DNA of 39,959 nucleotides from an uncultured Flavobacteriaceae bacterium (GCA_937930675.1 CALHCC010000141.1:1-39959), one strand, 5' to 3'; counted from the first letter of the stretch, positions 1 through 39,959 are shown. Numbers and translations are program-made. The notes: generated from the letters alone by a model not told the origin.

Positions 1-2
1 AA

Positions 3-389
3 AAAACAGGTTTAGCCATTACTGATGAGTCTAACACTTTTTCCTTTGGCTTAGATACGGTAGACACCCAACAATTGATTCCCTATTTACAAAAATTGGT
101 GAAACAAGAAAGCATTGACACCTTTGTTGTGGGAGAACCCAAACAAATGGATGGAACTCACAGTGAATCTGAAATTTATATTCAAGAATTTCTAAACAAG
201 TGCAAAGCAACTTTCGGTAATGTAACAATTGTTAGAATAGATGAACGATTTACCTCCAAACTAGCTTTTGATGCAATGATTGCTGGAGGTTTAAAAAAGA
301 AACAAAGACAAAACAAAAAATTAGTTGATAAAATAAGTGCTACTATTATATTACAAACTTATTTAGATCGTAAACAATCGTTATTATGA
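3..389 (+). CDS. ruvX: Holliday junction resolvase RuvX/YqgF, 5' end truncated by the window
   Basis: Frame open from base 3 ([10 protein letters not shown]...); [13 protein letters not shown] and [11 protein letters not shown] motifs typical of YqgF. Confidence 0.88.
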
Positions 390-1261
390 AAGGAATTATA
401 TTGGCAGGAGGTTCGGGAACAAGATTGTATCCATTGACTAAGGCAACCTCCAAACAATTGTTGGCTATTTACGACAAACCTATGATTTACTATCCGTTAT
501 CGGTATTAATGCTAGCGGGTATCAAAGATATTTTAATTATTACCACTCCAGAAGATCAAAAACGTTTCATCAACCTTTTAGGAGACGGAACACAAATAGG
601 AATACAGCTTAGTTACGAAATTCAAGAAAAACCAGAAGGTTTGGCTCAAGCGTTTATTATCGGTAAAAAATTTATAGGAACTAATGATGTTGCTTTAATA
701 TTAGGAGACAACATTTTTTATGGACCTAAATTCTCTTCCTTATTACATAACTCTATCAATTGTGCCACTAAGGATAATTGTGCTACTGTATTTGGATATT
801 ATGTTAGTGATCCTGAAAGATATGGAGTCGTTGAATTTGACAAAGAAAAGAACGCATTAAGTATTGAAGAAAAACCCAAAAACCCAAAAAGTAATTATGC
901 TGTTTCTGGCTTGTATTTTTATCCGAATAACGTAGTAAAAATTGCAGAAAAAATTAAACCCAGTGAACGAGGAGAACTCGAAATCACTACTATCAATCAA
1001 GCCTATTTAGAGCAACAAAAACTAAATGTACAGGTAATGGGAAGAGGCTATGCTTGGTTAGACACAGGAACGCATGAGTCTATGTTAGAAGCTTCTAACT
1101 TTATTCACACTATAGAAAAGAGACAAGGTTTAAAAATCGCTTGTATTGAGGAAATTGCTTACGAAGAAGGTTATATTAACAAAGAACAGCTCATCAAACT
1201 AGGTAAAGAAATGTATAAAAACGAATACGGACAATATTTAATTAGAAGAGCCAATCAATAA
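386..1261 (+). CDS. rfbA: Glucose-1-phosphate thymidylyltransferase
   Basis: [39 protein letters not shown] signature; 4-bp ATGA overlap with ruvX. Confidence 0.98.
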
Positions 1262-1834
1262 ATGAACTATACACGCACCCAAATCCCCGATGTTATTATC
1301 TGTGAACCCAAAGTGTTTGGAGATCATAGAGGTTATTTTATGGAATCTTTTAAAGAAGCTCCTTTACAAGAATTTTTAGGATACAAAATCAATTTTTGCC
1401 AAGACAATGAATCTAGCTCTTCTAAAGGTGTTTTAAGAGGACTGCATTATCAAATCAATGGTTTTGAGCAAACCAAATTAGTAAGAGTAATACAAGGTAA
1501 AGTAATAGACGTTGCGGTGGATATTCGTAAAGGCTCTCCTACGTTTGGACAACACGTAGCTGTAGAATTGTCTGCCGAAAACAAAAAACAATTGTTAGTA
1601 CCTAAAGGGTTTGCACATGGTTTTATTGTGCTTAGTGATACGGCTATATTTAGTTACAAAGTAGATGCCCCTTATAGTTTTGAAAACGACCGAGGTATTG
1701 CTTTTAATGATCCTAGTTTACAAATTGACTGGAAATTAAACGAAAGTGAATTTGTGTTGTCTGAAAAAGACACTCAAAACCCTATCCTTAAACACGCTGA
1801 GTTATTAGACTACACTACAAATTACTATGAATAA
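1262..1834 (+). CDS. rfbC: dTDP-4-dehydrorhamnose 3,5-epimerase
   Basis: GVLRGLHYQ, VDIRKGSPTFG and PKGFAHGF motifs. Confidence 0.98.
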   Translation: MNYTRTQIPDVIICEPKVFGDHRGYFMESFKEAPLQEFLGYKINFCQDNESSSSKGVLRGLHYQINGFEQTKLVRVIQGKVIDVAVDIRKGSPTFGQHVAVELSAENKKQLLVPKGFAHGFIVLSDTAIFSYKVDAPYSFENDRGIAFNDPSLQIDWKLNESEFVLSEKDTQNPILKHAELLDYTTNYYE

Positions 1835-2687
1835 CATTCTTGTTACTGGAGCCAACGGACAATTAGGATCCGAGATTCAGAGTTTAGCTACATCTTACTC
1901 TCAATACCAATTTGTTTTTACAGATGTAACTAAATTAAACATTACAAACTTACTTGCTATTACTGAATTTTGTAAGCAAAACAACATCACTAGCATTATC
2001 AATTGTGCTGCCTATACCGCTGTAGACAAAGCAGAGGAGCAAACAGATATTTGCAATGCGGTAAACCATATAGCTACAGATTATTTAAGTTCTGTTGCCA
2101 AAGAACTCAACATACAGTTAATCCATATTTCTACAGATTATGTTTTTAATGGTATTAACCATCAAGCGTTTTTAGAAGAGGATACTCCTAACCCTATCAA
2201 TGTTTACGGAAAAACAAAATGGCTAGGAGAACAAGCCATGATTCGTAATAATCCTAAAAATTCTATCATTATTAGAACTTCTTGGGTGTATTCTTCTTTT
2301 GGAAACAACTTTGTAAAAACCATGTTGAAATTAGCTCAAGACAGAGACCAATTGAACATTATTGCAGATCAAATAGGAACGCCCACTTATGCTTATGATT
2401 TGGCTAAAACTATTTTAGACATTCTTCCTGCTATTCACAACAAGCAAGTAGAAACCTATCACTATTCAAATGAAGGAGTTTGTACTTGGTACGATTTTGC
2501 TTTTGAAATTTTTAAACAAACTAAAACAACTTGTAACGTTTTACCTATCCAAACAAAAGACTACCCTACGGCAGCAGAAAGACCTTTGTTTAGCTTAATG
2601 AACAAATCAAAAATTAAAAACACCTTTGGTATTGAAATTCCACATTGGAAAACATCGCTAACGAACTGTTTAAATAAATTATCATGA
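1827..2687 (+). CDS. rfbD: dTDP-4-dehydrorhamnose reductase
   Basis: ILVTGANGQLGSE, STDYVFNG, YGKTKWLGE, RTSWVYS motifs. Confidence 0.98.
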   Translation: MNNILVTGANGQLGSEIQSLATSYSQYQFVFTDVTKLNITNLLAITEFCKQNNITSIINCAAYTAVDKAEEQTDICNAVNHIATDYLSSVAKELNIQLIHISTDYVFNGINHQAFLEEDTPNPINVYGKTKWLGEQAMIRNNPKNSIIIRTSWVYSSFGNNFVKTMLKLAQDRDQLNIIADQIGTPTYAYDLAKTILDILPAIHNKQVETYHYSNEGVCTWYDFAFEIFKQTKTTCNVLPIQTKDYPTAAERPLFSLMNKSKIKNTFGIEIPHWKTSLTNCLNKLS

Positions 2688-3697
2688 AAACACTACTAGT
2701 TACTGGAACCGCTGGTTTTATCGGTTCTAACTTTATATATCACTTTATAGCATCTCATCCAAATTACCATTTAATTAGCTTAGACAAGCTAACCTATGCT
2801 GGTGATTTAGAAAATTTAAAAAGTGTAGAAAATCACCCAAGACATACCTTTATAAAGGGAGATATTTGTGATCGAAAATTGATTGAATCTATTTTTAAGG
2901 AACATGATATACAGGGAGTTATTCATTTTGCAGCAGAATCTCATGTAGACAACTCTATCAACAACCCAAGTGTATTTATAGAGACCAATGTAAATGGAAC
3001 GTTTACTTTAATAGATGTTGCCTACAAACATTGGATGGACAAGCCTTTTGTATTTAAAGATGGATATAAAGATTGTACGTTTTTACATGTATCTACAGAC
3101 GAAGTCTATGGAACTTTAGGAGAAACAGGCTTGTTTACAGAAACAACTCCGTATGCACCCAATTCCCCTTACAGTGCCTCTAAAGCAAGTAGCGATATGC
3201 TAGTACGTAGTTATCACCACACCTATGGTATGAATACCGTAATTACCAATTGTTCTAACAATTACGGACCTCAACAACATGATGAAAAATTAATTCCTAC
3301 CGTGATTAGAAAAGCATTAAACAATGAAATTATTCCTATTTATGGGGATGGTAAAAATATTAGAGATTGGTTGTATGTGCTAGATCATTGCAAAGGAATT
3401 GATTTGGCTTATCACAATGGAATTCCGGGAGAAGTGTACAATATTGGAGGAAGAAACGAACGCAATAACAATTATATTGCTGATAAAATTTGTGAAATCC
3501 TAGATCAAATCCATCCTAAAAAACAAGGTAGTTACAAAGAATTGATTCATTATGTAGAAGATAGGGCTGGACACGATAGACGTTATGCCATTGATGCTAC
3601 CAAAATAGAAACGAAATTGCATTGGAAAGCCGATGAAAATTTTGAATCTGGAATTGTGAAGACCATCGAATGGTATTTAAACAAATATTCTTTATAA
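2684..3697 (+). CDS. rfbB: dTDP-glucose 4,6-dehydratase
   Basis: VTGTAGFIGSNF, HFAAESHVDNSI, STDEVYGTLGE, YSASKASSD motifs. Confidence 0.98.
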   Translation: MKTLLVTGTAGFIGSNFIYHFIASHPNYHLISLDKLTYAGDLENLKSVENHPRHTFIKGDICDRKLIESIFKEHDIQGVIHFAAESHVDNSINNPSVFIETNVNGTFTLIDVAYKHWMDKPFVFKDGYKDCTFLHVSTDEVYGTLGETGLFTETTPYAPNSPYSASKASSDMLVRSYHHTYGMNTVITNCSNNYGPQQHDEKLIPTVIRKALNNEIIPIYGDGKNIRDWLYVLDHCKGIDLAYHNGIPGEVYNIGGRNERNNNYIADKICEILDQIHPKKQGSYKELIHYVEDRAGHDRRYAIDATKIETKLHWKADENFESGIVKTIEWYLNKYSL

Positions 3698-3720
3698 AAA
3701 CACCTAATCATTTTGCTTAA

Positions 3721-3746
3721 AACCGACAATTCTGTCGGTTTTTTTG
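3721..3746 (+). terminator. Intrinsic terminator after rfbB
   Basis: AACCGACA-ATTC-TGTCGGTT perfect 8-bp stem followed by a T tract. Confidence 0.85.
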
Positions 3747-3981
3747 TTTCTAAGCTAGCAAATACTAGTCAAAATAAATAGACCTATTTTTAATGATAAA
3801 CCTCTACCATCATTTAAAAAACAAATTATCGTACTCTTAATTCTCAACAAATAAACGAGTTTAACAGATAAACTTAACTTTATGCGACAGAATAAAATCA
3901 AAATAATCTTAGATACTTTACAAAAAATATCATCCAAAACAACTTTACAGGCTTACATTTTTAACTCTCGGCAGAGAACAG

Positions 3982-3989
3982 TATTTTTG
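3982..3989 (+). promoter_or_regulatory. Putative Bacteroidota sigma-A -7 box (TATTTTTG) for leuS
   Basis: Matches TAnnTTTG and is followed by C; T-rich (TTTT) element 19 nt upstream. Confidence 0.45.
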
Positions 3990-4042
3990 CGTTTTACATA
4001 GTAAAACACCTCGTTTTTTTTTAATCAAACTTAAACCAAAGG

Positions 4043-6856
4043 ATGGAATATAATTTTAATGAAATAGAAGCTAAGTGGCAACAATACTGGGCAGAAAATC
4101 AAACATTTAAAGCCGAAAATAATTCGGACAAACCTAAATTTTACGCTTTAGATATGTTTCCCTATCCTTCTGGTGCCGGACTCCATGTAGGACATCCTTT
4201 AGGATATATTGCTTCGGATATTTTTGCACGTTACAAACGTCATCAAGGATACAATGTACTGCATCCGCAAGGGTACGATTCTTTTGGACTGCCTGCTGAG
4301 CAATATGCCATTCAAACCGGTCAACACCCTGCTGTAACTACAGAAACCAATATTAACACCTATAGAAAGCAATTGGATAAAATTGGTTTTTCTTTTGATT
4401 GGTCTCGTGAAATTAGAACCTCTACTCCCGAATATTACAAGCATACACAGTGGATATTTACACAGTTATTTAACAGTTGGTACAACCGTACCACAGATAA
4501 AGCGGAGAAAATAGAAACATTAATTGCATTGTTTGAAACCCATGGAACCACTGAAGTTAGTGCTGTTTGTGATGAAAATGTGATTGAGTTTACAGCAGCA
4601 ACATGGAAAGCATATTCTGAAAAAGAAAAAGAACAGATTTTAGCAAAATATAGATTAACCTATTTATCTGAAACAGAAGTAAACTGGTGTCCTGCACTAG
4701 GAACTGTTTTAGCAAACGATGAAATTATCAATGGATTGTCAGAACGTGGAGGACATCCTGTAGTTCGTAAAAAAATGATGCAATGGTCTATGCGTATTGC
4801 AGCCTATGCACAACGTTTGTTAGATGGTTTAAATACGATAGATTGGCCGCAGCCACTAAAAGATGCTCAAACCAATTGGATTGGAAGAAGTCAAGGAGCT
4901 TCTGTTAGGTTTAAAGTTGATAATCATCCACAATTAGATATTGAAGTGTTTACCACACGCCCTGATACTATTTTTGGAGTTACTTTTATGACCTTGGCTC
5001 CAGAGCACGAGTTGGTTTCACAAATTGTAACGGATGATTGTAAAGCAGCTGTACAAAATTATGTAGAAGCTACAGCCAAACGTTCTGAACGCGATAGAAT
5101 GGCAGATGTAAAAACCATTTCTGGTGCTTTTACAGGAGCGTATGCGATCCATCCGTTTACAGGAGAAAAAATTCAGATTTGGATTGGAGATTACGTATTA
5201 GCTAGTTACGGAACAGGAGCCGTAATGGCAGTACCTTGCGGAGATCAGCGTGATTGGGATTTTGCCCATCATTTTAACATCGAAATCAAAAATATTTTTG
5301 AAGGTATCGATGTTTCAGAAAAAGCTTGTGAAGATAAAACCGCTAAAATTACCAATTCTGAATTTTTATCAGGATTAACCGTTAAAAAAGCGACCAAATT
5401 AGCTATTTACGAATTAGAAAAAGGTGGCTTTGGACAAGGGAAAACAAACTATCGTTTGCGTGATGCTGTCTTTAGTCGTCAGCGTTATTGGGGAGAACCT
5501 TTTCCTGTATATTATGTAGATGGAATGCCTAAAATGATTGATTCACAACATCTACCTATTCTATTACCTGAAGTAGAAAAATACTTACCTACAGAAGATG
5601 GACAACCGCCTTTAGGAAATGCTGAGGTTTGGGCCTGGGACTGCGAAACCGCTAAGGTAGTTCCTTGTGATAAAATAGATCATCAAACTGTGTTTCCATT
5701 GGAGTTAAACACAATGCCAGGTTGGGCAGGTTCTTCTTGGTATTTTAACCGTTATATGGATGCAAACAATACTAACGAATTTGCTAGTAAAGAGGCATTA
5801 GAGTATTGGAAAGAAGTAGACTTGTATTTAGGAGGTTCTGAGCACGCTACGGGTCATTTATTATATGCACGTTTTTGGCAAAAATTCTTATTCGATTTAG
5901 AATATGTACCTGTAGATGAATTTGCAAAAAAACTCATCAACCAAGGAATGATTTTAGGAACTTCTGCTTTTGTATATCGATTAGAAGGAACTCAAACATA
6001 CATATCTAAAGGACTTATTAATGATCAAAAAGTACAACCTATACATGTAGATGTTTCTTTTGTAAATGCATCCAACGAATTAGATACGGAAGCGTTTAAA
6101 GCTTGGCGAGAAGAATATAAAAACGCTGAATTTGTTTTAGAAGAGGGTAAATATATTGTTGGACGTGAGGTAGAAAAAATGTCTAAATCTAAATTTAACG
6201 TCGTCAATCCAGATAGTATTTGTGAAGAATACGGAGCAGATAGTTTACGCTTGTTCGAAATGTTTTTAGGACCCTTAGAGCAATCTAAACCTTGGAATAC
6301 GGCAGGTATTTCCGGATCTCATTCCTTTCTTAAAAAATTATGGAGATTGTACGCCAACGCAAACAACTTTCAGGGAATAGAAGAGGTACCGTCAAAAGAG
6401 GAATTAAAAGTATTGCATAAAACCATTAAAAAAGTACAAGAAGATATAGAGAACTTCTCTTTTAATACCTCTGTAAGTACGTTTATGATTGCCGTAAACG
6501 AATTGTCTGCATTAAAATGTAATAAAAAAGAAATACTAGCACCTTTATTAGTGTTAATTTCTCCTTATGCACCCCATATTACCGAAGAATTATGGGAGAA
6601 ACTAGGAAATACAACCTCTATTTCTACAGCTTCTTTTCCTGTTTTTGATGAAAGTCACTTGGTAGAAAGTTCTAAAGAATATCCTGTTTCATTTAACGGA
6701 AAAATGAGATTTAAATTGGAATTACCTTTAGATTTATCAAAAGAAGAAATTGAAAAAACAGTAATGGCTCACGAAAAAACAGTTGCTCAATTACAAGGAA
6801 GAACTCCTAAAAAAGTAATTATTGTACCTGGTAAAATCATTAATATTGTAGGATAA
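4043..6856 (+). CDS. leuS: Leucyl-tRNA synthetase
   Basis: MFPYPSGAGLHVGHPLGY (HIGH region) and EKMSKSKFNVVNPD (KMSKS); full length, 937 aa. Confidence 0.98.
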   Translation: MEYNFNEIEAKWQQYWAENQTFKAENNSDKPKFYALDMFPYPSGAGLHVGHPLGYIASDIFARYKRHQGYNVLHPQGYDSFGLPAEQYAIQTGQHPAVTTETNINTYRKQLDKIGFSFDWSREIRTSTPEYYKHTQWIFTQLFNSWYNRTTDKAEKIETLIALFETHGTTEVSAVCDENVIEFTAATWKAYSEKEKEQILAKYRLTYLSETEVNWCPALGTVLANDEIINGLSERGGHPVVRKKMMQWSMRIAAYAQRLLDGLNTIDWPQPLKDAQTNWIGRSQGASVRFKVDNHPQLDIEVFTTRPDTIFGVTFMTLAPEHELVSQIVTDDCKAAVQNYVEATAKRSERDRMADVKTISGAFTGAYAIHPFTGEKIQIWIGDYVLASYGTGAVMAVPCGDQRDWDFAHHFNIEIKNIFEGIDVSEKACEDKTAKITNSEFLSGLTVKKATKLAIYELEKGGFGQGKTNYRLRDAVFSRQRYWGEPFPVYYVDGMPKMIDSQHLPILLPEVEKYLPTEDGQPPLGNAEVWAWDCETAKVVPCDKIDHQTVFPLELNTMPGWAGSSWYFNRYMDANNTNEFASKEALEYWKEVDLYLGGSEHATGHLLYARFWQKFLFDLEYVPVDEFAKKLINQGMILGTSAFVYRLEGTQTYISKGLINDQKVQPIHVDVSFVNASNELDTEAFKAWREEYKNAEFVLEEGKYIVGREVEKMSKSKFNVVNPDSICEEYGADSLRLFEMFLGPLEQSKPWNTAGISGSHSFLKKLWRLYANANNFQGIEEVPSKEELKVLHKTIKKVQEDIENFSFNTSVSTFMIAVNELSALKCNKKEILAPLLVLISPYAPHITEELWEKLGNTTSISTASFPVFDESHLVESSKEYPVSFNGKMRFKLELPLDLSKEEIEKTVMAHEKTVAQLQGRTPKKVIIVPGKIINIVG

Positions 6857-6877
6857 ATTATTCCAACATTCAATCTT

Positions 6878-6911
6878 AAAAAAGGGAAATACTACCGTAT
6901 TTCCCTTTTTT
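6878..6911 (+). terminator. Intrinsic terminator after leuS
   Basis: AAAAAAGGGAAATAC-TACC-GTATTTCCCTTTTTT. Confidence 0.88.
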
Positions 6912-6993
6912 GTTTTAAGAGTATTAATTAAATTGGCTTAAGGTTTGCTTACCTAATACCTAAATTTCAACACCACAAATTTCAACTGAAAAA

Positions 6994-8436
6994 ATGAATA
7001 GAATTTCTTTAAGAATTAGAATATTTTTATCCATGCTATTATTAGTAGGTTTGGCTTCTATTTTAATTGCTGTTGTTACGGTTAAGCAATACAAAAAACA
7101 AACTAGAGACTATTATTACTCTAGATTTGATAGAAAAGAAAAAGCAGCTCAAAAAAATATTAATTACGAATTAGAAAACACCATCTATCCTGCAAATCAA
7201 CAATTCTTAGGATTCATTTTTAAAGAACGTATCTACGAAATTGCTACGGTTCATAAAATGAAGATGAGTATTTATGATTTAAATGGACGGCTTAAAATAA
7301 ATTCTTACGAGCCTTGGTTTCGTATTTTTCAAGAAAAAATCCCCAATAACATTCTTTTACAATTAAAACGTGAAGAAAAAATTGAAATATCTACTCCTTT
7401 AAAAAGTGGTAAAATATCTCAACTTTCTTACTCTTATATCAATGATCGAAATTTAAACAAAGTAGGGATTTTAAAAGTTGAATACCTACAAGACAATACA
7501 CAAGAACAACAACAACTATCGCTCTTTTTAAACAAATTGTATTATGTATATGGAGCCATGTTACTATTAGCTATTGTATTTGCTTATTTTTTATCTAGCT
7601 ACATTACCAGCTCTTTACAATCTATTTCCAACAAATTACAAAAAACAAAACTCCTTAAAAAGAATGAAAAAATTAGCACTACAGGCATTACTCCAGAAAT
7701 TACCTCTATTGTAGAAGCCTATAATTTAATGATTGATGAATTGGAAGAAAGTGCTAGTAAGTTGGCTAAAAGCGAACGTGAACAAGCTTGGAGAGAAATG
7801 GCAAAACAAGTAGCTCACGAAATTAAAAACCCGTTAACTCCTATGAAATTAACGGTACAAAGTTTTGAAAGAACTTTTGACCCTAATGAAGATGGTATTA
7901 GAGAAAAAGTAAAAGATTACGCACAAATGCTAACACAACAAATAGATGTGATGTCTTCTATTGCTACCTCTTTTTCTGATTTTGCTAGAATGCCGCAAAA
8001 AAATATAGAAACGATTGAATTAATTAGCGTGATTAAAAGTGCCGTTGATATTTTTTACGAAAACGAAATTCAGTTAAATGCAAATGTCAATGAGGTTTTT
8101 ATCGATTTAGACAAAAATCAAATCACAAGAGTATTAAACAATTTGGTAAAAAACGCAATCCAAGCTACAGAAGCTACAACAACTCCAGAAATAAAAATTA
8201 CCATTTTCAATCAAAAAAATAAAGTATTAATTACCGTAGAAGACAACGGAAAAGGGATTAAAGAAAAGGACAAAGAACATATTTTTGAACCAAAATTTAC
8301 AACGAAGACAAGTGGAATGGGATTAGGTTTGCCTATGGTTAAAAACATTGTAGAAACCTATGGCGGAAAAGTAACATTTGAATCTATTTTAAATAAAGGA
8401 ACTATTTTTAAAGTTACTTTACCTAACAAACCCTAA
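6994..8436 (+). CDS. Membrane sensor histidine kinase, NtrY-like (HAMP, HisKA, HATPase_c)
   Basis: N-terminal TM segment, second TM near residue 190, H-box AHEIKNPLTPMKL, N-box NNLVKNAIQA, G-boxes VEDNGKGI / GMGLGLPMVKNI. Confidence 0.93.
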   Translation: MNRISLRIRIFLSMLLLVGLASILIAVVTVKQYKKQTRDYYYSRFDRKEKAAQKNINYELENTIYPANQQFLGFIFKERIYEIATVHKMKMSIYDLNGRLKINSYEPWFRIFQEKIPNNILLQLKREEKIEISTPLKSGKISQLSYSYINDRNLNKVGILKVEYLQDNTQEQQQLSLFLNKLYYVYGAMLLLAIVFAYFLSSYITSSLQSISNKLQKTKLLKKNEKISTTGITPEITSIVEAYNLMIDELEESASKLAKSEREQAWREMAKQVAHEIKNPLTPMKLTVQSFERTFDPNEDGIREKVKDYAQMLTQQIDVMSSIATSFSDFARMPQKNIETIELISVIKSAVDIFYENEIQLNANVNEVFIDLDKNQITRVLNNLVKNAIQATEATTTPEIKITIFNQKNKVLITVEDNGKGIKEKDKEHIFEPKFTTKTSGMGLGLPMVKNIVETYGGKVTFESILNKGTIFKVTLPNKP

Positions 8437-8472
8437 TTTAATTTCTTACCTTAAAGGTGTAAAAAATTGTGT

Positions 8473-9243
8473 ATGGAAAATTCAGAATCTATCCTTCTAG
8501 AAATTAAAGACAAAATTGCTTTTATCACTATTAATGCTCCTAAACGTTTAAATGCTTTAAACAAGCATTTAATTCAAAAAATGAGTAATCTACTTTGTGA
8601 ATTAAGCACTCGTACAGATGTAAGAGTACTTATTATTACAGGAAGTGGAAACAAAGCTTTTGTTGCCGGTGCAGATATTAAAGAGTTTTCTTCATTTTCT
8701 AAAAAACAAGGAGAAGAACTCTCCCAAACAGGACACGATTTATTATTTAATAAAATTGCTACCTATCCAAAACCTGTAATTGCAGCTATTAACGGCTTTG
8801 CTTTAGGAGGTGGTTTGGAATTAGCGATGGCATGTCACATAAGAATTGCTTCTGACAACGCAAAATTAGGACAACCCGAAGTAAGTTTAGGGTTAATTCC
8901 TGGTTATGGAGGAACACAACGATTAACACAATTAATAGGGAAAGGTAAAGCTTTTGAAATGATTTTAACAGGGCAAGTAATTACTGCTCAAGAAGCCTTA
9001 CATCTAAAACTGATAAACTACGTAGTATCGCAAGAAGCGTTAATTACAAAAAGTATTTCATTAGCAAAAAATATGCTTGCTAATTCTCCTAACGCAATTA
9101 AAAAAGCCATTAAAGCTGTAAATGCTACTTATGGAAATATCGGTTTACAAAACGAAGTAGAATTGTTTGGTCAATGTTTTGGCACCTCTGATTTTAAAGA
9201 AGGCGTACAGGCCTTTTTAGAAAAAAGAAAACCTAATTTTTAA
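8473..9243 (+). CDS. Enoyl-CoA hydratase/isomerase family protein
   Basis: AGADIKEF, ALGGGLELAMACHIRIAS, LGQPEVSLGLIPGYGGTQRL. The track starts at TTG 8467; ATG at 8473 preferred. Confidence 0.95.
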   Translation: MENSESILLEIKDKIAFITINAPKRLNALNKHLIQKMSNLLCELSTRTDVRVLIITGSGNKAFVAGADIKEFSSFSKKQGEELSQTGHDLLFNKIATYPKPVIAAINGFALGGGLELAMACHIRIASDNAKLGQPEVSLGLIPGYGGTQRLTQLIGKGKAFEMILTGQVITAQEALHLKLINYVVSQEALITKSISLAKNMLANSPNAIKKAIKAVNATYGNIGLQNEVELFGQCFGTSDFKEGVQAFLEKRKPNF

Positions 9244-9247
9244 TGCA

Positions 9248-9592
9248 TTACTTTATTTCTAAGCCTCCTGTAATTAGAGTTGTATCAGGTTCAAAAACTC
9301 TCACATAATACATCCCTTTGTTTAAATCTCTTACATCAATATAACTTTCACCAAAAACATTGTCAAAAACCTTCATTACGATACCTTCTGTATTGTATAT
9401 TTTAACCACGGAATTAGGAAGCGTTTTTATATTTACAAAGTCTTTTGCTGGATTCGGATAGATGGTTTTATCATTTAAAATTGCTTTATTTTCTATTATA
9501 ACACAACTCACTCTCAAATCTTTACCTTTTTGAGCATGTAGAAGATGAGTCATCAAAAAAAAGAAGCTAAACGTCAAAACTATTTTAATCAT
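9248..9592 (-). CDS. Small secreted protein consisting essentially of a T9SS type A sorting domain
   Basis: Signal peptide MIKIVLTFSFFFLMTHLLHAQ; IYPNPAKDFVNIKT...VKIYNTEGIVMKVF...IDVRDLNKGMYYVRVF is a classical T9SS CTD. Confidence 0.85.
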   Translation of the reverse strand: MIKIVLTFSFFFLMTHLLHAQKGKDLRVSCVIIENKAILNDKTIYPNPAKDFVNIKTLPNSVVKIYNTEGIVMKVFDNVFGESYIDVRDLNKGMYYVRVFEPDTTLITGGLEIK

Positions 9593-9686
9593 ATAGGAGT
9601 GTTATTATCTCCTATTAAAATACATCTATTTTTACTGTTATCCTAGGATTTACAAGGTTTTTGTCGTCTATTGATGAAATTAAATA

Positions 9687-9717
9687 TTTGGCTGTTGTTT
9701 TTAAAAAACTATTTTTG
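9687..9717 (+). promoter_or_regulatory. Putative sigma-A promoter TTTG-N19-TATTTTTG upstream of the DUF4286 gene
   Basis: TTTG at 9687-9690, TATTTTTG at 9710-9717, 19-nt spacing. Confidence 0.55.
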
Positions 9718-9737
9718 TCTGTAAAACAATCCTTAAT

Positions 9738-10052
9738 ATGTACATATATAACGTTACTACTAATATTGAATTAGAAATAGAAAAAGAATGGTTAGATTAT
9801 ATGAAAGAACAACACATACCTTCTATGATTTCTACAGGATGTTTTACAGGAGCTAAATTAACACGAGTAATGGTAAGAGAAGAACAAGGAGGAAAAACTT
9901 TTTCTATTCAATATTCCGTTTCCGATAAAGAAACGTTTAAAGGATATTACGTAGCTTACGCTGCCGATATGAATACCAAATTAGACAAATTATTTGCAGG
10001 AAAGTATGTTTCTTTCCAAACGGAACTAGAAGTTTTAGGTGATTTTTATTAA
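9738..10052 (+). CDS. DUF4286 family protein
   Basis: YIYNVTTNIELEIEKEWLDYMKEQHIPSMISTGCFTGAKLTRV pattern of this small Bacteroidota family. Confidence 0.75.
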   Translation: MYIYNVTTNIELEIEKEWLDYMKEQHIPSMISTGCFTGAKLTRVMVREEQGGKTFSIQYSVSDKETFKGYYVAYAADMNTKLDKLFAGKYVSFQTELEVLGDFY

Positions 10053-10144
10053 TCCTAATCTCTTTTAAGTATTTACTCAAAATCTAAATAAAATGACGAG
10101 CCTGTTTTTAATAGGTATTTGTCATAAAATTAAATTTTCTTAAG

Positions 10145-11749
10145 ATGAAAAAAATATTTCTGTTGTGTTTACTGGGTTTTTATAATATTAACTACGCACA
10201 AACTAAAAAACCTAATGTGTTATTTATTGCCGTAGATGATTTAAAAACCGAGTTAGGTTGTTATGGATCTAGTATTGTAAAGTCTCCTAATATTGATAAA
10301 CTAGCAAATTCTGGAATACAATTTAACAGAGCCTATTGCCAAGAAGCTATTTGTGGACCTTCTAGAGCCAGTATTATGACCGGTTCTAGACCCGAAACAA
10401 TTAATGTAATTGATTTGTTTCAAGACTTTAGAGAAAATAGACCTAGTATTAAAACCATTCCGCAACATTTCAAAGAAAATGGGTATGAAACTGTGTACAC
10501 AGGTAAAGTATTTCATGGTATTTACACGGATGAAAAACTATCTTGGTCAAGAAAAATAACTCCTGCTAAAAGACCTAAAAATGCTCCTAAAACTACAAAA
10601 GGGTATGTGTTAGCAGAGAATCAATTAATCTATTTAAAAAATAAAGTTGCACTAGAAAAAAAATATGGGAAAGAGGTTATTAGTAAAAATTGGTTAGCTC
10701 ACGGTCCTGGAACAGAATCTGCTGACGTTCCAGACGAAACGTATGAGGACGGTTACAACACACAATCTGCCATTGTTACGTTAAAAGAATTGGTTAAAGA
10801 AGATAAACCTTGGTTTTTAGGTTTAGGATTTAAAAAACCTCATTTAGACTGGATTGCTCCTAAAAAGTATTGGGATTTATACAACGAAAAAGACATTCCA
10901 TTAGCCACACAAACAACACCACCTACTCATGGAGCATCTATGGCACTATCAGAATCTCTAGAGGTAAGAGTTGGAGCTAGTGTACCTAAAACAGCTCCAT
11001 TTTCTCCTAAACTACAACGTCATTTAAGACATGGATATTACGCGTGTGTAAGCTACATTGATGCACAAGTAGGCAAAATGATTCAAGCATTAAAAGACTC
11101 TGGAGCTTATGAAAACACCATTATTGTCTTATGGTCCGATCATGGATTTAATTTAGGTGAAATGGGATATTGGGGGAAAGCAACCAATTACGAAATTGCG
11201 ACCAAAGTTCCTTTTATCATTAGAGCTCCTAAAGTATCTAACAAAGTACAAGGTCAAAAATCTAATGCGTTAGTCGAGTTAATAGATGTATTCCCTACTT
11301 TATGTGATTTAACAGGCTTAAAAAAACCAAACCACATAGAAGGTAAAAGTTTAGTTCCTTGGCTAAAAAGGCCTAATTACAAAACTACCATGCCTGCATT
11401 TAGTGTGTTCCCTAATCCTGCTATGAGAGAATGGGCCGCTAGACCTTTTACCCCTCCGTTTAGAACTACTTTTTTTAAACCTTTAATTAAAAAAATAGAG
11501 GCTAAAATAGCCAAACAGATGGGAGACAAATGGGATAGAGATACTTTTGAACGATTTGTTATGGGCTATGCAATGCGTACAGACACGCATAGATTAATTG
11601 TTTGGAAAGACAGAAGAAAACCGAACGAAAAGCCTTTATATGTAGAATTATACGATTATAAAAACGGAGATACTGAATCCGTAAATATTGCAAAAGAAAA
11701 CCCTACATTGGTTAAAAAACTTATCAAACAAATGGAATCTGCAATATAA
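10145..11749 (+). CDS. Secreted sulfatase, iduronate-2-sulfatase-like (S1 type)
   Basis: Signal peptide; NVLFIAVDDLKTELGCYGS; AICGPSRASIMTGSRP matches the C-x-P-S-R formylglycine motif; WSDHGFNLGEMGYWGKATNYE. Confidence 0.93.
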   Translation: MKKIFLLCLLGFYNINYAQTKKPNVLFIAVDDLKTELGCYGSSIVKSPNIDKLANSGIQFNRAYCQEAICGPSRASIMTGSRPETINVIDLFQDFRENRPSIKTIPQHFKENGYETVYTGKVFHGIYTDEKLSWSRKITPAKRPKNAPKTTKGYVLAENQLIYLKNKVALEKKYGKEVISKNWLAHGPGTESADVPDETYEDGYNTQSAIVTLKELVKEDKPWFLGLGFKKPHLDWIAPKKYWDLYNEKDIPLATQTTPPTHGASMALSESLEVRVGASVPKTAPFSPKLQRHLRHGYYACVSYIDAQVGKMIQALKDSGAYENTIIVLWSDHGFNLGEMGYWGKATNYEIATKVPFIIRAPKVSNKVQGQKSNALVELIDVFPTLCDLTGLKKPNHIEGKSLVPWLKRPNYKTTMPAFSVFPNPAMREWAARPFTPPFRTTFFKPLIKKIEAKIAKQMGDKWDRDTFERFVMGYAMRTDTHRLIVWKDRRKPNEKPLYVELYDYKNGDTESVNIAKENPTLVKKLIKQMESAI

Positions 11750-11770
11750 TTTGTTAAACTATTTTATAAT

Positions 11771-11809
11771 CAATCCCCCTTAAAATCTAATTCATTTTAA
11801 GGGGGATTG
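11771..11809 (+). terminator. Strong hairpin / intrinsic terminator after the sulfatase gene
   Basis: CAATCCCCCTTAAAAT-CTAATTC-ATTTTAAGGGGGATTG, 16-bp perfect stem. Confidence 0.75.
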
Positions 11810-11943
11810 TTATATAAAATACAATCGTTTAAAGAATTATAAAAGCTAAAAATCAACTTCTAACTTACTTTAAACACACATATCACACCTAATATTCCTT
11901 TATTTATTTTTAGGATTTTTTTAAAGTATACAGCTATTCTTTG

Positions 11944-11951
11944 TACTTTTG
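11944..11951 (+). promoter_or_regulatory. Putative -7 box (TACTTTTG) for def
   Basis: TAnnTTTG followed by C, 24 nt before the def ATG. Confidence 0.5.
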
Positions 11952-11975
11952 CTTTCTGAAATTTAGCATATTATT

Positions 11976-12563
11976 ATGATATTACCTATTGTTGCCTACG
12001 GAGATCCAGTATTAAGAAAAGTAGCCAAAGAAGTAACTAAAGACTATCCTGATCTTTCAAAACTCATCACAAACATGTGGGAAACGATGGACAATGCAAA
12101 TGGAGTTGGAATTGCAGCTCCGCAAATAGGAAAATCTATTCGCTTATTTGTAATTGATGCGACTCCCTTTGCTGAAGACGAAGAGATTACTCCAGAAGAA
12201 AAAGAAACTTTAAGTACGTTTAAAAAAGTATTTATAAATGCTAAAATAGAATCTGAAGAAGGAGACGAATGGGCTTTTGAAGAAGGCTGTTTAAGTATTC
12301 CTCAAATTAAAGAAGATGTTTGGAGAAACGAAACCGTACACGTAACCTATCAAGACGAAAACTTTAACACACACAAAGCCACCTATACAGGTTTGGCTGC
12401 ACGTGTATTTCAACATGAGTACGATCATATAGAAGGTGTTTTGTTTACAGATAAATTATCATCTTTAAAAAAACGATTAATTAAAAAGAAATTAGAACAA
12501 ATTTCTAAAGGAAAAATTGGAGCCGATTACAGAATGAAACATTTCAATGTAAAAGGTAAATAA
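11976..12563 (+). CDS. def: Peptide deformylase
   Basis: GVGIAAPQIG, EEGCLSIP, FQHEYDHIEGVLFTDK motifs. Confidence 0.98.
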   Translation: MILPIVAYGDPVLRKVAKEVTKDYPDLSKLITNMWETMDNANGVGIAAPQIGKSIRLFVIDATPFAEDEEITPEEKETLSTFKKVFINAKIESEEGDEWAFEEGCLSIPQIKEDVWRNETVHVTYQDENFNTHKATYTGLAARVFQHEYDHIEGVLFTDKLSSLKKRLIKKKLEQISKGKIGADYRMKHFNVKGK

Positions 12564-12581
12564 CATTAAAATATATTTAAA

Positions 12582-13013
12582 ATGAGTTTAACAAAAGTAA
12601 TTGCAATTTCTGGTAAACCAGGATTGTATGAAATTTTAGGAAAAACAAAAGGCGGATTTATTACTACCTCTTTATTAGATGGAAAAAAAACACCTGTTAG
12701 AAACACTCAAAATGTAAGTGTTTTAAGTGATATAGGAATTTATACTTACGAAACAGAAGCTGCTTTAGGTGGTGTGTTTTTAGCTATTCACGAAAGATTT
12801 GAAGGGAAAGAAGCTATTAGTCACAAAGCTTCTAATTCAGAATTAACAAATTTATTTAGTGAAGTTTTACCTGAGTACGACGAAGAACGTGTATATGTTT
12901 CTAATATTAAAAAAGTAGTACAATGGTATAATATTCTAATAAACTCAGAATTTGATTTTGAAACCATTAAAGAAGATTTAAAAAAGTTAGAAGAAGCTCA
13001 GTCTGCTCAATAA
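12582..13013 (+). CDS. DUF5606 domain-containing protein
   Basis: ISGKPGLYEILGKTKGGFITTSLLDGKKTPVRNTQNVSVLSDIGIYT; context def-DUF5606-mazG. Confidence 0.8.
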   Translation: MSLTKVIAISGKPGLYEILGKTKGGFITTSLLDGKKTPVRNTQNVSVLSDIGIYTYETEAALGGVFLAIHERFEGKEAISHKASNSELTNLFSEVLPEYDEERVYVSNIKKVVQWYNILINSEFDFETIKEDLKKLEEAQSAQ

Positions 13014-13039
13014 TTTTTAAATAACAATCATTATTATAT

Positions 13040-13090
13040 AAGAGTTATAATATCTATTTTTATAGATCATTATAACTCTTTTTATTTTTA
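13040..13090 (+). terminator. Terminator-like hairpin between the DUF5606 gene and mazG
   Basis: AAGAGTTATAAT-ATCTAT-TTTT-ATAGAT-C-ATTATAACTCTT (12 + 6 bp, one bulge) followed by TTTTATTTTT. Confidence 0.8.
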
Positions 13091-13094
13091 AGGT

Positions 13095-13874
13095 ATGAAC
13101 TCTAGAGAACAACAACTAAAAGCCATAGATAGATTGTTAACTATTATGGACGAGTTAAGAGAAAAATGTCCATGGGATAAAAAACAAACTTTAGAATCTT
13201 TAAGACACTTAACCATTGAGGAAACCTATGAATTAGCAGATGCGATTATAGCCAACGATTTAGAAGAAATTAAAAAAGAGTTAGGTGATTTATTGCTGCA
13301 TATTTCTTTTTACGCCAAAATAGGAAGTGAAAAAAACAGTTTTGATATTGCCGATGTTGCAAACACCATTTGCGATAAGTTAATTCATCGTCACCCACAC
13401 ATTTATGGAGATATAACCGTAAATAATGAAGAAGACGTAAAGAAAAATTGGGAACAACTAAAATTAAAAGAAAAAGGAACTACCTCTATTTTACAAGGAG
13501 TACCTAATGCACTACCTGCTATGGTAAAAGCTAACAGAATACAAGAAAAAGTTGCTGCCGTAGGTTTTGACTGGGAACATCCAGAGCAAGTGTGGGAAAA
13601 AGTGCAAGAAGAATTATCTGAATTAAATGAGGAATTTAAAAAAGGCCATCAAGATAAAATAGAAGCTGAATTTGGAGATGTTTTATTCTCCATGGTAAAC
13701 TATGCCAGACACATGGGTATCAACCCTGAAAATGCATTAGAACGCACCAATAAAAAGTTTAAGAAACGTTTTGAATATTTAGAAAATCAAACCTTAAAAA
13801 ATAAACAAAATATTTCTGACTTGTCTTTAAAAGAAATGGATGTGTATTGGGAAGAAGCTAAAAAACTTGATTAA
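13095..13874 (+). CDS. mazG: Nucleoside triphosphate pyrophosphohydrolase MazG
   Basis: LREKCPWDKKQTLESLRHLTIEETYELADAI and GDLLLHISFYAKI motifs. Confidence 0.97.
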   Translation: MNSREQQLKAIDRLLTIMDELREKCPWDKKQTLESLRHLTIEETYELADAIIANDLEEIKKELGDLLLHISFYAKIGSEKNSFDIADVANTICDKLIHRHPHIYGDITVNNEEDVKKNWEQLKLKEKGTTSILQGVPNALPAMVKANRIQEKVAAVGFDWEHPEQVWEKVQEELSELNEEFKKGHQDKIEAEFGDVLFSMVNYARHMGINPENALERTNKKFKKRFEYLENQTLKNKQNISDLSLKEMDVYWEEAKKLD

Positions 13875-13881
13875 AAAAATT

Positions 13882-14478
13882 ATGGTAAATATTCAAGAAA
13901 ACGATTTTATAGCTGAAGGGTTGTATCAAAAATGCTATAGACATCCTAAAAACACTAACTTATGTGTTAAAATAGAAAAAAAGGACATTAAACAACCTCG
14001 ATTAGAAAATGAAATTAATTATTCTATAAAAGTTAGTAAAAAAAAATGGGCTAAATTTGAGTATCCTTTCTATTCTAAATGTTATGGAGCAATTGAAACC
14101 AATCTTGGAAAAGGTTATGTTTTTGATTTAATAACTGATGAAGATACCCATCAAGTTTCTAAAACCATGAATTATTATTTATTAAATTCTAATCACCAAA
14201 TAACCGATTTAGAGTTACAAACTGCTTTTGATAAACTAATTAGTCTAATGGCAAAACATAGAATAATTGCAAATGATTTATGGTCTACCAATATCTGTTG
14301 TAAAATACTTAAAGATAAATCTATACAATTAATTATTATTGATGGTCTTGGACACCGAGATTTTCTTCCCCTTGTAGATTGGTTTTCTTTCTTTGCCAAG
14401 AAAAAAATTAACAGACGTATTATAAAACATGGCTTAACAGATATGGATACTCAACGAAAAAAATATTTAAAACAATAA
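13882..14478 (+). CDS. YrbL family kinase-fold protein
   Basis: LYQKCYRHPKNTNLCVKIEKKD...RLENEINYS...GYVFDLITDED...NDLWSTNICCK...IIDGLG. The track start at 13840 overlaps mazG; ATG at 13882 preferred. Confidence 0.75.
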   Translation: MVNIQENDFIAEGLYQKCYRHPKNTNLCVKIEKKDIKQPRLENEINYSIKVSKKKWAKFEYPFYSKCYGAIETNLGKGYVFDLITDEDTHQVSKTMNYYLLNSNHQITDLELQTAFDKLISLMAKHRIIANDLWSTNICCKILKDKSIQLIIIDGLGHRDFLPLVDWFSFFAKKKINRRIIKHGLTDMDTQRKKYLKQ

Positions 14479-14484
14479 ATTAAT

Positions 14485-15045
14485 ATGTCAGATAATATCA
14501 AAAGCCCTCAAGATTCAGCTGTAGAAATTACAGAACTTATGAAACCCATTAATTCTAATTTTAGTGGAAAAATACATGGAGGGTACATTTTAAACTTAAT
14601 GGACCAAATAGCCTTTGCATGTGCTTCCAAATATTCTGGAAAATACTGTGTTACTGCATCTGTAAACACGGTAGATTTTAAAAACCCTGTTAATGTAGGA
14701 GAATTTTTAACCTTAAAAGCAAGGGTGAATTATGTAGGAAATACTTCTATGACTGTTGGAATAAAGGTAATTTCTGAAAATATTCAGACCGGAGAACAAA
14801 CACATTGTAACTCTTCTTATTTTGTAATGGTTGCCAAGTGCGAAAATGGTAAACAAAACACAAGAGTCCCTAAACTTAAACTAACCACTTCTGAAGATGT
14901 TAGACGTTTTATTAGATCTAAAAGTAGATTAGAAACCAATAAACAAAGAAAACAAGCTTTTAGTAAAGAGGTTTTTAACTATAAAGAACATTTAGAAGAA
15001 TTAGAACAATTTAATGTAGCTATTGATCCTAAATTGTTATCTTAA
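14485..15045 (+). CDS. Acyl-CoA thioesterase, hot-dog fold
   Basis: NSNFSGKIHGGYILNLMDQIAFACASKYSGKYCVTASVNTVDFKNPVNVGE. Confidence 0.9.
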   Translation: MSDNIKSPQDSAVEITELMKPINSNFSGKIHGGYILNLMDQIAFACASKYSGKYCVTASVNTVDFKNPVNVGEFLTLKARVNYVGNTSMTVGIKVISENIQTGEQTHCNSSYFVMVAKCENGKQNTRVPKLKLTTSEDVRRFIRSKSRLETNKQRKQAFSKEVFNYKEHLEELEQFNVAIDPKLLS

Positions 15046-15084
15046 AACAAAAAACCATTTCTAGTTAGAAATGGTTTTTTGTTT
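15045..15084. terminator. Bidirectional terminator between the convergent thioesterase gene and carA
   Basis: AAACAAAAAACCATTTCTA-G-TTAGAAATGGTTTTTTGTTT; A and T tracts serve both strands. Confidence 0.85.
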
Positions 15085-15102
15085 ACGTAGTATACGATAT
15101 CT

Positions 15103-16200
15103 TTACTTTAAATTTTCAATAAACTGATCGAATAAATAAGAAGCATCGTGAGGTCCAGGATTTGCTTCTGGATGGTATTGTACAGAAAATACTTTTTTAT
15201 CTTTAATAGCAATACCTGCAACCGTGTTGTCATTTAAATGTACATGTGTAATCTCTACGTTATTACTAGCCTCTACATCTTCTCTACTTACATTAAATCC
15301 ATGGTTTTGAGACGTAATTTCTCCTTTACCTGTAAGTAGGTTTTTAATAGGGTGATTAATTCCTCTATGTCCATTGTGCATTTTATATGTAGAAATTCCT
15401 TGAGAAAGTGCAATGGTTTGATGTCCTAAACAAATTCCAAACAAAGGTAAATTCTTTTCTATAATTGTTTTAGCAACTGTTTGAGCAGATTTTAAAGGTT
15501 CTGGATCTCCAGGTCCATTTGACAAGAAATATCCATCAGGGTTAAAAGCTTCCATTTCTTCAAAAGAAGCTGTACAAGGGAATACTTTAATATAACAATC
15601 TCTCTTTGCTAAGTTTCTTAAAATATTTTTCTTGATTCCTAAATCTAAAGCAGACACTTTATACGTAGCATTCTCATCACCATAAAAATAAGGCTCTTTC
15701 GTAGAAACAACAGAAGCTAAGTCTAAACCTTTCATACTTGGAGCTTCAGCCAATTTTGTTTTTAATTCCTCTATATTCTCTACTTCTGTAGATATAATCG
15801 CATTCATAGCTCCATTCTCACGAATATAGCTTACCACCGCTCTTGTATCTACATCTGTAATAGATATTAAACCATGTTCTTTAAAATAATCTTCCAAAGA
15901 ACCATCTGCTCTATCTCTCGAATATTCATAACTAAAATTTCTACATACCAACCCAGCAATTTTAATTCCTTCAGATTCTACTTCCTCTTTATTTACCCCA
16001 TAATTACCAATATGAGCATTGGTAGCCACCATAATTTGACCAAAATAAGAAGGATCTGTAAAAATTTCTTGATACCCTGTCATTCCGGTATTGTAACAAA
16101 TTTCACCAATCGTTGTTCCATCAATACCAACCGACTTTCCTTCAAAAATAGTTCCGTCTTCTAATAGTAAAATTGCTTTCTTTAATTCTTTGTACTTCAT
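15103..16200 (-). CDS. carA: Carbamoyl phosphate synthase small subunit
   Basis: LLLEDGTIFEGKSVG, YNTGMTGYQEIFTDPSYFGQ, GICLGHQTIALS, VQYHPEANPGP. Start reassigned to MKYKELKKA (16200); the N-terminal extension looks spurious. Confidence 0.97.
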   Translation of the reverse strand: MKYKELKKAILLLEDGTIFEGKSVGIDGTTIGEICYNTGMTGYQEIFTDPSYFGQIMVATNAHIGNYGVNKEEVESEGIKIAGLVCRNFSYEYSRDRADGSLEDYFKEHGLISITDVDTRAVVSYIRENGAMNAIISTEVENIEELKTKLAEAPSMKGLDLASVVSTKEPYFYGDENATYKVSALDLGIKKNILRNLAKRDCYIKVFPCTASFEEMEAFNPDGYFLSNGPGDPEPLKSAQTVAKTIIEKNLPLFGICLGHQTIALSQGISTYKMHNGHRGINHPIKNLLTGKGEITSQNHGFNVSREDVEASNNVEITHVHLNDNTVAGIAIKDKKVFSVQYHPEANPGPHDASYLFDQFIENLK

Positions 16201-16233
16201 AAAAGTTGTTTTTGTTGTTGGGTGGAAGCGAAA

Positions 16234-16290
16234 TTGGTTGTTGGTTGTTAGATAATAAACTATCAACAGTCAACTATCAACTATCAACTA
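16234..16290. repeat. Heptad-periodic degenerate repeat with inverted symmetry in the carA 5' region
   Basis: TTGGTTG TTGGTTG TTAGATA ATAAACT ATCAACA GTCAACT ATCAACT ATCAACT. Confidence 0.75.
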
Positions 16291-16335
16291 AGCAACGCTA
16301 GCTTTCAACAAAGAATGATTGTAAAAATATTTTTG

Positions 16336-16343
16336 CAAATATA
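16336..16343 (-). promoter_or_regulatory. Putative -7 box for carA (TATATTTG on the minus strand)
   Basis: CAAATATA on plus; overlaps the T tract of the rplQ terminator. Confidence 0.4.
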
Positions 16344-16378
16344 AAAAAAGGATAAACTATTAAATAGTTTATCCTTTA
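16343..16378 (-). terminator. Intrinsic terminator of the ribosomal protein superoperon, after rplQ
   Basis: Minus strand AAAGGATAAACTATT / AATAGTTTATCCTTT palindrome followed by T7. Confidence 0.88.
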
Positions 16379-16406
16379 TATATTTTACAAGAAGTAAATC
16401 ATTTGA

Positions 16407-16877
16407 TTACTCTTCCGTAGATTCTGTAGACTCAGCTGCTTCTACTTGAGTAGCATCTGCTTTTTTCTTAGATCTACGAGTTGTTTTTTTCTTCTTAGCA
16501 CCGTTAGGGTTGTAAATTTCGTTGTAATCAACCAATTCTATCATAGCCATAGGAGCATTATCTCCTTGACGATTTCCTAATTTAATGATACGAACATATC
16601 CACCCGGTCTGTCTGCTACTTTTACAGAAATTTGTTGGAACAATTCTGTAACCGCATATTTGTTCTTTAAGTAAGAAAAAACAATTCTTCTGTTGTGCGT
16701 AGTATCTGCTTTAGACTTTGTTATAATAGGCTCAACATACTGACGCAAAGCTTTTGCTTTAGCAACCGTAGTGTTAATTCTTTTATGTTCTATTAAAGAA
16801 CAAGCCATGTTTGCTAACATTGCATTTCTATGCGCTGTCTTTCTACCTAAGTGATTAAACTTTTTACCGTGTCTCAT
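16407..16877 (-). CDS. rplQ: 50S ribosomal protein L17
   Basis: [25 protein letters not shown]. Confidence 0.98.
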
Positions 16878-16893
16878 AATAAAATGATTTTAG

Positions 16894-16936
16894 CTTTCAT
16901 CTTGCATCTACTCTTTTGAGGAGCAAAATATGAAAG
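16894..16936 (-). promoter_or_regulatory. Structured leader immediately upstream of rplQ
   Basis: Minus strand CTTTCAT(ATT)TTGC(TC)CTC-AAAA-GAG(TAGAT)GCAA(G)ATGAAAG, three stacked stems. Confidence 0.5.
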
Positions 16937-16948
16937 GGGTTTATACTA

Positions 16949-16998
16949 TAAAAAAGTAGAAGTTAAATAGTGTTTCTACTTAACTTCTACTACTATTT
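16949..16998 (-). terminator. Terminator/attenuator-like hairpin between rpoA and rplQ
   Basis: Minus strand AGTAGAAGTTAA-N13-TTAACTTCTACT (12-bp perfect stem) followed by TTTTTT; alternative pairing AAATAGT/ACTATTT. Confidence 0.65.
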
Positions 16999-17003
16999 TT
17001 AGA

Positions 17004-17996
17004 CTAGTCCTTGTCTAATTTGTATTTACTTAAATCCATTCCGAAATGTAAATTCTTCACATTTACCAATTCATCTAACTCTGTTAAAGATTTTTTACCA
17101 AAGTTTCTAAATTTCATTAAGTCGTTTTTGTTAAAAGATACTAAATCTCCTAATGTTTCTACTTCAGCAGCTTTTAAACAGTTTAAAGCTCTTACAGATA
17201 AATCCATGTCAACTAACTTAGTTTTCAATAATTGTCTCATGTGTAAAGACTCCTCATCGTAAGTTTCTGTTCTTGCAATTTCATCCGCCTCTAAAGTAAT
17301 ACGCTCATCAGAGAATAACATAAAGTGGTGAATTAAAATTTTAGCAGCTTCTGTTAATGCATCCTTAGGATTGATAGAACCATCTGTTACTACATCAAAA
17401 ACTAATTTTTCGTAGTCCGTCTTTTGTTCTACACGGTAATTTTCTACAGCATATTTTACATTCTTAATAGGTGTGTAAATAGAATCTGTAAAAATGGTCC
17501 CCATAGGCACATTTACCTTTTTGTTTTCTTCAGCAGGAACAAATCCTCTTCCCTTTTCAATTGTAATATCAAAACTTACCGCTACAGAGCTATCTAAGTT
17601 ACAAATTACTAAATCTGGGTTTAAAACCTGAAATCCTGAAGTAAACTTTTGTATATCACCAGCTGTGATTTGATTCTGACCTGATACAGATACTGAAACA
17701 GTTTCTTTGTCAGTGTCTTCTATCTGTTGCTTAAAACGTACTTGTTTTAAGTTTAGAATAATTTCAGTAACATCTTCTACCACACCTTCTACAGTTGAGA
17801 ACTCATGCTCAACTCCTTCGATGCGTAAAGATGTAATAGCGAAACCTTCTAAAGAAGACAATAATACTCTTCTCAAAGCATTACCTACTGTTAAACCAAA
17901 ACCTGGTTCTAACGGTCTGAATTCGAATTTACCTTCAAAGTCGGTAGACTCGATCATGATAACTTTATCTGGTTTCTGAAAATTTAATATTGCCAT
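17004..17996 (-). CDS. rpoA: DNA-directed RNA polymerase subunit alpha
   Basis: [20 protein letters not shown] and alpha-[40 protein letters not shown]. Confidence 0.99.
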
Positions 17997-18016
17997 AGCT
18001 AACTGGTGTCTATTGA

Positions 18017-18622
18017 TTATTTCGAGTACAACTCGACGATTAATTGCTCTTTGATGTTTTCTGGAATTTGAAGTCTTTCAGGTACAGTAACAAAAGTTCC
18101 TGTTTTCGTATCAGAATTCCAAGTTAACCACTCATAAACAGCAGAAGAAGTAGCTAAACTACTTTCTATTACAGTAAGTGATTTAGATTTTTCTCTTACA
18201 CCAACAACATCACCAGGTTTCAATTGGTAAGAAGGAATGTTAACGATTTCTCCGTTAACGGTAATATGTCTGTGAGATACTAATTGACGTGCTCCGTTTC
18301 TAGAATTAGACAATCCCATACGGAATACAGTGTTGTCTAAACGAGATTCACACAATTGTAATAAAACCTCACCAGTAATACCTTTGCTTGCAGAAGCTTT
18401 TTTAAATAAATTAGAGAATTGACGCTCTAAAATACCATACGTATACTTTGCTTTTTGCTTTTCTTGTAACTGTAAAGAATATTCAGAACGTTTTGCTCTT
18501 TTCTTTGCTAACCCGTGTTGTCCAGGTGCGTAGTTACGTTTTTCAAAAGACTTGTCATCTCCAAAAATAGCTTCTCCAAACTTACGAGCTATTTTGGTTT
18601 TAGGTCCGTTATATCTTGCCAT
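18017..18622 (-). CDS. rpsD: 30S ribosomal protein S4
   Basis: [17 protein letters not shown]...[20 protein letters not shown]4 domain. Confidence 0.99.
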
Positions 18623-18635
18623 AGTAAAAAATTAA

Positions 18636-18692
18636 AAAATTGGCAGTTATGAATTAAGGCTTAGTCCTTCGATAACTTTAATTGCCAATTTT
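18636..18692 (-). promoter_or_regulatory. Multi-stem RNA structure upstream of rpsD (candidate S4 autoregulatory leader)
   Basis: Outer 10-bp AAAATTGGCA/TGCCAATTTT, middle 5-bp GTTAT/ATAAC, inner AAGG/CCTT with loop; 14 nt before the rpsD start. Confidence 0.65.
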
Positions 18693-18708
18693 AGTGTTAA
18701 AAAATTAA

Positions 18709-19101
18709 TTAGATTCTTCTTCTTTTAGGAGGACGACATCCATTATGTGGTAATGGAGTAACATCAATAATTTCTGATACTTCAATTCCAGCATTGTGAA
18801 TAGTACGGATAGCAGATTCTCTACCGTTTCCTGGTCCTTTTACGTAAACTTTTACTTTACGTAATCCTGCTTCGTGTGCTACAGCAGCACAATCTTCAGC
18901 AGCAGTTTGTGCAGCATAAGGAGTGTTCTTTTTAGATCCACGGAATCCCATTTTACCTGCAGATGACCATGAGATTACATCTCCTTTTTTATTAGTTAAA
19001 GAAATGATGATGTTGTTAAATGATGCAGTAATGTGTGCTTCACCAACCGACTCAACAATAACTTTACGCTTTTTAGCGGTCTTTGTATTAGATTTAGCCA
19101 T
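18709..19101 (-). CDS. rpsK: 30S ribosomal protein S11
   Basis: [44 protein letters not shown]. Confidence 0.99.
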
Positions 19102-19108
19102 AACTTAA

Positions 19109-19474
19109 TTATTTCTTTTTGTTCGCTACAGTTTTACGTTTACCCTTTCTTGTTCTAGAGTTATTTTTTGTTCTTTGACCTCTTAATGGTAATCCAGCTC
19201 TGTGACGGATTCCTCTAAAACATCCGATATCCATTAAACGCTTAATGTTTAATTGAATTTCTGAACGTAACTCACCTTCAATAGTGAAAGTACCTGCTTG
19301 TTCACGAATCGCTCCGATTTGAGCATCCGTCCAATCTTGAACCTTGATGTTCTCATCTACTCCAGCGTTTGCTAAAATCTCTTTAGCTCTAGTTCTACCA
19401 ATTCCAAAAATATAAGTTAACGCGATTACACCACGTTTGTTCTTTGGAATGTCAATACCTGAAATTCTTGCCAT
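19109..19474 (-). CDS. rpsM: 30S ribosomal protein S13
   Basis: [30 protein letters not shown]. Confidence 0.99.
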
Positions 19475-19476
19475 AA

Positions 19477-19593
19477 CTAACCTTGTCTTTGTTTGAATCT
19501 AGGATTCTTTTTATTGATTACATATAATCTGCCTTTTCTACGCACAATTTTGCACTCGGCACTTCTCTTTTTTATTGATGCTCTAACTTTCAT
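19477..19593 (-). CDS. rpmJ: 50S ribosomal protein L36 (not in the ORF track)
   Basis: Translated by hand: [38 protein letters not shown], 38 aa, between infA and rpsM. Confidence 0.96.
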
Positions 19594-19604
19594 CGTATGA
19601 TATT

Positions 19605-19820
19605 TTAGTATCTATAAGTAATTCGAGCCTTCGATAAATCGTAAGGACTCATTTCTAACTTAACTTTATCTCCTGGTAATAACTTAATGTAGTGCATACG
19701 CATTTTACCAGAAATATGTGCAGTTACAATATGACCATTCTCTAATTCAACTCTAAACATTGCATTAGATAAAGCCTCTGTAATTGTACCGTCTTGTTGT
19801 ATTGACGCTTGTTTTGCCAT
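19605..19820 (-). CDS. infA: Translation initiation factor IF-1
   Basis: [61 protein letters not shown]. Confidence 0.99.
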
Positions 19821-19822
19821 AA

Positions 19823-21157
19823 TTAAATTGTCGATCTTCTTTTAGTTCCTGTTTTCATTAACCCATCATAATGTCTATTTAGTAAATATGAGTTAATTTG
19901 TTGGATGGTGTCTATTGCAACACCTACCATAATAATTAACGAAGTACCTCCATAAAATAGTGCCCAATTTTGTTGCACACCAAAATGAACAACAATGGCT
20001 GGGAAAACAGCCAGCAAAGCTAAGAAAATAGATCCAGGTAATGTAATTTTTGACAAAATACTATCTAATTTTTCTGCAGTCTCAACACCTGGTGCAGTTC
20101 CTGGTATAAATCCTCCACTTTTTTTAAGGTCATCAGCCATTTTATTTGTAGGAATTGTAATTGCCGTATAGAAATAACTAAATACAATAATCAATAAACA
20201 AAATAAAATATTATAGCCCCAACCGTTAAAATCAGATAAAGCATTAAATACAGTTTGCAAAGTTCCATCAGAGTTTCTAGCAATTAATCCTGGTACAAAC
20301 ATAATTGCTTGTGCAAAAATAATAGGCATTACTCCAGCAGAGTTTAACTTTAATGGAATGTATTGTCTTGCTCCTTGAGCATCGTCAATCGTTCCTACTA
20401 CTGTACGTCTTGCATATTGAACTGCAATTTTACGAACTGCTGTTACTAGTAATATGCTTGCCAAAATAATTGCCAACCATACAATAATTTCTAAAAGAAT
20501 CATCATGAAACCTCCAGAACCAGCTGCGTATTTAGATGTTAATTCTTGCATAAATGCACCTGGGAATCTCGCAATAATACCAATCATAATTAATAATGAA
20601 ATACCATTACCAATTCCTTTTTCAGTAATACGCTCTCCTAGCCACATTGCAAAAACAGTACCTGCAGTTAATAAGATCATTGAAGAAATCCAGAACATTC
20701 CACCTTGTCCTAATAAGTATGCCTCTTGAGGAATACCTAAGGTTGGTAAACTTGTTAAATAAGCTCCTCCCTGTACGATGGTAATACCAATGGTTAACCA
20801 TCGAGTAATTTGGTTGATCTTATTTCTTCCGCTCTCACCATCTTTTTGTAGTTTTTGCAAATAAGGAACCGCAATTCCCATTAATTGTACTACAATAGAT
20901 GCTGATATATATGGCATAATCCCAAGAGCCATAATAGAAGCTCTTGAGAATGCACCACCTGTAAATGCGCTTAATAAACCTAAAAGACCATCAGAAGTTT
21001 TACTTCCTAATGCTGTTAATTGTTGAGGATCTATACCTGGCAATGTTACCTGAGCCATAAATCTATAAACAGCCATCAACCCTAAGGTCAATAGAATTTT
21101 ACCTTTTAACTCATCAATTGACCAAATGTCTTTTATAGTTTGGATAAATTTCTTCAT
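19823..21157 (-). CDS. secY: Preprotein translocase subunit SecY
   Basis: Multi-[40 protein letters not shown]. Confidence 0.98.
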
Positions 21158-21173
21158 CTACTTAATCTTGTTA

Positions 21174-21623
21174 TTATAAAGTTACAGCTTCTCCTCCAGC
21201 AGCTTCGATAGCAGCTTTTGCAGTTCCTGTAAATTTGTGAGCAGTTACGTTTAATTTAGCTTTTAATTCACCACCACCTAATATTTTTACTAAGTCGTTT
21301 TTACCCGCTAAACCATTTTCAATCAATACAGCTAAGTTAACTGTATCTGTAACCTTACCATTTTCAACTAAAGTTTGTAACTTGTCTAAATTGATACCAT
21401 TATACTCCTTACGGTTAATATTGGTAAATCCAAACTTAGGTACTCTTCTTTGTAATGGCATTTGACCTCCTTCAAATCCTATTTTTCTAGAATATCCAGA
21501 ACGAGATTTTGCACCCTTGTGTCCTCTTGTAGCAGTACCTCCATGACCAGAACCTTCTCCTCTAGCTATACGTTTACTACTTTTTACAGAACCCTTAGCA
21601 GGTTTTAAATTATTTAAACTCAT
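21174..21623 (-). CDS. rplO: 50S ribosomal protein L15
   Basis: RIARGEGSGHGGTATRGHKGAKSRSG...FEGGQMPLQRRVPKFGF. Confidence 0.98.
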   Translation of the reverse strand: MSLNNLKPAKGSVKSSKRIARGEGSGHGGTATRGHKGAKSRSGYSRKIGFEGGQMPLQRRVPKFGFTNINRKEYNGINLDKLQTLVENGKVTDTVNLAVLIENGLAGKNDLVKILGGGELKAKLNVTAHKFTGTAKAAIEAAGGEAVTL

Positions 21624-21634
21624 CTTTTTATAAC

Positions 21635-21817
21635 TTATTTAATTTCTTCTACAGAAATTAAGTGTTTAACTTTATTAACCATTCCTATAATTGATGGAGT
21701 AGCATTGTGTTCTACCACCTTTCCAATTCTAGTTAAACCTAACGCTTCTAATGTTCTTTTTTGAACTTGCGTACGGTTAATTTGGCTCTTTACTTGTGTT
21801 AATTTAATTTTTTCCAT
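21635..21817 (-). CDS. rpmD: 50S ribosomal protein L30 (start at MEKIKL preferred; track starts at 21826)
   Basis: IKLTQVKSQINRTQVQKRTLEALGLTRIGKVVEHNATPSIIGMVNKVKHLISVEE. Confidence 0.96.
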   Translation of the reverse strand: MEKIKLTQVKSQINRTQVQKRTLEALGLTRIGKVVEHNATPSIIGMVNKVKHLISVEEIK

Positions 21818-21828
21818 GGTATCCAATA

Positions 21829-22350
21829 TTAACCGTTAAATACTTTGTCTAAAGAAATACCTCTTTCCTTTGCCACTTGCTCAGGGTTTCTTAATTGTAA
21901 TAAAGCATCAAAAGTTGCTTTTACAACGTTGTGAGGGTTTGATGATCCTTGAGACTTAGATAATACATCGTGTACACCTACTGATTCTAATACCGCACGT
22001 ACAGCACCACCAGCAATAACTCCGGTACCATGAGATGCAGGTAATAACAATACCTTAGATCCACCAAATTTACCTTTTTGTTCGTGAGGTAACGTTGCGT
22101 TGATTAATGGAATACGAACTAAGCTTTTCTTAGCTTCTTCTACAGCCTTAGCTATTGCAGATGCAACATCTAAAGATTTACCAGATCCGTAACCTACTAC
22201 ACCTTCTCCGTTTCCTACTACTACAATAGCAGAAAATCCAAAAGTACGTCCACCTTTTGTAACTTTAGTTACACGGTTTACAGCTACTAAGCGATCTGTT
22301 AACTCTAATCCGCTTGGCTTAACTCTTTCTACGTTTTTATATCCTTGCAT
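21829..22350 (-). CDS. rpsE: 30S ribosomal protein S5
   Basis: [39 protein letters not shown]. Confidence 0.99.
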
Positions 22351-22362
22351 AATATAATTTTC

Positions 22363-22716
22363 TTAAAATTTTAAACCAGCTTCTCTAGCTGCTTCAGCTA
22401 ATGCTTTAACTCTACCATGGTATAAATAACCATTTCTATCAAATGCAACAGTCTCTACACCTGCAGCAGATGCCTTTTCAGCAATAGATTTACCTACTAA
22501 CGCAGCAACTTCAATTTTAGTTCCTTTTGCATCAATTTCTTTATCTCTTGACGATACAGAAGCTAATGTTACTCCTTCGTTATCATCAACTAATTGAGCG
22601 TAAATTTCTTTATTACTTCTAAATACAGATAATCTTGGTTTAGATGCTGTACCTGTAGAAATTTTTCTAATTCTACGCTTAATTCTTTGTCTTCTTTCAA
22701 GCTTTGATAATGCCAT
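22363..22716 (-). CDS. rplR: 50S ribosomal protein L18
   Basis: [20 protein letters not shown]...[26 protein letters not shown]. Confidence 0.98.
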
Positions 22717-22727
22717 AATACTATAAA

Positions 22728-23273
22728 TTATGCAGATTTACCTGCTTTTCTTCTTAATTCTTCACCTACAAACTTAATTCCTTTTCCTTTGTACGGTTCA
22801 GGCTTACGGAAAGAACGAATCTTTGCTGCTACTTGACCTACCAACTGCTTATCGAAAGAAGTAAGTTTAACGATTGGGTTTTTCCCTTTTTCAGAAATGG
22901 TTTCAACTTTAACCTCTGGAGCAATACTCAACACAATATTGTGAGAGAATCCAATAGCTAAATCTAAAACTTGTCCTTGGTTAGATGCTCTGTATCCTAC
23001 CCCTACTAATTCTAATTCTTTAGTCCATCCATTAGATACACCTTCAATCATGTTATTGATTAAAGCTCTGTACAATCCATGTTTAGCTTTATGAGTTTTA
23101 GATTCAGTTGAACGATTTAATACTAAAGATCCATCTTCTTCTTTAATTGTGATTCCGTCTGTAATCACCTGAGATAATTCTCCTAATTTTCCTTTTACAG
23201 TAACTGTGTCTCCGTTAATAGTAACAGTAACACCAGTTGGAATTGCGATTGGGCTTTTTCCTATTCTTGACAT
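22728..23273 (-). CDS. rplF: 50S ribosomal protein L6
   Basis: [15 protein letters not shown]...[26 protein letters not shown]. Confidence 0.99.
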
Positions 23274-23286
23274 ACTATTCTATTTT

Positions 23287-23685
23287 TTAGTAAACGTGAC
23301 AAATTACTTCACCACCAATATTTTGACTCTTAGCTTGCTTAGAGGTCATTACTCCTTTAGAAGTAGACACAATAGCAATACCTAATCCGTTTAATACACG
23401 TGGTAAATCTTCTACACCAACATATTTACGTAATCCTGGCGTAGAAATACGCTCTATTTTCTTGATTACTGATTCGTTAGTTTCTGGATTGTACTTTAAA
23501 GCTATTTTGATCGTACCTTGAGCAGTACCTTCTTCAAATTTATAACTTAAGATGTATCCTTGGTCAAATAAAATCTCTGTGATTGCTTTTTTAACCTTTG
23601 ATGCAGGAATTTCCACAACTCTGTGTCCTGCTAAATAAGCATTTCTTACTCTTGTTAAGTAATCTGCTATTGGATCTGTATACAT
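23287..23685 (-). CDS. rpsH: 30S ribosomal protein S8
   Basis: YTDPIADYLTRVRNAYLAGH...GIAIVSTSKGVMTSKQAKSQNIGGEVICHVY. Confidence 0.99.
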   Translation of the reverse strand: MYTDPIADYLTRVRNAYLAGHRVVEIPASKVKKAITEILFDQGYILSYKFEEGTAQGTIKIALKYNPETNESVIKKIERISTPGLRKYVGVEDLPRVLNGLGIAIVSTSKGVMTSKQAKSQNIGGEVICHVY

Positions 23686-23700
23686 AATTATTTGTATTGG

Positions 23701-23743
23701 TTTAGATTATCACCCCAAAACAAGTTTGGGGCTAGCATCTAAA
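23701..23743 (-). promoter_or_regulatory. Two-tier hairpin in the rpsN-rpsH spacer (candidate r-protein operator)
   Basis: Minus strand TTTAGAT-GCTAG-CCCCAAA-CTTGT-TTTGGGG-TGATA-ATCTAAA; both 7-bp stems perfect. Confidence 0.6.
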
Positions 23744-23758
23744 TTAATTCTTAAAATT

Positions 23759-24028
23759 TTACCAACTTGCTTTTGTTACACCAGGAATTAATCCTTGGTT
23801 TGCCATTTCACGGAAAGTAACACGAGAAATACCAAATTGTCTCATATAACCTTTTGGTCTTCCTGTTAACTTACAACGATTATGAGTACGTACAGGAGAA
23901 GCGTTTTTAGGCAACTTCTGTAATCCTTCGTAATCACCAGCTTCTTTTAAAGCTTTACGTTTTTCAGCGTATTTAGCAACTGTTTTAGCTCTTTTTCTCT
24001 CACGAGCTTTCATTGATTCTTTAGCCAT
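23759..24028 (-). CDS. rpsN: 30S ribosomal protein S14 (long, zinc-free form)
   Basis: [25 protein letters not shown]...[41 protein letters not shown]. Confidence 0.99.
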
Positions 24029-24030
24029 GA

Positions 24031-24582
24031 TTAGTTCTTTTTAAATGGTAAACCTAATTCTGTTAATAATGATTTAGCTTCTTTATCGGTAGCAGCAGAT
24101 GTTACAAAAGTAATGTCCATACCTCCAATTTTTTTCACTTGATCAATATTGATTTCTGGGAAAATAATTTGCTCAGTAACTCCTAAGTTGTAATTTCCTC
24201 TTCCATCAAAACCAGTAGCTTTAATACCGTTAAAATCTCTTACACGTGGCAATGAAGCTGTAATTAATCTATCTAAGAATTCGTACATTTTAATTCCACG
24301 TAAAGTAACTCTTGCCCCAATTGGCATTCCTTTACGTAATTTAAATGTTGCGATATCTTTTTTAGACAACGTTGCAACCGCTTTTTGTCCAGAAATTGTA
24401 GTTAACTCTTCTACAGCGTACTCTACTAATTTCTTATCTGCAATAGCAGCACCAACACCTTTAGAGATTACAATTTTCTCTAATTTTGGTACTTGCATAA
24501 TATTGCTATATCCGTACTCTTCAGTTAAGGCAGCCTTAATTCTGTTAGTGTACTCTTGTTTAAGTCTTGGAATATAACTCAT
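24031..24582 (-). CDS. rplE: 50S ribosomal protein L5
   Basis: [19 protein letters not shown]...; start moved from 24630 because the extension lies inside the rplX 3' end. Confidence 0.98.
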
Positions 24583-24583
24583 A

Positions 24584-24892
24584 TTAAATAGCTTTTTCTG
24601 ATTTTTTAGAAAAACGCACTTTTTTACCATCTTCTACTCTATAACCAACTTTAGTAATGTTTCCATCTTCTAAAATAGCTAAGTTAGAAATTGGCAAAGC
24701 AGCTTCTTTCTTTACAATTCCACCTTGAGGGCTTTGAGCACTTGGCTTAGTGTGCTTAGAAACTAAGTTTACACCTTCTACAATTGCTTTGTTAGTAGCA
24801 GTAATAATTTCTACTACTTTCCCTTCTTTACCTTTTTGATCTCCAGCAATAACTCTTACTGTATCTCCTGATTTAATTTTAATCTTTGCCAT
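24584..24892 (-). CDS. rplX: 50S ribosomal protein L24
   Basis: [27 protein letters not shown] motif. Confidence 0.98.
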
Positions 24893-24904
24893 TGTTTACA
24901 AATA

Positions 24905-25273
24905 TTAAAGCACCTCAGGTGCTAATGATACAATTTTCATGAATTGCTTATCACGAAGTTCTCTTGCTACAGGTCCAAATACACGTGTTCCAGACATTTC
25001 TCCAGTCGCATTTAACAATACACAAGCATTGTCATCAAAACGAATGTAAGAACCGTCTTTTCTTCGTACCTCTTTAGACGTACGAACAACAACAGCTTTA
25101 AATACTTGACCTTTTTTAGCGTTACCATTTGGAGTTGATGACTTTACAGTTACCACAATTTTATCTCCAATAGATGCATAACGCTTTCCTGTTCCTCCTA
25201 AAACACGGATCACTAAGACCTCTTTAGCTCCAGTGTTATCTGCTACGTTTAATCTTGATTCTGTTTGTAACAT
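24905..25273 (-). CDS. rplN: 50S ribosomal protein L14
   Basis: [27 protein letters not shown]. Confidence 0.99.
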
Positions 25274-25274
25274 A

Positions 25275-25532
25275 CTATTTCGCTCTTTCTAGGATTTCTA
25301 CTAATCTCCAACGTTTAGATTTACTTAAAGGTCTTGTTTCCATGATTCTTACAGTATCTCCTTCGTTACAGTCGTTTTGCTCATCGTGTGCAACGTACTT
25401 TTTCGTATTTAATACGAACTTTCCGTACATTGGGTGTTTTACTTTTTTTACCTCAGAAACAACAATAGACTTGTCCATTTTGTTACTAGATACAACACCA
25501 ATTCTTTCTTTTCTAAGATTTCTATTCTCCAT
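25275..25532 (-). CDS. rpsQ: 30S ribosomal protein S17
   Basis: [34 protein letters not shown]. Confidence 0.98.
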
Positions 25533-25544
25533 CTTGTAAAATAC

Positions 25545-25730
25545 TTATTGTCTGTTAGTTAACTCAGTAGCTACTCTTGCTACAGTTTTTCTAAGCGCTC
25601 TTAACTCTAAAGGATTCTCTAATGGAGAAATAGCATGAGCCATCTTAAGATCAGTATAGTTCTTTTTCAGAGAAGTTAATTTCTCTTGTAAGTCTGCAAC
25701 TGATAATTCTTTAATTTCTGATTGTTTCAT
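25545..25730 (-). CDS. rpmC: 50S ribosomal protein L29
   Basis: MKQSEIKELSVADLQEKLTSLKKNYTDLKMAHAISPLENPLELRALRKTVARVATEL. Confidence 0.98.
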   Translation of the reverse strand: MKQSEIKELSVADLQEKLTSLKKNYTDLKMAHAISPLENPLELRALRKTVARVATELTNRQ

Positions 25731-25741
25731 TCTCTTAGATA

Positions 25742-26170
25742 TTAAGCGTTATCATAATCTCTCGCAACAACGAACTTAGTTTTAACTGGCATTTTTTGAG
25801 CTGTTAAGCGTAATGCTTCTTTAGCTACATCGTGAGGTACACCTCCGATTTCAAACAATATTCTACCAGGTTTTACTACTGCTACAAAATATTCAGGAGC
25901 ACCTTTACCTTTACCCATACGTACTTCTAAAGGTTTCTTTGTAATAGGTTTGTCTGGAAAAATTTTAATCCATAACTGTCCTTCTCTTTTCATATAACGT
26001 GTCGCAGCAATACGACCTGCTTCTATTTGTCTTGAAGTAATTAAAGCTTGTTCTAAAGATTTGATACCAAACATACCAAAAGCAAGTTGGTTTCCTCTTT
26101 GAGAATTTCCTTTTAAATTACCTTTACCTTTCTGTACCTTACGGTACTTTACTCTTTTAGGCTGTAACAT
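25742..26170 (-). CDS. rplP: 50S ribosomal protein L16
   Basis: [16 protein letters not shown]...[45 protein letters not shown]. Confidence 0.99.
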
Positions 26171-26196
26171 TTCTAAATTCTAATTTTTGTGAAAAA

Positions 26197-26916
26197 TTAT
26201 TTTCTTCTACGAGGTCCTTTCTTACCTGAGTTGTTTCCACCTTTTCCTCCTGTCTTTTTAGACAGACCTACTAATGGAGATAACTCACGTTTTCCGTATA
26301 CCTCACCTTTCATAATCCACACCTTCACCCCGATTCTACCGTAAGTTGTATGTGCTTCAACTAAAGCATAATCAATATCAGCTCTAAAAGTAGATAAAGG
26401 AATTCTACCTTCTTTATAGTGCTCTGAACGTGCCATTTCTGCACCGTTTAAACGACCTGAAATTTGGATTTTAATCCCTTCAGCATTCATACGCATTGTT
26501 CCTGCAATAGCCATTTTAATTGCACGTCTGTAAGAAATTCTATTTTCTATTTGACGAGCAACACTTGCAGCAACTAACTGAGCGTCTAATTCTGGACGTT
26601 TAATTTCAAAAATATTGATTTGTACTTCGTTCCCAGTTAATTTCTTTAACTCCTCTTTTAACTTGTCTACCTCTTGTCCGCCTTTCCCGATAATAATACC
26701 TGGTCTAGCAGTAGTGATAGTAACGGTTACAAGTTTAAGTGTACGTTCAATAATTATTCTAGAAACACTAGCTTTATATAATCTTGCGTTTAAGTACTTT
26801 CTTATCTTATTGTCTTCAGCAATTTTATCTCCGTAGTCATTACCTCCGTACCAGTTTGAGTCCCATCCTCTGATGATTCCTAAACGATTTCCTATTGGAT
26901 TAGTTTTTTGTCCCAT
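26197..26916 (-). CDS. rpsC: 30S ribosomal protein S3
   Basis: [25 protein letters not shown]...[14 protein letters not shown]. Confidence 0.99.
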
Positions 26917-26928
26917 TTCTACTTATGA

Positions 26929-27336
26929 TTATTTGCTTTCAACATTTTTACTTCCCAACACAATAGTTACGTGATTAGAACGCTTACGGATTCTATGTGC
27001 ACGACCTTGTGGAGCTGGTCTTAATCTCTTTAACATTGCTGCAGAATCTACAGTAATTGTTTTAACATATAAATTAGCTTCTTCTATACTAGCGTCTTCA
27101 TTTTTTGCTTGCCAATTTGCAATAGCAGACAATAATAATTTTTCTACGTTTATAGATGCTTCTTTAGAGCTAAACTTCAAGATTTGTAAAGCTTTTTCAA
27201 CTTCTACTCCTCTTACTAAATCAGCCACCAATCTCATTTTTCTTGGTGATGTAGGACAACCAGTCAATTTAGCAAAAGCAACATTTTTCTTTGCTTCCTT
27301 GATCTGTTTTGCCATATTATGTTTACGAACTCCCAT
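26929..27336 (-). CDS. rplV: 50S ribosomal protein L22
   Basis: [14 protein letters not shown]...[24 protein letters not shown]. Confidence 0.98.
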
Positions 27337-27342
27337 ATCCTA

Positions 27343-27624
27343 CTATTTTTTTCCTTTGTTTTTCTTGTCTGCACCGTGACCTCTAAAGGTACGTGTTGGT
27401 GAAAACTCTCCTAATTTATGACCTACCATGTTTTCAGTAACATATACTGGTACAAATGTTCTTCCGTTGTGAACTCCAATAGTTTGACCAACGAAATCTG
27501 GAGTAATCATAGAAGCTCTTGACCAAGTCTTGATTACTTCTTTGCTTCCTGCCTCAGCGTTAGCAATAACTCTTTTCTCAAGTTTATGAAAAATGAAAGG
27601 TCCTTTCTTTAATGAACGTGCCAT
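27343..27624 (-). CDS. rpsS: 30S ribosomal protein S19
   Basis: [19 protein letters not shown]...[33 protein letters not shown]. Confidence 0.99.
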
Positions 27625-27630
27625 GTCTTC

Positions 27631-28458
27631 TTATTTTTTTCTACGTTCTAAAATATACTTATTACTCGCTTTTGTCTTAGATCTAGTCTTGTATCCCTTA
27701 GCAGGTATACCGTTTCTTGATCTTGGGTGACCTCCTGAAGAACGTCCTTCACCACCACCCATTGGGTGATCTACAGGGTTCATTCTTACAGCGTTTGTTC
27801 TTGGTCTTCTACCTAACCATCTAGATCTACCAGCTTTACCAGAAACTAGTAATTGGTGATCTGAGTTGGAAACAACTCCGATAGTTGCGATACAAGTTAA
27901 CAAGATCAATCTTGTTTCACCAGACGGTAACTTAACAGTAGCATACTTTCCTTCTTTTGCCATTAACTGAGCAAAAGAACCTGCAGAACGAGCCATAACA
28001 GCTCCTTGACCTGGTCTTAATTCGATACAACAAATTGTTGTACCTAAAGGAATGTTTGCCAAAGGCATTGCATTACCTACGTCTGGAGTAACAGCCTCTT
28101 GACCGCTTACGATAGTTTGACCAACCTGTAAACCAGCTTGTGCAATTACATATCTTTTTTCTCCATCAGTATATTCTACTAATGCAATAAATGCAGTACG
28201 ATTTGGATCGTACTCAATTGTTTTAACAGTTGCTTCAACACCAAATTTATCTCTATTAAAATCGATAATACGGTATCTCTTTTTATGACCACCACCTACG
28301 TAGCGCATTGTCATTCTACCACTGTTGTTTCGACCTCCAGACCTTTTTTTCGGTGCCAATAATGACTTTTCCGGCTTATCAGTAGTAATAGCGTCGAACC
28401 CATTTACTACTCTAAAACGCTGACCTGGTGTGATTGGTTTTAATTTTCTAACTGACAT
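27631..28458 (-). CDS. rplB: 50S ribosomal protein L2
   Basis: [20 protein letters not shown]...[17 protein letters not shown]. Confidence 0.99.
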
Positions 28459-28482
28459 GTTAAAATTTAAAATTATTTATAA

Positions 28483-28773
28483 TTAAATATTGTTGTAAAA
28501 ATCAATATTCTCTCCTTCAGCTACATCAATAATAGCTTTTTTATATGCAGAAATTTTCGACTCAACTACACCTTTTTTGGTGAATTTTGTCGAACGCTTT
28601 ACTGGATATATCATTGTTCTTACCTTCTCAACAGAAACTCCGTAAGTAGCTTCAATAGCTTCTTTGATTTCTATTTTGTTAGCTTTCATATTTACAACAA
28701 AAGCATAACGATTTAATAATTCGCTATCTTTTGTTGCTTTTTCTGTAATAATAGGTTTTATTAAAATACTCAT
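28483..28773 (-). CDS. rplW: 50S ribosomal protein L23
   Basis: IIKPIITEKATKDSELLNRYAFVVNMKANKIEIKEAIEATYGV. Confidence 0.98.
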   Translation of the reverse strand: MSILIKPIITEKATKDSELLNRYAFVVNMKANKIEIKEAIEATYGVSVEKVRTMIYPVKRSTKFTKKGVVESKISAYKKAIIDVAEGENIDFYNNI

Positions 28774-28782
28774 ATCGGCACC

Positions 28783-29412
28783 CTATTTACTTAAATTAGC
28801 TTCAATATCTGCAATTGCACCTTCCAACAAAACAACTGTACCAGCATTCAATACTTTGTAAGTGTTTAATTCTGAAGAAGTTACAACATCAGACCTCTTT
28901 AAATTTCGTGAAGACAAATATACATTATTATTTGAACCACCCAAGACAAATAGAGATTTTTTGTTCTCTAACTCTAAAGCTTTCAATACGTTAATAAAAT
29001 TCTTTGTCTTTGGAGCATCAAAATTAAAGTCTTCTAAAACAATAATATTTGATTCTTTTGCTTGTAAACTAAAAGCAGATTTTCTAGCTAATCTCTTTAA
29101 GTTTTTGTTTAATTTAAAAGAATAATCTCTGTTTCTTGGTCCAAATACTCTACCTCCTCCTCTAAAAACTGGAGATTTGATAGATCCTGCACGTGCAGTA
29201 CCTGTACCTTTTTGTTTCTTAATTTTTCTTGTAGACCCAGCAATCTCAGCTCTTTCTTTAGCTTTGTGAGTACCTTGTCTTTTGTTTGCCAAATGTTGCT
29301 TTACATCTAAGTAAACCGCGTGATCATTTGGTTCTATAGCGAATACCGCATCAGATAACTCTACCTGACGACCTGTATCTTTTCCTGTATAATCTAAAAC
29401 TGCTACTTTCAT
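28783..29412 (-). CDS. rplD: 50S ribosomal protein L4
   Basis: [39 protein letters not shown]. Confidence 0.98.
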
Positions 29413-30026
29413 TATTTCTCGATAGTTAAGTAAGAGTTTTTAGCACCAGGAACACATCCTTTTACTACAATTAAGTTCTTGTCTGCAACAACTTTTAAAA
29501 CTCTTAAGTTTTGAACTTTAACGGTATCTCCACCCATTCTTCCTGCCATACGCATTCCTTTGAATACTCTTGCAGGATAAGATGCAGCACCAATAGATCC
29601 TGGAGCTCTTAAACGGTTGTGTTGACCGTGAGTTGCTTGACCAACTCCAGCAAATCCATGACGTTTTACAACCCCTTGGAAACCTTTACCTTTAGACACA
29701 CCACTTACATCTACAAATTCTCCTTCAGAAAATAGATCTACACCTACAGTGTCACCTAAATTCAACTCCTCATCAAAACTAAATTCAACAACTTTCTTCT
29801 TAGAAGTCGTACCTGCTTTTGCAAAGTGACCTTGCAATGCTTTGGTAGTATTCTTTTCAGACTTGTCATCGAAACCTAATTGGATCGCAGAATAACCATC
29901 TACTTCCTCAGTTCTGACTTGGGTAACTACACATGGACCAGCTTGAATTACAGTACAAGGAATATTTTTCCCGTTCTCATCAAAAATGCTAGTCATTCCG
30001 ATTTTTTTTCCTATTAACCCAGACAT
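29412..30026 (-). CDS. rplC: 50S ribosomal protein L3
   Basis: [17 protein letters not shown]...[16 protein letters not shown]...[15 protein letters not shown]. Confidence 0.98.
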
Positions 30027-30067
30027 TATTATTAATTAATTATTGTTATTAAATTCTATATTTTGCA

Positions 30068-30120
30068 TTAGACACAAAAACCGGCCTAGTATTTTTACTA
30101 GGCTGGCTTTATCATCTAAT
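30068..30120 (-). promoter_or_regulatory. Two-tier hairpin in the rpsJ-rplC spacer (candidate attenuator/operator)
   Basis: Minus strand outer ATTAGA/TCTAAT; inner AAAGCCAGCCTAGTA-AAAA-TACTAGGCCGGTTTT with one A-C mismatch. Confidence 0.6.
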
Positions 30121-30129
30121 TAAGTTTTA

Positions 30130-30435
30130 TCAAACTTTAATTTCTACTTCTACTCCAGAAGGTAATTCCAATTTCATTAAAGCATCAATAGTCTTAGAAG
30201 AAGAACTATAGATGTCTAACAATCTTTTATAAGAAGATAATTGGAACTGCTCTCTAGATTTTTTGTTTACGTGTGGAGAACGTAATACTGTAAAAATCTT
30301 TTTATTTGTTGGTAAAGGAATTGGTCCGTTTACAACAGCACCTGTAGACTTTACCGTCTTTACGATTTTCTCAGCAGATTTATCTACTAAGTTGTAATCG
30401 TAAGACTTTAATTTTATTCTGATTTTTTGACTCAT
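30130..30435 (-). CDS. rpsJ: 30S ribosomal protein S10
   Basis: [43 protein letters not shown]. Confidence 0.99.
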
Positions 30436-30452
30436 TTTCTAATGTTTTAAAA

Positions 30453-32576
30453 TTATGCTTTAGAAGCAGCAATTACATCCTCTGATACGTTTTTAGGCGT
30501 TTCAGCATAATGAGAGAACGACATTGTAGACGTTGCTCTACCTGAAGATAATGTACGTAATGTGGTTACATATCCGAACATTTCTGATAAAGGAACTTCT
30601 GCTTTTACAACTTTAGCACCTCCACGGTCACTCATATCGTTTACTTGACCTCTACGTCTGTTTAAGTCACCAACGATATCTCCCATGTTTTCTTCTGGAG
30701 TTAATACTTCTAATAACATGATTGGCTCTAAGATAACAGCACCTGCCGCTTTTGCACAAGCTTTGTATCCCATTTTAGCAGCTAATTCAAATGATAATGC
30801 ATCAGAATCCACTGGGTGAAAAGAACCATCAATTAATCTTACTTTTAATGAATCCATTACGAATCCAGCTAAAGGTCCATTTTGCATAGACTCTTTGAAT
30901 CCTTTTTCTACAGCAGGAATAAATTCCTTAGGAATACGTCCTCCCTTGATTTCATCAACGAATTGTAATCCTGCACCTTCGAAATCTTCATCAACAGGTC
31001 CCATTTCAAATACAATATCACCAAACTTACCACGTCCACCAGATTGCTTTTTATAAGTTTCTCTGTGCTCTGTAGATCTTGTTACAGCTTCTTTGTACTC
31101 TACCTGAGGTTCACCTTGGTTTACTTCCACCTTAAACTCACGTTTCATACGGTCAACTAATACTTCTAAGTGCAATTCTCCCATTCCTGAGATTACTGTT
31201 TGTCCAGAAGCTTCATCAGTCTTAACTGTAAATGTAGGGTCTTCTTCAGCTAATTTACCTAAAGCGATACCCATTTTATCTACATCAGCCTTTGTTTTAG
31301 GCTCAATAGAAATACCAATTACTGGATCTGGGAAATCCATAGATTCCAATACAATTGGTGCATCTAAAGAAGACATAGTATCTCCAGTCTTAATATCTTT
31401 AAACCCTACTGCAGCTCCGATATCTCCAGCTTCGATAAAATCGATTGCTTTTTGCTCGTTAGCGTGCATTTGGTAAATACGAGAAATACGCTCTTTTTTA
31501 CCTGAACGGTTGTTTAAAATATAAGAACCAGCATCTAAACGACCAGAATAAGCACGGAAGAAAGCCAAACGACCTACGAAAGGATCGGTAGCAATTTTAA
31601 ATGCCAATGCAGCGAAAGAATCTTTTGCATCTGGTTTTCTTGTAGTTTCTTCTTCTGTATCAGGATTTGTACCTACAATACTATCTCTATCTAAAGGAGA
31701 TGGTAAGTAACGACACACAGCATCTAACAAGAACTGAACTCCTTTGTTTTTAAAAGAAGATCCACAAATCATAGGTATGATTGCCATATCCATAACTGCA
31801 GCTCTTAAAGCAGCATGTACTTCTTCTTCTGTAATAGAGTTTTCATCTTCCATGAATTTCTCTAATAACTCCTCATCGTAAGAAGCAACTTCTTCGATCA
31901 ATTTAGCACGAGCTTCTGCAGCTTCATCTACTAAATCTTCAGGAATATCAATTACATCAAAAGTAGCTCCTTTAGTTTCATCATGCCAAATAATAGCACG
32001 GTTCTTCACTAAATCTACAACACCCCTAAAATCGTTTTCTTCACCAATTGGTAAAACGATTTCAACAGCGTTAGAACCTAACATTTCTTTTACTTGAGTA
32101 CATACATTTGCAAAGTTAGATCCTTGACGGTCCATTTTGTTTACAAACCCAATACGAGGTACTCTATAGTTGTCTGCTAATCTCCAGTTCGTTTCTGATT
32201 GAGGCTCAACACCATCAACTGCACTAAATAAGAATACTAAACCATCTAATACACGTAAAGAACGGTTTACCTCAACGGTAAAATCAACGTGACCTGGAGT
32301 ATCAATAATATTAAAGTGGTACCCTTTAGCATCTGCTGTTGGTTGTCCATTTTCTACAGGAAACTGCCATGTACAAGTTGTTGCAGCAGAGGTAATGGTA
32401 ATACCTCTTTCTTGCTCTTGTTCCATCCAGTCCATGGTAGCTGCACCATCATGAACTTCTCCAATTTTGTGAGAAACTCCTGTATAATACAATATACGTT
32501 CTGTTGTAGTGGTTTTTCCTGCATCAATATGTGCAGCAATACCAATATTTCTAGTTAATTTTAAATCTCTAGCCAT
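30453..32576 (-). CDS. fusA: Elongation factor G
   Basis: [57 protein letters not shown]. Confidence 0.99.
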
Positions 32577-32581
32577 TTCTA

Positions 32582-33061
32582 TTAAAATCTAAAGTGTGAA
32601 AATGCTTTGTTAGCTTCTGCCATTTTGTGAACATCCACTCTCTTTTTAACAGCAGCTCCTTCTTCTTTAGCAGCAGCTAATACTTCTGCAGCTAATTTTT
32701 GAGCCATAGTTTTTTCATTTCTCTTTCTAGAGTAAGAAATTAACCATTTCATTGCCATAGAAACCTTACGGTCTGGTCTAATTGGCATTGGAATTTGAAA
32801 AGTAGCACCCCCTACACGACGGCTACGTACTTCTACTTGAGGCATTACGTTAGATAATGCATCTTTCCATATTTCTAATGAAGATTTTTCTTCATCTTCT
32901 CCTTTTTTGTTTTCTACAATCTCTAATGCATCGTAAAAAATCTTGAACGCTGTAGATTTCTTTCCATCCCACATTAAGTTATTCACAAAACGTGTCACCA
33001 ACTGATCGTTAAATTTTGGATCTGGTAAAAGAACTCTCTTTTTTGCTCTTCTTTTTCTCAT
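32582..33061 (-). CDS. rpsG: 30S ribosomal protein S7
   Basis: [46 protein letters not shown]. Confidence 0.99.
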
Positions 33062-33090
33062 GTTTTCTTAAGAATTTAAAAGATTATAGA

Positions 33091-33465
33091 TTATTTCTTT
33101 GGACGCTTAGTTCCATACTTAGATCTACGTTGAGTTCTTCCCTCAACACCAGCAGTATCTAAAGCTCCACGTACTACGTGGTACTTTACCCCTGGTAAAT
33201 CTTTTACTCTTCCTCCCCTTACTAATACTATCGAGTGCTCTTGTAGGTTATGTCCTTCTCCTGGAATGTAAGCGTTTATCTCATTACCGTTTGTTAATCT
33301 AACACGCGCTACTTTACGCATTGCTGAGTTAGGTTTTTTAGGTGTTGTAGTATAAACACGTGTACATACTCCACGACGTTGTGGACATGCCTTCAAAGCA
33401 GCCGATTTACTCTTCTTAGTAACTTGGGCTCTTCCTTTTCTAACTAATTGTTGAATAGTTGGCAT
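33091..33465 (-). CDS. rpsL: 30S ribosomal protein S12
   Basis: [11 protein letters not shown]...[31 protein letters not shown]. Confidence 0.99.
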
Positions 33466-33496
33466 AAATTAATATATATAACGTTTTAATATTTTC

Positions 33497-33518
33497 CCCT
33501 TGGAATTCTCTCCAAGGG
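33497..33518 (-). promoter_or_regulatory. 5'-terminal leader hairpin of the str-S10-spc-alpha transcript
   Basis: CCCTTGGA-ATTCTC-TCCAAGGG on plus; lies immediately after the predicted TSS on minus. Confidence 0.5.
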
Positions 33519-33522
33519 TCTG

Positions 33523-33553
33523 CAAAAGTAGTAATTTTTTCTAAATATTCAAA
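33523..33553 (-). promoter_or_regulatory. Promoter of the ribosomal protein superoperon: TTTG-N19-TACTTTTG (minus strand)
   Basis: Exact match to the Bacteroidota -33 TTTG / -7 TAnnTTTG consensus with 19-nt spacing. Confidence 0.75.
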
Positions 33554-33693
33554 TATCAACGAGTTAATTTTATTTAGCAGGCATTTTTTTAACCACTATC
33601 CATTAAAACAAATGTTATTTTTTAACGTTACAACAGGAATTCGTCTTAAAGAGAATTGTTCTATCAAAACATTTCTAGTAGCTTTGATTTTGT

Positions 33694-35286
33694 ATGAGAT
33701 TTTCCATTCCTTTTTTTCTATTTGTTTCGTTATTTCTAATATCGATCTTAAACTTTGCTCAAGAAAAAAGAGAAATCTATTTTATAAAAGACAGTCTTAA
33801 TTACAATTTACCCATTTATAGCAGTCCTAATTTTAACATCTTAAAAGAGGAACTTTCTAACAACGGATATTTTTTTTATAAAATTACCTCTATAAAAAAA
33901 GATAGTATTCATTACCATGCCATCACACCCAATACTCAAACCAAAACCGTGGCTGTTCATATTAATGATAAAACGGTAAACACTATTGTTAAATCTAAAA
34001 AAGGAAAACATTACTTATTAGCAAAAGACACTCCTGCCTTTATTAAAAATATTACAGACGAATTTGATAAAAAGGGACTTAATTTTACACAAATAAAGTT
34101 TACCAATCAACAACTAAAAAACGACACGTTGTTTTGTGACTTAAGCATTGAAAAATCTAACAAACGATACATTAATAAGGTAGTAGTAAAAGGATACAAA
34201 CGATTTTCTAAACGATTTGTAAAAAGATACCTCTACACTAAAAAAGTATTTAGCAAAGAACTGTTAACCGAAACCGAGAACAAAATCAATCAATTAAGTT
34301 TTGTAAAAAACAGACAAAAGCCTGCCGTATTATTCACTAAAGATTCTACACATTTATATGTGTATCTTGATAGAGTTAAAGCCAATAAATTAGATGCCTT
34401 AATTGGTTTTAGCAATCAGGAAGGAAGTAGCAAGATTCAATTCAACGGACATATAGACATTTCTCTTACCAACACGTTGCACAAAGGAGAAACACTTGCT
34501 TTTAAATGGAACAATTCTGGACAAGATCAGCAAGAGATAGATTTGTTTGTAGACAATCCTTATTTATTTAATAGTCCTGTAGATGTTACTTACAATTTAA
34601 ATATTTTTAGACAAGATAGTTCTTTTGTAAACACCAAACATCAACTAAAACTAGGTTACAAACCGCATTACAGACACACTGTTGGAATTTATTACAATAA
34701 AGAACGTTCCACATCTATTGATGACATTAGCCCTGAATACACCAAAGATCTTTTTGGACTTACATATCTATATCAAAAAATAAATAGCTGGAGAATTCCT
34801 AAAGCTAAAATAGCTGTGGACATTGGTTACGGAACGAGAGATACAGATATTGCTGCCACACAACAAACGCTTAAAACAGATGTTATTTACAATTTTGAAC
34901 TCAACCTCAACAATCATGTTTATACACAAAATAGAAATGCCTACCTAAGATCAGACAATAGAACTAATAATGAACTCTACAGACTTGGTGGTGCCACTAC
35001 TATTAGAGGTTTTTTAGAACAAAGTATTGTGAGTCATTTATACAATTTCACCAATGTAGAATATCGATATTTTAACAACCCTATTAGTTACTTGTATGCG
35101 TTTACAGATTTTGGACATTTTAGAAATTTATCCACCGAAAACAATTTAATAAGTTTAGGGCTGGGCTATACTCTAGGTACCAAATCCGGATTACTAAAAA
35201 TTAGTTATGCTGTAGGAAAGAGTGACGATACTTCGTTTAATCTAAGTAACGGTTTGTTTCATATTAATTTTGTGACGATTTTTTAG
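33694..35286 (+). CDS. Omp85-superfamily outer membrane protein (POTRA-like domain plus beta-barrel)
   Basis: Signal peptide; INKVVVKGYKRFSKRFVKRYL POTRA-like segment; LGGATTIRGFLEQ barrel motif; C-terminal Phe. Confidence 0.8.
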   Translation: MRFSIPFFLFVSLFLISILNFAQEKREIYFIKDSLNYNLPIYSSPNFNILKEELSNNGYFFYKITSIKKDSIHYHAITPNTQTKTVAVHINDKTVNTIVKSKKGKHYLLAKDTPAFIKNITDEFDKKGLNFTQIKFTNQQLKNDTLFCDLSIEKSNKRYINKVVVKGYKRFSKRFVKRYLYTKKVFSKELLTETENKINQLSFVKNRQKPAVLFTKDSTHLYVYLDRVKANKLDALIGFSNQEGSSKIQFNGHIDISLTNTLHKGETLAFKWNNSGQDQQEIDLFVDNPYLFNSPVDVTYNLNIFRQDSSFVNTKHQLKLGYKPHYRHTVGIYYNKERSTSIDDISPEYTKDLFGLTYLYQKINSWRIPKAKIAVDIGYGTRDTDIAATQQTLKTDVIYNFELNLNNHVYTQNRNAYLRSDNRTNNELYRLGGATTIRGFLEQSIVSHLYNFTNVEYRYFNNPISYLYAFTDFGHFRNLSTENNLISLGLGYTLGTKSGLLKISYAVGKSDDTSFNLSNGLFHINFVTIF

Positions 35287-35306
35287 TTGATGGTTGGTAG
35301 TTGATA
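35284..35306. repeat. Short heptad repeat overlapping the Omp85 stop codon
   Basis: TAGTTGA TGGTTGG TAGTTGA; TAGTTGA is the reverse complement of the TCAACTA unit at 16234-16290. Confidence 0.5.
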
Positions 35307-35363
35307 AAACTAATCAATTCTGACATATACTATATGATAAAGAAGACTGAAATATTTTGTGTA

Positions 35364-35490
35364 AAGGATTGCAGCGACATCCTTTTGGTTTTTACAACTT
35401 AATTTGTGCAACAAAGTACCATTATGTATAGGTTACAAAACCAAAAGATACAGCGAAAAGCCTGACCCGATAGGGATACACCCAAAAAAC
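35364..35490 (+). ncRNA. Structured intergenic RNA-like element upstream of rlmB (strand uncertain)
   Basis: AAAGGAT-TGCAGCGAC-ATCCTTT hairpin; TTGGTTTT/AAAACCAA stem; repeated motif GAT(tg/a)CAGCGA; CCC-GATA-GGG hairpin. Confidence 0.5.
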
Positions 35491-35535
35491 AACATCTATT
35501 CTATTGATTTCAACCTTTATACTTATTGAAAAGAT

Positions 35536-35543
35536 TATCTTTG
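35536..35543 (+). promoter_or_regulatory. Putative -7 box (TATCTTTG) 4 nt before the rlmB ATG; possible leaderless mRNA
   Basis: TATCTTTGCACTATGG matches TAnnTTTG; no strong -33 element seen. Confidence 0.45.
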
Positions 35544-35547
35544 CACT

Positions 35548-36300
35548 ATGGAAAAACAAACTTCAAAAATTTTTGGTATTAGAGCCATTATAGAAGCTAT
35601 CAACGCAGGAAATTCAATAGACAAAGTTTTTTTACAAAAAGACGTAAACGGACCTTTAATGATTGAGTTAAAACAATTAATTAAAACCAACAACATTACC
35701 TCTAGCATTGTTCCTGTAGAGAAACTGGACAGAATGTCTAGAGAAAACAACCATCAAGGAGCAGGAGCTTTAATTGCCCCCGTACCTTTTTATGATTTAG
35801 ATGCATTAATTACTGCTACCATAGAAAAAGGGGAAACTCCTTTGTTTGTATTATTAGATCAGATTTCTGATGTAAGAAACTTTGGAGCCATTATTCGTAC
35901 TGCAGAATGTACAGGTGTGCACGGAATTATTATTCCTAAAACAGGAAATGCTCCTATTAACGGAGAAACTGTTAAAACATCTGCCGGTGCCGCATTTAAT
36001 GTACCTGTTTGTAAAGTAGACCATATTAAAGATGCGATTTTTATGTTGCAAGCAGCAGACATTAAAATAGTTTGTGCGACCGAAAAAACAGACGATACTG
36101 TTTTTGATATGAATTTTAATCAACCTACCGCCATTGTGATGGGATCTGAGGACAGAGGAATTAACCCATCTATCTTAAAAATTGCTGACGCTAAAGCAAA
36201 ATTACCTTTGTTAGGAAAAATTAGTTCTTTAAATGTATCCGTTGCTTGTGGTGCTTTTTTATACGAAACAGTTAGGCAAAGAATTTCAATGAACAATTAA
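35548..36300 (+). CDS. rlmB: 23S rRNA (guanosine-2'-O-)-methyltransferase RlmB (TrmH/SpoU family)
   Basis: FGIRAIIEAI, LLDQISDVRNFGAIIRTAE, IVMGSEDRGINPSILKIADAKAKLPLLGKISSLNVSVACGAFLYE. Confidence 0.95.
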   Translation: MEKQTSKIFGIRAIIEAINAGNSIDKVFLQKDVNGPLMIELKQLIKTNNITSSIVPVEKLDRMSRENNHQGAGALIAPVPFYDLDALITATIEKGETPLFVLLDQISDVRNFGAIIRTAECTGVHGIIIPKTGNAPINGETVKTSAGAAFNVPVCKVDHIKDAIFMLQAADIKIVCATEKTDDTVFDMNFNQPTAIVMGSEDRGINPSILKIADAKAKLPLLGKISSLNVSVACGAFLYETVRQRISMNN

Positions 36301-36341
36301 CAAAAATCAATTGACAATTGTAGATTGTTAATTGCAAATTG
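36291..36341. repeat. Heptad-periodic degenerate repeat with inverted symmetry between rlmB and the PhnA gene
   Basis: ACAATTA ACAAAAA TCAATTG ACAATTG TAGATTG TTAATTG CAAATTG. Confidence 0.65.
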
Positions 36342-36347
36342 ATACGC

Positions 36348-36947
36348 ATGAACATTAGAGAAGCATTAGAACAACGCAGTGGAAATAAATGTGAATTGTG
36401 TGCTGTTACACCTCCACTAAACGACCTTAGACTATCACCTAGTTTAAACGATACGCTTGACACCAATTTACTTGTTTGTAACACTTGTAAAGAACAAATA
36501 CAGCAGCCTGAAAAAATGGATGCAAATCACTGGAGATGTTTAAACGATGCTATGTGGAGTGAACATAAAGCTGTACAAATTACTGCTTGGAGAATGTTAC
36601 ACCGATTAAAAGCAGAGGGCTGGCCACAAGATTTACTAGACATGATGTATTTTGAGGCTGCTGATTTACGTTTTGCAGAAGCTACAGGGGACCACTTGAG
36701 TGATGACGAAAAAATAATTCATAGAGATTGCAATGGTGCGCTATTAAAGGCTGGAGACACTGTAACCATGACGAAAGATAAAGATTTAAAAGGAGCGGGT
36801 AGTTTTACTATTAAAAGAGGAACCGTAATCCGTAACATTTCTTTAGTGCACGACAATGCAACGCAGATAGAAGGAAGAATTAACGGAAGTAGTATTGTGA
36901 TCTTAACCAAATACTTAAAGAAAACGGGAGCTGAACAAGCTTCTTAA
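36348..36947 (+). CDS. PhnA/YjdM domain protein
   Basis: N-terminal CELC...CNTC zinc ribbon; C-terminal DCNGALLKAGDTVTMTKDKDLKGAGSFTIKRGTVIRNISLV PhnA domain; ATG at 36348 preferred. Confidence 0.85.
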   Translation: MNIREALEQRSGNKCELCAVTPPLNDLRLSPSLNDTLDTNLLVCNTCKEQIQQPEKMDANHWRCLNDAMWSEHKAVQITAWRMLHRLKAEGWPQDLLDMMYFEAADLRFAEATGDHLSDDEKIIHRDCNGALLKAGDTVTMTKDKDLKGAGSFTIKRGTVIRNISLVHDNATQIEGRINGSSIVILTKYLKKTGAEQAS

Positions 36948-36963
36948 ATTTTAGGTTGATAAA

Positions 36964-37920
36964 ATGCTCTTTACTCCAGAAAATTTTAAACAGCAAATAG
37001 CAGAAGCTACTACTCCACTACCTGGTAGCATTCCCATGCCTACACACTACAGATTACCTGTTAAAAAAAAGTACGAAGGATATAATATTATTGATTTTTT
37101 TTTAGAAATAGTACCCCGATCTACTAAGCCTATTTGGCTGGACAAAATTAAACATCAAACCTTATTAATTAACGGAAAACCAGCCTTAGCAACGAGTACA
37201 TTAAAGGCAGGGTATATTACAGAACACAGCTCTGCTCCCAAAACAGAGCCTTTTGTAGATACTAGCATTCATCTTTTATATGCAGATGAAAACATTATTA
37301 TTATCAACAAACCTGCTCCGCTACCTATGCATCCTAGCGGACGATTTAACAGAAATTCTTTAACCCAAATTTTAAAACTGGCTTTTCCAAAAGAAGAATT
37401 TAAAATTATTCACAGACTAGATGCCAACACTACAGGTATTGTTATTTTAGGACGAACCAAAGAAATTGTAAACACTATTGGGAGTCAGTTTGAAAGCAAA
37501 CAGACGGACAAAACATATTTAGCATTGGTAGAAGGTATTCCCAAAGAAAATTACTTTAACACCAACACCAAAATTGGTCTCGAAAAAACCGCTGGAGGTG
37601 GTAGAACATCCGCAGATTTTGGAGTTGAAGCTTTTACCGAATTCCGAGTTTTAGAACGTAGAACAGAAGCGAATCAAACCTTGCTTAAAGTCACTCCTCA
37701 TACAGGAAGAACCAATCAAATAAGATTGCATTTGGCTCACCTTGGATATCCTATTGTAGGAGACATTGGTTATAAAGATCCTGATTACTTTAAAAGCAAT
37801 CCGCTTACTTATGCTACAGATACACTTTATTTACATGCATGGAAACTTAATTTTTACTATTTACATCGTACTTTTTCCATAGAAGCTCTTGTTCCTAAAA
37901 AGTTTAACTATCCTAAATAA
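36964..37920 (+). CDS. RluA-family pseudouridine synthase
   Basis: LLYADENIIIINKPAPLPMHPSGR, IIHRLDANTTGIVILGRTKE, HTGRTNQIRLHLAHLGYPIVGD. Confidence 0.95.
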   Translation: MLFTPENFKQQIAEATTPLPGSIPMPTHYRLPVKKKYEGYNIIDFFLEIVPRSTKPIWLDKIKHQTLLINGKPALATSTLKAGYITEHSSAPKTEPFVDTSIHLLYADENIIIINKPAPLPMHPSGRFNRNSLTQILKLAFPKEEFKIIHRLDANTTGIVILGRTKEIVNTIGSQFESKQTDKTYLALVEGIPKENYFNTNTKIGLEKTAGGGRTSADFGVEAFTEFRVLERRTEANQTLLKVTPHTGRTNQIRLHLAHLGYPIVGDIGYKDPDYFKSNPLTYATDTLYLHAWKLNFYYLHRTFSIEALVPKKFNYPK

Positions 37921-37998
37921 CTTTTTAAAAATCTGTTTTTTTTTGATGTAAAAAGCTTAATTTGTTTACGACTATCCTAACTCAAAAATAAAACGAAA

Positions 37999-39405
37999 AT
38001 GACAGAGATTACATTATACGGTGCCGACTGGTGTCCAGATTGTAGAAGAGCAAAATCCTACCTAAAAGAAAACAACATTTCTTTTAACTTTATAGATGTT
38101 GATTTAGATAAAGCAGCTACAGAAAGAGTAGAGGCGATTAACAACGGAAAAAGAATTATTCCGACCGTAATTATTAACGACAAACCTTACACCAACCCCA
38201 ACAACGCTAAACTTGCAAGCATTTTAGGAATTAATCCGGAAGGACAACTTACCTTATTTGGAGCTGATTGGTGTCCAGATTGTAGAAGAGCCAAAGCTTA
38301 TTTAAGTGACAATGGTGTTAATTTTGAATTTATAGATGTAGACCAGCACGATTGGGCTACCGATAAAGTAGAAGAAATAAACAATGGAAAAAGAATTATT
38401 CCTACCATTCTTTTAAACAATACACCCTACACCAATCCTGATAATGCAAAACTTAAAGAGCTTTTAAATATTGATGCTAATAAAGAACATAAAGTTTACG
38501 ATAGCATTATTATAGGAGGGGGAGCTGCAGGATTAACCACTGCTATTTACGCACAAAGAGACCGATTTGATACCTTAATCTTAGAAAAGAAAAATATTGG
38601 TGGAAATGCGTTTTTAACAGAAAAAATTGAAAACTACCCTGGCTTTAACGAAATTTCTGGTCCTAAATTAATGGATCGTATGGAAATTCAAGCAAAAACC
38701 TACGGTGCTACTATCAAAACAGGAGAAGAGGTTTCTAATATTTCTAAAAAAGGTGAGTTATTTGAATTAACTACCATTATGGGAACGTATTTAACCAAAA
38801 CGGTAGTATTGTCTACTGGGTCTACTTACAGAAAACTAGGAATCCCTAACGAAAGTGATCTCATAGGATCTGGAGTACACTTTTGTGCTACTTGCGATGG
38901 AGCTTTTTATAGAGACAAAGAAGTGATTGTTGTAGGAGGTGGAAATTCTGCTTTAGAAGAAGGTATTTTTTTAGCAGGATTCTGTAAAAAAGTAAAAATC
39001 ATCAATCGTTCAGAAACCTTTAAAGCTTCTAAAACCTATATAGAAAAATTAGAGACTATTGACAATATTGAAGTCTACACCAACCATACTCCTGTTGAAT
39101 TTTCTAAAAATGAAAAAGATTTATTTAAAAGCATTGTTGTAAAAGACAACCAAAGCGGAGAACAAAAAGAAATTACTGCCGATGGTGCCTTTATTTTTAT
39201 TGGATTAATTCCAAACACCAAAAATTTTGAAGGTGTTGTTCATTTAAACGAAAGAGGCTTTATTACCACTCAAAATTTAGCAGAAACTTCTGTAAAAGGA
39301 ATTTTTGCTGCTGGAGATTGTAGAGAAGGTGCCATTGCCCAAGTTGCTGCTGCTACCGGAGAAGGTGTATTGGCGAGTTACGGAATCAGAAATTTCTTAA
39401 AATAA
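37999..39405 (+). CDS. Thioredoxin-disulfide reductase with two N-terminal glutaredoxin-like (CPDC) domains
   Basis: Two copies of ADWCPDCRRAK..L...NFxFIDVD...INNGKRIIPT; then IIIGGGAAGLTTAIYAQR, HFCATCDGAFYRDKEVIVVGGGNSALEE. Confidence 0.92.
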   Translation: MTEITLYGADWCPDCRRAKSYLKENNISFNFIDVDLDKAATERVEAINNGKRIIPTVIINDKPYTNPNNAKLASILGINPEGQLTLFGADWCPDCRRAKAYLSDNGVNFEFIDVDQHDWATDKVEEINNGKRIIPTILLNNTPYTNPDNAKLKELLNIDANKEHKVYDSIIIGGGAAGLTTAIYAQRDRFDTLILEKKNIGGNAFLTEKIENYPGFNEISGPKLMDRMEIQAKTYGATIKTGEEVSNISKKGELFELTTIMGTYLTKTVVLSTGSTYRKLGIPNESDLIGSGVHFCATCDGAFYRDKEVIVVGGGNSALEEGIFLAGFCKKVKIINRSETFKASKTYIEKLETIDNIEVYTNHTPVEFSKNEKDLFKSIVVKDNQSGEQKEITADGAFIFIGLIPNTKNFEGVVHLNERGFITTQNLAETSVKGIFAAGDCREGAIAQVAAATGEGVLASYGIRNFLK

Positions 39406-39414
39406 CAAACAACA

Positions 39415-39446
39415 GAAAACTCTTGTCTGTACAGACAAGAGTTTTC
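39415..39446. terminator. Perfect palindromic terminator after the thioredoxin reductase gene
   Basis: GAAAACTCTTGTCTGTACAGACAAGAGTTTTC. Confidence 0.8.
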
Positions 39447-39491
39447 AATACATTAACAACAAGTAGTAATTACCTTTTATTTTTTACTCTG

Positions 39492-39520
39492 GTACTCGAA
39501 TCCTTTCGAGTACTTTTATT
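39492..39520 (+). terminator. Second terminator-like hairpin
   Basis: GTACTCGAA-TCCT-TTCGAGTAC followed by TTTTATT. Confidence 0.6.
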
Positions 39521-39545
39521 ATTTATATGGAATTTACGATATACT

Positions 39546-39700
39546 CTAATTAAACAAATTGGTTAATTCCAAATCGCCATCGTAACTCAACGCTTTCACA
39601 TAAAAATTCAAACTACTATTTTTCTAATATTTTGGAATAGAAACAAAACCCTCATTTACAGGGTTAGCATGTATATAATGAATTCGTTATTCTAATTTCT
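39546..39700 (-). pseudogene. Decayed REP-associated/IS200-like transposase fragment
   Basis: Hand translation, minus strand: KLE*RIHYIHANPVNEGFVSIPKY*KNSSLNFYVKALSYDGDLELTNLFN*; YIHxNPV is a hallmark of TnpA_REP proteins; in-frame stops. Confidence 0.5.
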
Positions 39701-39732
39701 TAGTAGTATTCAATATAACAACCTAATTTCGA

Positions 39733-39959
39733 TTAAAAAAGGATAGTTTGTTTAGTTTTTACGGTCTGAAATTTTAAAGATGGCTTTTTAGGTAGAAAAC
39801 TATATCCAATAAGTCCTGCTATTATATTTGTGATAAAGTTTTCAAAGCTTCTATGTCTAGAATGTTCTATTTGACAAATATTTTTGAGTTGGTCATTTAC
39901 CGTTTCAATCACTGATCTTTTTCTAAGGAGTATTTTATCACTCATATTCATTAGCGACT
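39733..39959 (-). mobile_element. IS982-family-like transposase, C-terminal part; 5' end beyond the window
   Basis: [52 protein letters not shown]. Confidence 0.85.

Follow-up and report, generated by a model that had tools for sequence, protein, structure and literature searches.

The ribosomal superoperon of Flavobacteriaceae is probably a single array in which RNA leaders, lying in the four long spacers, mark off blocks of genes under separate control. These leaders would be putative sensors of the ribosomal proteins L4, S8, S4 and L17, with attenuation before rplC and control of translation start before rplQ, and two of them would have been replaced in the genus of the bacterium from which our DNA comes. 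One of the four, the S4 leader RF03141, is already known, while for the three other motifs no Rfam family matched in the loci scanned. Our evidence comes from a stretch of 39,959 nucleotides of an uncultured Flavobacteriaceae bacterium (the window) and from about 180 superoperon loci, some 140 of them from Flavobacteriaceae, in each of which the genes were located.

Four long spacers in the ribosomal array

On the minus strand of the window (33465 to 16407), the genes follow the order rpsL-rpsG-fusA-rpsJ-rplC-rplD-rplW-rplB-rpsS-rplV-rpsC-rplP-rpmC-rpsQ-rplN-rplX and, continuing from rplX, rplE-rpsN-rpsH-rplF-rplR-rpsE-rpmD-rplO-secY-infA-rpmJ-rpsM-rpsK-rpsD-rpoA-rplQ. The starts of rplE and rpmD were placed downstream of the longest-ORF start, which removed an apparent 47-nt overlap. 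Apart from the four spacers listed in Table 1, whose lengths had been given exactly by an earlier, sequence-only reading, no superoperon spacer in the window exceeds 29 nt. That reading had also proposed a folded RNA in every long spacer, and indeed all four fold more stably than their dinucleotide shuffles, with z = -5.6 for rpoA-rplQ, -2.8 for rpsK-rpsD, -3.8 for rpsN-rpsH and -5.1 for rpsJ-rplC.

The pattern is not peculiar to the genome of the window, since it recurs in the approximately 140 Flavobacteriaceae loci. Among the 31 spacers of a locus, those that are long at the median are the same four (rpsJ-rplC, 153 nt; rpsN-rpsH, 66 nt; rpsK-rpsD, 90 nt; rpoA-rplQ, 60 nt), and the other medians are 23 nt or less.

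Table 1. Features of the superoperon in the window, positions counted from its first nucleotide.
Feature	Position	Strand	Evidence or length
Promoter match TTTG-N19-TACTTTTG, upstream of rpsL	33523..33553	minus	sequence
5'-terminal hairpin of the presumed transcript of the operon	33497..33518	minus	fold z -3.0
rpsJ-rplC spacer	30027-30129	minus	103 nt
rpsJ-rplC hairpin, genus version; core 30084-30103 then CGGUUUUUGU, intrinsic-terminator-like attenuator candidate	30067..30120	minus	fold z -5.1; terminator scan
rpsN-rpsH spacer	23686-23758	minus	73 nt
Genus version of the rpsN-rpsH hairpin, with stem UUUAGAU/AUCUAAA, internal loop GCUA/GAUA and a variable upper stem	23701..23743	minus	fold z -3.8
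rpsK-rpsD spacer	18623-18708	minus	86 nt
Complete rpsK-rpsD compound hairpin, the Rfam core being enclosed by outer stem AAAAUUGGCA/UGCCAAUUUU	18636..18692	minus	fold z -2.8
RF03141 (S4-Flavobacteria ribosomal protein leader), at the core of rpsK-rpsD	18645..18677	minus	cmscan
rpoA-rplQ spacer	16878-17003	minus	126 nt
Extra perfect 16-bp hairpin then UUUUUU, on the rpoA side of the L17 leader candidate	16955..16991	minus	terminator scan; terminator-like
rplQ (L17) leader candidate, three-part hairpin	16879..16938	minus	model R1, 66 bits, E 1.4e-10
Stems of the L17 leader candidate	P1 16936-16930/16900-16894, P2 16927-16923/16905-16901, P3 16920-16918/16913-16911
Terminator-like hairpin downstream of rplQ, operon end	16347..16377	minus	terminator scan

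Conserved motifs ahead of rpsD, rplQ, rpsH and rplC

The rpsK-rpsD match to RF03141 scores 47.2 bits against a gathering cut-off of 35.2 (E = 1.1e-6, cmscan), and its core lies directly upstream of rpsD (18622), in front of rpsD-rpoA-rplQ. Eckert and Weinberg (2020; PMC7247131) had already described this element as the S4-Flavobacteria leader, with the same core and the same rpsD-rpoA-rplQ context; the core shows no differences, and the outer stem of the window falls outside the 33-position Rfam model. The spacer is kept in all six congeners. The sequence-only reading had named a flavobacterial S4 family in Rfam, and the scan bore this out, RF03141 being the sole r-protein leader family matched in the window's operon. 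It was likewise the only one found when canonical loci of the family were scanned with Rfam 15 (seven at the gathering cut-off, three at a relaxed threshold), where no L17, L4, S8 or S10 leader appeared.

The other three long spacers carry, in most of the family, motifs that we captured in the models R1 (rpoA-rplQ), R2 (rpsN-rpsH) and R3 (rpsJ-rplC). Each motif occupies a fixed position upstream of the same r-protein gene and has a structure supported by covariation, the features by which r-protein leaders are recognized. Of 61 family genomes, 33 have a strong match to R1, 43 to R2 and 50 to R3, each time a single one and at a constant place in the operon; every R1 match stands in front of rplQ, and R2 yields one weak extra match. 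Against a phylogeny-aware null, which was our own re-implementation and not R-scape, 4 of 15 pairs of R1, 8 of 13 of R2 and 7 of 20 of R3 covary at E<0.05, and shuffle and slide controls agree. The family motifs are conserved. Mimicry of rRNA is common among r-protein leaders, though not a requirement; when the motifs were compared at the sequence level with the 16S and 23S rRNA of a relative carrying them, no likeness rose above shuffles.

We found no description of the three motifs in the literature searched. A transcriptome study of Flavobacterium psychrophilum (PMC9723704) reports unassigned structured 5' RNAs without Rfam hits, and these structured 5' regions might include some of our motifs.

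In most of the family, the rpoA-rplQ motif of about 59 nt comprises a stem NNNNYAU/AURRNNNN, then an A-N bulge, and then an invariant UUUGC/GCAAG stem with a variable CUC/GAG stem; five inner pairs of R1 show no variation at all. In 68 of the 83 loci with this motif, the rplQ start codon is immediately preceded by GUC, a triplet that does not rank among the six commonest in the 82 loci lacking the motif. Where present, GUC can form base pairs with GAC in AUGAGAC; it is absent from the window's genus. Because the triplet accompanies the motif, the rplQ leader probably controls translation start. In Actinobacteria and Proteobacteria, an L17 leader (PMC7247131) likewise precedes rplQ as the only r-gene, with L17 as its predicted ligand, but the flavobacterial motif has no Rfam match, belongs to another lineage and conserves other bases.

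The spacer of the window holds two separate elements, a perfect 16-bp hairpin and then the conserved compound hairpin (16894-16936). The former is private to the window, being absent from all six congeners, whose rpoA-rplQ spacers measure 63-64 nt. We rejected the idea that it is a repeat element, as the genome has no good second copy.

Between rpsN and rpsH, most of the family has an A-bulged hairpin, GGUNNN-A-RGUU-(stem-loop)-AA-AACY-NNNACC, and Sphingobacteriales loci present the same architecture (GAUAGC-A-GGUC...GGAAACC-ACUAUC). No spacer with an R2 match is shorter than 59 nt; nearly all of the loci without a match have one of 15-24 nt. A long spacer without an R2 match occurs only in the window's genus, in its relative L003 and in L045. 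By eye, the L045 spacer resembles a missed R2 copy.

The rpsJ-rplC spacer of most of the family is laid out like an attenuator. It starts with ACAUGUCC-stem-GGAAAAACGG, the inner part often having tandem G-A/A-G oppositions, and an intrinsic terminator, CAGGGUUGAA...UUGACCCUG-U6, comes after this structured domain. Upstream of the terminator, an AAAAUAC strand can pair with GUAUUUU of the terminator loop, a competing pairing expected of an antiterminator. Native partners score 14.85 as against 13.11 +/- 0.19 for partners swapped between species (about 9 SD, in a test that does not model relatedness), and compensatory changes include AAATATAAT/ATTATATTT, AAAAATG/CATTTTT and AAAGAAAA/TTTTCTTT. 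The antiterminator pair 58-76 also emerged from a blind phylogeny-aware scan (E = 0.047). A pseudoknot between the two strands was dropped as the connecting loop is too short, and the terminator and antiterminator pairings are therefore mutually exclusive. Beyond the family, a search of 99 genomes sampled evenly from the class gave R3 matches in three, all weak and from other orders (34-44 bits). A likeness of the rplC leader to 23S rRNA (AUGUCC..GGGAAA) was set aside as chance, the pairing being different.

Could internal promoters and terminators merely divide the array into transcription units, with the hairpins serving as terminators or 5'-end stabilizers without any protein feedback? The terminator-like hairpins in the rpsJ-rplC and rpoA-rplQ spacers of the window would suit such an arrangement. 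So would the promoter-like sites enriched in three of the four long spacers of other species (13 against 3.4 expected, 6 against 0.5, and 17 against 0.6), and the terminator plus promoter that occupies rpsK-rpsD in Algibacter-like loci and, in place of the hairpin of the window's genus, rpsJ-rplC in L003 and L146. Promoter-like sites in these same spacers are, however, also to be expected if leaders start transcripts. The conserved parts exceed what a terminator needs, including invariant loop and bulge bases and an S4 leader already in Rfam, and the covarying stems of rpsN-rpsH and rpoA-rplQ come without any terminator. Moreover, the rpoA-rplQ spacer has no promoter-like site in the approximately 140 Flavobacteriaceae loci, and the window's rpsJ-rplC spacer, inspected by eye, no TANNTTTG promoter. 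We therefore regard a mere division into transcription units as unlikely.

Hairpins of the window's genus

Neither R2 nor R3 finds a match at E 0.1 or better in the window or in the congeners searched. The window's rpsN-rpsH and rpsJ-rplC hairpins are genus-specific and not members of these families. The rpsN-rpsH hairpin is nearly invariant, its GCUA/GAUA loop included, in seven genomes of the genus. The rpsJ-rplC hairpin, which the window shares with five of the six congeners, is nearly invariant in these six genomes; its upper part is followed by GGUUUUUGUGU, giving it a terminator-like appearance. Two compensated pairs occur in the upper stem of each. With the family motifs absent and other conserved hairpins standing in the same spacers, the sites appear to have been kept while the RNA changed: it looks as though the genus has replaced both motifs with hairpins of its own, which we infer to function as leaders.

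The sequence-only reading had envisaged several independent control points, and this is partly borne out. It is supported before rpsD by RF03141, and before rplQ, rpsH and rplC by covarying single-copy motifs of the family; for the hairpins that the window itself has in rpsN-rpsH and rpsJ-rplC, which do not belong to those motifs, the support is indirect. More tentatively, the superoperon may consist of successive blocks, each under its own feedback control, with RNA sensors that turn over at fixed sites, numbering up to six in some lineages (before rplC, rpsH, rpsK, rpsD, rpoA and rplQ), with two exchanged for unrelated hairpins in the window's genus, perhaps with the same ligands.

The two genus hairpins might instead have no function and be remnants of evolution or insertions by chance, for they match no family motif, are restricted to the genus (and partly L003), and other sporadic spacer hairpins exist. 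Leftovers would hardly stay nearly invariant in six to seven genomes, internal loops included, with compensated pairs, and most lineages that lost the rpsN-rpsH motif shrank the spacer to about 20 nt, which the window's genus did not; we rate such an origin as slightly less probable still than a division into transcription units. Least plausible of all are elements of mRNA processing or stability (RNase III sites, for instance) by which the parts of a single long transcript would be held at set ratios: stable hairpins separating the parts of a presumably polycistronic mRNA, and the window's perfect 16-bp hairpin, would fit, but conservation in bulges and internal loops beside stems is typical of protein recognition, and processing has no need of terminator/antiterminator competition before rplC.

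We also considered the GCUA/GAUA loop as a copy of the S8 site in helix 21 of 16S rRNA. The two share an AUA strand (by eye), but the loop departs from the site at one core base and has two inserted bases, its sequence scores do not exceed shuffles, and the candidate was rejected.

Proposed control points and the operon ends

Under the rule that the ligand is the product of a regulated gene known as an r-leader ligand, or of the only r-gene (PMC7247131), the positions of the leaders predict L4, S8, S4 and L17. Position speaks more strongly for S4 and L17 than for L4 and S8. The leader before rpsD would sense S4 and that before rplQ would sense L17; the leader before rpsH may sense S8 and control rpsH with the genes after it, and the leader before rplC may sense L4 and control rplC-rplD with the genes after them. 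In most of the family, the rplC leader would act by transcription attenuation through its structured domain and terminator, with the covarying A-rich strand upstream as the putative antiterminator that pairs with the terminator loop. Through these leaders, r-proteins would switch off separate blocks of the operon, a direction of regulation that we infer.

In E. coli, S4 acts at rpsM. L4 acts before rpsJ (S10 operon), S8 between rplX and rplE (spc) and S7 between rpsL and rpsG (str) (PMC2704228). Compared with E. coli, each flavobacterial control point would have moved downstream, to positions after rpsJ, after rpsN and after rpsK, with a further candidate before rplQ. The E. coli S10 leader, which combines L4- and NusA-dependent attenuation with translation control, is likewise terminator-based and linked to the rplC-rplD block, with L4 encoded downstream; it precedes rpsJ, however, whereas the flavobacterial leader follows rpsJ, has a different structure and uses its own terminator/antiterminator pairing. 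Similarly, the candidate S8-controlled site lies inside the spc gene block as in E. coli, but between rpsN and rpsH and without sequence likeness to helix 21. One array can thus keep feedback circuits that E. coli spreads over the str, S10, spc and alpha operons, and three covariation-supported families together with the S4 leader would cover most of the long flavobacterial array. The rplC leader offers a defined, testable terminator/antiterminator pair, and the two leaders apparently replaced in one genus provide a chance to study the exchange of r-protein sensors at a fixed site.

A hairpin had also been claimed for the 5' end of the operon, and one is present there, more stable than shuffles and directly downstream of the promoter match (33553-33523), which fits the flavobacterial consensus TAnnTTTG given in the F. 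psychrophilum study (PMC9723704). A sigma-70 scan returned fewer promoters than in shuffles, its model being unsuited to the phylum. The 5'-end hairpin is short, sits at the transcript start and shows no sign of an r-protein site; most relatives have a short CCC..GGG hairpin after TANNTTTGC at this end of the operon.

Elements within and ahead of the alpha block

In about 37 Flavobacteriaceae loci other than the window (for example L102, L063 and L175; L numbers denote the collected superoperon loci), the rpsD-rpoA spacer spans about 95 nt and carries a strongly conserved element. This element consists of two stacked stems that include covarying pairs (E<0.05). Its CUUCUUC loop can pair with GAAGAA located immediately 5' of the rpoA start codon, and the two probably form a regulatory pseudoknot. 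None of the scanned loci gave an Rfam hit for the element. It is absent from the window, where the rpsD-rpoA spacer measures 20 nt.

In the rpsK-rpsD spacer of L012, L027, L062, L102, L117, L155 and L162, a terminator-like hairpin and a TANNTTTG promoter are found immediately 5' of the S4-Flavobacteria leader (RF03141). The alpha block thus probably has a separate transcript in these loci. Another spacer, rpsM-rpsK, reaches about 105 nt in some 40 other loci (L027, L102 and L162 among them); there GGAAUCUGUUUGAAAU..GGUUUAGGAUUC is conserved 5' of rpsK within longer imperfect inverted repeats.

Variants in the rplQ and rplC spacers

A second conserved type of rplQ leader, GCATAATTCCCGATCCC..GGTTGATCGACGGTATGC, was found in the rpoA-rplQ spacer of Pontibacter (L129, L131, L136), Daejeonella (L109), Pedobacter (L108, L116, L119) and Sphingobacterium (L122, L125). 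It is almost identical between Pontibacter and Daejeonella; in Pedobacter and Sphingobacterium both sides of the outer stem are altered.

The rpsJ-rplC spacers of L003 (475 nt) and L146 (481 nt) share a partly similar layout, unlike both the family motif (model R3) and the remaining congeners of the window: a terminator-like hairpin, clear in L146, a TTATCTTTGC promoter box and a leader of about 200 nt before rplC. In L063, a weak second R3 match is another terminator-like hairpin, 5' of the main rplC leader and followed by a TATACTTTT stretch.

Operon 5' end and further RNA matches

Most loci carry, 5' of rpsL, a very short CCC..GGG hairpin immediately after the TANNTTTGC promoter box; its stem sequence varies from genus to genus.

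Additional matches to RNA models
Feature	Location	Strand	Match
Flavo-1 RNA (RF01705)	window 35357-35471	+	Rfam, 52.5 bits
Second R3 match	L063 4928-5008		R3, 32.8 bits
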